Origin: Cryoendolithus antarcticus
Taxonomy: Eukaryota > Ascomycota > Dothideomycetes > Cladosporiales > Cladosporiaceae
Assembly: GCA_002077065.1 (NCBI GenBank)
Contig: NAJO01000024.1
Location: forward strand, 698,238 to 762,237
Direction of reading: 5' to 3'
Length of the DNA: 64,000 nt
The translations under genes and the position numbers were made by a program. The notes under the pieces were generated by a model that searched no databases, was not told the origin of the DNA, and was given only the letters and a program-made list of their open reading frames with translations. Positions within the stretch are counted from its first letter, which is position 1; each line of letters starts with the position of its first letter. Positions 1-64,000 of the stretch are shown piece by piece.

Positions 1-1187
1 TCGCAATAATGTCGTCCGTGGTGGGCGGATGGAGGGGTATGTCAGGTGATTTCGAGTGAGTTGCGCAGGTGTTGTAGGAGTTGCAGGCCTGGTGTAGTGC
101 AAGCACAGCAGCGACTACGCCTCGAGGTAGGTGGAGTGCGGTGCGGCGGGTGGAGGAGGCTGAGAGCGGCTACAAACTGCAGGCAGGCGCGAACAACAGA
201 TTGGATCTGGTAAAGTAAATTTGGCGCACTTTCTCATTCACAAAGACAACAGTGATGATGGTGGTAGTTAGGATGTGGTATGGCACGGCAGGCAATGTTG
301 ATGTATCGTAACAGCAAGATGCAGCATGAACAGTAGTGTGCAGGCACGGCCAGAGATGAGGGGCTGTCCTCACGTGCTACTGTGCTGCTGTTGACGCTGC
401 GTGCACTGACCAGAGAGACCTGTGACCACCACCAACCCAGGCCCATCCTCCCCTCGAGGAATCCACAATTCCACCCAGAAATGACAGCAACGTTAGGCTA
501 GTGCCGGGAGGTAACGAACAACCGCAATATGACGTCCCTATGCTTGTCGTAGTCTAAGCTCACACACGCTCGTCTGTCAACAAATTCAATGCCCATGCAC
601 GCCGCGTGTGTTGCTGATGCGATGATGGCTGAGCATGCGAGCATTCACGTGCGCATCTCACACAACTCGCATCCAGATCCAAGGCAGTCTTCGATGCAGT
701 GGCCTAGCTGCAGCAAGCACCAGCTGACGCATTGTGGGGCCTGCGGCGGACATTATTGGAAAAGGCTCAGGGCGAGGTCACCTGCGTGTCGAAAATACCA
801 GTCCTTGGCGGATTGTCCGCAGCAGCAGGGTGAGATGAAACACGCACCACCTCAAACCACCAACACGCACTCCTCCTGCTGATCCTCCGCTGTAATCATG
901 CACTCCTCGTACGCAGTACTGCCATTCCTCCAACACCCCGAGAAGTGAAGTCCGCAAACTCTTTCATCTATTTAATCCCTCATTGGCCCGCCTGTCGTTC
1001 ATGTGCATATGCATGCTAGGCCGGTACCTCGTGACCGCCCGCATGTCCCTGCCCCACCGCCGCAAGCGCGCTCGTTCTGCGTACTCCTCCAAATTCTGCC
1101 CGCCTTGCCCTCAATCGCAATTTCAACCCCGCGATCCCCGCTGCCATTGGCCCACCTCACCCCCGTCGCGCACATCGAAGCTATGCC
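1..1187. other. gene-poor stretch at left edge
   Basis: I see no convincing gene here. The short open frames on both strands are low-complexity, overlap each other, and resemble no family I know. No tRNA B-box, telomere-type repeat or transposon end was noticed. Confidence 0.5.
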
Positions 1188-1568
1188 TCATATCCACGCT
1201 ACGCCGCTTCGTCGGAGTGACTCGCACATGGGCATGACACACCAGCGCAGGCACATCTTGACGATCTGGCCCAGAGCAGTGGCGCCATCTAGGCGAACGC
1301 CTCTTGACGACTGCATGCTCGAGCTCTTGTCGCGCCCGGGTAGCAGAGCGAATGCCAGCGGCTCGTCGGTTTCATGCACGTAAAAGTCAAGCTCCGGCCC
1401 AACCGGCTTGCGGACCAGATCATGCACGCACTGCCAAAGCAGCCTGCTGCAGGTACCTCGCTCCAGGTGTTGACGGAATGGGCATGGTGGGATCTCTGAG
1501 ACGAGCCCAATGGTGTGGTTGTTGGATGCTCGGGAATTTGAAATGTGCGTGCCGACATGAACAGCCAC
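1188..1568 (-). CDS. hypothetical protein, weak call
   Basis: This is a 126-codon open frame. Its codons often end in C or G, and the middle reads like a folded protein (around GPELDFYVHETDEPLAFALL). I recognise no family. It overlaps a plus-strand open frame that is rich in Pro, His and Arg and looks like a shadow. No signal peptide or membrane segment is evident. It could be an exon of a longer gene or a chance ORF. The call rests on codon style alone. Confidence 0.25.
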   Translation of the reverse strand: MAVHVGTHISNSRASNNHTIGLVSEIPPCPFRQHLERGTCSRLLWQCVHDLVRKPVGPELDFYVHETDEPLAFALLPGRDKSSSMQSSRGVRLDGATALGQIVKMCLRWCVMPMCESLRRSGVAWI

Positions 1569-2368
1569 GCACTGGTTGAATTAGGAAGTAGTGCTACTGC
1601 TCTACATGCGATCCGCTATCATGATGATCTCCACTGGTGGGATCTGCCTTATGAGGGACACAAGATCGCCTTGGTATGTCGAACAGTACCCGTAAATTCC
1701 TCAACTGCCAAGACGCACAAACATGAGGCGAGACAGCGCCCGGTCTCATCCTCACCACTCCAGTGTCACGAAGAAGGCAAACGTTGAGGATCGCCATGCA
1801 TGATCGACGCATTGAAGCGACTTCACTTCATCACGCGGTCATATGCGCTCCCGCCAGAATATAGGTAAAGTCGGATTTGAGTGTACGTGCGAACAAAGAA
1901 GTGCAGGCGCGACCATCAGCGTGAGATCCACCGCACCGAAGCCTGACCTCAACAGCATCAGCGGTGAAGATGAAGTGTACAACGCCTGCGACACGTGCAC
2001 CATCGTATGAACATTTCTCGTGTACTGACAAGGCTGACGTCCAGACTCACGTGGGACATGGCGGATGCTTGTCTCTCAACCGCAGGTGAAACACTGTCAC
2101 GACATGAAGCAAAGCCGTACAGTGTCAGCTTTGTGCCCCCAGACGTAGAGAGCCGCGACGTCTCACGAAAGGAGCATGATTTACCAGCGGTCAGCTTATA
2201 CGCCTCATAGGTCCGGCGTGTGCGGATCAGTACATGTATTCGTACACTGTTCGTACATTATTCGTACACCATCCTGTGCAGCCCAACTCTATGCTTATGG
2301 TCATTATTGACCTTCCCGTACGCTTTTTGCAAGGCCATCCCAATGCATTCACACCGACCGGTAAGCCT
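1569..2368. other. intergenic, nothing recognised
   Basis: This is sequence downstream of MTO1. Near 2233-2270 the motif tcgtaca recurs three times in a short AT-richer patch, which may belong to the MTO1 3' region. No gene is supported. Confidence 0.5.
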
Positions 2369-4375
2369 TTAGGCCACTGTCAACCCTTGCCCGGTTCCCA
2401 TACCTTCCACCGTCTCTTTCACCATCACCTCTTTCTCTCTTCTCCTTCCCATGCCCTTGACGTAAACAGCCACTCTTAACGCACCAGTCGGCGTGACACC
2501 CTCGACACGCCTAGCCATGCCCACGCTCTCAGGCTTGACCCGCTCAAGTGCTCGCTTCTCCTCGAAACTCAGCCCACTGATACTTTCATAGTCGAGATCA
2601 CCGGGCAGCTTCAACTCCTCGTCTCGTGCCATCGAAGCTGCAGTGGTTGTCTGTTGCGTGATATAGGGCGCGTATGTGCCTTCAATGTCCATACGAGCCA
2701 GTAGATCAGGAGGATACGAGGCTAGTGCAGGGATGAGGGGCAGCAGAGTGGATGTGGTGATCAAGGACGAGGCCAGAAGATCGAAGGCTGAGCGGCGGTG
2801 GGTGTCATTCCGAACCGGGAGACCTTTCGCAATCCAGGTTTGTGAGCCACTAGAGTGAGACTCGAGAAGCTCACGCAGTGCGTCCAGCTGAGCTTTCGTA
2901 TCACTGAAGTGCCGCCATCGCGTCGGCGAGATCACTCCAGCAGCATGGCCCTTTGCCGTGAGGCGGAGATCGGCGTTATCAGCGCGTGCAGACATACGAT
3001 ACTCGGATCTCGAAGTGAACATCCTGTACGGCTCGCTCACGCCTTTGGTGACTAGGTCATCGACCATGATGCCTATGTAGCTGTCTGCTCGAGTCATCGT
3101 GAAAGGTTCACGACCTACAGCAGCATTGCCGGCGTTGATCCCTGCGAGAATCCCCTGAGCGGCAGCTTCTTCGTAGCCTGTCGTGCCGTTGATCTGGCCT
3201 GCCAAAAAGAGCCCTGAAATGGCTTTTGTCTCGAATGTCGACTTGAGCCCGCGAGGGTCAATGTAGTCGTATTCCACACCGTACCCTGGCTGTACCAGCA
3301 CAGCATTCTCCAGACCTTCCATTGCACGAACGGCAGCTTCTTGCGCAGCTGGCGGTACGGTCATGGAGATTCCATTCGGGTAAACAAGGTCTGAGTCGAA
3401 GCCTTCTGGCTCCAGCCAAACGAGGTGCTGCGTCTTGGTGTGGAAGCGTATCACTTTACTCTCCAGCGAAGGGCAATACCGTGGTCCTTTGACGGTCTCG
3501 CGGATATGTATGCTTTGATCGAGGTTCTCGCGGATGATGTCGTGCACTGCTGGGTTCGTGTGCGTGCTGTAGCAATCCAGCTGCTTCTCCACAGCTACGC
3601 GGTCATTGAGGTAAGAGAAGGGCGTTGGTGGGTCGTCACCTGGTTGAACTTGGAGTTTGGAGTAGTCTATGGTCTTCTTGTCTATTCGAGGGGGTGTGCC
3701 GGTCTTGAGGCGGCCGAGCTGAAAGCCTGCTTCCCGAAGAGACTTGGAGAGTCCGAAGGTGGCGGCTTCGCCCATGCGGCCTGAGGGGAAGACTTCAAGA
3801 CCTATGTGGATCTCGCCGCCGAGGAAGGTGCCTGTCGTGATGACTACACTGTTCGCCTTGATCACTTCGCCGGATTCTAACCTCACTCCGGTAATCTTGC
3901 CATGTCTGCCTTCAACAGTGGACTCTGGAGAGCGGTCGACTACGATGTCTGCCACTTTTCCCTCCTTGACGGTGAGATTGGAATATGCCAGTATCTCCTC
4001 TGACATATGCTTCTTGTAAAGCTTGCGATCAATCTGTGCTCGGGGTCCCCACACTGCAGGTCCTTTCTTGCGATTGAGCATCCTGAACTGTACGCCAGCC
4101 TTGTCTGTAATCTTTCCCACAAGCCCATCCAGCGCATCGATCTCTCGCATCATCGTCCCCTTGCCGATGCCGCCCAACGAAGGGTTACAGCTGCACACTC
4201 CAAGGTTCTCGGTGGAGGGCGTGATGAGCGTTGTTCGCGCGCCTGCTCGCGCAGCGGCAGCAGAGGCTTCGCAACCAGCATGACCGCCACCGATGACTAT
4301 CACATCCACTGGAGGGCTTCGGGAACGTGTCAGTGCCTTTGCCCTTTGACTCGAAAGAGAGAGCCTACCGAGCAT
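2369..4375 (-). CDS. MTO1: mitochondrial tRNA uridine-5-carboxymethylaminomethyl modification enzyme, MTO1/GidA family
   Basis: The 668-aa single-exon protein belongs to the MnmG/GidA/MTO1 family. With the GTPase MSS1 (MnmE) it makes the cmnm5U wobble modification of mitochondrial tRNAs, using FAD and a folate one-carbon donor. The FAD-binding P-loop GGGHAG is at residues 29-34. Both family signatures are visible: [15 protein letters not shown] in the middle, and the [17 protein letters not shown] motif further on. A C-terminal helical region follows ([16 protein letters not shown]), as in bacterial MnmG. Residues 1-22 are rich in Ser and Arg with no acidic residue, which fits a mitochondrial presequence. 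Length is normal for the family. It is divergent from SLP1 across about 420 bp. Identification is secure; mitochondrial location is inferred from the N-terminus and from yeast Mto1. Confidence 0.95.
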
Positions 4376-4792
4376 CTATTGGGAGGTCTGTCACAGTCGC
4401 AAAGGTGCGCCTGAGCACTGCGGCCGACCTCACACGGGGCGCATGGCCCCAGAGAGCATGTGCTCGAATGGCAAACATTGCCGCGAGAGCATACGCATAT
4501 GGGTATTACGAACGGAGAACATGGATCTGCCTTACCATTCGCCTTCGATATGCGATTCAAGACGCTCGGGCCAGGCGTTCGTTGAAGTTCACTTCCGGCA
4601 TCCGACAGGTTGCAATGTCGACCGTCTCACATATGGACATGTTTCATTAATTTGCTTCCTCTTCTGCGAGATCTTGTTGAAGTATTAAGATCAGGCTTCT
4701 CCCTCTACCGCAGTTTTCCGGTGTCTCGAGAAGCGTCGGTCACACCACAACTTCATCCTTGATTGTGGCTGGATCGACCATGCCGCGAAGAT
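4376..4792. promoter_or_regulatory. divergent promoter region MTO1 / SLP1
   Basis: A 417-bp gap separates the start codons of two divergent genes and must hold both promoters. I could not pick out a definite TATA box or factor site. Confidence 0.5.
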
Positions 4793-7606
4793 ATGCCCAG
4801 GCCGTTGCGATCTCGGCTCCTGAGTCTCCTGCTGCTACTACTTGTCACGTCCGCTCATGGCGATGACGAAACGACTGCGATCATATTAGCAAAGAACGCG
4901 ACTGCTACGTCCTTCTCTTCGATAGCGAGTCCTTTTTGGATTGGGAACGCCACTTGCCCCAGCCGGACGGCCAACTACATCACCCATACTTTACCACAGC
5001 AATGCCTACGGACCGATCGTGTCTCGACCTACAACACTACTCTTCCTTTGAGCGCGTTAAGTGGAGTGACTTCGTCAAGTAACGTGGCAAGCTCGCTGTC
5101 TATCACCTCGGCATCGAGTGTCGCAGATGGCAGCAGCTCGATACCGACTGCTCTGACTACAGAGACACCGACAAGCTCGACTTTGGATGGCTCCATATCA
5201 GTCAGCACTCCGAGCACATTGAAGGCTGGGACTGCGACTACCTCAGCAGCTGAATATATTGAAACCGACTCACCACTCGATACCGCCCACTTCCTTTCTT
5301 TCGACGAATGGAAGAAGCAGAACCTCGAGAAAGTCGGTCAATCGCCAGAGAACCTAGCAGGTCGCGTGCAGTCAATCGACCCAAATCGCCGACGGCCAGT
5401 GATCAACAATGCACTTGACACTCTTGGCGAGGAGAGCGAAATCGAGCTCGACTTTTCCGGCTTTGGCGGCGGGCATGCTCCGAATCAAGATAGCGTCGGC
5501 TCGTCGAAACATGCAAGTCGAGACGATGCTCCTGCAGCCCCTACGTCTCAAGCACAGCCAGCACTGCGTTCAAAAGACGCTGGTACAACGTGCAAGGAAC
5601 GCACGAACTATGCCTCGTTCGACTGTGCCGCAACGATGCTCAAAAACAACCCCGAAGCCAAGTCAGGATCATCCATACTCGTCGAAAACAAGGACAGCTA
5701 CCTACTCAACAAGTGTGCCGCCAAGAACAAATTCATCATCGTGGAGCTTTGCAATGACATTCTGATCGACACAGTGGTGTTGGCAAACTATGAGTTCTTC
5801 AGCTCCATTTTCCGTCATTTCCGCATCTCGGTGTCTGATAAGTACCCGGTCAAGATTGACAAGTGGAAAGATCTGGGTACATTCGAAGCACGTAACACCC
5901 GCGAGGTACAGGCATTCCTGATCGAGAATCCGCTCATCTGGGCACGATATCTTAGGATCGAGTTCTTGACGCATTATGGCAGCGAGTATTACTGTCCTGT
6001 GAGTCTCCTGCGAGTACATGGCACAACGATGATGGATGAGTTCCGACATCAAGAGGAACTTGCTAGGGGCGAGTCGCAAGACGACGACGAGACCCTAGAG
6101 CCAGAAGTAACTCCCCAGGTCACAGTGGCACAAGAAGCACTACTCGCATCGGTTCAGGTAGACGTGGCAACTGCGCAGGCAATACCAACCGTGGATCCCA
6201 ATACGAAATCGGCTTCAGACGTCGTAGTCGCGAGCTCGGATCCGGTCACATCCTCATCGGTCACGACAGCAGCTGCTCAAGCTGGAACCACAACATCTTC
6301 GACGGTGTCAATGGAAGTTTCTGTTGATGACTCGCTACTTGACGATGCTGCCACTTGCGCTCCCCGAAGCACTTCAACGAAGAATATGGCGCAACCAGAC
6401 TCGACCGCCGAGGCTGAGGTCGAGACGGCGTCACCAAGTTCTGAAGTCATACCAATTTCCCTCTCGGCCCCGAATAGCACAACGTCATCCTCGCTGCGGG
6501 ACATCGCCAGCAGCTTCTCGACCACATCGATCGAGGTGATGCCAACAACAACCCTTGACAGCATCGACCTAGCCACCACGAGCATGGCGTCTGCGAACGC
6601 CAGCACCAACGGGGACTCATTACCGAGCAGCTCTTCGAGCCCAGACGCTGTGAATGTCCAATTATCATCCGCGGCCGCTCCACAGAACTCAACGACCCCA
6701 ACGCCCTCGCCAAAAGCTGCCAATGCTACTACAAACACCACTCGCGCATCTGTGCCGGTCTCCTCATCTGCTCCCGCACAGCCTGCCACGCAAGAGTCCT
6801 TCTTCAAGTCTGTGTCCAAGCGCCTCGCTCAACTCGAAGCCAATTCGACCCTGTCGTTGCAATACATCGAGGCGCAGAGTCTTATCCTTCGTGATGCATT
6901 CAGCAAAGTCGAGAAACGACAGATCAGTACTACCACGACATTCCTCAAACATGTCAACGATACCATCATGACTGAACTGCATGGCTTCAGACAGGCGTAC
7001 GATCAGTTGTGGCAGAGTACGGTACTGGAGCTTGATGGTCAGCGCGAACAATCACAGCGCGAAGTACTGGCATTGTCCTCGAGACTGACGCTTGTGGCTG
7101 ATGAGCTAGTGTGGCAAAAGCGAATGGGCATTGTGCAGTCGACACTCCTGCTCATGTGCCTCGCTCTGATCCTGTTCAATCGTGGGGCTGTTGGTACTAG
7201 TGGGCCGTACTCTGCGTTGGAGATCCCACTACTACAGCATATGCTGTTGAAGACGCGATCAGGCATGGAGAGCGATCCGGAGAGCCCTGCGGATGCAAAG
7301 AGCCGAAGTCCCATCAGTCTGTTCCGACGCAAGGTGCTAAAGAGGAGCGCTGGAGACATGATGGGCAATGGAGACGTGACAGATGACAGTCGTCCCGCAA
7401 GTAGTGCCGGGCCTGGACTTGCCGCAGGTGTGGGAATAGACACGCCGACCGATGGAGTCACGACTGGGCATGAAGGGCGGAATGGGCATGTGGAGGACAC
7501 TGGTGCATATCTCAATCCGGAGACGGCCGAGAATGTAGCACGACTGGACAGTCCGCAGCAAATACCACTCACCAGCCTCGTGACTAGCGAGCGCTTGACT
7601 CCATAG
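4793..7606 (+). CDS. SLP1: SUN-like domain protein of the ER membrane, SLP1/OPT family
   Basis: This is a 937-aa protein. The first ATG of the frame is at 4793 and gives a clear signal peptide (MPRPLRSRLLSLLLLLLV), so I chose it over an upstream TTG. A Ser/Thr-rich luminal stretch follows. The SUN-like domain spans about residues 265-410: it starts near CKERTNYASFDCAATMLK, contains FIIVELCNDILIDTVVLANYE, and ends near YYCPVSLLRVHG. A second long Ser/Thr-rich linker leads to a predicted coiled coil (about 670-760) and one transmembrane segment at about 778-798. The rest would be cytosolic. Yeast Slp1 works with Emp65 in the ER to protect soluble proteins from degradation, and some relatives affect the nuclear envelope. 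The domain call is firm; the exact role here is inferred from yeast. Confidence 0.88.
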   Translation: MPRPLRSRLLSLLLLLLVTSAHGDDETTAIILAKNATATSFSSIASPFWIGNATCPSRTANYITHTLPQQCLRTDRVSTYNTTLPLSALSGVTSSSNVASSLSITSASSVADGSSSIPTALTTETPTSSTLDGSISVSTPSTLKAGTATTSAAEYIETDSPLDTAHFLSFDEWKKQNLEKVGQSPENLAGRVQSIDPNRRRPVINNALDTLGEESEIELDFSGFGGGHAPNQDSVGSSKHASRDDAPAAPTSQAQPALRSKDAGTTCKERTNYASFDCAATMLKNNPEAKSGSSILVENKDSYLLNKCAAKNKFIIVELCNDILIDTVVLANYEFFSSIFRHFRISVSDKYPVKIDKWKDLGTFEARNTREVQAFLIENPLIWARYLRIEFLTHYGSEYYCPVSLLRVHGTTMMDEFRHQEELARGESQDDDETLEPEVTPQVTVAQEALLASVQVDVATAQAIPTVDPNTKSASDVVVASSDPVTSSSVTTAAAQAGTTTSSTVSMEVSVDDSLLDDAATCAPRSTSTKNMAQPDSTAEAEVETASPSSEVIPISLSAPNSTTSSSLRDIASSFSTTSIEVMPTTTLDSIDLATTSMASANASTNGDSLPSSSSSPDAVNVQLSSAAAPQNSTTPTPSPKAANATTNTTRASVPVSSSAPAQPATQESFFKSVSKRLAQLEANSTLSLQYIEAQSLILRDAFSKVEKRQISTTTTFLKHVNDTIMTELHGFRQAYDQLWQSTVLELDGQREQSQREVLALSSRLTLVADELVWQKRMGIVQSTLLLMCLALILFNRGAVGTSGPYSALEIPLLQHMLLKTRSGMESDPESPADAKSRSPISLFRRKVLKRSAGDMMGNGDVTDDSRPASSAGPGLAAGVGIDTPTDGVTTGHEGRNGHVEDTGAYLNPETAENVARLDSPQQIPLTSLVTSERLTP

Positions 7607-7998
7607 CCAATGTACAAAAGATTGGTCGCATGTAATCCGTTGCTGTTCATTCATTGGTCGAGCCAGCCGGGCGCTAGCGGCTGTACACAATCCACGAGTT
7701 TATTGGACCGCATGAACCACGCATGCTACCAACTTGTCCACGACGAATTCGCTGACCAAGGAGGTGAAGTAACATTCATACGTTCCAGCAGATTTTCAAG
7801 TGAAATCCACGTCATCTTGTGATACACACCTGATCGCAATAGTGTCTGCCTAATCCTTCCAATTCGTAAAGAACACGTTTCCATTCACAGCCTTGCCAGT
7901 CAACTTTGCCACTGGTCACTGGACTAGAATGATCGTTCCATTCACGATCAGGGCTGCATCTTGAAATTTGGACTCAGCTCAAACAAATCACCGTCACA
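7607..7998. other. intergenic SLP1 to SARAF
   Basis: This 392-bp gap between two plus-strand genes presumably holds the SLP1 3' end and the SARAF promoter. It contains a short inverted pair near 7931-7948 (gatcgttcca / cacgatca-type). No gene is seen. Confidence 0.45.
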
Positions 7999-9005
7999 AT
8001 GCGAGCCCTCAAGCTCCTTACCGCTCTCCTCTCCGCCACCCCTGTCCTCGGTGCGAAACGACCCAAAGAAGCCATCCTCCTCTCCACAGTCAAATCCCTC
8101 ACTCTCCACGCCAACAGCCTCACGACCTCCCGCCGCCTCGCTCCAGTCCCCCAACTGACATGCGTCGGCGGCTCCGCTTCGAAATTCGCCGATGTCGTCG
8201 AGGTAATGCGGTGCACGAACTCCGGCCGCGGCTACGGCAAGGAGGACATTGAGTGGACTTGCCAAGCTGAGCTACCCGAGGAGTTCAAGCTGGGGAGCAC
8301 GCAGGTGGTCTGTGAGGGGTATGAGGGGCCGGAGGACGAGTATGTGTTAAGGGGAAGTTGCGGGGTGGAGTTTAGGTTGGTTTTGACGGGAAAGGGGGAG
8401 GAGAGGTATGGGAGGGAGCCGAGTGGATTGTTTGGGAAGGGGAGTGGTTGGGGAGGGAGGGGAAAGGGGTCGGGGGAGAGGCTCTTCCAATTGGTGTTTT
8501 GGGGGTTGTTTATTGGTAGGTGCTTGCTCACTGTGAAGGGAGGCGATCTGAGACTGACAAAGGCATAGGAATCATTGGTCTGATTGTTTACTCTGTCTAC
8601 ACTAATAACGGCAATGCAGGAGAAAACGCTGGACGCAGACGACCTGGCGGCGGCTGGGGTGGCGGAGGTTGGGGAGGCGGTGACGACAATGATCCACCTC
8701 CACCCTATGAGCCTCGCTCTCAGCCTCGCAATAAGCAAAGTTGGTCGTCCCAGCCATCATCCTCCACTGCGCAGGGCTGGCGTCCAGGTTTTTGGTCTGG
8801 CGCTGCTGCTGGTGCAGCAGGAGCGTCGTATCTAGGGAATCGCAACAGAACAGCACCGGCTCAAGCAGGGCCTTCAAATTGGTTCGGTAACGGTGGTGGC
8901 AGAGCCGCGCCGAGCTATCGTGGTGGTGGGGGAGGTAGTTCTTCAAGTCCACCAAGTTCGAGTCGATACGAAAGCACTGGATTTGGTGGTACCAGTCGCA
9001 GATAG
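7999..9005 (+). CDS. SARAF/TMEM66-like ER protein (store-operated calcium entry regulator family)
   Basis: Two exons, 7999-8515 and 8569-9005, give 317 aa. The 53-nt intron (8516-8568) starts GTAGGT, has CTGAC and ends ATAG; it joins in phase 1 as a Gly codon. The protein has a signal peptide (MRALKLLTALLSATPVLG), a cysteine-containing luminal domain (PQLTCVGG, VMRCTNSGRG, WTCQAELP, VCEGYEGP, RGSCGVEF), and one transmembrane segment (about 161-183) spanning the exon junction. The cytosolic tail is rich in Gly, Pro and Ser. This layout matches SARAF. The animal protein slows calcium entry through STIM/Orai; fungi lack those channels, so the fungal role is unknown. The tail has a PPPPYEP motif, a possible WW-domain ligand. 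Confidence 0.85.
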
Positions 9006-9224
9006 AAATCCTACCAGCGGCTCTCGCCGATGGAGTATAAGGCTCCTCCGCATCTATGTGCTTAGCCATAAGTGCGTGAGGTAACTCTCTTGGTGTCTTC
9101 GAGAGACACAAGATGCCCTGGAATGTCGCAATGTCAAGCATGTGACTCTCTCAATGACGCTAATGTATGCACGTTTCTGCTCCTGCTCGGTCGACAGCAG
9201 CATGGCCATGTGAAGAAGAGAAGC

Positions 9225-9599
9225 TCAGTGACGGCGAGCCTCCTCGAGCGCATGTGTGTCTTCGATGACATCGTGCATGAAACCCCGAATGGTAGGTGGT
9301 GCATCGACGATCGCGATGCGAAGAATGTAGGCGATTGCGGTAGCGGTATGCACAGCCAATTTGAGGAGACCCTTCATGATGATAATGGAAGCAAATCCGG
9401 CAAATGAAGCCGCCTGTTTAGTGAGGCGTAGCAGTGCGATGGCCATGATGAGCTGTCCGCACAACGACGTGGCGCAAGTGACGGTCGAGGTCTTGATGAA
9501 GCGCTTGAGCGAAGTCTTGCATATTCTGCCGCTCAGAGCTGATGCCTTGGCTGTGATGGAGCCAGCCACGAACGCGGAGCGGCTCACCCTTGAAGCCAT
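9225..9599 (-). CDS. small hypothetical protein with hydrophobic segments
   Basis: This is a 124-codon frame with strongly fungal codon choice (many codons end in C), so I believe it is coding. It encodes hydrophobic stretches at about 47-60 and 66-93 that could be two membrane helices, and ends with an acidic tail (HDVIEDTHALEEARRH). I recognise no family. The same frame stays open about 90 nt upstream of the ATG, to a TAA near 9691. Just beyond is a good donor (CAGTAAGG) ending another open frame that begins at an ATG near 9827. The real gene may therefore have an upstream exon and a different start. The boundaries are uncertain. Confidence 0.4.
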   Translation of the reverse strand: MASRVSRSAFVAGSITAKASALSGRICKTSLKRFIKTSTVTCATSLCGQLIMAIALLRLTKQAASFAGFASIIIMKGLLKLAVHTATAIAYILRIAIVDAPPTIRGFMHDVIEDTHALEEARRH

Positions 9600-11489
9600 C
9601 CGCTTAGTGGCATCATTGACTACCGTGCAGCCTTGCTTGAGCTTGACAGTGATGTAGGCGCAGTCGTACGAGCCTTCGCGCCGCCCTTACTGATGAACGC
9701 AAGCTGCCGAGTACGCGCTTTGCTCAATGGCAACAACAGGAGATGACGACGGAAGAGAGTGGAGTGGAAACCCCAAGATGATGTTGTGTCCGTGTTGGGG
9801 GAATTCTCGACGGTAGCGGGGGTACATGTAGTGAATGTGTTCTTGTTACCCTGGGAGACCCCTCAGGCTCCCTCAGGCAAAATCTTCAGCGGGAGCACCC
9901 GCCCACGGACCACCGCGCTGTTTACAAAAGCCCACCTCCTTTTCCCTCTCCCCCACTCCCACTCAATAATGTTGTGCTCGTTGATGAAGTCGGCTGGCCC
10001 AAGTGGTGAAAAACGAGTACCCACGTAAGCCAGTCGGGATGGCGCGCTGCAAGAGGGAAACCACAAGTTGGAACCACCGGAACCGCGTTGTCCCAGCACT
10101 GCTGTGATCTTGCAAGTCTTGTGGTTGTACAGGGTGCGCGGGTTGCGGCAGTGATGGGACTCCAAACTGCGCTTGATCTGTTCACGTGGGTGACCTGCGT
10201 GAACATAAGATTGGGTAGCACTAGGCCAGATTCAACGAGCGGGGATTGCGAGCGGGAAGATGGGCACCCAGACACACCCTGGAACCCATTCGAGGTCATT
10301 GACGATGCCGGTGGGCCCGAGTGGCCAGATCTGCGATTCCATGCAAGCCCTACGCCGGAGTCCCTTGAACTCATTCGAAGTCATTGACGAAGCCGATGCG
10401 CCCGAGTGGCCAGATCTGCGATTCCAAGCAAGCCCTAGGACACAGTCAGTGGGCGGGGATGACTGTCAAACACGATGGGCGGCCAGATGGACCCTGGACC
10501 CATCACTGAAGGTAAGTATACCACCCCCGCTCCTCTGACAGACACCTACCAATGGCTTCTTGCGCATGCTGCGCTTGGAGAGCTAATCCGCCTACACTCC
10601 GGTGAAAGGGACTTTCGCAGTCTGCTACCATGATTTACTGTTGTACTGCTTCACCCAAAGAGCATGCTTGCATGCCTCGGGCTTGCTTGACTTGTCCATG
10701 GAGCGACTGGCGCTTTTCTTTTCATCGGTCATCCAGCTTCAAGCAGGATACCGGAGAGGATATGACCTTACCTTGCTCACCATTTTGCACATCTCGCGTC
10801 AGGCGCGATACTATGGCCTGCGCACAGCTGTACTTATCAGCTGTACATACATCCTCGGACAGAGTGCGGGACTTTCTTCATGCTCCTAGCATATGAAGAG
10901 GCGGGCAGATTGAACCGTCCGCGATGAATCAGCGAGTCTCGCTCCCCACGAGTGGAAGAGCTCGCTGGACGACTATGGTGGGATCACCAGAATGGAATAT
11001 TGTAACCAGCTTATGATCCAGCAGCGACAGGAGATGGCAGGAAGTGAAGTGAGAAGAAAGCCCGGCATGCCGCATTGGGATAGAGCGCATAACAACGCCA
11101 AGCGCTATGGTCTGGACTGTGTGTAACATTATGTATGGCAGCCGGGTTTCGATATCTGAGGTGCACTGGAGAATACTGTGTATTGAACATATCCGTTATC
11201 GCCTGTAACGGAACCTAGTGCTATGCCATACTGCCTCGCAATATCTCGCAGTCCGACCAACATGCAAGATCGCTGCTTCTCCATATGTGCCTGATCCTAG
11301 CAGAGCCGATATTGAAGTGGATGCTGCCACGAAGAGCAACTTGCCACATCTTCGAGATGCTCGAGCCAGTGGCCCCGAACATGTGCAGGATCTACGATCT
11401 CTCTCCGAAGCGTTGCCTTGCAGCACTGCGCTCTGAGTAGCTTTACACGAGCATAGAAGCGTTCAAATATCCCACGAGAGATAGCCAAC
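9600..11489. other. gene-poor region containing a short direct repeat
   Basis: About 1.9 kb has no recognisable gene. It holds the 85-bp-period direct repeat listed separately. Several overlapping open frames of 70-100 codons near 10600-10900 and 11200-11550 show no family features and no convincing codon bias. Confidence 0.5.
10287..10437 (+). repeat. two-copy direct repeat, period 85 bp
   Basis: Copy 1 begins at 10287 and copy 2 at 10372. Each shares about 66 bp, including the identical core gagtggccagatctgcgatt. The few differences are mostly synonymous or conservative when read on the plus strand: FEVIDDAGGPEWPDLRF in copy 1 and FEVIDEADAPEWPDLRF in copy 2. The 85-bp period is not a multiple of three, so the copies lie in different frames. 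Confidence 0.8.
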
Positions 11490-13781
11490 TTAGACTGTGC
11501 TCGCGCGTCCCAGCGTTTCCAATCTGAAACCAAGTGCGTCCATACCAGCCGCATCAAGTACGTTCCTGCCGTCGAACAGCATCTTAGGCTGCCTGACCAA
11601 TGTCGCCACTCTGCTCCAGTCGATTGCCTCTTGCCGCTGTTTCGAGCTCGTGCTCTTCCTGACTAGTGAGCATTCCTCGCACCCCGTCTCGCAGTCCGCT
11701 TGGGGCTGAAGCCTAGCGATGATCTCTTCTGGCAGTGTGCCGACTGCTACCGTGTCTTTGACAATCGTAGGCGGCTTCTCCTTAGATCTTTGCGGAAGAT
11801 GAAGGAGGTCCGCTGGCGTTGACGGCGAAAAGCTCGCAATCACAGGCGAATCCACCGGCTGCGCTTTCACTGGAGCCGAGCGAGGCTGCATTTTGAACAT
11901 GTCCCAGTCCGTCAACACAAGCACAGCACTACTATCTTCACACGCCTCGTACGGGTCTGCGCAGACCTTCACAACGTCTTGCGCATCAGCAGCAGGTAGC
12001 GCAGACAGCTCGTATCGGATATCGGCCTCACTGCACAGCGGATCAAAGATGGCGATACTCTTGGGTCCTTCTTCGAGCAGCATCCGGATGACATCTAGCG
12101 CTGGCGACTCTCGAGCGTCGCCTGTGTCTTTCTTGAAGGCGTAGCCGAGGATTGTGATCTTTTTGCCCCGGAGCGAGTTGTTCAGCTTCGCTATGACGTT
12201 GAGCGCGAAGCGATCTCGTTGGTAGTTGTTCATCGTGAGCACCTGCGTAAAGCCATCAGTCAAGCGTCCCAATGCGCAGATCCGATGTCGACCAACTCAC
12301 CTGTTCCCAGTACGCAGCCACCTCTGGCAACCCAAGCGACTCCGCCAAGTATGTCAGGCTCGCAATATCTTTCCTGAAACACGATCCGCCGAAGCCGAGC
12401 CCAGCTTTGAGAAATTGCGGTCCTATCCGCCGATCCAGTCCTATGCTCTTCGCAATCTCACCCACATCCGCTCCCGTTCGCTCGCATATTGCAGAGATAG
12501 AATTGATGCTGCTGATACGTTGTGCCAGCATGGCGTTCGCCGTCAGCTTGCAGAGCTCCGCCGACCAAATGTTGTTCGTCACTATACGCTCTTGTGGCAC
12601 CCAACTCGCGTACAGATCTGCCAGCGCCTCTGCTGCAGCGATGCCAGATGGCGTGGATTCGCATCCTATGATCACACGATCTGGCCGCATGAGGTCCTTG
12701 ATCGCTGTGCCTTCTGATAAAAACTCGGGATTCGAGAGGATTGGGAAATCTAGCTCTGGCCGGTGTTGTTGTGTCTGCGGAGTGAGTAAGTCTCAGACCA
12801 AGTTACGAGGATCATAGCCACCTTACGATATTCTTAATGAGCTGGCCTGTCTTGCAGGGCACTGTGCTCTTTTCCACTATAATGCAGCCCCTCCTCGAGT
12901 GGGTAGCAACGTCCCGCGTCGCTCCCTCGAACGCCGTCATGTCTGTCGCACGGCCGGCACCTTGCCCTTGACGCTTTGTAGGAGTGTTCACACTGATCAT
13001 GACAACATCGGCTTCTGCAATGGTCTCCGCGCAAGCAGTCGAGAAGAAGAGATTCGGCGCCCGCGTCGTGGTCTCCTCGATCGATGCATCAAAGTGTCCA
13101 GTGCCATCGACGCCCGGCCGAAGACCGTCTCTTGCAGCACGCACCACATCGCTGAGACCAGGCTCGTGTATGGGGAGATGCCGACTGTTCCATGCACGAA
13201 TGCGCTTCTCGTCCCTATCGACAACTGTAACGCGGATGTGCGGGTTGTGCAGAGCGATCATTGCTGCTGTCGGTCCACCTGCCCGAGCTTATTAGGACAT
13301 GGAATCAACGCACTCCTCATGTTTACAACAACCTACCGACGTAGCCTGCTCCTATACAGCATACGTTGCGGATCTGCCGTCGCACTCTTCTATGGCTGAT
13401 ACGCCCTTCTCGCGCGCCGCCGAGAGGCAAGTCTGCCCTCATCACCGGCTGAAGAGCAATTTCGTCCATGGGAATCGAATAATGCTCTCCCACCACATTA
13501 GGTGACCAGTTCGCTGGAGTGTCGGGCACCGAGCAATTTGAGCTCGAATCGGTGCAGTCTTCCGACCCCGTGAGCGAGGGCGTGCGATCCATCTGGACGG
13601 CCATATATTGCAAGTCACCGTATTGCAGATGCTTCACTGTGCTTGTCTTCGTCGTTATAGATCTCTTGATATGCGCTTTGGGTAGGCTGTAAGGTGGTGT
13701 CGGAATTGAAAACGAGGAAGAGAGGAAAGTCGAGAAGGTCAAGAGAGCAACACGCCACGGCCTCCACGTGCATGCGAACAA
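11490..13781 (-). CDS. UDP-glucose 6-dehydrogenase
   Basis: Four exons read 13781-13337, 13278-12827, 12774-12301 and 12242-11490, with introns of 58, 52 and 58 nt; all phases agree. The product (707 aa, or 648 aa from an alternative ATG at 13604) oxidises UDP-glucose to UDP-glucuronate with NAD+. The Rossmann motif GAGYVGG is rebuilt exactly across intron 1. The catalytic cysteine lies in [10 protein letters not shown] (about residue 431), followed by the C-terminal UDP-binding domain ([20 protein letters not shown]). Compared with usual enzymes there is an N-terminal extension of at least 80 residues and an extra segment of roughly 100 residues between VLTDWDMF and the closing [20 protein letters not shown] block. 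It is divergent from a GT4 glycosyltransferase. Function is secure; the start codon is not. Confidence 0.92.
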
Positions 13782-14382
13782 GGCGATACATGCAAAGGGA
13801 GATTACCTGCAGGCCAATCCACCAGACTTCGCGGGAAATGACAGGACAAACAACCGATACTCGCCGCCTCCGCCGAGGTCAACGCACCAAAGCCATCACT
13901 TACCGCGACAACGTCACCTACCGCCTCGTTGAGCGCCTGTCAACACGACAGTCCCTCCGCGATAGACCCCTCCAACCTCACCCATACCTGAAGTCGGAGA
14001 TCCGAATCCAGCCAATCAGCATCGAGTACGCGCGCATGGGCGAATCCTGTGGTCTGTAAGGAATGTTGCGCACATCTCGTCGCCAGGCCTCGTGCTCGCA
14101 ACGACACGCGCTGGATGCTTCCTTGGAGGGGCACTATCGCGATGTAGTCCGGCGATTGTTGTGGTGGGGTTGTGATATGCTTCGAGGCGCCCTTGTCATG
14201 GGAGGGTGAAGAGTTTTGTGCATGAGGGTTTGTTACATTATGTAACTTCGACTGCCGGGATCAGACCTTCGTTGCCATCGCGCAAACCTGAACGAGTCCG
14301 ATAAGGAGGATGGAAGTACATTGACGGTAGAAACACTACCTCACAGCTCACGGCGTACAGAAGAACATGTCGTGAAGCAGAC
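13782..14382. promoter_or_regulatory. divergent promoter region UDP-glucose dehydrogenase / GT4
   Basis: About 600 bp lies between two divergent sugar-nucleotide genes and could drive both. A repeated gttacattatgtaac-like palindrome sits near 14230-14245. No factor site can be named with confidence. Confidence 0.45.
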
Positions 14383-16074
14383 ATGCGAACATCACCGCTC
14401 GGAGCCAGTTTCTCCGACTGCGGGCCCACTATGGCGACTTCACCAATGGCAGTCAACTCGGACTTCCCTTCTGAACTCGTTGGAAAGAAAGTGCTACTAG
14501 CAAGCGAATCTCTGGGACCGATCAACGGAGTGAGCAGAACGACGCAGAGTCTCATCGACTACCTACGAAAGAATGGCGTCAACGTCGCGACCGTTGCGCC
14601 GCAATACGCTGGCCAGCCCATCAATGCCAACGACACTAAGACTGAAGTCAAGCCCGAGAGAGTGCCCATAGTCAACAAGGACTGGGTTCGTTCGATCGAA
14701 GCTAAGTCATCGTCGCTCGGATCTCGAGCTCTTGGAGGGGCGTGGACTTGGCATCATGAACGAGATGCGTCCGACAAAGCTGCTCAACAGCCACTGCTGC
14801 AACCTACTAGCAGCACGAAGCGACCTCTCATGATCAACCGGAGCCGCAGCGAAGAGCCAAAGCGGAAGGTCGAGACCACCAATGGCCCGAGGGTGAACCC
14901 CGAGTACCGCCTTCATGGCTCCCCCCTCCCTTACAACCCCGATCTCTCAGTCGCCTACCCCTTCCGCCTCGGCGTCCTCTATGACCGCACTTTTAAGCCA
15001 GATCTGATCTACCTCGCCTCGCCAGCAAGTGTAGGCTTTCAATTCCTGGTCCAGCTCCGGCAACTCACTAATCCGATTCCGACGCTCCTGAACTTCCAGA
15101 CAGATCTTTCGCACTACAGCACCATCCTCTTCGCGCCGCCGATGGACACTTATGCTGTGGTCATGTTGCAGCTCGTGCAAGGTTATCTCTTCCGCTCTCC
15201 GGCGGTGCACACAATCTTCTACCCATCGGCGTACATCAAGTCGTACATGATTGCTGCTGGTGCGCCAGGGGAGAGAATGCAGCAACTCGGTCGTGGCGTC
15301 GATACCACGCTCTTCCATCCTTCACGTCGCGATGACGCTTACCGGAAGGAGCTAGCACCCAATGGCGAGATCATCTTCGCCTGCATCTCCCGTCTGGCTC
15401 CCGAAAAGGGCTTCGAGTTCCTCGCTCGCGCTGCCATAGCACTCGCAGATTCTGGGCTGGACTTCAAGCTCTTGATCGTCGGCGGGAACAAGAATGCGGC
15501 TGTCGAAGCGGAAGTGCACAATTACTTCCGACCCATCGCTTCGCGTGTGATCTTCACAGGCATGCTGCGAGGCGTCGCTCTGGCACGGGCGTACGCGGTA
15601 GCAGATGTGTTCCTACACTGCAGCATCACCGAAACATTCGGCCTCGTAGTGCTTGAGAGCATGGCTTCCGGCGTTCCGGTCATTGCCAGAGACGAGGGTG
15701 GACCGAGCGAGACCGTAAAGCACGGTGAATCTGGTTTCCTGGTGCCGCCACAAGACCTAGACGGCTTCGTGGCGAAAGCACTGGAGCTTGCGAACGAGCC
15801 GGACTTACGGCTGAGAATGGCGGACAAGGCGAGACTGCAAGCTGAGGCGACTACATGGGACGAGATCAATCTGCAGGTTGCGCGCAAGATGGTCGAAGCG
15901 CTTGCTGATGTGCCGGAGAAGAGTGATGCGCAGAAGCTGAAAGAAGGGTACTACGGGAGCTGGACTGAGACTGTGAGAGTCTACTTCGCCGTTGGCATTG
16001 TTTGGATCTTCTGGATTATCGCGGTGATACCCCTATTCATCATGGGCTGGGTACACGGGATGGCGCATCGGTAG
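14383..16074 (+). CDS. family 4 glycosyltransferase with C-terminal membrane anchor
   Basis: The single-exon, 563-aa protein has the GT-B fold of GT4. The N-terminal half carries the acceptor-side motif LGPINGVSRTTQSLIDYLR. The donor-binding half has ACISRLAPEKGFEFL, LLIVGGNKN and the E-x7-E element ETFGLVVLE at residues 417-425, then GVPVIARDEGGPSE. Residues of about 535-557 form a hydrophobic helix, so the enzyme is probably membrane-bound. A Ser/Arg-rich insert lies at about 105-170. An alternative start is Met17. Its closest relatives that I can name are SQD2-like and mannosyl-PI-type GT4 enzymes, which glycosylate lipids. The head-to-head neighbour makes UDP-glucuronate, so a glucuronosyl-lipid product is possible, but that is inference. 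Confidence 0.85.
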   Translation: MRTSPLGASFSDCGPTMATSPMAVNSDFPSELVGKKVLLASESLGPINGVSRTTQSLIDYLRKNGVNVATVAPQYAGQPINANDTKTEVKPERVPIVNKDWVRSIEAKSSSLGSRALGGAWTWHHERDASDKAAQQPLLQPTSSTKRPLMINRSRSEEPKRKVETTNGPRVNPEYRLHGSPLPYNPDLSVAYPFRLGVLYDRTFKPDLIYLASPASVGFQFLVQLRQLTNPIPTLLNFQTDLSHYSTILFAPPMDTYAVVMLQLVQGYLFRSPAVHTIFYPSAYIKSYMIAAGAPGERMQQLGRGVDTTLFHPSRRDDAYRKELAPNGEIIFACISRLAPEKGFEFLARAAIALADSGLDFKLLIVGGNKNAAVEAEVHNYFRPIASRVIFTGMLRGVALARAYAVADVFLHCSITETFGLVVLESMASGVPVIARDEGGPSETVKHGESGFLVPPQDLDGFVAKALELANEPDLRLRMADKARLQAEATTWDEINLQVARKMVEALADVPEKSDAQKLKEGYYGSWTETVRVYFAVGIVWIFWIIAVIPLFIMGWVHGMAHR

Positions 16075-16277
16075 TCTTGGGTATGGATTCGGTGAGTGTG
16101 CGGATTGATGCTGGGAAAGACTGTAATGGTCGCATGAAGGCGAAGCTCAACGCTGCCTGGCTTTAGCGCCTAGTTTGCAAACGTGCAGGTATATTCTGAC
16201 TGTGGCTGCTGGCTGTATGCTTTCATGTCATATATGTAGGTAAGCGTCACTTTCGTACCTGTCTCATCGCAAGAATT

Positions 16278-17030
16278 CTACTCCTTCGAGTTAATCCACG
16301 CAATCTTGAACACCTTGATCAACCGCTCCGCCTCCTCCCCATCCCGTAATCTCTGCGTTAAGAATTCCTGCAAATCCGTCCAGAACTCCCCTGTATTCAA
16401 CGCTCCAGGCCCACTTGGTCCTTTCGCCTTCCCCTCAGACTCAGCCTTCGCCGTCTCACTGCCAGGTCCCGGTATCGCAGAAGGTGGGTCGTCGACGTCC
16501 ATCTTGTCCTCTGCTGCTGCAGCAGGCACTGCAGGTACGGCAGGGGTAGTGTCGTTGATAGGATTGCCCTTCTCAACGGCAGCAGGTGTGACGGCCGCGC
16601 TGGCGCCTCCTAGGACCATGACGCCTAGCTCGACGGTGCTGCCTGTTACACCTAGCTCCTTAAGTGTCTTGAGATCGCCTGCTGGCTTCTTGTTGTACAG
16701 TAACTTGATCTTCTCCTGCGGCAGAGCCGTCTTCTCCGCATACTTCGTCTTCAAGTCATGCACGCTCGTGTCCAGCCCCACGCCCTCCAATGTCACCGGC
16801 CCCTCCCCTCCCCTCACAGGCGCCAACGTGACACTCACAGTCGCCTCCTTCTCACCTGCCTTCGCACCTACACCTACAGCCCGTCGCGGGAAGGGGTGTG
16901 TCTGTCTAGGCAGAGTGAATGGCGATTGATTCGGATACTGCCGCGGATCGGAAACATGGTCGGAGGGGAGTTTGATGGGTTTCTTGTCGAGCTGCGAGAG
17001 GAAGGACTTGGCGAAGGTGACTTCGGACAT
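16278..17030 (-). CDS. GET5: Get5/Mdy2-like ubiquitin-domain protein of the GET pathway
   Basis: The 250-aa protein has three parts as in Get5. An N-terminal Get4-binding segment (FAKSFLSQLDKKPIKLPSDHV region) comes first, then a ubiquitin-like domain (about 65-145, with VHDLKTKYAEKTALPQEKIKLLYN). After an Ala/Pro-rich linker comes a C-terminal dimerisation helix pair (FWTDLQEFLTQRLRDGEEAE). Get5 with Get4 and Sgt2 passes tail-anchored membrane proteins to Get3 in the cytosol. It is divergent from CWC27 over 275 bp. Confidence rests on the match of all three regions. Confidence 0.85.
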   Translation of the reverse strand: MSEVTFAKSFLSQLDKKPIKLPSDHVSDPRQYPNQSPFTLPRQTHPFPRRAVGVGAKAGEKEATVSVTLAPVRGGEGPVTLEGVGLDTSVHDLKTKYAEKTALPQEKIKLLYNKKPAGDLKTLKELGVTGSTVELGVMVLGGASAAVTPAAVEKGNPINDTTPAVPAVPAAAAEDKMDVDDPPSAIPGPGSETAKAESEGKAKGPSGPGALNTGEFWTDLQEFLTQRLRDGEEAERLIKVFKIAWINSKE

Positions 17031-17305
17031 GATGGTGCGTTGGAAGCCTCCGTATAGCGTGTCGCCTTCGGTGAAGTAAGCCAGTGCTGCGGGTGTGAGA
17101 TGTGGATTGGCTGGCGTTGATTGATGATATGGAGGGGAGGAGAGTTTGGTGGAGGTGCCTGGTTTGTGGAAGTATGCGTGAGGTCATCGGCTGGAGCTTG
17201 GGAAATGTTCTGGGTGGTGTCAATACTCACATATATCACATTGCAATGCGCGATCATAGCAGACTATAGAGAGCATCACCCACAGTCCCAAGGCACAAGA
17301 CTGTC

Positions 17306-18805
17306 ATGGCCTCCCTGTACAACCTCGAGCCTCAACCCACAGCCAAAGTCATCCTCCACACCACTACCGGCGACCTCCTCCTCGAGCTCTGGGGCGCCCA
17401 AGCCCCCCTCGCAACCCGCAACTTCCTCCAACATTGCCTAGACTCCTACTATATCAACACCATCTTCCACCGCCTGGTCCCAAACTTCATCCTCCAAGGC
17501 GGAGATCCCACAGGCACCGGCAGCGGCGGCATAAGCGCGATCAACAACGGCGATGGCTTCGACGATGAGCTGCACAGTCGGCTCAAGTTCAACCGACGAG
17601 GCCTGCTGGGGATGGCGAATGAGGGAAAGGGGAGCAATGGGAGTCAGTTCTTCTTGACACTTGGGGCGACGCCGGAGTTGCAGGGAAAGCATACGATGTT
17701 TGGGAGGGTGGAGGGGGAGACGATATATAATTTGATCAAGATGGGGGAGGCGGAGATGGGTGAGGGCGAGGGGAGCGAGAGGCCTATGTACCCTACACGG
17801 ATCACGGGGACGGAGGTGTTGGTTAATCCTTTTGAGGATATGGCTCCGAGGGTTGTGGATGCGCCGAGGACGGTGCGGGAGAAGGAGGGAGTGAAGAAGA
17901 GGAAGAAGCCTGCTGGGAAGAATGTGCTGAGCTTCGGTGGGGATGAGGGGGAGGATGTGGGGAGTGCGCCGGTGCTGAAGAAGACGAAGGTCAATCCTAA
18001 GCTTGTACAGGTAGAGGAGGTTGCGTTAGCAGAAGATGAGGTGGTCACTGCAGAAAGAGCGTCAACACAGAAGAAGATCAAGCCAGCAGGAAAACGAAAG
18101 TCTCCCTCTCTAGAGCCTGAGATCAGGACTGCTCCGCCTGTCCGACAACCTGAGCCGCCCGAAGCAATTGACATTGACGATGATGAAGACGAGCCTGCAG
18201 ACGAGGTCCGCAGCTCGAAAGCGCAGACTGCACTCGAGAAGACGAATGCAGAGATCGCAGCGATCAAGGCAAGTATGAAGCGAACGACCGACACAGCATC
18301 AGCATACCACGAGAAGCCAAGAAGCCTGCTAGAAGCGATGATACCCGCTACCAGCACCCGAGCTCGCAAACGAGGCAAACCCACCGACGACAAATCTTCA
18401 TTTGACCTCTTCAACGCCTGGAAGAAACAGCTCGACGAAACGCCATCCTCCGAGCCCCCCATAGCTACCAACGGCACGCACAAAGTCTCCACTGATCCCT
18501 CAGCCAACTCAGCACCCACAGACACCGCTGACGACGACGAAGCCGCTCTGTGCGACCTCCACTTCATCGCCAACTGCCAGAGCTGCAAGTCCTGGGACGA
18601 GGGGCAGCCCGAACATGAAGCTGACGAAGACGGCGATGATGACCCGGGATGGATGTCGCATCGTCTAATCGCGGCGAAGGATAAGCTGGGTAAGGGTCTG
18701 GAGTGGAAAAAGAGGATGGCAGAGATCGAAGTTATCGACCCGAGAACAAAGGCGACGGAAATCAAGGAGGCTGGAAGGAGGGGGAAGGGAAAGGAGAGAA
18801 AGTAG
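17306..18805 (+). CDS. CWC27: cyclophilin-type peptidyl-prolyl isomerase of the spliceosome, CWC27
   Basis: The 499-aa, single-exon protein starts with a cyclophilin domain (about 10-175) containing FHRLVPNFILQGGDPTGTG, GSNGSQFFLTLG and KHTMFGRV. A long, charged, mostly disordered tail follows with nuclear-localisation-like KKRKKP and KKTKVNP runs. It then has the conserved blocks SFDLFNAWKKQLDE and CDLHFIANCQSCKSWDE that are typical of CWC27/SDCCAG10. CWC27 is part of the Bact spliceosome with CWC22. In human CWC27 the usual catalytic Trp is replaced and activity is low; here the domain also lacks an obvious Trp at that site. The ATG is the first in frame and directly precedes the family's normal N-terminus. 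Confidence 0.92.
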   Translation: MASLYNLEPQPTAKVILHTTTGDLLLELWGAQAPLATRNFLQHCLDSYYINTIFHRLVPNFILQGGDPTGTGSGGISAINNGDGFDDELHSRLKFNRRGLLGMANEGKGSNGSQFFLTLGATPELQGKHTMFGRVEGETIYNLIKMGEAEMGEGEGSERPMYPTRITGTEVLVNPFEDMAPRVVDAPRTVREKEGVKKRKKPAGKNVLSFGGDEGEDVGSAPVLKKTKVNPKLVQVEEVALAEDEVVTAERASTQKKIKPAGKRKSPSLEPEIRTAPPVRQPEPPEAIDIDDDEDEPADEVRSSKAQTALEKTNAEIAAIKASMKRTTDTASAYHEKPRSLLEAMIPATSTRARKRGKPTDDKSSFDLFNAWKKQLDETPSSEPPIATNGTHKVSTDPSANSAPTDTADDDEAALCDLHFIANCQSCKSWDEGQPEHEADEDGDDDPGWMSHRLIAAKDKLGKGLEWKKRMAEIEVIDPRTKATEIKEAGRRGKGKERK

Positions 18806-19978
18806 CCAGGTAGGTCGGTCGGTCTTGGATAGCGAGGCTTGAAATGACAGTTACTTTTTACGCCGTGACGCGACTACCACGTAGCAGACGTGGAGTGTGA
18901 AGCGGAAGCTCCACGTGAGCAAGAAACGACACCCCTTCGGCTGCGTTCCTAGCATGGAGGACTTCTCCGATGTTGACGGCACAACGGCACTTTGGGTCTA
19001 GCCAAGAGCTGATCATGCCACAGTTTGCAAGGCCGGCTCTTCGACCTACCTCGAGGCTACGAGCAGTTCGAAAAGACAGCGCTGTCTCACACGACACGCG
19101 TTCGCGTGGTGTTTCGGCCCGACTATAAGGCGCCCTTCACTCACGTAGAAGTCTGGAGACCTCTCATGCGATCATCGACTGCAGGCCTGTTGTGTGAACG
19201 TAGAGATGAAGCACCATGGAGCGAGGATCACCCCCGACGCGTCTTCTGCTAGCGAGTCGGTGGTAAGTGTCTCTCGTAGATCTCTTCGCGGTGGCGAAAG
19301 CGTCGCGGCGCTGTCGACGGTAGCACGAGAGACCTCTAGCAGACATTTGTATCAGGGTTCGCCGCTCAGCGCTCGGGCGAGGCTCGATTGCTGCGAAGAG
19401 AAGATTGAAGTCGAAGCAACAGCCGTGGTAATGGGAGACCTGTCGCGTCGTCGCTTGAGTCCCTCGTTCGTTGCTGTGCGAGGTGCTGGCCTTGCACGCT
19501 CGTTGACCCTAAACATCTTGCTTTGCGGGCCGTCAGCCTTTCGATATGTTTCATGCCTAACGGTCTGGACTCTTCCTCGGCTATCGTTGAAGTCTCTGTC
19601 GAGCACCTGCAGTAGTCACGAAAGAGGATTGTATGTCGCGCATGGCCGCTAGCGTTTCCTTATTCTGATCAAGAGGCTACAAGACACGCCCCAGATCCCT
19701 GCATCACTGTCGCAGTCAGCCGATGGGCCCCTCTGACATACATTACTGTACGCGCAATTTACCTATGCCGCGACGCGAGCGCATCTATATTACTTCCTGC
19801 TGATGTCTGCCGAGATGAGGACTCGTACTCAAGTCAGCCGCCCCACTGCCCAGGCCAAGCTTCTGAACGAGTGCAATATATTCGACCGGTCAAGCCGGCT
19901 ACATCGCGGTGCTTGAGCCGAGTAGCCGTGCTGTAGGGCACGTGGATCCATGCAAGTGTAGAGCAATTGTAGCGCCGC
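18806..19978. other. gene-poor stretch upstream of the Ral2-like gene
   Basis: I searched both strands for kelch-type exons that would complete the downstream gene and found none. Open frames of up to 152 codons exist (19194-19652, plus) but are Arg/Ser/Leu-rich and match nothing I know. A short tandem repeat (tttcgcggccc twice) sits just inside the next frame at about 20027-20052. Confidence 0.45.
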
Positions 19979-21760
19979 GTGACTCGAGTCGAGAGCCATG
20001 GCTATTCTGGGCAGCAACAAAAGAAGTTTCGCGGCCCAGTTTCGCGGCCCCACAGCCTTGCTGGCATGAGCCGCAGTTGCGGCGCATACCGAAGTGTCGT
20101 GGCTCCGTTGACCACGATGAGTGCGCAGCACATTGGAGCTGGTCCGCATGCTGGGAAGGACGACGACGAAGACGATGAGCCAACGACTGTTGGATCGGGC
20201 GCACCGATGTTAATCTATTCGAACTACAACTTCCTGGACGTAAAGCTGGAAATGCAAGTTAGACTGCCAAACGGCGAGCTCACGGAGAAGCTCATGCAAT
20301 CAGATGTATCGCCACCCGGACTACGATTTCCGAACGGTGGTGTCATTGACAACCATTTCGTTGTGTCTGGGACATTCTTGACTGCATCGAAGCAGGAATA
20401 CGCGCTTTGGGCACTGGACCTCCACACATTGTCGTGGAGTCGCATTGATGCAAGCGGCAGCATCTTTAGCCAAGGCAGCTGGAACAGGGGTATTCTCTGG
20501 AGTCGGAGGAACGCCTTTGTGATCCTAGGCAACCGAAAGCGAAGTCTTGTGGATGACTACAACAATAGACGGATCAACTTCTCAAACATCTGCCTTGTGG
20601 AGCTCGAGTCATTCGGGCTGTCTGACAATCCTAGAGGCACTGAGCCGACCTCAGGATACGTCTCTGCAAGCGCAGGTGCAGTACCTGCTGCCAGTGAATT
20701 GTGTCTCGGTGGGCGTCAGCTCACTCCAGCAGCAGAGTCACTTGGTGTCATGTCGATGACATGCCGCGAGCTCTGTGATGTAGACATACTAGCAAATGAT
20801 GGCACACGAATACCGGTCAACTCACGGCTGATCTCGCGACGCTGGGGATCGTACTTCACCTGCCTGCTGCGAGACTCACATCCGAGCACCCACGACACAG
20901 ACACAGCCACGCTGCGACCGAGTGCAGGCGGCCATCCCTCACGCAACTCTAGCATGACGATCACGGCATCACTGGCTTCAGCGGGGACGACTCTCACGAA
21001 CAACACCATGTCCGAGATACCCGATGTACGGTCCCTGCCTCCAGCCTCCCGACCACGACTTCTCTACCTCCCTCACACAACACCTACGGTCCACGCTCTC
21101 CTCCACTACCTCTACACCGGCACGCTCCCGTCGCCACCCTCAAGCCTCGCAACGCCACAGATTTATTGCTCACTCCTCCAGCTCGCTCGTCCCTACAGAG
21201 TCGATGGTCTGCTCGAAGCCGTTGTCCAACGCCTCCACGAATCGCTAGACGGCCGGAATGCAGCTGCAATCTTCAACGCAGCCGCCATGGCCGCAGGTGG
21301 AGGTGAGAACGTTATCTTCGCTTCCGATAACGGGCGTGTAAAACGCGAAAGCGCATTCCCGCAGCGCAACACAAGTCTAGCCAACAACAGCGTCGACCTT
21401 GGACACGGCGCGAATGGCTTGACGCGCTCAGCTGCCAGTCTGCGGATTGACACCGACATGGCGAACGGCCGCAACACACGCAATACTCTCCGACCTGGCC
21501 AAGCGATGCCGTTGAATGAGGACACAGACGACGAGTCTGTGCCTGGCAGCGCTGCTACAGAGGGAAGCATGAGTGAGAGTGAGAGCGCGTTGAGCGCCAG
21601 GAGTCTGAGGGGCGAGGGGAGCAGGGAGATGTGGAATGGAGCGCTCAGTGCTGTCGTTGGGCTGCAGAAGCGAGGTTTGAGAGGTTTGATGGAAGGGAGA
21701 AGGATGAGAGAGCGAGGCAGAGGAGAGATGGAGGGGAGAGTGGGATTGGGAATTGCTTGA
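19979..21760 (+). CDS. Ral2-like BTB-domain protein, apparently lacking the N-terminal kelch region
   Basis: This is a 593-codon frame. From about residue 70 it matches the middle and end of fungal Ral2-type proteins: LIYSNYNFLDVKLEMQV, LRFPNGGVIDNHFVVSGTFL, GSWNRGILWSRRNAFVILGN. A split BTB/POZ fold follows (CDVDILANDGTRIPVNSRLISRR, then LYLPHTTPTVHALLHYLYTG and LARPYRVDGLLEAVVQRLHE) before a low-complexity tail. In fission yeast Ral2 helps activate Ras1 in mating and cell shape. Relatives carry several kelch repeats before this point; here I find none in the 1.2 kb upstream. The true coding start may be an exon beginning near 20071 after an acceptor (gccgcag). The gene may be truncated or unusually split. 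Confidence 0.65.
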   Translation: MTRVESHGYSGQQQKKFRGPVSRPHSLAGMSRSCGAYRSVVAPLTTMSAQHIGAGPHAGKDDDEDDEPTTVGSGAPMLIYSNYNFLDVKLEMQVRLPNGELTEKLMQSDVSPPGLRFPNGGVIDNHFVVSGTFLTASKQEYALWALDLHTLSWSRIDASGSIFSQGSWNRGILWSRRNAFVILGNRKRSLVDDYNNRRINFSNICLVELESFGLSDNPRGTEPTSGYVSASAGAVPAASELCLGGRQLTPAAESLGVMSMTCRELCDVDILANDGTRIPVNSRLISRRWGSYFTCLLRDSHPSTHDTDTATLRPSAGGHPSRNSSMTITASLASAGTTLTNNTMSEIPDVRSLPPASRPRLLYLPHTTPTVHALLHYLYTGTLPSPPSSLATPQIYCSLLQLARPYRVDGLLEAVVQRLHESLDGRNAAAIFNAAAMAAGGGENVIFASDNGRVKRESAFPQRNTSLANNSVDLGHGANGLTRSAASLRIDTDMANGRNTRNTLRPGQAMPLNEDTDDESVPGSAATEGSMSESESALSARSLRGEGSREMWNGALSAVVGLQKRGLRGLMEGRRMRERGRGEMEGRVGLGIA

Positions 21761-21937
21761 TCAAAAGTCCAGCACGGGGATGATGATCATGATTGAGACG
21801 GGGAGAGGCATGGGTGCGTTCGCTGCGCTCGCTGCGCGCCTCGGCTTAGCTATCTCGGAGATACTCTACCAACTCATAGAAGTGACCCTGCGTCTCATAC
21901 CGCGACGCAGCCTCCAACAGTCTCGAACATCATACAC

Positions 21938-24900
21938 CTAGCGTGTGTACTTCTTCGGCCGTCCTCGTCTCCTCTTCTCTGGCGTCTCAACTGCAGCCTC
22001 GCTCTCCCCACTGCTGCCACTCGCACCCTGTGCCCCTCCCACCTCATCTCCCGAAGCATCGGGGTCGAAGTCTTCATCATCCTTTGCATCCTCTTCAGCT
22101 GCTGCATCCACGATCTTATCGTCAGAGGTGTAGTAGGCTGAGAGGCGGTGTCCAGGACTCGCTCGAGCGTCGAGCATTTCACCGTCGTCAGCTCCGGGCG
22201 CTGGCGAAGGTGCGACGAGTACGTCAGGCAGAGCGACGTCTGGCATGGCGGGTTTGCGACCAGCACCTGGTCGTGCTCCGCCTTGTGGCTTGCGCTTCGG
22301 CGTGGCTGTCTCAAAGTTGGGCGCTTTGCCCTTCGGTCGACGTGCGGATGCCGCCTTCCGCGCGATGACATTGCCCGCTGCGTCCTCAGTGTCTTCGACG
22401 TCGTAGAAGTTACTGACCAAGTTCTTGTTCCTGACATGAGGTGCTGAAGCAGCAACAGGATCCTTGTTGCCAACCTTCTCCTCACCCTTGAGACTCTTCT
22501 CTGGGAACTGAGGACCATAGTCAAAGAACAGCTCCTCTCCGGGCTTGATGGGACGTTGGCCGTATAGAGCGATGCGGTGCACGGTATTCACCAGCTTCAC
22601 TCGTGGGTACACGTTCGCTGCATTCTTCGGGCGATGGTTCATGAAGCGCATCTCGTTGCCGTAGTAGGTAGCGTCGACTTCTTGTGTTTTGTTCAGGGAG
22701 AACAGGTAGGAGAGGAATTGGTGCTCGTACACGGCGCCACGACGCTCACCCTCGTTAGTGGTGATGACTTCGCCAACATACTCACCGATGAACTCGTCTG
22801 CTCGGATGGCCTCTCCAGCATAGAGACCCATGCCATGCACGCCGCTGTCGCCTAAGAGGACAAGCTTCGCGTTAGCACGCTGTATGTCCGAATTGCGGCA
22901 GCTCCCATCAATCTTTGTCCCTTGCTTATGTTCAGGTCTCAGCACACTGCTGATTCCACATGAGCCACAGAGATCGGCATCGCACTCGCGCCCAAGCTGG
23001 AAGCAACTGCAGCGGGAGTCTTCAAAACAGACAAGGCCTTTAGCGATTGTATTGCAGGCACAGCCGTGATACTTACGAGCGCAGTCGGAAGCACACCCGC
23101 AACTCTTCTCGCAGTGGACATGTTGTTGCGCACAAGTGCAGCGCGATGCCTCACAGGTCTTGCCGGGGTGATGGCATGGGTAAAATGGACTGCGCTCTTC
23201 CAACTTGGCAAAGGTGTTCGGATCCCAAGCTGTTTTCTTCTTCATAGGTGGGCGAACAGGCAGAGAGAGCTTCTTATCGCTATCAGGCGTTGGGAGGAAC
23301 GACATTCGCTTCCGCCGATTGACCCTCTCGGGGTGCACCAGATCTGTAGCGACCGCTGGGTCCTCCTCCATACCAGGTTCAGCATCGTCAGTCTCTTCTT
23401 CCCGGTACTCTCCATGCATCGAACAGTTGAAGCGAAAGCACACTCGGCACGTCCTGTCCAGGATCGGCAGGGGCTGTGTTACGTGCGCTTCAAAGGCTTC
23501 CGACACGACTCTACTTTGCCTGGCCAGATGCCACAGTGGAATTTTGAACGAGCTTTGGAAGCAATCACAGAGCAGAGCCGCCTTGCCGAGAAACTCCGGC
23601 TTCGACTTTGAGGAGACGTATGAAAGCACGTATACCCACTTGTCTCCGTCCCCAGTCCTCGACGGAAAGTCTTCAGACCTGAATGTCGCAGCTTTGCTCA
23701 CTGCTCGTTTCATGCTGTCGTGCAGGCCCGCAATACTGATCCAATTGCGATCCAGCAAAAAGTGAAGTACATCACTCCAAGTGATGCCTAGGTCCTCAAG
23801 AGCGCTGTTTGCATATTCTTCTGCTCGCTGAGTTTGCAACAGTCTCCGCAATTTCCTCTCCCGGTCCGCAGTATCCACGTGGTAGAGCTGCCCAAAGGTA
23901 TCCTCTTTGACATATTCATCCCCGAAGTACGGCCAGACATTCATGTGGAGGACATTGGGCGCCAGTATGTTGCCCTCCAGGCTAACATAGTGAGTGTAGC
24001 CTGGCACATCCACAACCTCGCTGGTGTCGCAGATCGTCGGCTTCACCAGGTAGTGTGACTTAACGCTTGCTTTGCCGATACTGGTCTCCACATTCACCCT
24101 GACACTATCCGCAGGCGTCTTCGCGTTCGCACTGACAGCAAACAACGGCATCGCCGGCAGTCTGGCGAATATCGAGCTTGCAACGGCATTGTCCCCCGGT
24201 AAAAGATCTGTTGCAGAGCATGATGCGCTCGAGCGAGCCCGCTTTAGCATCGCCTTTGTTGTATAGCCTGTGTCCGCACGCATCTCGGCAGCATACTTCT
24301 CCAGTGTCTGCTCGACCTGCTGAAGGAGCGTGAGCTGTATCGTCACAGGCCGTCCCGTAATATGCACCGGCGTGGACATTGATGTTGTAGTCTCGATAGG
24401 CGCGGCAGTCGTAATGCTTGGCGCAGGTGTTGCATTCGATTCGCTGGATGCGTCAGGTATAGGCGTCATTACATGGAGCAATCCATTAGTATCTGGCACT
24501 GAGTTGGGCGGATCCCGCTTCGTACGTCTCGTGGACGGTGCAAGGGCAGACGTAGTGGCGGTCTCATGATCTTGCAAAGCATCCATTCCAGGCAGTGCGT
24601 GGATCGAGCTAGAAGCTTTCGCCTTGGGCGGTCCCATCAATGCGCTGAAGTTGGCTTTGAGAGTGCCTAAGAAACCTATTTTGGCACTCTCTTGCTTGTC
24701 GCCGTGACCCTTGTTAGTCTGAACCTCTGGCTGAGCTGCCTCCGGCTTCGCTCCTTGCAGGTAATCTGGCCCAGGTACGGCTTCATTGGTGGAAGGAGAT
24801 TTTTGTAGAAGAATCGTGGGCGCTGAGACTTTCGGGTGCTTCCTTGGAGATGAACGCAGTTGCAAAGACTCATCGGAAGGCCTCTTCTCCCCTGGCGAAG

Positions 24901-25864
24901 GCGTGTTGGTCTTCAATGCACGATTTGGAGTCGATGTAACAGCCTTCGGATGTGCCACACATGTACGTCTCGGCTTCGTTGCAACGGGAGACGATGCAGC
25001 CGGTGCGCTCGACGCATCAGGCGACTCCGTAATCTTACGTGCGCTGTCTCTGTTTGTGATCGACTGCGGATCCGGCACTTTAGTCGTACGCTGCAGACTA
25101 TCATTGGTGTTGCCCCTCACAACGGGCATCTGGCCTGCAAGTGCCTGCCTTACTCTCCTCGACTTCTCAATTTCAGCCTGAGCTTTCTGATTCGCAATAT
25201 CTCTAGCAGTCCTGAATCCGGTGGAGGGCCTTGCATCCTTGCTCGTGAATGCTTTGGGGAGCTCGCTGCTGGGATCTCGTGCAATGCTCACAGCTTTCCT
25301 TGGAGTCTCTGTCGAGAACTTGGCGTCCGAACCTGCGCGACGTGCCCTCTTACTCGGTGGCGAAGACATTCGATCTTTCGCTTCATCGTCTCGAGCCCGC
25401 TTCCGGGTACTCTGATTGATCGACAGGATTGGAGCTGTTGGTGCGAATGCAGGGCGGGGCACTCTAGCGAGGTTCTTCTTAGTAGGCGCATCGTCATCAG
25501 ATATGATGCAAAACTCGTTCGCGTTTGCCGTACGCACGTCATTCGATGGCCGAGCCGTCGCGGAGCGCTTGGCCAGAGATCCATCGATATCACTCTTGGC
25601 CTGTCGCTTGCTGGAATCGATTTGATGAGGTTTCCCAAGAACATTTCGCTTCTGCGCTGATTGCGATGTTTCCTCGGCGTCGCCAGTGAGGTCAATGACT
25701 TGCGCGGGCTTGTCAGAGCTTGCTTGCTTCGATCGACTGGCACGCCCAGGCTTACTGGGCGCCCGTGTCACGGATATCTTCTTCGCAGGGACGCTGCTGG
25801 TTTTTTCGTCTTCTTCACTGTCCATGCACAGGTCGATTCGAACCATCGATTTTTCGCTGGTCAT
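21938..25864 (-). CDS. KMT6: Enhancer-of-zeste type histone H3K27 methyltransferase, PRC2 catalytic subunit
   Basis: The 1308-aa, single-exon protein has a long disordered N-terminal half with a basic, Ser-rich composition. A middle region ends in CRVCFRFNCSMHG, a block typical of EZH2 relatives. The cysteine-rich CXC domain follows (about 890-980: CHHPGKTCEASRCTC, CGCASDCARKYHGCAC, CRCSCFQLGRECDADLCGSCG-like spacing). The SET domain (about 985-1115) contains HGMGLYAGEAIRADEFIGEY, RFMNHR and GEELFFDYG. The acidic tail ends in AT-hook-like KRRRGRPKK. The enzyme makes H3K27me3 in facultative heterochromatin. The SET motif usually reads NHS or NHA; here it is NHR. It is convergent with the Ral2-like gene, with stop codons 180 bp apart. 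An alternative start is Met8. Confidence 0.93.
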   Translation of the reverse strand: MTSEKSMVRIDLCMDSEEDEKTSSVPAKKISVTRAPSKPGRASRSKQASSDKPAQVIDLTGDAEETSQSAQKRNVLGKPHQIDSSKRQAKSDIDGSLAKRSATARPSNDVRTANANEFCIISDDDAPTKKNLARVPRPAFAPTAPILSINQSTRKRARDDEAKDRMSSPPSKRARRAGSDAKFSTETPRKAVSIARDPSSELPKAFTSKDARPSTGFRTARDIANQKAQAEIEKSRRVRQALAGQMPVVRGNTNDSLQRTTKVPDPQSITNRDSARKITESPDASSAPAASSPVATKPRRTCVAHPKAVTSTPNRALKTNTPSPGEKRPSDESLQLRSSPRKHPKVSAPTILLQKSPSTNEAVPGPDYLQGAKPEAAQPEVQTNKGHGDKQESAKIGFLGTLKANFSALMGPPKAKASSSIHALPGMDALQDHETATTSALAPSTRRTKRDPPNSVPDTNGLLHVMTPIPDASSESNATPAPSITTAAPIETTTSMSTPVHITGRPVTIQLTLLQQVEQTLEKYAAEMRADTGYTTKAMLKRARSSASCSATDLLPGDNAVASSIFARLPAMPLFAVSANAKTPADSVRVNVETSIGKASVKSHYLVKPTICDTSEVVDVPGYTHYVSLEGNILAPNVLHMNVWPYFGDEYVKEDTFGQLYHVDTADRERKLRRLLQTQRAEEYANSALEDLGITWSDVLHFLLDRNWISIAGLHDSMKRAVSKAATFRSEDFPSRTGDGDKWVYVLSYVSSKSKPEFLGKAALLCDCFQSSFKIPLWHLARQSRVVSEAFEAHVTQPLPILDRTCRVCFRFNCSMHGEYREEETDDAEPGMEEDPAVATDLVHPERVNRRKRMSFLPTPDSDKKLSLPVRPPMKKKTAWDPNTFAKLEERSPFYPCHHPGKTCEASRCTCAQQHVHCEKSCGCASDCARKYHGCACNTIAKGLVCFEDSRCSCFQLGRECDADLCGSCGISSVLRPEHKQGTKIDGSCRNSDIQRANAKLVLLGDSGVHGMGLYAGEAIRADEFIGEYVGEVITTNEGERRGAVYEHQFLSYLFSLNKTQEVDATYYGNEMRFMNHRPKNAANVYPRVKLVNTVHRIALYGQRPIKPGEELFFDYGPQFPEKSLKGEEKVGNKDPVAASAPHVRNKNLVSNFYDVEDTEDAAGNVIARKAASARRPKGKAPNFETATPKRKPQGGARPGAGRKPAMPDVALPDVLVAPSPAPGADDGEMLDARASPGHRLSAYYTSDDKIVDAAAEEDAKDDEDFDPDASGDEVGGAQGASGSSGESEAAVETPEKRRRGRPKKYTR

Positions 25865-27201
25865 TGCATCGCTCTAGTGAATGACAAACTCACGGATCTT
25901 TCGTCTCGGTGGACAACGAGATGTGAGTGGCAGATCTCAGCTCGTGTGTATATAGCCAGTTTCAGGTTCTGCTATCTGCAGATTAAAGAGGCGTGAGTTT
26001 GTTGGAACGCAGTCCTCATAATCGCGTTTGACGGACGTGATAGATGAGGTGCACGCGAGGTGCTGCTTGAATCTTGAACATCTGGGAACGCTGCAGAGGC
26101 TTCATCTACGCGTCCGAAGCCGAGACGCTTTCACTTGCAGGTTGATGAATATCGCTGTTAATGGTTGAGATGTTCGCAAATAGGCCACAACGCGCAATCG
26201 AAGTCGAAAGAACACCCAGAGATCCGACATTCAGGTAACATATATTTATGCATTGCAGTAGCGCGAACTAATCCCTGCTAGCGCGATCCGAGTGCTGCTT
26301 GCCTCCGATAGAAGTACTTCCAGGAGCAGTACAGTACCAAAGAAGCACACCACGACCTTACGTGCACGACGCGAGTCTTGCAAGTCCTTCATAATGGCAC
26401 CTCAAAAGCAACAGGTAAAGCTCAACAAGCACACCGCTGTCTGTGCGAGGACTTATTCATGCTTCGTCGAAGGCAGTAAACATCGCACCAGCAAGCCTTC
26501 GTTGAAGCATTGACAGCAATTCATTTCGCTGACTCAGTTCGGCTTCTGAATGGGAACTGAGTCAGCAGAGTGGCTCGTTGTCGCCGACTTGTCAATAATT
26601 TGGCGGCATGCTGTGGCAACTTTCGTTGCCATTCTTGACTTGCAATGGCGAATGATGATACAACAAACGACTATTTGATCGACTGATGCCACGACCGTGG
26701 ATGCAAGCCCTGGCCCTGTTCTTGGGCATACCTGGCCTGGAGTTCACCATCAGCTTAAGCATTTCAGTACGCGATGACCTTGACATTGACCCACGGCGCT
26801 GTGCTCGTAGGCCGATTCGAGGAATTGAGCAATGTGTCGAGTATGCTGCCCACGTGGTCAATTCGTTTATATGCGCCCTCGGCAGTATAATAACGATACG
26901 TCGAATGAGTTGATGGTCGCACTTCTTTGATCAATCGTCACAGAACGGTTCGCAGCGACAAAAAACTTCGAGTGTTGTATTGGAAGTCTGGACAGCCCAC
27001 ACTTAGACTTCCAAGATGAACCGCAAGAGGTACTTCAGGTGTTTGATATTTTCTCGTTGCTACTCTACAGCGCCGATGTGCAGCAGAGCAAATCCGAGCT
27101 TACCCTCGGCGTCGCCTTTCAGTGATCGACGTGTCCCGGTCTAACAGACTCATGCAGCGTACGATCCCAAGCAGACACTCCATACCCTTTCGCTTGATGA
27201 T
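25865..27201. other. intergenic KMT6 to RPS11
   Basis: About 1.3 kb holds the KMT6 promoter and the RPS11 3' flank. Short open frames at 26292-26513 and 26686-26913 (plus) have no family features. The clear structure is the inverted TGACTCA pair listed separately. Confidence 0.5.
26528..26566. promoter_or_regulatory. perfect 13-bp inverted repeat carrying two TGACTCA sites
   Basis: GCTGACTCAGTTC at 26528-26540 and its exact reverse complement at 26554-26566 flank a 13-nt spacer. Each arm contains TGACTCA, the core recognised by Gcn4/CpcA and AP-1 type bZIP factors. It lies about 660 bp upstream of the KMT6 start codon, in the same intergenic space as the RPS11 3' end. A regulatory role is inferred; the repeat itself is certain. 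Confidence 0.6.
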
Positions 27202-27843
27202 CTAGAACTTGTTGAACTGCTTGACCTGCTTGCCAGTACGAGGAAGCACGCGCAGAACGTTGAAGCGGACCTGAACACCGTTAGCTCCCCTGACCAACAT
27301 ATCTCTTCTGGCTTATACGTACAGTTTTGCTCAAAGGCCGGCACTGGCCCACAGTCACCTGGTCACCCTCCTCAACACGGAACGCTGGTGAGACATGTGC
27401 GGAGAGGTTCTTGTGGCGACGCTCGTAACGGGCGTATTTAGGGATGAAGTGGAGGTACTCGCGGCGAATGACCAGCGTGCGGTGCATTTTCGTGGACACG
27501 ACGGTGCCTGTGAGGATACGGCCGCGGATGGAGACGAGGCCGGTGAAGGGGCACTTCTTGTCTGTAGTCGTTGTGTAAGTTGCCAGTCTTGCTCATGTGC
27601 CTTCCTGTCATGCCATCCCTCCGCTGTGCACCAGTTCTCCTTCCTCTTCTCAATGCCTCACTCACCGATATATGTGCCGTTGATCGCAGTCGCCGGTGTC
27701 CTGAAGCCTAGCCCGACATCCTTGAACCACCGCTTGCCTCCCTTTCCAGCCCTGCTGATACCTCCAGTGCGCTTCGAGTTGAGGAAGACGTGAGGCTGCT
27801 TCTGGAACGCGCGCTCGCTCTGAACGGTCAATTCGGTCGCCAT
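27202..27843 (-). CDS. RPS11: 40S ribosomal protein uS17 (S11)
   Basis: Three coding exons (27843-27666, 27561-27323, 27270-27202) give 161 aa; introns are 104 and 52 nt and all phases agree. The start [17 protein letters not shown], the central [19 protein letters not shown], and the end [12 protein letters not shown] are all typical of eukaryotic uS17, which sits in the body of the small subunit and contacts 18S rRNA. The frame is open upstream of the ATG but that part is not conserved, so I chose the family start. It is divergent from SPC7 over 455 bp. I checked intron 1 for a C/D-box snoRNA and saw none. Confidence 0.96.
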
Positions 27844-28298
27844 GATTGCTGTGATGTGCTGCAATCGATGGTAGGCGACGTGGTCGTGAGTATTGGCGTT
27901 CGAGGTGCGGGTGATGTTTCGGTCTTTGGTCCCCGCGTGCATACGCAAAAGTTCGTGTGCGAGCGCCAAGATGGCGGAATCTCGGCAGAATCCGGCCGTG
28001 ACAGAAGACATGAACCTCTGGAGTGCTACACATTTACTCTCAGCGTCCTGAACACAGTGTGCATCTTGTCACAATGAGCTGTATACTGCCATTATCATTC
28101 TGGACAGTGTGCTGAGAGATAGATGTTGTCTGGACATCTGTGTAGCGAGAACAACTCCGCGCCTGCCACTTCTGAGATCACACCACGCATTCTGTCACTC
28201 ACGCTTGTGTTTACATCTCAGCTAAACACTGGCAACCACTTCACGCGTGAAGGCCAGCTGCATTCATTATCTCCTGCTTCGGCCATACCCTCGCGCAG
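27844..28298. promoter_or_regulatory. divergent promoter region RPS11 / SPC7
   Basis: This 455-bp gap serves a ribosomal-protein gene and a kinetochore gene. An acceptor-like ccctcgcgcag lies immediately before the SPC7 ATG, so a 5' UTR intron is possible there. No named site is evident. Confidence 0.4.
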
Positions 28299-31200
28299 AT
28301 GTTCGAAGACATGGCGCTCGCTGCCGACAAGGAGAACGTCGCGCCCGCACCGGGTAGCGACCCGGCACAACGTAGCTCATCGCCGCGCAAAGGCGGGAAG
28401 AAGCCTCGCAGCAAAAGCATTGGACCTGGAGGACTCGAGGACGAAGACAGCAGCGTGAAGCAGAATGTCATGATGAATCGACGGAAGTCTGCATTCGTTC
28501 CAGCAGTCAAGGGCATTCTCCCCAGCCAGGCAGACGCAGATCGCAAAGCGGCGCGTCGCAAGTCCATGGCTAATAGACGCGTCTCGTTTGCACCGGAGGC
28601 GACATTACATACTTGGGATGTCATTGAGTACATGCGCGACCACACGACTTCGACCGAGTCTTCAGAATCGACGCGCCGGGCATCGAGCATCACGCGGCCA
28701 GCAGAAGCTAGCTCCTCGCCGAAATCGCCTGGTACGCACAATGGCAGTGGCGAGGAGCCCCCTTCAACGCCACCTGAGCAGGCATCGTCGCCTGAGAAGC
28801 TTCCACCATCACCTGCGCCTCAACGAGACTTACACCAAAAGAAGGTGCGTCGAGGCTCTGGTGTACCTCCGATGGACTTCAACAACCCCGAAGATCTGAG
28901 CTCGCCAAGCGTGCTAGAGGGCAGTAGTGATGTCTCCGATAGTGAAGGGGAGGGTGACGGCGAGGATGATGATGACTTGGAGGATGCCACAGGCACTGCT
29001 ATGAGCCTCGATATGGGTGGCGACAATACTTTGCTGTCCACTACGGAAAGCGAGGGCTCCAGCACATCGTCTAGTGCGAGATTGGAGCGGAATCTTCGCG
29101 CTGCGGCACAGCAAGCCGGTACGAGAGGTATTGAATATGATGAGGCATATGAAGAGGAAGGCGAGCAGTCTATGGAGATGGCGGGTGACGAGATCACGAA
29201 TGCGTTCGAGCAATGGGAGCAGCAGGAGATCATACAGCCGCATAGGTCTGCCGCGCTGGATCAGGAGAATGTTAATCCCTTTTCTCCTGCATTCAAAGCT
29301 GTGGTGACAGCGCCACTCATCTCTCACCCTGAGACTATCATCGAGGAAGAAGAAGAGGAGATGAGCATGGACGTCACTCGCGCCGTGGGTGGCATCACAA
29401 GGTCTAAGACGCCTGTCGAAGTAAGCTCTCCGGCCGACGATGGGACGATGGAATTCACTCGCGCTGTAGGCAAGGTGCACACTACGACCACGCATGTCAC
29501 CACGAGCTCGAAGAAGCGACGCCTTTCGACCACTGATGCAGGATCGCCTGATGTAAAGACCACCACCTCGCGATCCAAGCGACGACGTTCCTCAATTGCG
29601 AGGTCGTCCCTAGGAGACGAGACGATGGACCTTACGATCGCTATGGGCGGTATTGAGGATACTGGACCTCCTGCGCGAGCAGAGCGAAGGCGCAGCGTCG
29701 CTAGGCGACGATCATCAGGCGTTGTATCCGAGCAGGGCGAAATGACTATGGACTTTACGCGACCGATGGGAGGTCTGCAAGCCTCGAAGCGTCAGTCTAC
29801 TGATAGCTTCGACGAGAACGAAGAGCTGACCATGGAGTTGACCACGGTGTTGGGTGGCATCAAGGCTGCTCAACGACAAGCTGATGCGACACCATCCACG
29901 CCGCTAGACGAGGAGCCGCCCATGGAGCTGACTGCAGCTGTGAATACGACACCAAAAGATCAGGAGCGGTTTCGAGACGTGGAGGATACTGGACCAGTGA
30001 AGCTGCTTACACCGATCTTGGAAAAGCAAGCGAAGGGCGACAGACTATCGGCAAAAGCCAGGAGGGCTTCCTTCAGTTCAGAGGAGCCACCCAAGGAGCC
30101 AAAGACCGAAGAGAAGCTGCAGATGCGAGGTTTCTCGCCCTTCAAGCTTGGTCGTATGAGCCAGTACAAGAGCTTGCCTCTCAAGCAGGAAGTCTCGTAT
30201 TCTGATATGCCGGCGCAATCGCAGCAGGTGCTCGCGGGCGAGTCAACGCCAGTGCCTGCAGTTGTCCGCCAAGCTGTCAGCAGTCTAGGAAGCGGGCTTA
30301 GGAATCAGGCGAATGCTCAGCTTGAGGCCGAAGCACAACTGTCGGAGGAGTTGCCACGCTTGCGGAGTAGTCCGCTGAAGGCCAGATCTCCACCTCGAAG
30401 GAGTTCAACGCCAGCGCAAAGTCCTTCTCCACGTAAAGGAACCACTCCAAAGACCGCATCGCCTGCGAAGGTAACGCCACAGAAAATCACCACTCCAAAG
30501 CCGGCTACTCCCAGCCCTGTCGCCAACAGGCATTCCTCGCCCGCTGTTCGCACTCCGTTGCGTAGCGCTACGCCGCGCACGACTACGCCTCAGCGTGCAA
30601 GCACTCCCGGGCAGACCGCTGCTAGGGCCAGTCCGCTGGAGTCTCGCAAGATGCTCGACTCGATCAAGCTAATGTCAACGCCACGCAAGGAGACACTCAA
30701 GTCGATGACTCCCAAGAAGCAGACTCCAGCGAAGCAAGCATCTCCTGTCAAGCGTCATACTCCAGCGACTCGAAGTGCGCCCAGAGCTCGACAAGTCATC
30801 CTGGCCTCGCCTGCCAAACAGCTCAGCGACGACCTTGTCAAACTTTCCTCGGATGACCAGCCTAAGCAGCCAGTCCACCTTCAAGAGTTTCTCGACGCCG
30901 CCGGTATCCGTTTCATGGACCTTACAACCACCAAACGACGCATGACAGTCATGCCCACGCCTTCCAAGAACCGTAAGTCCACAGACGTCCTCGAGCCCGA
31001 AGTCACCCTGGCGACCGCAGTCATAGCAGCAGCCTGCACCGAGCCCGAAAAGGAGCTCTTCTCCCACGCCTGCCACGAGTTGAGACGCTACATTCACGAG
31101 GGCAAAGGCGCGATCAAGGAGCTCGAAGCTGAAACTTTCCGCGAGACGCCACCTTTGCTGCAAGCGTATATGTCTGCTGGATCTCCCAGGAAGGCTGTGA

Positions 31201-32399
31201 TTGATGCGCAACTGAGGGACATCAAGACGCATGCGAGGCTGAGGAGTAAGGAGATGTGGTATGGCTGGCGGGGCCAGCTCTTGGAGGAGCTGATGCATGT
31301 GTTGCATGGGATTGCTGAGGGGTTGCTGAGGGATGATGAGGTGTTGTTGGAGAAGGAGGAGATTATCGCTGAGGTTCTGCCGGCATTGTTGGAGCAGCGG
31401 GATGGACTTGAGATCGAGGCTGCGAGACTGCAGGAAGCTGCTAACGCTGTGTCGCCTGAAGAGAAGGAGGATCTGGACGCTGCTCGCAAACGGCTCGTCG
31501 AGATCGATGACGAGCTTGAGGCAAAGCGCCTACTACTCCAGAGCCTCGAAGAAGAGTCGCAGGCCCTCGCCATTACTGAAGAGACGCTCATCGACGCCAG
31601 GACAGAGTACACGGCTGCCATCGCCTCCGCTGACAAAGTCCGTGATTCCTGCCGGAGCATCTCTCTCGACGAGATCACGATTCTTCAAAGTGAGTCATTC
31701 CAGAGATACCTGCCCTTCCCTTCTCTACTAACAATTCTCTCAGACCATATCGAAACCCTTGAAGCTACCCACCATTGGTCCATCACCTCCGCCTCCTCCC
31801 ATCCGACGACCCTCACAATGACCTACGCTTCCACACTCCAACTCTTCTTCCACCCCACTGCCTTCAACACACACTCCTCCTCCGCCCAGAACGCTCCCGT
31901 CGGACTCACGTACCTCGGCACCGCTGATCCTCTGCCGACGACACTGCGCTTCTTCCTCCAGCTGATCCGAGCAGCACTACAAGCGTTGCCGCAATCTGAG
32001 ACGACTGTACCACAGTTGTTGAAGCTGGTCAGCTCGGGCTGGGAAGCTGCGCAGAAGATCGCCGAGTCCGAGAGGAGGCTAGGCATTGAAGGGTTGACTG
32101 CCACGAGGATCTTAGCAGACGACAAGCTGCAAGTATCGAGCTTCATCCTCTTGCCGAACGTCAGGACGAAAGTCAGGGTCGATTTCGAAGTTTCCGCGAC
32201 CGTTGGAGAGACTGATGGTGAAGTCTGTGTTGGGACTGAAGTCGGGTGCAAGGTCGTATATGGTGAGCTATATAACGAGACAAAGATGAAGGACGCCATT
32301 GACGCAAAGAGTGGCGAGACGGGTGAAGGCTGGGCTGACGCGATGAGGGAACTGAGGGAGAAACTCCTTGTTCATGGCAAGAAGGTGGGGCGGAAGTGA
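28299..32399 (+). CDS. SPC7: kinetochore scaffold KNL1/Spc7
   Basis: Spc7 links microtubules and the Mis12 complex and recruits Bub3-Bub1 through phosphorylated MELT repeats. Degenerate repeats start at residues 357 (MDVTRAVGG), 384 (MEFTRAVG), 443 (MDLTIAMGG), 484 (MDFTRPMGG), 512 (MELTTVLGG) and 542 (MELTAAV). A basic Ser/Thr/Pro-rich part follows (about 690-850). The Spc7 domain starts near 865 (LQEFLDAAGIRFMDLTTTKR), with a coiled coil and C-terminal RWD-like region. The frame is open for 1366 codons, but 31690-31743 is almost surely an intron: 54 nt, GTGAGT donor, CTAAC branch, CTCAG acceptor. Removing it gives 1348 aa and ITILQNHIETLEATHHW. An acceptor just before the ATG leaves room for an upstream exon. 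Confidence 0.9.
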   Translation: MFEDMALAADKENVAPAPGSDPAQRSSSPRKGGKKPRSKSIGPGGLEDEDSSVKQNVMMNRRKSAFVPAVKGILPSQADADRKAARRKSMANRRVSFAPEATLHTWDVIEYMRDHTTSTESSESTRRASSITRPAEASSSPKSPGTHNGSGEEPPSTPPEQASSPEKLPPSPAPQRDLHQKKVRRGSGVPPMDFNNPEDLSSPSVLEGSSDVSDSEGEGDGEDDDDLEDATGTAMSLDMGGDNTLLSTTESEGSSTSSSARLERNLRAAAQQAGTRGIEYDEAYEEEGEQSMEMAGDEITNAFEQWEQQEIIQPHRSAALDQENVNPFSPAFKAVVTAPLISHPETIIEEEEEEMSMDVTRAVGGITRSKTPVEVSSPADDGTMEFTRAVGKVHTTTTHVTTSSKKRRLSTTDAGSPDVKTTTSRSKRRRSSIARSSLGDETMDLTIAMGGIEDTGPPARAERRRSVARRRSSGVVSEQGEMTMDFTRPMGGLQASKRQSTDSFDENEELTMELTTVLGGIKAAQRQADATPSTPLDEEPPMELTAAVNTTPKDQERFRDVEDTGPVKLLTPILEKQAKGDRLSAKARRASFSSEEPPKEPKTEEKLQMRGFSPFKLGRMSQYKSLPLKQEVSYSDMPAQSQQVLAGESTPVPAVVRQAVSSLGSGLRNQANAQLEAEAQLSEELPRLRSSPLKARSPPRRSSTPAQSPSPRKGTTPKTASPAKVTPQKITTPKPATPSPVANRHSSPAVRTPLRSATPRTTTPQRASTPGQTAARASPLESRKMLDSIKLMSTPRKETLKSMTPKKQTPAKQASPVKRHTPATRSAPRARQVILASPAKQLSDDLVKLSSDDQPKQPVHLQEFLDAAGIRFMDLTTTKRRMTVMPTPSKNRKSTDVLEPEVTLATAVIAAACTEPEKELFSHACHELRRYIHEGKGAIKELEAETFRETPPLLQAYMSAGSPRKAVIDAQLRDIKTHARLRSKEMWYGWRGQLLEELMHVLHGIAEGLLRDDEVLLEKEEIIAEVLPALLEQRDGLEIEAARLQEAANAVSPEEKEDLDAARKRLVEIDDELEAKRLLLQSLEEESQALAITEETLIDARTEYTAAIASADKVRDSCRSISLDEITILQSESFQRYLPFPSLLTILSDHIETLEATHHWSITSASSHPTTLTMTYASTLQLFFHPTAFNTHSSSAQNAPVGLTYLGTADPLPTTLRFFLQLIRAALQALPQSETTVPQLLKLVSSGWEAAQKIAESERRLGIEGLTATRILADDKLQVSSFILLPNVRTKVRVDFEVSATVGETDGEVCVGTEVGCKVVYGELYNETKMKDAIDAKSGETGEGWADAMRELREKLLVHGKKVGRK

Positions 32400-32517
32400 G
32401 CTGTCCAACAGCGTTCTTGTATAGGTTGGGCTCTCATGAATGAATGACATTGTTTCTCTTTTTACGCCTACACAGCCTTGCCTGTTCCTAATGATTCGGA
32501 TCCCGCATGCGACAACA

Positions 32518-33584
32518 TCAGTCCGTCAGCCCAGCGATCTCCGGCTTCATCGTTAGCAGATTCGAGTTCGCCTCGATAGTGTGCTTCTTCGCTTTCAGCT
32601 CCTCGACATCCCAGTGCGCCCACAAAAACCTGCCTCTGACAAAGTCGGCCTCCGGACTCGCGAGCCAAACTACGAACTGTCCCGGCAAGTTTGCTGCACG
32701 CCCTGGAGTCAGCAACATTCTCACCGTGCAAACGTAACGTGGTACTCACGATCGTCCCACTCCAGATCGTCCTTCCCAAGCCCGAAGACATCAGCAGCCA
32801 TCTGCGTGAAAGCCACAGCGGGATGAAATGTGAACGCTCGAACTCCTTGCGCTGTTCCAGCGTGTGGTAATGCTTCGATATGGATGTCAGACATCAGCTT
32901 CGACATGGCGAGCTTGCTTGCGCCGTAGCCTGCTGTGCCCATGCCGCTCATATAGCTGCGTGAAGTGTTAGATACTATACTCCAGGACACCTCAAGAAGT
33001 GAGGTACTGGACTTACGCGCCACCGGTCGAGATGTGGATGATCGTCCTTTCAGCCTTCGCCGGTCGGGCTAAGTAAGCGCTGATGAGCGACATGTTGGCT
33101 AGGACATTCAGCTCGAAGTCTGCGCGCAGCTCTTCGGGTGGGATGGCGGCGGTTGGGGCAATTGGCTGGGATCGCCCGGCTGAGAGGACCAGGATGTCGA
33201 TATCGCCGGCTTCGTCGAGGACTCGGGCGATGTCCTGAGGAGAAGAGATGGAGCCCGTGTGGGCATGGATAATAGTTGGGGGGTAGAGAGCCTCGAGAGA
33301 GGCCTTGGTGGAAAGAAGAGGGCCTGCGGTACGGGCGAGGATGTGGATGTTAGAAGCGGAGGCTGTAGCGAGAGCAGTGGTGATTGCTAGGCCGATGCCG
33401 GTGGCTAGTGAGGTATCAGAGGTGTTCAGAAGGAGGTGAGGACGTGTTAGATCATACCACCCCCGGTGATGAGGATATTCTTGCCCTTGAGGCTTAGCTC
33501 AGGCCGGGTTGGAGATATGGCCGGGTAGGGCTTCGTGTGGTAGGTCGCAGTGGGACGGGGGAGTGTCTTGAGAAAGTCGATCAT
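32518..33584 (-). CDS. short-chain dehydrogenase/reductase
   Basis: Four exons (33584-33458, 33404-33017, 32955-32750, 32702-32518) give 301 aa; introns are 53, 61 and 47 nt and phases agree. Splicing of intron 1 exactly rebuilds the cofactor motif TGGATGIG (residues 40-47). The active-site pair is Tyr182 and Lys186 in YGASK, with a serine loop before it and an NVLAN-type motif (ELNVLANMS). This is a classical SDR; NAD or NADP preference and substrate cannot be told. The C-terminus (FVVWLASPEADFVRGRFLWA) resembles uncharacterised fungal SDRs. It is divergent from the ZIP transporter gene. Confidence 0.88.
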
Positions 33585-34319
33585 GCTAACGAACGATACG
33601 GACGGGTATTATTGGCTTTATGAAGAGGTATGCGAGAGACTAGGGAGTACTTGCGATGCTTGACCGACGATGCTGGAAGACGAAAGCTGAGAGTGTACTT
33701 ATACCTTGCTGCTGAACGGAGTTTGCTACGCGGCGTGAGAAGGGCATGTCTCTTGATTGCAAAGCAGTGTCTCGAGATATGCCATTGGGGAGACGATCGC
33801 TGTCCGAGTTGGAGCGAAGTCATGGAGGGGCAGTGGAAGCATCGTAATTTTGGTGGCGAGAGCGTCAGCTCCCTCAGGTCCGATCACGTGCTCGGACTTG
33901 AACTGGGAGCCATGCACTAATCCGACTTCGGAAGCTACGATCAGTACCTCTTCACAGCTGGTATGCATTCCTGCACCGTTGCCATTGTTTGGACAGCACT
34001 GGAAATCGGCTGACATTGCCGATGACTGGGGTGATCTTCCATGGTATTGGCTCATCACACAACGTATGCTAGTCGTATCAATCAGCGCAGAATGATGGAA
34101 AGAATGACAGACCCTAGCAAAGTTATCTTGTCGATGACGAAGAACGCTATGCCCAATCGAGCTGACAAGCACCGTGATGGTTGGACCGTGGTGGCCATGC
34201 GAATTCGCTGACCATTGGAAGACGTGATATATAATGATCGTACAACAACCACATCAACGCCGACACAAATACAACTAGCCGGGCTGAACGTTGTTACCCG
34301 ACAAAGGCACATCAACACG
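33585..34319. promoter_or_regulatory. divergent promoter region SDR / ZIP transporter
   Basis: This 735-bp gap lies between divergent starts. Overlapping open frames on both strands (about 33726-34172) lack ATG starts or family features and I do not call them. No zinc-response element could be identified by eye. Confidence 0.4.
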
Positions 34320-35614
34320 ATGTCCGAATGCGTGGGCAACAACTATGACGGTCGTATGGGCACACGGATCAGCGCCATCTTCGTGATCTTGGTGGGGAGC
34401 TTTCTGGGTACATGGTTTCCTGTGTTCGCTGCACGACACAAGGGCGTCGGAGTACCCAGCTGGGCGTTCTTCATCGCGAAGTACTTCGGCTCGGGAGTCA
34501 TATTAGCGACAGCTTTCATACACGTCAGTAAAGCCTTCTTGCACCCAAGCGGCAGCAATCTGACATTGTTCCAGCTCTTAGCACCGGCGAATGAAGCACT
34601 CAGTAATCCATGCCTTACTGGACCGATAACGGATTACTCATGGGTGGAGGGCATCGCGTTGATGACAGTGTTCGCACTGTTCTTCGTTGAGCTCATGACG
34701 ATGCGCTATGCGCGCTTCGGCCATGAACACGAGCATGATGTTGAGCATGGTGATGGGTGAGCACAGCTGAGAAGATTATGCAACCTTTTGACTAATAAAA
34801 CGTCCGCAGACACAGTCACGCCGGAACATCCAGCCCGACTTACTCTGACGAGCCGGTGGCACTAAAGAGTGCGGCAGATACCGGTCTTGACGTGCCATTG
34901 GAGGACACATCAAAGGCACCCGGCCACAAAGATTCATCATGCGCTGGACCACACATGCCCGGAGATGACCATCTTTCGCACGCTCGCGAGCATCCAGTGA
35001 ATGCGAACAATGGTGAGCTAGCCCGTTGATACTTCTGCTCAAGTGACAATGACTGATTCTTCTCAGCTCAAGTGAGCGCCCATACTCACGGCGACTCCCG
35101 GAAGACGTTCGACCCAGAGTCCTACAGCGCTCAGCTCACCGCAGTCTTCATCCTGGAGTTCGGCGTCATCTTCCACTCGATCTTCATCGGTCTGACGCTT
35201 GCGGTCGCGGGTGAGGAGTTTGCGACTCTGTATGTTGTCCTGGTTTTCCATCAGACATTCGAAGGCCTTGCACTCGGCAGTCGACTAGCCTCGATTGAAT
35301 GGCCGAAGACCAAGCGATGGACCCCTTACATACTCGGGTGCGGCTACGCGATCTCAACGCCCATCGCCATCGCCATCGGTCTTGGAGTGAGAGAGTCCTT
35401 CTCGCCCGGCAGTCAAACAACTTTGATCGCCAACGGGGTGTTCGACTCGATATCGGCTGGCATACTGATCTACACTGCGCTCGTGGAGCTGATGGCACAT
35501 GAGTTCATGTTTAGCGGGTACATGCAACGCGCGCCGATTAAGGTCGTTCTGGCGGCTGTCGGGACGATGGCCTTGGGTGCTGCGCTCATGGCTCTGCTCG
35601 GCAAGTGGGCGTAG
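34320..35614 (+). CDS. ZIP family zinc/iron permease (Zrt-like), plasma membrane
   Basis: Three exons (34320-34756, 34810-35012, 35067-35614) give 395 aa; introns are 53 and 54 nt. The start MSECVGNNYDGRMGTR is the first ATG in frame. The first three hydrophobic segments are followed by a His-rich cytosolic loop (HEHEHDVEHGDG, HSHAGT), which both introns interrupt or flank. The conserved metal-site helices are HSIFIGLTLAV (TM4) and HQTFEGLALGSRLA (TM5), with three further segments to the end. It fits the Zrt1/Zrt2 type that imports Zn2+. In yeasts such genes are induced by Zap1 under zinc shortage; I see no direct sign of that here. Confidence 0.92.
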
Positions 35615-36240
35615 GAGCCTACTTGACAATGACACGCTCAGGTGGTTTTTCTGTTGGCGTTCAAGCGTGTACTATGTCATAGACCAGGCGCGATGATAGA
35701 GGTTATATCCGCAATGAAAGCCAGAACATGACATGAATGTTCCAGTCTGTGCAGCTATCGCCACCGCGTCATTGCATTACAGCCACCCAGGTACCTGCAC
35801 ATCACACCTCCTTCACCCTTCGAATCTTCTTCATCCGATATGCGCAACTGCGTACTTGCACACGGAAGATCACGATGATTCATGACCATTTGAATTCATA
35901 GTCTGTTGGCGCCAAAACGCTTGATCATCCTAGCCGGCGCCTGTGCAGTAAGCGCTAAGCAACGAGGCATCTTCCTGAACGATTGGATGGGTAGCTCTAG
36001 GGCATACGCATGTCGGTGGTGTTGAGGACTTCCTGTACACGCACTTTCTTCACATGCACAAGCAGCTTTGGATTGATATCGAAGCTTCGTCGTGCACCTC
36101 TTGTCGCACGGGGACCAAAGTCGACACCTCATCTGTTGTTCAGCGCGAAGGTAAGCCAGGTTTCTCACGCTGGTGATGAAGACCCATATCCTTCATCTCC
36201 TGGGCTGCACCTTGGAGATAGAACTAGCGTTGACTGATGA
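35615..36240. other. intergenic ZIP to TDP2-like
   Basis: This 626-bp stretch between two plus-strand genes shows no gene. It must hold the transporter 3' end and the next promoter. Confidence 0.45.
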
Positions 36241-37326
36241 ATGCACTCTAGCGCCTGCCTTTACCGCTTCGCCAGGGAACTAGGCATAATGGACGAAGTC
36301 ATCAAACAACAAATCAGCATCATCAACAACAAGATCAAGACCGACGTCCCCTGGGAGCAAGACGAATCCTGCCCCCAGCCCTTCCACCTCTACGACTCAA
36401 GCGCCTCGCAATGGTTCGCTCACACCTCCACCGCACGTCAACTCCCCACGAGCGCCGAGATAACCCACCTCGAGCTCTTCAGCTGGAACATAGACTTCAT
36501 GCTGCCCTTCGGCGACTCTCGAATGGGTGCCGCTCTCGCCCACCTTCAAAGTCTCATCAGCAAACTCCCAGAGTCCACAGCCCCCGTGATCTTCCTCCAA
36601 GAATGCACACCCTCCGACCTCCGCCTCCTCGCCTCGACGCCCTGGATTCAGCAAAGCTTCGCCGTTACGGATCTGGAAAACAGTATGTGGGCGAACGGTC
36701 ACTACGGCACCACAACGCTGATTTCCCGCAAATGCCCAGTCCAGCAAGTCTTCCGCGTGCACTTCTCGGCCACGAATCAGGAGCGGGACGGCCTGTTTGC
36801 GGATTTGCTGCTGAACGATCAACAGATTTTCCGGCTTTGTAATGCTCATCTGGAGTCGCTTGCTCTGAAGCCGCCGCTACGGCCGAAGCAGATGGAACTT
36901 ATAGCTGCGCATCTGCACTCTCCTTCGATACCTTTCGCCCTCGTGGCAGGCGATTTCAACGCTATTGAACCGTTCGACCGCTCTTTGCACACCGACACAA
37001 AGCTTACCGACGCCTTCCTCTCTCTTGGCGGAGTCGAAGACACTGAGGAAGGGTATACGTGGGGCCAGCAAGCTGCTACGCATTTACGGGAGCAATTTGG
37101 CTGTTCTCGTATGGATAAGATTTTCTTCCGGGGTGATGGGGCAAGGTGTGTGGGGTTTGAGAGCTTTGGGCAGGGGGTAGAGTTGCAGGATCCGACGGAA
37201 GGGGAGCGGATCACAGGATTGGGATTCGACAAGGCGTGGATTACTGATCACTTGGGGGTGAGGGCGAGGTTTGAGGTGATCGCAGCAGGTAACGGGCAGG
37301 TGGAGGGCGGTAGAGGGAGGCTGTGA
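36241..37326 (+). CDS. endonuclease/exonuclease/phosphatase family protein, TDP2-like
   Basis: The single-exon protein has 361 aa (345 from Met17 at 36289). It has the Mg-dependent EEP fold: SWNIDFM (motif 1 Asn), VIFLQECTPSD (catalytic Glu), LCNAHLES (His), AGDFNAIE (Asp/Asn pair) and AWITDHLGV (terminal Asp-His). This motif set and length fit tyrosyl-DNA phosphodiesterase 2, which removes topoisomerase II adducts from 5' DNA ends. No ubiquitin-binding N-terminal domain is visible, unlike animal TDP2. Other EEP roles (deadenylase, sphingomyelinase-like) are possible but the DFN and ITDHLG blocks favour TDP2. Confidence 0.8.
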   Translation: MHSSACLYRFARELGIMDEVIKQQISIINNKIKTDVPWEQDESCPQPFHLYDSSASQWFAHTSTARQLPTSAEITHLELFSWNIDFMLPFGDSRMGAALAHLQSLISKLPESTAPVIFLQECTPSDLRLLASTPWIQQSFAVTDLENSMWANGHYGTTTLISRKCPVQQVFRVHFSATNQERDGLFADLLLNDQQIFRLCNAHLESLALKPPLRPKQMELIAAHLHSPSIPFALVAGDFNAIEPFDRSLHTDTKLTDAFLSLGGVEDTEEGYTWGQQAATHLREQFGCSRMDKIFFRGDGARCVGFESFGQGVELQDPTEGERITGLGFDKAWITDHLGVRARFEVIAAGNGQVEGGRGRL

Positions 37327-37431
37327 TGTTTATGATTTGACGAAGCTATGTATGAAGGGAGTACGCGATCTGGGTATCAATTAAATACAAATGTTGTCCA
37401 ATAATTTCTCGCACATGACTGATGATGCACG

Positions 37432-40400
37432 CTACCACGTCAGAACCCATCTCCCAGCACTCCAAACCCCTCCCAAGATCTTTCTTACGACATTTATCAA
37501 CACCACAACGCCCCAGATCCCCCACATGAGTCCCAGCACCATCCACTCCAACACCTTGAACCCCGTCCGCTTGGCCCATCGCCACTGCCTCCTCCGCAGC
37601 CTTAACATAGCATCGACCGCGTCGTCGACCTGCTGGATCCGCAGCGTCTGCTCGGTAGTAAGCCGTACAGTGAAAGCATCTGCTTCGTCGGAGGAGTTGT
37701 GCACGAGGTGGGTGAGGTGATCCGAAGCGAGAGACTTGAGGTCCGAGAGTCTGGTGTGAAGTTGAGGCAGAGATGTGGAGGCAAAGTTCTGGGACAAAGT
37801 GGTGAAGGACTCGAGCGTGAGGGCGAGGTGGTTCGAAAGCAGCGTCGCGGCAGCCATGTGGGAGTCTCGCAATGCTATCCCGCTTGGCGAGGGCTTGGAG
37901 GCTGTAGCAGCAGCTTTTGCGAGGAAGCTAGGTGGCGGATCTCGAGGCGCATTGGCACGATGGATAATAGCTTGTGCCTTGATGCCAGACGCCAGTATCA
38001 AAGTTCGAGCTCGTGCAAGATCTCGAGGCGTAGCGTGATAGTCCTTTGCAGGACTACGCGATCGCTGTGCCTGGTCTGAGATACTCCAGTGCCGTCGCCG
38101 AGCATCGGACTGCACCTTCGTAAGACCTGTCATAGGCATCTTTCCACCGCCGCGACCCATAGTGCCGGGTTCGTGGATTGAGATTTTGGAGCTCATTGCA
38201 GAGCCGCGGCCGTTGTTGATGCCAAGGAAGCCGTAGCTCTTGCGACGCTCGTCGTCCAGGGGCGAGCCTAGTGTTGGCTTGTCGGTGGAGTAGTCATCGT
38301 CTTCTGCGGATACATCGATGCGAGGAGGTGCCAGTTTGGCAAAGCGCTCGGAGCGACTTGTCTGACGCTGCAGCGCGGCTTGACGAGTGACTGGATCGTC
38401 CATGCCCGTTGAGCCTTTCGAAAGCCCAGAAGGCGCAGCGAGCTTGTCTCTGGCCCCAACAGGTCTGAAAGTGGGAAGCTTAGGGCCATTGCGTCGCGTC
38501 CGATCGATAGATGTGCGCGGAGAAGCCTCGCTGTCATTCGCCGATGTAAGACCAGGTGCCTCACTGCCTGATCCCTCGCTATCAGAACCATACGACAACA
38601 CCGCAGAGTTCGCATCGGACGCCATGTCGTCGTGCTCACGGCCACGCAGCCGTCCACTGAAGCGAGAGCCCTCACCGCGCACAAGCTCGCCAAGTCGGCC
38701 GCCACGAAAGAAGCGGCCGACGGCAGACTCGGGCTCTTTGGTCGACCCATCGGATGTGACAGTCTTGTGAAGCCCGTTGCGCTTAGTGACCGAATGTATA
38801 CTTTCATTCGTGCGGTGTCTGCGGAAATGTGAAGGTCTCGCAGATTCTATGCTGAGTCTCGATGGATCGATGGTGTTGCCGCTCGGCTCCCGAGATCGGT
38901 CGTCCTCAGACGGGAAGGCGAAGTCCCTGTTTTCTGTGGTGTTGCGATCTTTGCTCTTGGAGCGAAAATGCGGCAGGAAACGGCTGCTCCTTGTCTTGTG
39001 TACTGAGGGCGGTGAGCTGTCAGTCGCGGGAGAGACATCAAGAGTCAACGAAGGTACTGCAGTCGTCACCGCAGGTGTTAGAGGCGGTGTGGAGTCAATT
39101 GAGGACCGTGCCTGCTCGTTGGCAAGCTGCTCGACTCGACCGTCGGCAGCTTTGCTCTTCAATGGCGCTGGCGGTACGTTGATAGACAGGGCACCATTCG
39201 GACTGGGCTTCGATTTCTTGTCCACGCCACTAATTGCTCGACTCCTCAGGTTTGGAAATGCAGTGTGCTGAGAGTCCCAATGGTCCGGTGAGACGAGATC
39301 TGGCGACTTCAGCTCACCACGCTCCTCCTTTGCGATCATCTCCTCCATGTGACGCTGCAGCGGACCGGTGTTCAGATAGTCTAGCTGTGGTGAACTGCCA
39401 AGCGGCGTCACCTTGTCTCCCTCACCACTAGACACCGAAGACACACTGGCTGATCGCTTGAAATGCGCAAGTCTATTGCGGCGAATGCGATCAGCTTTGT
39501 GCAACGAGAGGAACGGCCGATGCTTTTTGTGGGTCGACCCTTCGTCATTCGGAGACTGCTTCATTGCAGCATCGTCGACGTGCTCATCGCTTTCGTCGCC
39601 CAAGTCCTGCTTCGGAGGTTCAAGTTTCTGGGTCGTACGAGGTGAGAAGATCCGCTGAAGTCTTCTGTTCTCAATCAGGGTCTTGTTATCTCCCTTCTCC
39701 GTCCAGTACAAATCTGCCAGTAGCTCCGCAGGCTCGACACTCCAGTTCTTCTCTGCCCTATATGTTGCAGTGGCCGCAGTTCCAGAGCGTCTGTGAGCTC
39801 GTGATGTCTCACCCTCGGCGTCCACCACGTTCGGTGCATATGCATAGTAAGTAGGTAGATCCACCACATCATCTGTCGTCCTGTAGTGTGGCCGCTGCGC
39901 TGCTGCTTCAACCGCATCCACCCAGCTCTGCACCTCCTGCGTGTCTTGAAACATCTCAGGCTGGATTGCAAGAGGTCTCCTCTCTCGAGTCCGAAGCTTC
40001 CTGTTCCGCAGCGCTTGTAACGGGTTGTACTGCCTGCCCAGTTCATGCTTCGTCGAGGTAGGTGAACGAACACGCTGTATTTCAGCCGCCGCATATCCAG
40101 GACTGCTCGTTGTACGGTACACAAAGTTGCCAGCGGCTTTCGCATCAGGCTTGAGCGGAGGCAGGACCTGCAGCACTCTCCGGTGTTCATTGGCGAGCTC
40201 GAAGAACCTCCTTGCCTTTTCTGCTCGAGCGAGCGTGCCAGCGGTAAAGTCATGAGAGACCTTACCGTCATCGACCTCGCTGACATCGATGGGCGTCTGC
40301 TCTCTCGTAGCGCTGGCGTGTCTCGGACTGGGCGTATTGCGCGATAGACTGGCTCGGTAGGAAGCTGATGCAGGCGATCGCACACTGCCGTAGATACCGC

Positions 40401-41004
40401 TGCCTCCAGACACGACCCTACTGTGCGGTGCTGAGAGCTGTAGTGGTACAGGCAGGGTGTTGCTCGGATGTCTCTTCCGACTCTCGCTCAAGCTCAGTGC
40501 CATCTGCACCAGCTGCGCCGGATCCAGTGTGGTCGGTCGTGTTCTGCTCTGCTCTCTGATATCGTTGGCGGCATCCTGTGAGCCCGAGACTTGTCGTGAT
40601 AGTGGCGAGCTGCCGTACGTGGAGTCGACTGAAAGACGATCGTCGACACGCCGACTCTTTGCCACGGTCAAGCGATCACCCATTACTTTCCTTTTCCCTT
40701 CCCTCTTGCTACTGCCCTCGCCACTACTGCGCGGCGTCTCATCATCGAGTGCGCCATGCTTCAGGAGGCCCCCAGATTTCCTGGAGTCTTGACTTCGACG
40801 AGCCTCGTCTTTCTTGTCACTTGACCCATCCCTCGTCGGCGTTAAGAATTTGTCCCTCAGCTTCCCACCACGCTCACTCGACGCCTCTCGACTGCCTCTA
40901 CTTTCTGCATGTGGAGTACTCTCTGCATCGCGGTGCGCTGTGAATGAGACATCCGCGGCAGGAGAAGCCCGCGCTTGGCTCTGCCGTTCGCCGTCGTTGG
41001 ACAT
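37432..41004 (-). CDS. large disordered protein with C-terminal membrane helix, function unknown
   Basis: The single-exon frame encodes 1190 aa. I do not recognise a named family. About the first 950 residues are rich in Ser, Arg, Pro and Asp and look disordered, with short ordered islands (FFELANEHRRVLQVLPPLKP; VQSWVDAVEAAAQRP). From about 985 it is helical (LARARTLILASGIKAQAIIHR; NHLALTLESFTTLSQNFA; LHTRLSDLKSLASDHLTHLV). It ends with a strongly hydrophobic segment (VLEWMVLGLMWGIWGVVVLI) and a short basic tail. This suggests a tail-anchored protein with a large cytosolic scaffold, perhaps regulated by phosphorylation at the many Ser/Arg motifs. It is convergent with the TDP2-like gene, with stop codons about 105 bp apart. 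Confidence 0.75.
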   Translation of the reverse strand: MSNDGERQSQARASPAADVSFTAHRDAESTPHAESRGSREASSERGGKLRDKFLTPTRDGSSDKKDEARRSQDSRKSGGLLKHGALDDETPRSSGEGSSKREGKRKVMGDRLTVAKSRRVDDRLSVDSTYGSSPLSRQVSGSQDAANDIREQSRTRPTTLDPAQLVQMALSLSESRKRHPSNTLPVPLQLSAPHSRVVSGGSGIYGSVRSPASASYRASLSRNTPSPRHASATREQTPIDVSEVDDGKVSHDFTAGTLARAEKARRFFELANEHRRVLQVLPPLKPDAKAAGNFVYRTTSSPGYAAAEIQRVRSPTSTKHELGRQYNPLQALRNRKLRTRERRPLAIQPEMFQDTQEVQSWVDAVEAAAQRPHYRTTDDVVDLPTYYAYAPNVVDAEGETSRAHRRSGTAATATYRAEKNWSVEPAELLADLYWTEKGDNKTLIENRRLQRIFSPRTTQKLEPPKQDLGDESDEHVDDAAMKQSPNDEGSTHKKHRPFLSLHKADRIRRNRLAHFKRSASVSSVSSGEGDKVTPLGSSPQLDYLNTGPLQRHMEEMIAKEERGELKSPDLVSPDHWDSQHTAFPNLRSRAISGVDKKSKPSPNGALSINVPPAPLKSKAADGRVEQLANEQARSSIDSTPPLTPAVTTAVPSLTLDVSPATDSSPPSVHKTRSSRFLPHFRSKSKDRNTTENRDFAFPSEDDRSREPSGNTIDPSRLSIESARPSHFRRHRTNESIHSVTKRNGLHKTVTSDGSTKEPESAVGRFFRGGRLGELVRGEGSRFSGRLRGREHDDMASDANSAVLSYGSDSEGSGSEAPGLTSANDSEASPRTSIDRTRRNGPKLPTFRPVGARDKLAAPSGLSKGSTGMDDPVTRQAALQRQTSRSERFAKLAPPRIDVSAEDDDYSTDKPTLGSPLDDERRKSYGFLGINNGRGSAMSSKISIHEPGTMGRGGGKMPMTGLTKVQSDARRRHWSISDQAQRSRSPAKDYHATPRDLARARTLILASGIKAQAIIHRANAPRDPPPSFLAKAAATASKPSPSGIALRDSHMAAATLLSNHLALTLESFTTLSQNFASTSLPQLHTRLSDLKSLASDHLTHLVHNSSDEADAFTVRLTTEQTLRIQQVDDAVDAMLRLRRRQWRWAKRTGFKVLEWMVLGLMWGIWGVVVLINVVRKILGGVWSAGRWVLTW

Positions 41005-41392
41005 GGTCCGGTCGCGATGCTAGGAGACATGCCGGTGCATTCTGTTGCCTCGATGGACTCGCACTCGCGAATACTATGGCATCAGTGCACGCGATTTCAA
41101 ACATTTAATGAGCCCCATTAGGAGACGAGTCCGCCTAAGGGACCCTGCATGACGCCAGGCAGTGACATGCATGTGAGTGCCAAGCGATGCTGATGGTAAA
41201 GTTTGGACGGCAGAAGGTCATGAAGTCTGTTCGTGTTTCGTCGGGTACATGTATGCTTCACGTTTTGACCGCGAGTGTATCTCTCTACATGTACGTGCAT
41301 GCCTTCCACCGCGAGCACAAACCGCTGTCAGATGGTCTAGAGCTTGGCAGAGCCACGGTCCAACGAGAGCTGCCATCAGTGATCCCCATCAT
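41005..41392. other. intergenic, nothing recognised
   Basis: This 388-bp gap lies between two minus-strand genes and presumably holds the promoter of the disordered-protein gene. Copies of tacatgta-type and gcatg-type short palindromes occur. No gene is seen. Confidence 0.4.
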
Positions 41393-42719
41393 CTACTCTC
41401 CTTCAACGATCGGCAACTCATCCGCCGTCTGGAAAAATGCTGAGAACAGATCCCTCCCTTCCTCATCGCCCAGTCCCATCGTCTCTACCATGTGCCGCAA
41501 CTCGCTGATGGTAGCCGCATATTCCTCCCTCCGACGCTGACTTTCCCACTGGTCCAGATTATCATCCAGGTCCAGAACCAACCAGTCGATACGTTCAAGG
41601 ATCAGTGATAGGGCGCTGATTTGGCGAATCAAGCTGTCCTCTGGATGTTCCAGAACAAGGGTCTCCATTGAACGGGTGAAGTAGTCGCGAGTCGTTGCGC
41701 CTCTCAAATGAACACGCACCTCGCCTTTGTGGACGGGAGGAGTCGTGAAGGTGCGGAGCATGCGTGGCACTTCAGATGGGAACAACCGCCTGATGTCGCG
41801 TTCCATTGCGTGCCGTATGCGAACAATTGGTTGTAACAAGGCCCTGGATTCGATGACCGCAGGGTTGTCGTCGAAGTGTTGATCCGGAGGGATTCCGCTA
41901 TCGGCTCGCGATGCTCTGCTCTGCTCCAGACTGTCGTTACCGACGGCCTGCTCTGTCGCCCGAGAAGGTCCATGGCTCTCGTGCTGTGTGCGTCCATTCC
42001 AATTGATTCCACAGAAGAAGCACAACCCCTCCCCACACGTGCAGATAACGAAGCCGCAGCCTCCCGTCTCCATCTGTATCAGTCGCAGACAGAGCTCATC
42101 CCGACAAAGCTGACAGTCCTGACCGCGGACCAAGCCGGTGGCAGCAAGGGCCAGCTCCTCGCTCGCGACGGTTCGCCGAGAGTTCATGTCGCACGCATGG
42201 CCAGTTTCGAAATTTGCGCTGCAAATGAGACAAGCAGGACGATCGCATTCCGAGCAAGTGCTCTGTTTCGACAGCCTTGCCTGAACATCTGCTGCGTCCC
42301 GGACTAGCGATGCCGGTACCAAAGCGTCAACAAAGGCATTGCATTTCTCTTGCGATTGTGCATCGTCCCCGACCGGCTAGGTGCAGTAGACACGCATGAT
42401 AGGCGGACAGTCGTATTCGATCTCCTTCTTCGCATATGCCACCCAGAACTCGGGCTCGAGGACATGGTGGCAGTCTGAGAAGGAGAGCTGGACCGTTCCC
42501 AACTGTGCACATGTCAGTGAGCTGCCGAGTGTATGCTGCCTATGCCTAGAGTGAGGCTCGTACCCTTGTAGGGTAGTCGTTTTCGATTCGGAGTGCTGCC
42601 CTGAACTGTTTGCTGATGCAGGTGTGGCAGACCAGGCTGTCATTCACGTGCTCGACCCTCTCCTGTTGTATTTCATCTTCGTAGCAAACAGCACACTCAT
42701 ACATTGCTTGAGTGGACAT
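41393..42719 (-). pseudogene. RBR-type (RING/IBR) zinc-finger protein gene with an in-frame TAG
   Basis: Exon 1 is 42719-42564 (MSTQAMYECAVCYEDEIQQE) and a 61-nt intron follows. Exon 2 runs from 42502 in one frame to a TGA at 41393, except for a TAG at 42377-42379. Cysteine pairs sit on both sides of the stop: CAVC, CHTC, CPP and RVYC before it; CNAF, CSECDRPACLIC, GHACD, CQLC and CTCGEGLCFFC after it. Together they match the RING-IBR pattern of fungal E3 ligase-like proteins. Either the gene carries a nonsense mutation, or a 45-nt intron (42349-42393; GT-AG, no clear branch site) removes the stop along with the RVYC block. If spliced, the product would be a putative ubiquitin ligase. The C-terminal half (about 200 residues) is helical and of unknown role. 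Confidence 0.6.
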
Positions 42720-43064
42720 GATGTTGTTGCGGAATTCGAGATCTGAATTCGGTCTGTCACGAATGATCGTCGTAAATGATTGCTGTCGTCTGCAATTGTG
42801 ATGATGTGGCGATGTCTGCGTTCTTTAGCGATGTCTCAGTTGAGAGGGTAATGTCGCTGATGATGAAGATGTAAAGGAATGAGATTCGATTGTGCTCGAA
42901 GGTGAGCATCGGAAGACGTCAAAATCAGCAGGTGCACGGTAGGCTGCTTCGCTCTTACCAGTCTTGATAAATTCAACGGGACCGCACCTCATCACTTACG
43001 TTGCACCTCATCTCAACACGATATACCGCTCTCAGTCCGCTTGCTCTACTTGGCCCGCCTCAAT
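42720..43064. other. divergent intergenic RBR gene / small ORF
   Basis: A 345-bp gap separates divergent starts. No gene or named element is seen. Confidence 0.4.
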
Positions 43065-43642
43065 ATGGCAACACCTGGCGAGAGGCTCAATGCTCAATTC
43101 GCAGCTTCATATAACGACCTCTTGCAGCTATACGACGCTGACGGAGTGAAAAATCTACTGACATGCATCAGTGGAGCCCGGAAGCTACTCGGAGAACCCG
43201 TCATCCACTCTATCATGAGATGAAGACACTCCTACTTTTCGCCGCCACTGTCGCGGACCCGGATGAAGCGTGGCTTTTCTACCAACAAGCTCTGATCAAG
43301 TGGCAAGTGATCCGCTCCTGTAGCCCGAAGGGTCATGACGATCGCATCAACGAGCCCATGAGTGAACTCGAGGAGTCGATGGAGGAAGTGAAAGGAGTCT
43401 TGGTCGCCGAGCTTGCAGACTTGTACGATGTCCCTGGTGACGATTTCGAAGCCGAAGAGGACGAGATTATCAATGCGGCCCTCGAGAGACAAGCTGAACA
43501 GTCTCGTGAGGCTAAGCTGGATGCAGAGGCACTGTTGCAGGCGTGCGAAGTCAGAGAGGAAAATGACGGCTGGTGGTGCCAGAAATACGGCACCGGTGAA
43601 GCGTGTTGGCGGTGTCGCAAGTCTGGTCGCCATGTTCGATAA
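43065..43642 (+). pseudogene. frameshifted small gene, family unknown
   Basis: The start at 43065 gives MATPGERLNAQFAASYNDLL and continues to GARKLLGEPVIHSIMR, where it stops near 43220. In another frame a natural continuation begins just before that stop: LYHEMKTLLLFAATVADPDEAWLFYQQAL, running to 43642. The two parts fit common fungal proteins with an ARxLL....YHxMKTLxLLA block, so one base appears gained, or two lost, around 43195-43205. A 26-nt GT-AG segment (CTGAC inside) in exon 1 would also restore frame but is too short for a normal intron. A third coding-like stretch (MFDKPTKENKPPTVLPQ) follows in the first frame to 43802. This is either a decayed gene or a sequencing error. Confidence 0.45.
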
Positions 43643-43880
43643 GCCGACTAAGGAGAACAAGCCGCCAACTGTCTTGCCGCAGTATCGCAGCGAGAGGCTG
43701 GATGAGCCACACGGAGGGAGTGAGAAGAAGGACGATGGCGGAGATGCGAGGAAGGAGAAAAGTGAGGGTGGGCACCGTAATTCTGTCAGGCTATCCGATT
43801 GATAAGCTGCACTTGGATGGAGAGCGGTTGACAGATCCCAAAAATGTTACATAGACATGTTGGAATGGTATAGATTCTCG

Positions 43881-43955
43881 CCTTCGTTGCCTTCGTCACC
43901 TTCGTCGTCTTCGTCCACTTTCGTCGCCTTCGTCCACCTTCGTCCCCTTCGACGG
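43881..43955. repeat. imperfect cttcgt-type short tandem repeat
   Basis: About 75 bp is made of ccttcgt/cttcgtcc units with single-base variation, for example ccttcgttgccttcgtcacc. It lies downstream of the frameshifted gene. It is a simple-sequence tract of the kind that expands by slippage. Confidence 0.75.
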
Positions 43956-44030
43956 ATGTCTTGATATGGCGTTCTGCATCCTCTTATGTAGTGCACGGCG
44001 GGATGTGATTCTCACCAATAGCTCTCGCGT

Positions 44031-44396
44031 TCATGCAAGCTTGTGCAAGTATCCTGCCCATCGATGGCATCGTCTGCAAAGTTTTTTGATACGTCGCCAC
44101 AGACTGTTGTACAAGCTCTTGCGCGCTTCAATCTCTTCAAGTTCGCTCTGGATGCTTGGCAGGTTCCGGAACGAGCCGAACCTCTCAACTTCACTCTGTC
44201 GCACCCGATGAGCAGTCCCCGTCGAGCATACACAACGCCCGCATTCGGCCTGGAACATGCGCGTGAAAGTCGTGTTCATTCGCGGCCTACAATAACATGG
44301 CAGACGTTTTGGTCGAGCTTCTGGAGCTAGCGCATGCGTGGTCGCGGTACTTCTAGGAGCTTGAATCCTGACTATGGTGGGGTGCACAAGCTCCAC
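44031..44396 (-). CDS. hypothetical protein, weak call
   Basis: This is a 121-codon frame whose second half looks like a real helical protein (NLPSIQSELEEIEARKSLYN, then basic WRRIKKLCRRCHRW). The first half is less convincing. It overlaps a plus-strand open frame (44043-44330) that is also coding-like, so at most one is real. No family is recognised. Confidence 0.2.
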   Translation of the reverse strand: MELVHPTIVRIQAPRSTATTHALAPEARPKRLPCYCRPRMNTTFTRMFQAECGRCVCSTGTAHRVRQSEVERFGSFRNLPSIQSELEEIEARKSLYNSLWRRIKKLCRRCHRWAGYLHKLA

Positions 44397-44658
44397 GAAT
44401 CGTCCGCACAGCTATCTATTGGTCATCCTGGACCTGCAGCCCCACGTTGACGGCAGAAGGGAGTCCGCAGTGTCCCGCCTCTTCGAAGCCTGGAGCGCCA
44501 AAAGACGCCGTATGCGTGGGCGGAACAGTAGTCGCAATTTTGGGGTGCTAGATTGGCCTTCCCTCTTCGTCGCTTGGCACTGGTTCACTCCCTTTCCGGC
44601 CAGCACTTATGAATACCTGGAGCATTTTCTGGCGGTCCGCGCACCTCCGAATGCGAGG

Positions 44659-44668
44659 GTATATAATT
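44659..44668 (+). promoter_or_regulatory. TATA-like element upstream of tRNA-Val
   Basis: The sequence gtatataatt lies about 25-34 bp upstream of the first tRNA base. Upstream TATA elements are known to support RNA polymerase III transcription of tRNA genes in some fungi, such as fission yeast. That could matter here because the internal A box is split. Confidence 0.5.
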
Positions 44669-44692
44669 GGAAAATCTCTAAGATTAGTCAGC

Positions 44693-44865
44693 GGTTCCAT
44701 GGTGTAAGTGAACGTCCGAACTCGTAATGTTCGACCCCTTCTAACCAATCGCAGCCAGTGGTTAAGACGCATGCCTTACATAAGCAGCTAGCGGCGTAGT
44801 GGTAATGCCCTCGTCGTTGCTCATGCGAGCGCATTAGGTCCCGGGTTCGACCCCCGGTGGAACCT
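44693..44865 (+). tRNA. tRNA-Val(UAC) with a canonical intron and an extra insertion in the D arm
   Basis: The acceptor strands GGTTCCA (44693-44699) and TGGAACC (44858-44864) pair perfectly. The T arm (CCGGG, loop TTCGACC, CCCGG) and the 5-nt variable region AGGTC are canonical. The anticodon loop CTTACAC, anticodon TAC, forms if 44781-44829 (49 nt) is removed after base 37, the normal tRNA intron site. The D arm forms only if 44704-44754 (51 nt) is also removed: GTC/GAC stem, A14, G18-G19 and A21 all appear. The sum is a 73-nt tRNA. The 51-nt segment has GTAAGT at its start, TCTAAC near its end and CAG at the end, like a spliceosomal intron. One mismatch (C27-U43) occurs in the anticodon stem. 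The discriminator is T, where A is usual for Val. It may be functional or a disrupted copy. Confidence 0.75.
44704..44754 (+). other. intron-like 51-nt insertion in the tRNA D arm
   Basis: It starts GTAAGT and ends CGCAG, with CTAAC 10 nt before the end. Its length, 51 nt, is within the 47-62 nt range of most protein-gene introns in this window. Removing exactly this segment restores the D stem and D loop. It splits the polymerase III A box. Confidence 0.7.
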
Positions 44866-45369
44866 CTTCTATTTTACCACTTGTGGCGCCATACGCATGT
44901 CTCTTTTTGGCGTTGTTACCATTTATTCGTATGCTCTCGCCCCTTCCACACGCATAGCTCATTGACTCCACAGACGGCTCTGTGACCAGAGCCCCCCGAG
45001 TCATGCTGACAACAGCCCAAGGCACCGTCAAGCAACATGAGCATTCTCGCGGCTGTACTCCGATCGAAGCGAGCAATCTACAGAACGCTGCTCAACTGGA
45101 TCGATCAACGTATTGTAGCTCCCCATACAATGTCACTGTCATGACATAACGCAGAGCCATGAACACGTATGAACAGGTAGGCACTGCTTCCGACTTTCGC
45201 AGTCATCTTGCATCTCCTACAGTATTCACACAGACACGAAGGAAGACAGTGAAGCGAAAAGCTTCGACATCCGTGATGTGGGCGTCACAGGTGTCTTGAG
45301 AGTGTGATAGTGCATGTCTACGATTTAAGTGCTACTACAAGCGTTGTACCGTACCAGCCGAGTGATGGT
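44866..45369. other. intergenic tRNA to secreted-protein gene
   Basis: About 500 bp has no gene beyond the T-run terminator. It includes the 3' flank of the minus-strand secreted-protein gene. Confidence 0.4.
44872..44875 (+). terminator. RNA polymerase III terminator of tRNA-Val
   Basis: A run of four T residues begins 7 nt after the tRNA 3' end, as expected for polymerase III termination. Confidence 0.6.
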
Positions 45370-46518
45370 CTACATTGGCTGCGCAACGACACTCACGCTC
45401 GAACAATCAGCACTCGTCTGCGACGGCGTATAGAGATACAGAAATCCATCGCAAAACATCAGCACATCCGCCCCCACAGCAGGATTTTGCGGCCAAAGCT
45501 GAGAGAAACCCCTCAAACAGAATTGCACAGGCTGATGTCCACTCGCCGTCGCACTCGCAGCAGAGTCGAAGTATATCGGCTCCTGACCGGCACCACCCGT
45601 ATCTTGATCAGAGTACAACGTCAATCCAGTACTGGGATCGACGAAGCTGACCTGCCCGTTTGGCTGTGCAGTGAAGCGCGTGGCAGCTGTGGAGCCCCCC
45701 GTCACGGTCAGCAAGGTGCGGCCGCTGGTGTTGATCTGGCCGCTGTTCGTTGCACCGGTGGAGCTGTTGGTCGTAAGGTAGAGGCGGCCGAAGTTGCGGA
45801 CTGCGATGGCGAAGGTGCCGGCGTAGACGCTGCATTGGGCATCTGGGACAACGCTGGCGGCGTTGCCTTGAGTGGTTGTCTGTGTTACTGTTCGGACGGC
45901 GTTGCTGATTGTAGCTGCTGTTGCGGTGGCGGTCACTAAGACTGATATCAGCATAGAACTTCATCGCCGTGTGGAACGAGACATCGCACCCGTTTGGACA
46001 GAGACGTAGCTTGACACGACGGTACTTGTCGCTGCCTGAGCCGTCGTCGTTGATATCATAGTTGTCGTCGCCGCTTGAGCCGTCGATGTCGAGATCACAG
46101 TACTCGTTGATGCTGACGCTGTTGTGGTCAGGACCACAGTGCAAGCTATCGCCTGTACTGTGGTCGTCGATATGGTACTTGACACCACGGTCTGGGTCAA
46201 TGTACTTTGCGCCAGGGTATCCGTGACATATACGATGCTGCCGCTGAGCGCTGTCGTCGACGTCGCTGTCACGATTTGCGTCTGTGTCAAGTACACGGGG
46301 TACGAGCTCGCCGAGATGAATTGCGTGGTAGTGGAGGGGGTGCAGCTACCGATCCATAGGGTCGAGCTGCCACTTGTATAGGCCAGACTCGTCGGCAAGG
46401 TTGAACAGGTGGAGATGGTCGTCGTCGTCAAGACCGAAGATTCGACTGCAGATGCTCCAATCGCGAGCCCAAGCAGAGCCGAACACGCAACGCGTATCAC
46501 ATTAGCTGGTGAAGCCAT
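45370..46518 (-). CDS. secreted Ser/Thr-rich protein of unknown function
   Basis: Two exons (46518-45990, 45941-45370) give 366 aa. The 48-nt intron joins in phase 1 to give YVSVQTVLVTATATA. The first ATG (MASPANVIRVACSALLGLAI) gives a signal peptide. Residues of about 30-200 are Ser/Thr-rich with TTTAQAA-type repeats and likely O-glycosylated. The rest is a probable beta-rich domain with cysteines (DAQCSVYAGTFAIAVRNFGR; PVQFCLRGFSQLWPQNPAVG; LMFCDGFLYLYTPSQTSADC). No GPI signal is evident at the C-terminus. Similar two-part secreted proteins are common in filamentous ascomycetes and are linked to the cell wall or surface only by inference. Confidence 0.75.
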
Positions 46519-47424
46519 GAGGGTCAACCACAGTCGTGCTCATGCCCGATACTCGGACCCAAGACCGTGAAGAAGCCAAGTGATATGAGATGCTTGTCAC
46601 TGTTGGCGGGACGTTCTTCGCGAGATTGCAAAGGCATGAACGGAATGTGGAACTACACCTATACTCAGCCAGCTCGTCTGTATAACATTACCAGACTACA
46701 AGATCGAACGTGCCTCCTGTAATGAGTCCATGAGACCGAAGCTGCCTTGGCTGCCTCGAGATGATGAGCAAGGAAAGCAGCGCTGTGGAGAACCCTCAGA
46801 ACTAATAGCCGCCAGCATTATCCTCCTGGGCGGTGTACGGTGGTAAGGTTCATCGGTACGATACCTGCTCGACGCGGTCGGAGCTGTATCGTCACGCATG
46901 TCAAGTATCGCGGATCGCAACCACGGTCGAAGCTGTAAGATATTGAGTTATCGACGCTGCTGTGGTACGTTCGGCATGATGAGTCTGGACGTCTGAGCAG
47001 CCATCGCCCAGCCCTATGATCCTCAACGGACTGGATCTCGCACAGAGCTGCGTCTCCAGGTCGTCAAGCCACACCTTTGCTGACGTGAATGCTGCGGATC
47101 ACGTAGTCAACTTAGTCGAGTTATTTCGGTCCATCCCAATGTCAGCATGTGATGGTTTCGGCTTGGCAGTTTGCCAACCAGACGCCTCCTCGCGTGGCTG
47201 AGCACAAAGCAAACGTCTCCCGCGGCCGCAGGGCAACGCGCATACACACGAAACACCGCCCAGTCTTCGATTGTGGACAGGGCAAGGCTGAAGGTAAGCC
47301 TCGTTGATCCACCTGATCTCTGTATATCTACGTCTCCTGTCTCTCTTTCGCATCGGCTGAAGCCATTGGACTCCACCACTGTCGCTCTCACTCCGCGTCA
47401 ACACACCACAGCAACACCGCAACG
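46519..47424. promoter_or_regulatory. divergent intergenic secreted protein / SUR7 family
   Basis: About 900 bp lies between divergent starts. Short open frames near 47016-47449 are weak and antisense to each other; none is called. No definite element is named. Confidence 0.4.
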
Positions 47425-48584
47425 ATGGGCAAAGCCGGCCGCATAGCATGTATCCTCACGCCCATGCTGCTCACAGCAGCTTCCCTCATAGCGATGATCT
47501 TCCTCAACATCGCGGGCTGGAACACAAGCTCTTCGTCCATCAATTCCCTCTACCTTATGCGCGCCGACTTCTCGAATCTCTCCGTCTCAGACACAAGCTT
47601 ATTCGAAAATGACGACCTCACAGCTGCGTTGACGGTGGCGAAAGCAGGAGACTTGCTGGAGAAGACGTACGAAGTACACCTCTGGAATTACTGCACAGCC
47701 AACAAGACTTCAGGGGACATCGACTGGTGTAGTCCCAGACGGAGAGGCTTTGTCTTTGATCCGGTAGAGATCTGGGCTTTGAATAGCACCGATGCTGCGG
47801 GGACTGGTAGCAGCGGTGGCAATGCGATCACGAGTGCGATTAACAACGCAAAGAACCAGACCGAGGAGTTCACGGACAAGGTGCTTGGGAAAACCGCAGC
47901 AGGTGCCCTGAATGCGTATAAGAAGGTTGCGCATATCAATGGTGTGATCTTTGAAATTGCCTTCTGGACTACTCTGGCGACGATCGTGGTGGGCATTCTG
48001 GCGATCTTCAGCCGCTGGGGTAGTTTATTGACTTGGATCTTGAGCTTCGTAAGTTGTTCACTGTCCCAATCGACCTTTCTCCACTAACATCATTCCAGGC
48101 CTCCACAATCCTCACCTTCGCCGCCTCCCTCATGACAACAGTCGTCTTCTCGACCCTCACAGGCGCTCTAGCCGGCATCCTAAAACCCTACGACGTCTCC
48201 ATCTCCCTCGGCACCCGCGCCCTCGCACTCTCCTGGATCGCCACACTGCTCTCAATCTTCGCTACGAGTTTCTGGCTGATGAGCATATGCTGCTGCAGCG
48301 GTCGCTCGAATCCGCACCACAAGTCGAACAAAGGCGGGTTGTGGAATGCTGAGCCGAAGGGACAAGGCTATGGGTTTAACGGTGGGGGGAGGGGGAGGGG
48401 TTTGACTGTTGAGAAAACTGGGGGTGGGTATGAGAGGGTGAGCAGTCCGTTTCTGGGTGGGGAGGGGCATGGGGATAGGGTGCCGTTGCAGCAGTATCCT
48501 GCTACGCCGGGCCAGGGGCACGGCGGGTACGGTCAACAGCAGGGAGGGGCATTTGAGCCATTCAGAGGGCAGACCCGGTATTGA
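47425..48584 (+). CDS. SUR7/PalI-family four-pass membrane protein
   Basis: Two exons (47425-48048, 48099-48584) give 369 aa; the 50-nt intron has GTAAGT, CTAAC and CCAG. The claudin-like layout is visible. TM1 is at about 8-28 (IACILTPMLLTAASLIAMIF), followed by a large extracellular loop with the W-x-Y-C block (VHLWNYCTANKT) and a second cysteine (IDWCSPRR). Three more helices follow (FEIAFWTTLATIVVGILAIF; ILTFAASLMTTVVFSTLTGA; ALALSWIATLLSIFATSFWL), then a CCC motif that may be palmitoylated and a Gly/Pro-rich cytosolic tail. Sur7 relatives mark eisosomes (MCC patches) in the plasma membrane; others sense pH (PalI). Which one applies here is unclear. Confidence 0.85.
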
Positions 48585-48716
48585 CACGTCAGAGGGAATT
48601 ATCTACAATCGGGCATAGCGCAGGCGTTGCATTGCAGGAAGATCAACATCAGGTTACGAGTTTATGAAGTACGTATACTATGTACGTGATCGGATTCCAT
48701 GTACATTCCACTGGAC

Positions 48717-51461
48717 TCACACTGCCCCCCTCCCCTTCCCACTCCCCACACTCCGTGCACTAGCACTACTGCCCCGCCTGCGTCCTCGTCTCCCAAGTCC
48801 CAAACCCCTAAGACTAAACCCGAAACCAGGGCCCTCTTTGTCCTTCCTATCCACTTCAGCCTTCCCGCTCGAAGGACTCACAGACCGTACAGACACACTC
48901 TCGTTGCCCGGTAGGGAGTAGAAAGCGTGCTCGTGATGCGGTTCTGGCACGCCGATCGCGGAGCTCAGACGAATAGTGGGAGGCGCTTTGGAGCGATCTC
49001 GCCGCGACGGCAGGGTAAGGGAAGGCGGTGGAGCAGGGCGAGAGCGCAGCGGGGTGTTAGGCGTGATTTGGGCGAGCGTGGGAGTCGAGCTCGAGGAGTG
49101 AAACCGTGCTTTGTAGCGTCGCTCTGGCGAGGATATCGCTGCGCGCGGCGAGGTGGCGGTCGAAGCTGGTGGCGTCGCGGGACGTTGAGTGTTCGCGATG
49201 GCTGGCAGGGTTGATGTGATTGTGGTGGGTGAGAGCACGGCGGGCGTGGGTGTCATTGTCAGGGAGTGTCGTTCTAGGACTGGGCTACCTGGGTAGGAAG
49301 GTGTGTAGACGAACGCGCTGGAAGCTAGACTCGGCGAGGCGGGTTGGGAAGCGAAGCAACGCCAGTATGCCGGCCTGTTATAGGATTTCGTCTCCACTTC
49401 GTCCGACGCGGCGGATGTATCGCGATCTAGGGTCGTGCCTGAGGGTTCCAAGGAACAAGATACCGATGATCCTGAGACTGAGCCGTCGTCGCCGAGTTCC
49501 GCTGAACCTGCGGGCGCGGCTTCGATAGCATAGCGATTGAAGCCTCCGATGCGCGCTCGCTCCACTTGAGAGCCACTGCGTACTCTTCCGTCGCCTCGTA
49601 GAGATCTTCTGCGTCTACGCTGCCGGGCAGCTGCAGACGGCATGTTCATCTTCCGCTGTCTCAGCTCGACTTGGCTGCTGCTGAACGCCACACTTTCGTG
49701 CGTTCGTCGTATAGCCCGATCCATGGCCAGCTCGATCGCCATACGGGAGCGGATACGTTCAACGTATGGCCATGTTGCCCGCTCCCCGGCTTTCATGGCC
49801 TTCATCATGAATTCAGGCGTCGGGTTCTTAAGCACTTTATGTAGGTACTCGCCTTGCATTGCTGGGAAGATTGTGATGTCGCCGGTGTAGGTCTGGCCGA
49901 GAATGGAATTCAAGTGGCCGGCGGTGCTACTTATGGTCCGAAGTATTGGGTTGGCCACATCGGCAAAGCAGTCTTCGGTCTGGCGGAGGAAATTGTGAAC
50001 CTCTTGGACAGCGGAGGTTGCTGCTGTGGTCGCTGCTGTAGTCGCTACCGCGCTTGCGATTCCACCGAGTGTCTGGAGCCATGTCCTTGACGCGGGAACA
50101 TCATGCTGCCCATATAGCAGCTTCTCCTTGATCAGAAACGGCACAATGTGAGGATTCACTTGTGAGACGATGAAGTGATCGACAGCATGTACCTCCTGGA
50201 GTCGTTTGCGTGGAAGATCGTGCGCAACGGAGCCGTCGATATATTGCTCTGTCCCCGAGCCATATACGCTTATAGCGCCTGTGGTGGGGTCCTTCATTCT
50301 CAGCGACGCGGGCGCATAGATGTTCGGAATGGAGCAAGAAGCTGCCACGGCGGAAGTGATGATGACGTGGGGTGTGCTCTTGTAGTCGCAAAGCATCTCT
50401 GTGCCGCGACGAGTCTCGACGTGAGACAGTGCAATCGCTAGGATGCGGTGGGTCTGGTTGTACGCTTCCAAGAACGTCATGTCTCCAAGGTGAATCTGCA
50501 TGACGAATTCAAGATGCCGAATGTCCAGGAAGTTGCCATCGTTGACAAGGGACATGACCCGGCGCCAGGTACTGAGATCCTCTGGCTCCTTTCCGAAGAC
50601 TCTTAGTTCGCCTTCACAGAAGTCTCGTAGCACGCCAGGAACTTGTTCGTCAGTGCGGGTACCGAGCACAGCCGCGACAATGCTTCCTGCCGAAGTGCCA
50701 GAGATGACTTGAGGCAGTACACCTGCCTGATACATGGCTTTGCAGACACCAATATGCTGCATGCCGTACGTTCCACCACCAGATAGGCAAAGGGCAGTCC
50801 GGCCATACGCGCTCCTCCGATCCAGCATGTTGAGGTGAATCTCCTTCGCTATGTGGCTGGAAGTGCCTCCTCCAGTAGCGATCCTTACAGCACTCGCCAA
50901 GGTGTCCACGACCGTCTCGTTATACCGCTCGATCAGCACCTTCGTGCCGATGCGACTTCGCGAGTATAGTATGCCCTTGTTGATACCTGCGAAGTTGCGG
51001 TTGAAGTCTTTGAAACATTGCAACATGTGTTGAAGACTTTCGTTCTCCCGTGCAGACTCCAGCTCCGCAATGGCAATCTGTAACTTGAAGACATCGTAGT
51101 CATCGCTAGACTCTTCGTACCTCCAGACATCGTTGCCGTCGAGGACGTCCAGAGTTCGCGCAGCCTGTGTCCACTCATCGAGCGTCTGCGCGGTAGCGAT
51201 CCTCGCTTCCTGTATGAGCCGCTCGCGTTGGCATGCCTCTTGCAACTCTTTGACCGCTGGGTCGCCTGTGTGCAAAGCTCTCAAGCCCTCGGTCAAGTCT
51301 TGCACAGTCTCGACGGCTCCCCTAACTCCCCAGACCAACGGCTTAATCAGCGCAAGCGGCCTGCTTGGAGGACTGAGTCTCAAACGCTTCGTAGGCTTCT
51401 CGTACTCCTCCCAACCTGAGTCGCGGTGGTCCTGCCATGTAGGAACGGTGATCAACTCCAT
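48717..51461 (-). CDS. patatin-like triacylglycerol lipase (Tgl3/4/5, Ptl type)
   Basis: The 914-aa, single-exon protein starts at Met 51461; an upstream in-frame TTG is not needed. The N-terminal part (about 30-200) is the DUF3336 region typical of fungal lipid-droplet lipases. The patatin core has the oxyanion loop GGGTYG (228-233), the nucleophile Ser257 in GTSAGS, and the dyad Asp408 in YIDGS. The C-terminal third (about 620-914) is Ser/Pro/Arg-rich and disordered, with likely phosphosites; yeast Tgl4 is regulated by Cdk1 there. The enzyme would release fatty acids from stored fat and may also act as a lysophospholipid acyltransferase, as yeast members do. It is convergent with the SUR7-family gene. 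Confidence 0.93.
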   Translation of the reverse strand: MELITVPTWQDHRDSGWEEYEKPTKRLRLSPPSRPLALIKPLVWGVRGAVETVQDLTEGLRALHTGDPAVKELQEACQRERLIQEARIATAQTLDEWTQAARTLDVLDGNDVWRYEESSDDYDVFKLQIAIAELESARENESLQHMLQCFKDFNRNFAGINKGILYSRSRIGTKVLIERYNETVVDTLASAVRIATGGGTSSHIAKEIHLNMLDRRSAYGRTALCLSGGGTYGMQHIGVCKAMYQAGVLPQVISGTSAGSIVAAVLGTRTDEQVPGVLRDFCEGELRVFGKEPEDLSTWRRVMSLVNDGNFLDIRHLEFVMQIHLGDMTFLEAYNQTHRILAIALSHVETRRGTEMLCDYKSTPHVIITSAVAASCSIPNIYAPASLRMKDPTTGAISVYGSGTEQYIDGSVAHDLPRKRLQEVHAVDHFIVSQVNPHIVPFLIKEKLLYGQHDVPASRTWLQTLGGIASAVATTAATTAATSAVQEVHNFLRQTEDCFADVANPILRTISSTAGHLNSILGQTYTGDITIFPAMQGEYLHKVLKNPTPEFMMKAMKAGERATWPYVERIRSRMAIELAMDRAIRRTHESVAFSSSQVELRQRKMNMPSAAARQRRRRRSLRGDGRVRSGSQVERARIGGFNRYAIEAAPAGSAELGDDGSVSGSSVSCSLEPSGTTLDRDTSAASDEVETKSYNRPAYWRCFASQPASPSLASSAFVYTPSYPGSPVLERHSLTMTPTPAVLSPTTITSTLPAIANTQRPATPPASTATSPRAAISSPERRYKARFHSSSSTPTLAQITPNTPLRSRPAPPPSLTLPSRRDRSKAPPTIRLSSAIGVPEPHHEHAFYSLPGNESVSVRSVSPSSGKAEVDRKDKEGPGFGFSLRGLGLGRRGRRRGSSASARSVGSGKGRGAV

Positions 51462-52576
51462 TGCGTTCGTGACTCTAGGCTCCAAGAAAAGGAAACAACC
51501 CAATGACAAAGTGTTCAGCTGCCACTAAAGTCGCGTGGCGTTCATCCTACCGATTGACCCAACACATGAAGACGCAAAAGAGAGATACCCACAACATTGA
51601 CTGACTGCATATTGACTGTCAATCGAGCCATCATCATTAACGTTGTCTGCCTAGCGCTTTCCTGTCACAGACCGCCGCCAGGACCCGGAGTCAGGTGCGC
51701 GCTTGTTTGCAAAACGAACAGAATTGGCGTGACAATCGTGCATCGTCATGCACGTAATCTCGACGGGGAACCGGCCGCAGCGCCATGAGTGGGCCTCCTA
51801 ATTGCTTATTTCCGATTCACTCGCATGGGAAATGGTGTTGTGCCGCGGTTGTTGCGAGGTACGGCTATCTCGCTGAAGGGGCAGACAGAGATTCACCAGT
51901 CCCTAAGCGGACGAACTGCTTCTACGGCCGCAGACACAGACGATCATCTACCGTCCACAGATGATTGCAAGCACGTCTGCGACTGGACAGCCGGGGAGGT
52001 GGTCCGAGAGACACGCATCTCTTCTGCAAGCCGAGTCTCGCCAGCTCACCGTCTCGACTCACCATCTGCCGTCAAGCTCAACCGCAAGCTTCACCATCAA
52101 CGTTCATCCAAACACACGCCACCATGCCCACGCCGAGACACCCCGTCTCACTGCGCTGTACCACTGAATTTCATGGGAAGCACCAGTCTTCACATGTCAG
52201 GACACGGCGGGTGACGCGTGAAGTCCCATGCAGGCACAGCATGTGATCATCCGCCCGCGTGGTAGCGGATTCGTGGATTGGCTCGCGTGACTGCATGCGG
52301 CACGCGGTAGTTGGGAGTTTCGAGTGTACATGTACAGGTACTCTGTAGCCGTGGACAGCTCGTCTATGTACCTAGCCGGGAGGTACAAGATGACTTATAG
52401 TACCCTGTTGCGCGAGATGAGAGCAGGTGATATAGGACGAAGAAACACGCAGGGTTACCACGAACAAGTTGCATGACTGTACTTTCACCGTCTAAATCGC
52501 CTGTGAATGCTCCCGACCAGCACGTATGCATCCGCTACTCCATGCCCAAACGCCGATGCCAGTTCTCTCGCTTCGC
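51462..52576. other. intergenic lipase to antiporter
   Basis: About 1.1 kb lies upstream of the lipase and downstream of the antiporter. One plus-strand open frame (51789-52214) is 141 codons but has no recognisable features. A gtacatgtacaggta-type short repeat occurs near 52325. No gene is called. Confidence 0.45.
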
Positions 52577-55332
52577 CTACTCCCTAGCCTGTACGACCAA
52601 TAAGCTAGCTTTCACTCCAGCATCCAGTAGTCTCCCAGCTGCACCGCCCAAGCAAGCAGTGCCAAAAGCGCTGCCACTCATGTCCGTCTTGCCCCTACCC
52701 AGCACAATAAGATCTCCTCCATTTCTCGGGTTCTGCCCAACTTCCTCCTGGATCCTTCCAAGCGCCGCAAGCAGGGGCGAGTTGCCTGCTATTGAGTCAA
52801 AGACGACCCGTTGTGCAAGCTCTGGCGCCAGGCTCTTCTGCACCGTGGAGAAGTATGTGTGGTCTGCATGCGCCGGGTCTTGTGCCTCCTTCGCGTTGCC
52901 GTGCAACGAGAAGCGTTCGGTGATGTTGTCACTACCGCTGCCGCTTTCCGACACGCGAGCTGATGTCGTGAAGTGCACGATCGTAGCCGTAACTTCGGGG
53001 TTCTCGGCGATCTGCAAGACTAATCGCAGCGCTGCGCGAGAGTCGCCGCCACCGAAGAAGGGCATGTAGATGTGGTGACTGCGATCTAAAGCCGGCTGAG
53101 TAGGGTAGTCACTGTGCCTTCGCATGCTGATGTTGCTCATCGAGCGGCTCAGGGTCGACGGCCGGGGTTTGAGAGTGCCACTGAAGCCTTTATTGATGAA
53201 GACTGCGGTTGTAGTTACTGCTTGATCAAGAGTGCGAGCAACGAATTGCGTGTATGCCGTGCTTGCTAGCTTATTCTGCACGCTCTCGTTGGAGATAGTC
53301 TGGGCTTCGACCATGCTCCCCGTCTCGCTCCAAGGAAGAAGCAGCAGGTCCGATGCTTCGTCTGCAGCTTTGTGTATGAGTATGTCGGAGTAGGATGCTA
53401 TAGGTGAGACTGTGACTTCACCTGAGACTGCTAGGTTGTACAGCTGCCCAAGCACCCGAAATGCGTTCAGTACCGGATCAAAGGCGGTATACTCGTCCAC
53501 TTCCGAGACCTTCATGACTGAAGAGCCTCGCTCATCGAGCTCGACGAAGCGGACGCCGTGGACCTGAGTCGGCTTCTTGTTGCGGTTGATCTCTGTCGAT
53601 TTTGATCTCTCACTCTCTCCTTGCGTTGCCTTTTCAAGGGAGGGATGCAATTTCGTCGTCGATGCGACCTGCTTGCCACCGAGTAGCGAGACGAAGGCCA
53701 GCAAAGTCGGCATATTGTCGAGTCGCAGGTAGACCAAGACGCTTTTCACCTTCGTGGACTCGAGTCTCGCGATGACGTTGGCCGAGTCACTATCGCTGCC
53801 ATCGATTGGCTTGCCAGTAGCCCAGTCAATCTCACCACGCTTCCACGCCTCCAGCTTGCGTTGATACCAAGGTGGGTAGAGTGCTGCCGTGAGCGGTGTC
53901 GTGGCGAATGTAGTGATCAGAGCCATCACAACGAAGATCGTGAAAGTCCGAGTACTCAGAATCTTGGCCGACAGACCGATATTGAGCACGATCAATTCTA
54001 CGAGTCCCTTACATGACATAAGTGCGCCAATCGTAAAAGACTCCCGCCAGACCATGCCGTTGAGTCTTGCTGCTAGCGAACCTCCAGTGAACTTTGCAAC
54101 GAAGGCAGTAGCTGTGACGCCGATAACATAGGCCCAGGTAATGCCAGTGTCGAGTAATCCAAGATTAGTCGATAGACCCGACAGCGCGAAGTAAAGCGGG
54201 AGGAATAGTGCAGTCACTAGATCCTCAATTTTCTCGGTGACCTTGATTGCAAATCCTCCCTCGTGCGGGCAGATCAATCCAGCCAGGAAGGCGCCGAAAA
54301 TGGGGTGCACGCCGATAACGCCCGTGAAGAATGCAGAGCCCAGCGCGATGAGCAGAGTCAACACGATGATACCCTGAGAGGGTCCATCGGTGAGAGCGTG
54401 GTTGCGTCGCAAGAACCAGATGAAGGCCGGTCGGACGGCAAAGACCAGGAAGAAGACGTAGCCGACACACGTCAAGAGTACCCACAGCGCAGTAAGTCCA
54501 CTTCCGGCATTGACCAAGGCGACGCACAGAGCGAGCAGGACCCAGCCGACGACATCGTTACTGACCCCTGCAGAGAGCACTATCACGCCTACTGGCGTCG
54601 AAAGCAGCTTTAGCTCGGTCAAGATACGACATAGCACTGGGAAAGCCTGGTCTTGTCAGCGTGTCTCTCGACGTATACTGCTAAAGCAAAGGCTTACCGT
54701 GATAGCCATAGCCACACCAATGAACAGCATGTACGTCCCAAAGCTAATGGGCACAGTACCCGGCTCGTCCTTGAACTCATTAAACAGCCCATATGCAATC
54801 GCACATCCCAGGCCAAAAGGCAACGCCATACCCAGCGCACCAACACTGACAGCCGGCCGCCAATTGCTGACAAGATATCGCAGATCGACTTCCAGACCGA
54901 CCAAGAACAAGAAGAGGACCAGCCCCAGGTTTGCCACCAGATTGAGATTCGGTAACGAAGCCGTCGGGAAGATTGCATTGGTGAAGCCAGGAATCCTGCC
55001 CATGACCGATGGACCCAAAAGGATGCCTCCTATGACTTCGGCGATGACGCGAGGTTGTCGGATGAGCGAGAGAGGGTAGTGGAGGAGTCGACAGAAGAGG
55101 ATGATGATGCCAGCCTAAGCATGATGAGTAAAGTGGTCGTCAGAACTTTGCCATCGAAACTACGCACCTGTATAATAAACAGTATTATCGGGTTTTTGCT
55201 ATCATAGTGCGATGGATTGCTACCTTCCAGAATGCCGCCCTGTGGTGCCGCTCTTATCGTGGCAGAAGCAGATGCTGAAGCAGCCAGTGTCTTCGTGAGC
55301 GTAACACTCACGAATTCTGTGACTGTCGACAT
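52577..55332 (-). CDS. KHA1: K+/H+ antiporter, CPA2 family, Kha1-like
   Basis: Three exons (55332-55168, 55114-54698, 54646-52577) give 883 aa; introns are 53 and 51 nt in phase 0. The N-terminal half is the 12-helix sodium/hydrogen exchanger domain, with SLIRQPRVIAEVIGGILLGP, LFLFLVGLEVDLRYL, LSAGVSNDVVGWVLLALCVA (ND pair) and the late helices around GALMSCKGLVELIVLNIGLS. The C-terminal half is cytosolic with two USP-like domains (PTLLAFVSLLGG; ILIHKAADEASDLLLLPW; GGDLIVLGRGKTDMSGSAFG). Yeast Kha1 sits in the Golgi and moves K+ against H+. The substrate is taken from the family, not from the sequence. Confidence 0.93.
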
Positions 55333-56274
55333 AGTTACAGTAGATCGAGGCCAGCTCTATCAAGGAGTAGTCGTTCGAATTGTAGAACTATAGCATCGAG
55401 AAGCCACGCATAGTCGAAGTCTGCCGCTGAGATGTTCGATTACTACTCCGGAATGCAGTCGTGTCGTCTAGTCGTCCTCCCACAGTAGCAATCAGCTCTC
55501 GAGCTTCTCATGGCAGAACAGCGTAAGAAAGCAAATATGATAAAGCAGCCATGTGTGCGCAGTCTACCGCTCATGTGCCACCACAAAACATGATCCCAGA
55601 TGATCTAGCTGACAGTCCGTCCGTTGGACTCCGCCCCACCGCATGAACCCAAGAGTCTGGGCGGGAAGCGTGGCGACTGGGGTGAGATCTCAGATTCCGA
55701 CGCTTTGACCAGACGACGACAATAGAGCACAAGTTTTTGGTCATCAACGCGTTACGTTTCTGTCATCAACTTCGTATGAAGCAACTTCGCTACATACGCG
55801 CACCTAAGTTCTCTGCTTTGATGGGTCGATGAAACCGTCCATGGCGTGGTGTCACGACCATCCACGCCCATGACCCTCTGCCACGTCTCACCGCTCAGAC
55901 GCACATCCACCATCACGCTGTCCTCCAGCGGCTGATGAGGCATACCTAGTCGCTGACTTCCTTCACGATTCGTATCACGGATGTCCGATCAGGTGCAACA
56001 CCCGCATGCTCAACTGCAACCAATCAACTCACCACATTCTGAGTATTGTGCATGAGACATCCCACGCCGCAGCCGAGATGCATATGAGGCTTCCTGGAGG
56101 ATGCAGATCATCGAGAATAGCATGTCGCGGGTGGTGAAGCGATATGAGTTGCTTACGGGCAAGGCTACCTGATGAGGTGCTGTGTGCGACTGGGTCTTGT
56201 TCGAACATAACGCCTATGTATATCACATTGTCCTGACTTGGCCAGCTCATAGCTAGCATGACTGCGGCAATGCC
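55333..56274. other. intergenic antiporter promoter side
   Basis: About 940 bp is upstream of KHA1. A minus-strand open frame at 55752-55943 is too short to call. No recognisable gene or repeat is present. Confidence 0.45.
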
Positions 56275-56515
56275 CACATTCTCTGCTCCCTCCCCGATAC
56301 AAACTCCAACATCGCCCCCGTAAGGAACACATCCTCCCACTCTGCCCTTGGCCCATAGCGACTCCTCCTGATCCCCGCCAACTTCAGTGATTACTAGCGT
56401 CTCAATCCCTCCGAGATTGATATTCATCCTCGAAGAACTAGCTCTGACCCGTTGTAGTATACATTCCGATCACATTCTACGAAATCTAAGTCTGCATTGC
56501 GCCTGCGACACAGAA
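56275..56515 (-). pseudogene. decayed copy of the 3' end of a GH92 mannosidase gene
   Basis: The segment aligns by eye with 57437-57720 of the intact GH92 gene. Matching blocks include acatcctcccactc, gactcctcctgatccc and tctaagtctgcattgcgcc (against atccaagtctgcatcgcgcc). Read in protein it keeps MNINLGGIETLVITEVGGDQ, equivalent to MSVDLGGDKTLVITSCGGNQ, but other parts have shifted frames and gaps. It lacks most of the gene. It lies on the same strand, about 0.9 kb downstream of the intact gene, so a tandem duplication that decayed is likely. Confidence 0.7.
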
Positions 56516-56618
56516 ATATTCCGCCGTTCTCGAGAGTCCGTGGACTGTGGGCTCCTCTCGTATGATGTGCAGAGGAGAGCTGTGTCGCTGCTCGGGAGAA
56601 GATCGTTCTGATATATGC

Positions 56619-57170
56619 TCAGCAGTCGGCCGTGATCTTGCCCAGTTTAGAGGCACTCGGACGATCTTCAGATAAGGCATGCGAGCCTGTACATGACATG
56701 GCAAGCTCGGCGAGGTAGATGCACCGCCTGGCTAACAAAGTAGGTGGGCAGGTACGCGTGCTGCGCCAACAAAACGCCACCCCGACCAACAGTAGCAATA
56801 CTATCGGTGTGATCCAGCTTGCCTTGCTGCCATGGTCAGAGCGAGGATGCGAAACCTCATAAATTCGAACGAGTTCTTCTGTTATGCCGGTGATGTATCC
56901 CCCGATCGTGATCCAGAGCATCGATGATACGAGATAACCCGACAGTCGACCAAGTCGTTCGGTAAGCTGGACGTCTCGCATTTCGAACCAGGCACAGTAA
57001 AGCTGAACAACTTCCGCATTTCCGCTCGCGCGTTGATATGCTGCCCAGGTGATGTAGGCGATCACGTAGTTGAATGTAGTACTCATGGAAGGGAATATGA
57101 TGTGCGTGTAGTCGAAGTGCGAGATTCGGACTCGGAATGTGCCAGGTGGTGAGTCAAGGCTAAGCAGCAT
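56619..57170 (-). CDS. hypothetical membrane protein
   Basis: The 183-aa frame (155 aa from the Met at 57086) has natural fungal codon use. Hydrophobic segments occur at about 68-91 (LSGYLVSSMLWITIGGYITG) and 120-137 (WITPIVLLLLVGVAFCW), with a possible third near the N-terminus (FNYVIAYITWAAYQ). I recognise no family. It sits between the GH92 gene and its decayed partial copy, all on the same strand, so it may have been carried by the duplication or inserted later. Confidence 0.45.
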   Translation of the reverse strand: MLLSLDSPPGTFRVRISHFDYTHIIFPSMSTTFNYVIAYITWAAYQRASGNAEVVQLYCAWFEMRDVQLTERLGRLSGYLVSSMLWITIGGYITGITEELVRIYEVSHPRSDHGSKASWITPIVLLLLVGVAFCWRSTRTCPPTLLARRCIYLAELAMSCTGSHALSEDRPSASKLGKITADC

Positions 57171-57391
57171 GCAAAAGTGAACGTCGACACATATTAACTA
57201 GCTATATGTATCCTAGGAGACTACCTAGAATTTAATGTGTAGTATTCCATGTTTCTCACTACTACGATACGCTCATCAAAGCCATGGGGTGTGACATTAT
57301 CCGACCCTGGGACCTGTTGCGTTCCGGGTAAGGATTGTCCGCCGGTCATAAGTGCGTTCACCTCTTTCGCGATTCTGCTGTCTACCCACAC

Positions 57392-59800
57392 CTAGCTAGC
57401 AGGACTCGGCGGTAACTCCCCAGTCGCCCATCTCGTCTGCTCAGCTCCCAACACGAACTCCAGCGTTCCTCCATTCGCAAATACATCCTCCCACTCCACC
57501 CAAGCCTTAGCCCACTCACATCCATTAACCTTCAGACTTTGCACATAGATCGCATCCTCCTGATTCCCACCACAACTAGTAATCACCAGCGTCTTGTCCC
57601 CTCCAAGATCAACACTCATCCTCTCAAACCACGGACTGCCCACGAAGAACCAACTCTGCCCCGTCATGGGATACAAGCCGATCATATTCCACAGAATCCA
57701 AGTCTGCATCGCGCCAGCGTCAGAGTTACCGGGTATGCCAGCCGGCCCGGCGTTGTAGAAGGACTTCGCTGCATGGCGGGAGTACTTCACGCTCAGATCC
57801 TGGCGACCGACAAAGTTGAAGAGGTAGGGTGTTGTGAAAGCAGGCTCGTTGCCGGGATTGAAGATCGTGTTGCCGTACGCTGCGTTGCCGGCAGTGTAGA
57901 CGCCGGGTTTGAAGAAGGTTTCGAGGCGGGAGGTGAAGGATAGGGTACCGCCAGAGAGGGCGATGAGGTGGTAGATGTCGTGGTGGGCGTTTAGGGTGTA
58001 GGTGTAGGCTAGGTCTTGGTAGTATGGGTCTGCGATATTGCATTAGCGGCGAGTATGGCCAATCTGAGAACTGCAGGAGAACTGACCCGGCCAGTAGCAG
58101 CCACCGCACGAAAGAGGGTCGTATGGGTATTCGAAACTGCCGTTCGCGTAACGCGGTACGAGGAAGCCAGTGAAGTTCAGAGCGGCCTGCTGCGGGTTCC
58201 AATGGTTTCGCCAGTTGCGAGAGCGATTCAGGTACTTCTCCGCATCATCAGTGAGGTCAAGCCCGGTAGCAACTTGGTGCAATCCGAAGTCATTGGCTGA
58301 GTACTCGACAGCTCTCGACACGGCTCGTGAGAAGCGAGGCGTGATGTATCCGTACTCCTTCCAGTCTGGCAGCGCGCCACGGCCTTCCTTAGTCGAGGAG
58401 TCGTTCGCAATTTTGTCGAAATTGTTGATCGGTACGACCTCAGCATCTGTCTTCATCGCAGCGTAGGCGTCCGTCCACTTGACCGAGCCTCTGACCCCCT
58501 TGACCCACGCGTCTGCGAGGACATTGTCGGCGTTACTTCCGCCCTGTGTTCTGCCGTTGAAGTTCGATGATCGCCCATCAGGGAGCCAGCCTTCGTGTCG
58601 CCAAATGTCGATGATAGAGCGTAGTTGCTCTTCATAGGATTGCGGTTGCAGGACCTGAACGAGCGCTGTTGAGCAGCGGAAAAGGTCCCAGAACGTGAAG
58701 ATGTCATCGTAGCTGGGCTCAGTGGAGTTCCACAGAGGATTCTCGCCTGTGCGATTGGAAGGCAGAAGGTGCATGCCGTACAAGTATGAGTACAGCTGCG
58801 TCAGGACTGTGGTATTGGTCTCCGACACAGTGACTTTGCTGAAGACGTCGTCGGTCCATCGAGACTGCGCTTGGGTGACGAGAGAGCTGAGCGTGGTGTT
58901 TGCGGGAATCTGAAAAGCGACATTGGAACAGGCTTGCGTAGTCGAGATGAACGAGATGCCAACTCGAGAGGTCACTGTTGACGAGTCGAACGTAAAAACT
59001 CCGCCTTGCCTGTAAATCCCAGCAGTGGCATTCGCAGCACCGTATGAGAATAAGTTTGTTGCGTTGCCCGTGTCATTGCCTGTGAACGTCTTCGCGACGA
59101 AGGGTTGATCGAAGTGGCCACAGAAGTAAATCGTCCAATTTGGCGCGAGGTTCCAGCCGTTATTGTAGATACCGTGTCCAGTGTAGCCATCAGCAGTCCG
59201 TGCAAAGCTGCCTCCTGCGTATCCCTGACCCCAGCCGAAGCCGCGGAATGAATTTAAGACATGCGACACGTCCACTACGATCGACTTCTCCCCGGCAGCA
59301 GGAAAGGTGTACTGGTAGAACCCAGCACGCTCGGTCCCAGCCAGCTCGACAGTGACATTGCTATCCAGCTCGCTTCGATAGTAGCCCACGGTAGCAACAT
59401 CAGGTGTCGTTCGGTTTCTTCCAAGATCGAGGAGAGGATTTGGCACACCTCCCACAGCTGGCATCTGACTGACGACACCGTACTTTGGCGCTCCTCCAGT
59501 ACCACTCTCGTGCATCATCGAGAACCCGAAGATCTGACCTTCCGGCAAGTAGCCACTGTAGGCGTCCGTAGTCTTGTTGACGACATCGGGACCCAGCTTG
59601 ACCATGCTGAACGGCGCCGGGACGACGCCCGGAAACATATTGCCGCCATTGGTGGTACCGAGGAAGTTGTTAATGTATCTCGAGTAATCTAGAGTCATGC
59701 CATTGGTGCTATCCTGCGCGGTTGCTACGGCTGCGAATTTGATCACTGTGAGAAGTAGCCTGCACAAGGAGAATCTGCTGGCTGTCATTGCAACTGACAT
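57392..59800 (-). CDS. secreted GH92 alpha-1,2-mannosidase
   Basis: Two exons (59800-58087, 58029-57392) give 783 aa; the 57-nt intron rebuilds WPGDPYYQDLAYTYTLNAHH. A signal peptide (SLCRLLLTVIKFAAVATA) follows a short start. GH92 landmarks are NNFLGTTNGGNMFPGVVPAP near the N-terminus, HESGTGGAPKYG, FWDLFRCSTALVQVLQP, EGWLPDGRSSNFNGRTQGGS, CYWPGQF-type and PGNSDAGAMQTWILWNMIGL. The enzyme is calcium-dependent and inverting, and trims mannose from glycoproteins or cell-wall mannan outside the cell. Many N-glycosylation sites (NxT/S) fit secretion. A decayed partial copy lies downstream. Confidence 0.94.
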
Positions 59801-60315
59801 TTTGGAGGTTTGACTGGAATAGGAAAACAGAAGAGATCTGGAAGGGGAGACATGAAGACCACTTTCCTACCCGGTCCTCTCAACATGCGCTCCAATGCGC
59901 TCATTGCACATCAGGAACAGAAGACAAGCCTTTTCAGAGCCGAAAAGCGCAACACGTGGGCGTCGATCTGCTGAGGGGAGCACAGGCTCGACCTGGTTCA
60001 CGCAACGGCGTCCGACAGCCAGCTCACCCCAGCGAGCTTGCAGATTACGCCAGTCGATAACGGTCCTCCAGCCGTGCGAAAGTATCATCCCAACAGCGCC
60101 GGCATCTTGCTCGATGGTCGATGGTATCGAGACATGGTGTGAGTCGCGTGGGCAAGGAACGATGTTGTCTTCGGAGGCGATGCCCGTCGAGCTTGAGCAC
60201 AGACGATGACTTCATCGCCAGAAAATCGCCGTTGAGACTCGAGGTCGTCGAAGCGCGAGTCGCGCGTTTATGTTCATTGATTCAGGAGCATCTACACCCA
60301 TCTCTCGACAAGTTC
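59801..60315. promoter_or_regulatory. divergent promoter region GH92 / HTH-like protein
   Basis: A 515-bp gap separates divergent starts. The frame of the plus-strand gene is open upstream to 60121, but without conserved features. No definite site is named. Confidence 0.4.
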
Positions 60316-60942
60316 ATGGGCTCCGCTACTTCCAAAGCCTCCCGCGCAGCAGCCGGCACAGCAGCCCGCCAATACCCCAAGCGCGCCCCAAACACATCCC
60401 CTCCATCCTCCGGTCCCACCGCCCGTCCTCCCCCCTCCGCAAGCACATCCCGCTCCCCAGCCATCAACAGCGACGCCTCAGACCCCCACTTCTCCACCCC
60501 ACCAACGCAAAATCTCGAAACCTCCGATCCCTCCTTCGCCCGCCAGCTCCGCTCCCTAGGCGCCGTGCAGCCGAACCCAACACTCTCCGAATCCTCGACC
60601 TTCAACCCGCAATTCCCCTCTTCGTCTTCCGCTCCGTCGACCTCTCAGCCCCCTCGCGCCACGAACCCCGCGCTTTTGGTGCTGGAAGCACGCGCACGGT
60701 TGCAAGCAGAAGCAGATCGGGAGTTCCTAGAAGCCGGAAGAGGGAAGGCGGGGAGACAGTTTCTGGATGCCTACACGATTAGACAGATACTCGTCATGAG
60801 AGATGGGCAAGGGAAGAGTGGAGCGGAGATCGAGAAGAAGATGGGGTTGAAAGCTGGGGTTGTGGGGAGGCTTGGGAAGAGAGGTGTGGTGAGCGTGGTG
60901 ACTGAGGTTGGGAGGGGAGCGAGGGGGGTAGAGATGGTATGA
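60316..60942 (+). CDS. small protein with myristoylation-type N-terminus and HTH-like C-terminal domain
   Basis: From the ATG at 60316 the protein has 208 aa and starts MGSATSKASRAA, a fit to the N-myristoylation signal (Gly2, Ser6, Lys7). An upstream in-frame start at 60121 would hide it, and I prefer the later one. The middle (about 20-115) is Pro/Ser-rich and disordered. The C-terminal 90 residues are ordered: a helix (LEARARLQAEADREFLEAG) and an HTH-like block (TIRQILVMRDGQGKSGAEIE, then KMGLKAGVVGRLGKRG). Similar proteins occur in many filamentous ascomycetes with no assigned role. If not myristoylated, the basic start could be a mitochondrial signal. Confidence 0.7.
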   Translation: MGSATSKASRAAAGTAARQYPKRAPNTSPPSSGPTARPPPSASTSRSPAINSDASDPHFSTPPTQNLETSDPSFARQLRSLGAVQPNPTLSESSTFNPQFPSSSSAPSTSQPPRATNPALLVLEARARLQAEADREFLEAGRGKAGRQFLDAYTIRQILVMRDGQGKSGAEIEKKMGLKAGVVGRLGKRGVVSVVTEVGRGARGVEMV

Positions 60943-61369
60943 GACGTGCGCCATGGCCAGAACGAAGTCGAATGAGAGCGGTCGTCGATGAAGTACGCTT
61001 GAAGGGACAGATGGCAGGCCAGGATGCGGCCAATGGCCTCTGCGGCGACGCTAACGAACGCGGTACCGGTGAAACGCGAATGAAGTGGTAGGGATCACAA
61101 GCGCGTGGTGCCTTGAACGCGGCGGTAGCACACAAGACCGTGCGTGAGGGGTGCGAAGGGAGCGGTGATGACAGTCCGAAGGCGAAAGAGGACCTTGTGC
61201 GAAAGGATCGTGTATATAAGTGTATTTCATGATCACACGAAGTCGATATGGTCACCTAGTAGAACATCAGTGCGATGTATGTACATGCTCGCTACCTAGT
61301 CACGCGGAAAGTCCGCCTGCAGCGTAATTAGTGCCTGAGAGGAGGTCCGCGCTCACAAGTCACAGCCGC
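60943..61369. other. convergent 3' flank region
   Basis: A 427-bp gap lies between convergent genes. No gene is called; the minus-strand open frame there is Ser/Pro-rich and looks like a shadow. Confidence 0.45.
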
Positions 61370-63144
61370 TCAGCTCGAGACCTGTTGATCGTCGTCCACC
61401 TCGATAACTCTGACTTTCCATTTCCCCATCCGCACGACTATCAGTCCGTCCTGCAAAAAGCTTGCGATGTCCTCCAGCCTCGAGTCGACGCTCACAGGCG
61501 CGAATGTCAGGCCTTCCTCGTTAGCCGTCTCTACCTCGTTCATGGACGTCGAGGAACTTTGCGACGACGCGACGTAGACGCCTCCACTCTTGATCGCTCT
61601 CGTAGCTGCGGATACGCTGGGTGCGAGACCAGCTTGATACAAGATCTTGGCCAACGAAGCGTTCTCGATTTGGGAGCGAGCGAGCTTGATGGTCTCCTGT
61701 TGCGTCTCTGTAGTGCTCGTGGTGATACCGGGATCCTCGCCTGGTGTGACAGATTTGCTAACAAGAGACGCGAGACTCGGTCGTCGCATCACCTCGTGCT
61801 TAGCTCGCGTTTCGGCCGCAACCTCCGGGCCATGCACGAGCTGAAGGACTTCTGTAGCGAGTGCATGGTGCGCGAGTCGTTTGCCTGGACTCTTGGAGTG
61901 TTCCTCAAGTAGTGATTCGATAGCCGCGACGGGCAGGAACGTGAAGAGATTCAGATGACGAGGCACATCTTCGTCAGTCGTGCGCAGCAGGAACTGGAAG
62001 GCTGTCAGTAGGCACTTGAGGGCAGGAATGGGGAACGGGCATCACGGGGACGTACACCGTATAGGTCGAAAGGTGATGTCAAAGACGCGTCCAGCCATAC
62101 TGCGTTCCCGGCGCTTTTTCCAAACTTCTCGCCTTTCGACGTTGTGAGGAGTGGGACCGTAATGCCCATTGGCGCTGATGAGTCGTCGAGTTTGACACTT
62201 CTCTCATCGCCATTCTGAGTGATATGCTTGATCGCATCGATGCCCGCAACGATGTTGCCGTACTGGTCACTTCCGCCGATCTGTAGCTGGACTCCGTGAT
62301 TGGAGAACATATGCCACCAATCCCAGGCTTGGAGTAGTGGGTAGGAGAACTCCGCGAAGGACATACCATCGCCCTTCTCGAGCTTATTCTTCACACTGTG
62401 CGATCATGAGTACGCAGTGGGGGCAGTATTGCTGAGTCACAAGCGGACTTACGTACGTGTCCCGTCCGAGCATCGTGCCTATACGCATGCCACTTCCCAG
62501 CAACTGCAAGAAGCTCACGATATCGACCTTGCCGAGCCAGTCTGCATTATCGAGCAGTTTTCGTCGCCACTCGGGCTTCTGCTCATGACCATGCTTCTGG
62601 CCTGAAGCTATAGCATTTTGCCATAGCGTTTCTACCTGCACATGCAAGGATTGGGCGTTCGATGCATGCACTGAGCTTGCCATCCGCTCTCGTGACTTGA
62701 GCCGCCCACTTGGGTCCCCTACACGTGCTGTGGCGCCGCCGATGAGCGAGACAGCATGATGGCCATGCAGGTAGACCCAGAACAGCACCATCAAGGGAAG
62801 GAGGTGGCCCAAGTGGAGGGAAGGTGCTGTCGGGTCGATGCCTGCATAGACACCGACTTGCTTCTTGCGGAGGAGGTTGGAGAGCACATTGCGGTCGCTG
62901 CACTGCCGTCAGCGTTGAAGTCCAGTCATTGCAGTGTGAACACTCACCCTGCTATGTTCTTGATATACCCACGAGCTTCCAACAGCTCTAGTACACCTGC
63001 TCTCTCAGCAGTACCATTGCTCCTTCTCACTTGCCCACCTGTGAATTGCCTGGACGTCCTCAACCCTCTCAGTCCGTTTCGCAGGCATGTCGCACATACG
63101 TATGGCCTCACTTGCCCGATGCGATGCACCGTAGGCCGAGACAT
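61370..63144 (-). CDS. MSY1: mitochondrial tyrosyl-tRNA synthetase
   Basis: Four exons (63144-62948, 62897-62457, 62395-62056, 61993-61370) give 533 aa; introns are 50, 61 and 62 nt and phases agree. The protein attaches tyrosine to mitochondrial tRNA-Tyr. The class I motifs are HLGH (94-97) and KFGKS (303-307). YAGIDPTAPSLH and IGGSDQYGNI bind the adenylate and tyrosine. The C-terminus has an S4-like fold (LAKILYQAGLAPSVSAATRA). Residues 1-60 (MSRPTVHRIGQVRPYVCATC) look like a mitochondrial presequence. In related fungi this enzyme (CYT-18) also helps splice group I introns; the sequence alone cannot show that here. Confidence 0.93.
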
Positions 63145-63355
63145 GGACTCAGCAAGGCCTCCTCTCACGCTTGAGCATTTGATAGACCTCAATCTATTTG
63201 CTTAGTCATGACCATCAACGCGCCAACTTCACGCGTCTTGCCTTGGTCCCCGCATAGAAGTCTCGGACAGTCCGTGCACGCAGACAACGCGTGCACGCTC
63301 TTCACGACAACAACGCGCTCTCTTTATTACGCGATAACTCAACAACCGCCACAGC

Positions 63356-64000
63356 ATGGAGGCTGCCCTTGAAGAACTAGCATCTTCAGGTGGTGGCAAT
63401 ATTGCTGCTACAGCCAGGAAGCATGGCGTGCACAGGAGCACCCTTAGCAAGCGGTTCAATGGAAAAACTAGCTCGCTGGCTGAGGGCATTGAATCAAACA
63501 GATTTCTCAACAACGAGCAAGAAGAGACGCTTATCAAATGGATAGCAGGGCAATGTCACCTGTGTCTTCCACCAACAACAGCTCTTGTCAATAGCATGGC
63601 AGCACAGCTCGCAGGACGGCAGCCTTCAGCTCGCTGGACTTCAAGATTTGTTGCAAGATATAGACATATCCTTGACAGTCGATTTCTCAACACTCTTGAT
63701 CTCTCACGCCACAAGGCTGACTCAAGGGCTTCCTATAAGCATTACTTTGCTACTATCAAAGGCAAGATGGAGGAGTATGAGATCCAGGCCGAGAATATCT
63801 ACAATATGGACGAAAAGGGCTTTATGATAGGCCAGCTACAGAAGAGTCGAAGGATCTTCACAAAGTCGTCAGATGAGCACAAGAAGGTCATCATGGCAGG
63901 CCAGGATGGCTCACGAGAATGGATCAGCACCATTGTCACAATTTGCGCAGACGGGAGCGTTCTATCGCCAGCAGTGATCTATAAGGCTGCATCTGGTGAG
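63356..64000 (+). mobile_element. Fot1/pogo-type DDE transposase, 5' part, cut by window end
   Basis: From the ATG at 63356 the frame stays open for 215 codons to the window edge. The N-terminus is a helix-turn-helix (NIAATARKHGVHRSTLSKRF), then a CENP-B-type second HTH (SNRFLNNEQEETLIKWIAGQ; LAGRQPSARWTSRFVARY). The catalytic domain begins with the first Asp in YNMDEKGFMIG, the form typical of fungal Fot/pogo elements. The second and third acidic residues lie beyond the window. Third codon positions are more A/T-rich than in neighbouring genes, which fits a transposon. No stop codon or frameshift is seen, so it may be young and possibly active. I could not identify the terminal inverted repeat in 63145-63355. 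Confidence 0.88.

Follow-up and report, generated by a model that had tools for sequence, protein, structure and literature searches.

A tRNA-Val(UAC) gene with two interruptions

The window is a 64-kb stretch of an assembly of the Antarctic rock fungus Cryoendolithus antarcticus, 47 Mb in 149 contigs (C67:698238-762237 in the contig numbering used here). At 44693-44865 of its plus strand lies a sequence that reads as a tRNA-Val(UAC) gene cut by two segments. A TATA-like element, TATATAATT (44660-44668), starts 33 nt upstream of it. Exon 1 (44693-44703) comprises the 5′ strand of the acceptor stem and positions 8 to 11, and is followed by a segment of 51 nt (44704-44754) placed between positions 11 and 12. 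The remaining D arm and all positions through 37 are found in exon 2 (44755-44780), with the anticodon TAC at 44777-44779. The second segment, 49 nt long (44781-44829), sits at 37/38, is of the ordinary tRNA type and does not have GT-AG ends. Exon 3 (44830-44865) holds positions 38 to 73, including the B box GGTTCGACCCC (44844-44854). The first T run 3′ of the gene, TTTT (44872-44875), is a possible Pol III terminator, and a longer one, TTTTT, follows at 44904-44908; all these elements are on the plus strand.

The D-arm segment begins with GTAAGT (44704-44709), contains CTAAC (44741-44745, branch A at 44744, 10 nt before the end of the intron) and finishes with CAG (44752-44754), which agrees with the GTRNGY donor, CTRAY and YAG of U2-type introns. 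Its junction does not slide by a single position. While the second segment lies at the 37/38 site of introns cut by the tRNA-splicing endonuclease, this one does not. The coordinates and motifs that the initial annotation had listed for the two segments were recovered exactly on reading the sequence.

ARAGORN called tRNA-Val(tac) when both segments were removed and in that case alone, as the initial annotation had supposed. Nothing was called with both left in, or when the anticodon segment alone was removed. Removing the D-arm segment alone, with introns allowed, gave an Arg(gcg) call that we regard as spurious; the 37/38 reading gives UAC. Run without introns, ARAGORN found no tRNA in the raw 64-kb window, and Rfam had no match in 44300-45300 up to E=10. 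A covariance model of the genome's tRNAs, whose training set included the window gene in its spliced form, gave just a partial match on the raw window (27.4 bits, 44793-44857).

Once both segments are removed the exons form a cloverleaf with anticodon UAC, as a nuclear tRNA-Val(UAC) should. The word “canonical”, used of this tRNA at the outset, is accurate for the cloverleaf and has to be qualified elsewhere: positions 27 and 43 form a C/U mismatch, and position 73 carries U. In yeast tRNA-Val residue 73 is A. Read across the 11/12 junction, 7 of the 11 A-box letters are kept (GCAGCCAGTGG). The U at 73 and the incomplete A box both count against a working gene with a spliceosomal intron.

Splice-like motifs were counted over the window. 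The strict form, GTRAGT...CTAAC...YAG over 40-90 nt, was found 4 times, against 1 in reversed controls. The D-arm segment is one of these four matches; the other three measure 50, 54 and 61 nt, and one of them sits between two ORFs. A medium form occurred 9 times against 7 in the controls, and a loose form 41 times against 50, so that there is no excess, which counts against the spliceosomal reading. The splice motif alone therefore proves little, and the weight of the argument rests on the other interrupted loci.

A probable uninterrupted homeolog on C84

The genome contains two subgenomes, about 80% identical, and paired copies can thus be used in place of a sister species. A 16-kb piece of the window has partial matches on C84, with identities of 74-82%. 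The strand of these matches changes between window positions 42991 and 45370, which marks an inversion breakpoint in the stretch holding the tRNA gene. C84 carries, at 196932-197058 (minus strand; within L117), a tRNA with anticodon UAC and a 37/38 intron of 54 nt, without any insert in the D arm. Its first 37 nt, 26 of them identical, align without gaps to exons 1 and 2 of the window gene, and the D-stem pairs 11-24 and 12-23 differ between the two by compensating changes. The mismatch at 27-43 is common to both, and residue 73 of the C84 copy is A. In joined form this copy is called Val(tac) by ARAGORN and scores 53.9 bits with model R1. A Cys(gca) call, made by ARAGORN with the 37/38 intron left in, was rejected, the 37/38 reading giving UAC. 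The C84 gene, too diverged to be matched by two gene-specific patterns, has the expected strand, but its distance from the aligned block exceeds that of the window gene by about 10 kb, and we saw no flank match outside the gene between the two; homeology is consequently probable rather than proven. The comparison with sister species for an uninterrupted copy, proposed in the initial annotation, had a probable answer within the genome itself, and this copy, together with the splice signals, favours the proposal that an mRNA-type intron sits in a Pol III gene beside an ordinary 37/38 intron.

At least twelve interrupted tRNA genes

Eighty tRNA loci were read: ARAGORN called 71 of them directly, and the other 9 were positioned manually. 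They had been gathered through Rfam, B-box patterns and exon patterns, the C84 copy in L117 being added. No clear calls were recovered for His, Phe, Cys, Trp, Lys(UUU), Glu(UUC) and some other isotypes. Among the 71 are six tRNA-like loci (L052, L053, L059, L067, L072 and L085) whose anticodon-loop inserts measure 67-90 nt and whose isotype calls are doubtful.

We found 14 inserts outside the anticodon loop, in 12 of the 80 loci; as a gene whose B box is broken would escape the search, both numbers are lower bounds for the genome, biased towards intact B boxes. These inserts cover 7 isoacceptors and 8 combinations of isotype and site, at 8/9, 11/12, 51/52, 65/66, 68/69, 69/70 and 70/71. Beside Val(UAC) at 11/12 in the window gene, they interrupt Lys(CUU) at 8/9 (C73, C97, C79) and at 68/69 (C97, C79), Leu(UAA) at 69/70 (C91, C66), Ile(AAU) at 65/66 (L088 on C63, L094 on C95), Arg(UCU) at 68/69 (C63, C95), Pro(AGG) at 70/71 (C112) and Asp(GUC) at 51/52 (L061 on C119). 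A one-off insertion in the window gene was rejected on the strength of the 12 interrupted loci.

All 14 inserts have a length between 51 and 58 nt, ends of the form GTR...YAG and a CTRAY motif, the branch A being 9-12 nt upstream of the 3′ end; the Lys intron on C73 has a second CTRAY closer to its end. A full GTRNGY donor was read in 11 of the 14. The exceptions are the 8/9 insert of Lys on C79 (GTACAT), which counts against our reading, and both Arg inserts (GTAAGA). Ends were set to GT-AG wherever the junction can slide. It is fixed in Val, Lys 8/9, Ile and Pro; elsewhere it has a freedom of at most 3 positions.

Uninterrupted counterparts and paired copies

For 7 of the 8 combinations of isotype and site, an uninterrupted counterpart exists in the same genome. 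The insert is missing from Lys at 8/9 on C94 and at 68/69 on C73 and C94, from Pro on C78, from Ile on C79 and C85, from Leu on C87 and C69, from Asp on C84 and C139, and from Val on C84. The Lys gene of C94 reads through 8/9 as an unbroken GCCCGGCTAGCTCAATCGG and has its downstream flank in common with the interrupted gene of C73 (92% over 50 nt); the two differ by one compensated anticodon-stem pair and by a 37/38 intron present in C94 only. With the insert removed, the Ile and Pro genes are 100% identical to their uninterrupted copies, and the exon strings tested for Leu and Asp are the same in all copies. The combination left is Arg(UCU), for which both copies found are interrupted in an Arg inventory that is incomplete. 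After removal its acceptor stem is paired at 7 of 7 positions, but three of these pairs, 1-72 among them, are G-U.

The interrupted genes could be dead insertion alleles or pseudogenes, with the tRNAs supplied by other copies. The uninterrupted counterparts just described fit this, as does the U at position 73 of the window gene, and a review, in the excerpts of PMC4090602 at hand, treats a nuclear tRNA gene with an insertion in the D or T arm as a probable pseudogene when it is one of many synonymous copies. Against it, paired copies of the Lys, Leu, Ile and Arg genes carry inserts at the same site; their exons are intact and the splice signals are conserved. In the Lys, Leu and Arg pairs the bodies of the introns have diverged, and donor, branch motif and acceptor were kept. 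Pairing of the Ile and Arg copies is supported by several tRNAs that C63 and C95 have in common, consistently in opposite orientation. The two Leu copies may instead be paralogs, since their flanks (49% and 58% identity) are hardly above the level of unpaired copies (50% and 47%, for example). The Ile introns are almost the same (56 of 57 letters) between flanks at 66% and 52%, which may reflect selection on part of the intron, or conversion of the copies. Finally, an AGA-reading tRNA is needed, and both Arg(UCU) copies found are interrupted, with the reservations on inventory and acceptor stem given above. We consider it unlikely that these genes are dead, and this branch of the alternative drawn in the initial annotation is disfavoured by the paired same-site inserts with their conserved signals and intact exons.

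Less probable alternatives: endonuclease-type introns and introner-like elements

A further explanation is that the inserts are ectopic tRNA introns cut by the tRNA-splicing endonuclease, of the kind known from Cyanidioschyzon merolae, the nucleomorphs of cryptophytes and many archaea, with GT-AG ends and branch motifs present by coincidence. The genome does have four matches to PF01974, which correspond to tRNA-endonuclease-type genes, and in the portions of PMC9602550 available the tRNA-Ile(UAU) of C. merolae has introns at 12/13, 37/38 and 53/54. The anticodon introns of the genome, however, look different: none of 51 could be read as GT...AG at slides from -4 to +4 (L061 was excluded from this count because ARAGORN misplaced its intron), against 14 of 14 inserts with GTR...CTRAY...YAG and a narrow length range. 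No insert formed a full bulge-helix-bulge in the placement tested, nor did most anticodon introns, each given five placements; the window insert has 1, 2 and 0 central, outer and inner pairs, in a test that most anticodon introns fail as well and that does not tell the two groups apart. Chance resemblance of endonuclease substrates to spliceosomal introns is a quite improbable account of the 14 inserts.

Introner-like elements are known from related Dothideomycetes. A single mobile intron family of this kind, spread into tRNA genes, is very doubtful here: a non-exhaustive DNA search of the genome with a 261-nt query over the window locus, and with the Pro(AGG) intron, returned self-matches only (two of the eight searched), and by eye the insert families share little past the splice signals. 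The introner-like event first suggested for the window gene finds no support in these searches, and the near-identical copies of the insert that it predicted did not appear with the 261-nt query.

Promoters and B-box letters

Of the 79 tRNA loci whose upstream sequence was long enough, 39 have a TATA-like element at -50 to -19; in a control interval the figure is 2 of 75. The TATA box is therefore not peculiar to the window gene. It is present upstream of all four loci with D-arm inserts, and this ordinary promoter element may explain why an insert in the D arm is tolerated.

The introns of Val and of Asp (L061) contain T-loop letters of their own gene, GTTCGACCCC (44729-44738, the letters of the T loop and B box) and GTTCGATTC respectively. 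Copies of that length were reached in 0 of 500 shuffles for Val and 2 of 500 for Asp; a total of at least two GTTCRANNC over the 14 introns had a frequency of 0.003 in shuffles. These copies could be the trace of a local duplication, or an added B box; the observation was made post hoc and is a lead only.

U6 snRNA genes with introns

Both U6 snRNA genes found in the genome carry a GT-AG intron at the same place, directly after GGATGACA. Its length is 58 nt in L139 (C62:576600-577000) and 56 nt in L140 (C1:1237080-1237480), and a B-box motif, GTTCGAACC, is present near the 5′ end of both. The C1 intron has no CTRAY, which counts against our reading. U6 genes of Rhodosporidium also have mRNA-type introns. 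In Schizosaccharomyces the B box is reportedly placed within the U6 intron (Frendewey 1990), as the B-box motif is here. The fission-yeast intron is of mRNA type and is spliced, according to the extracts of PMC10484740. The U6 genes of these other fungi resemble the tRNA genes described above in that a Pol III transcript contains a GT-AG intron and, within it, a branch motif. They differ in that here the hosts are tRNA genes, the sites belong to the D arm, the T stem and the acceptor stem, and several of the transcripts also hold an endonuclease intron.

Interpretation

We read 44693-44865, with a confidence of roughly 80%, as a nuclear gene for tRNA-Val(UAC) that contains two introns, a spliceosomal one (GT-AG, U2-type) at 11/12 and a tRNA-endonuclease one at 37/38. 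On this reading it is one of at least 12 tRNA genes of the genome that have acquired introns of the spliceosomal kind. Directly read from the DNA are the anatomy of the genes, their common splice signals, the presence or absence of the inserts relative to uninterrupted copies, the similar introns of U6 and the Sen-type genes; from these we infer removal by the spliceosome, the order of the steps and the function of the product. A literature search that covered subscription journals thinly turned up no description of nuclear tRNA genes with spliceosomal introns, and this absence is weak evidence.

In the scheme that we propose, the TATA box and the B box would position Pol III, and the spliceosome would recognise GTAAGT and CTAAC in the nuclear precursor. 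Removal of the 51 nt would restore the D arm. Three enzymes that need a folded mature domain, RNase P, RNase Z and the Sen endonuclease, would act after this restoration, the first two trimming the ends and the third taking out the 37/38 intron, and a ligase would join the tRNA halves. Two points speak against the scheme: exon 1 has only 8-11 nt, and Pol III transcripts have no mRNA cap.

The gene sequences suggest that this fungus uses its mRNA-splicing machine for making some of its tRNAs. We think it rather probable that the spliceosome is here a regular enzyme of tRNA maturation, given at least 8 combinations of isotype and site in 7 isoacceptors. Maturation of some transcripts would then take the spliceosome as well as the tRNA endonuclease, and decoding of AGA would depend on the spliceosome too, as the only two Arg(UCU) genes found would require it.

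Spliceosomal introns are present in ascomycete rRNA genes; like those described here they are of mRNA type in a transcript not made by Pol II, but the host is a Pol I rRNA and not a tRNA. As for the window gene, its 37/38 segment resembles ordinary nuclear tRNA introns, and its D-arm segment differs from them in site, ends, and branch and acceptor motifs. Interruptions at D-arm, T-arm or acceptor sites, sometimes several per gene, are described in the available parts of PMC3978253, PMC4090602 and PMC9602550 for Cyanidioschyzon merolae, the nucleomorph of Guillardia theta and archaea, and in this respect the cases are alike. Those same parts tie the introns of C. merolae and archaea to the endonuclease and the bulge-helix-bulge, and leave the nucleomorph mechanism open. 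The inserts reported here differ from all three in having spliceosomal signals and, probably, the length of mRNA introns.

If the spliceosomal reading is correct, splicing can act on Pol III transcripts whose first exon comprises a leader and 8-11 nt, and tRNA genes of a nuclear genome have repeatedly gained spliceosomal introns. An insert in a tRNA gene can be placed to a few bases by comparison with uninterrupted copies, which would make these genes a clean system for studying intron gain. Programs that search for tRNAs can miss such genes; ARAGORN, even with introns allowed, needed the D-arm segment of the window gene to be removed.

Other loci

Nine loci (L052, L053, L056, L057, L059, L072, L073, L074 and L080) were submitted to Rfam, and the single match was to tRNA in L052. 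The Rfam-negative L073 and L074 (C81 and C83) form a conserved pair with a TATA box, a B-box motif, a T run and a CTAAC...YAG string, and are possibly a Pol III RNA outside Rfam matches. L056 and L057 (C57 and C71), also Rfam-negative, are a conserved pair with a B-box motif and a T run. In L081 (C62:1555950-1556560), two extra T-arm-like fragments (GGTTCGATCCCTGCGCAG) stand in tandem 3′ of a tRNA-Arg(ACG) gene, as if the 3′ end of that gene had been duplicated.
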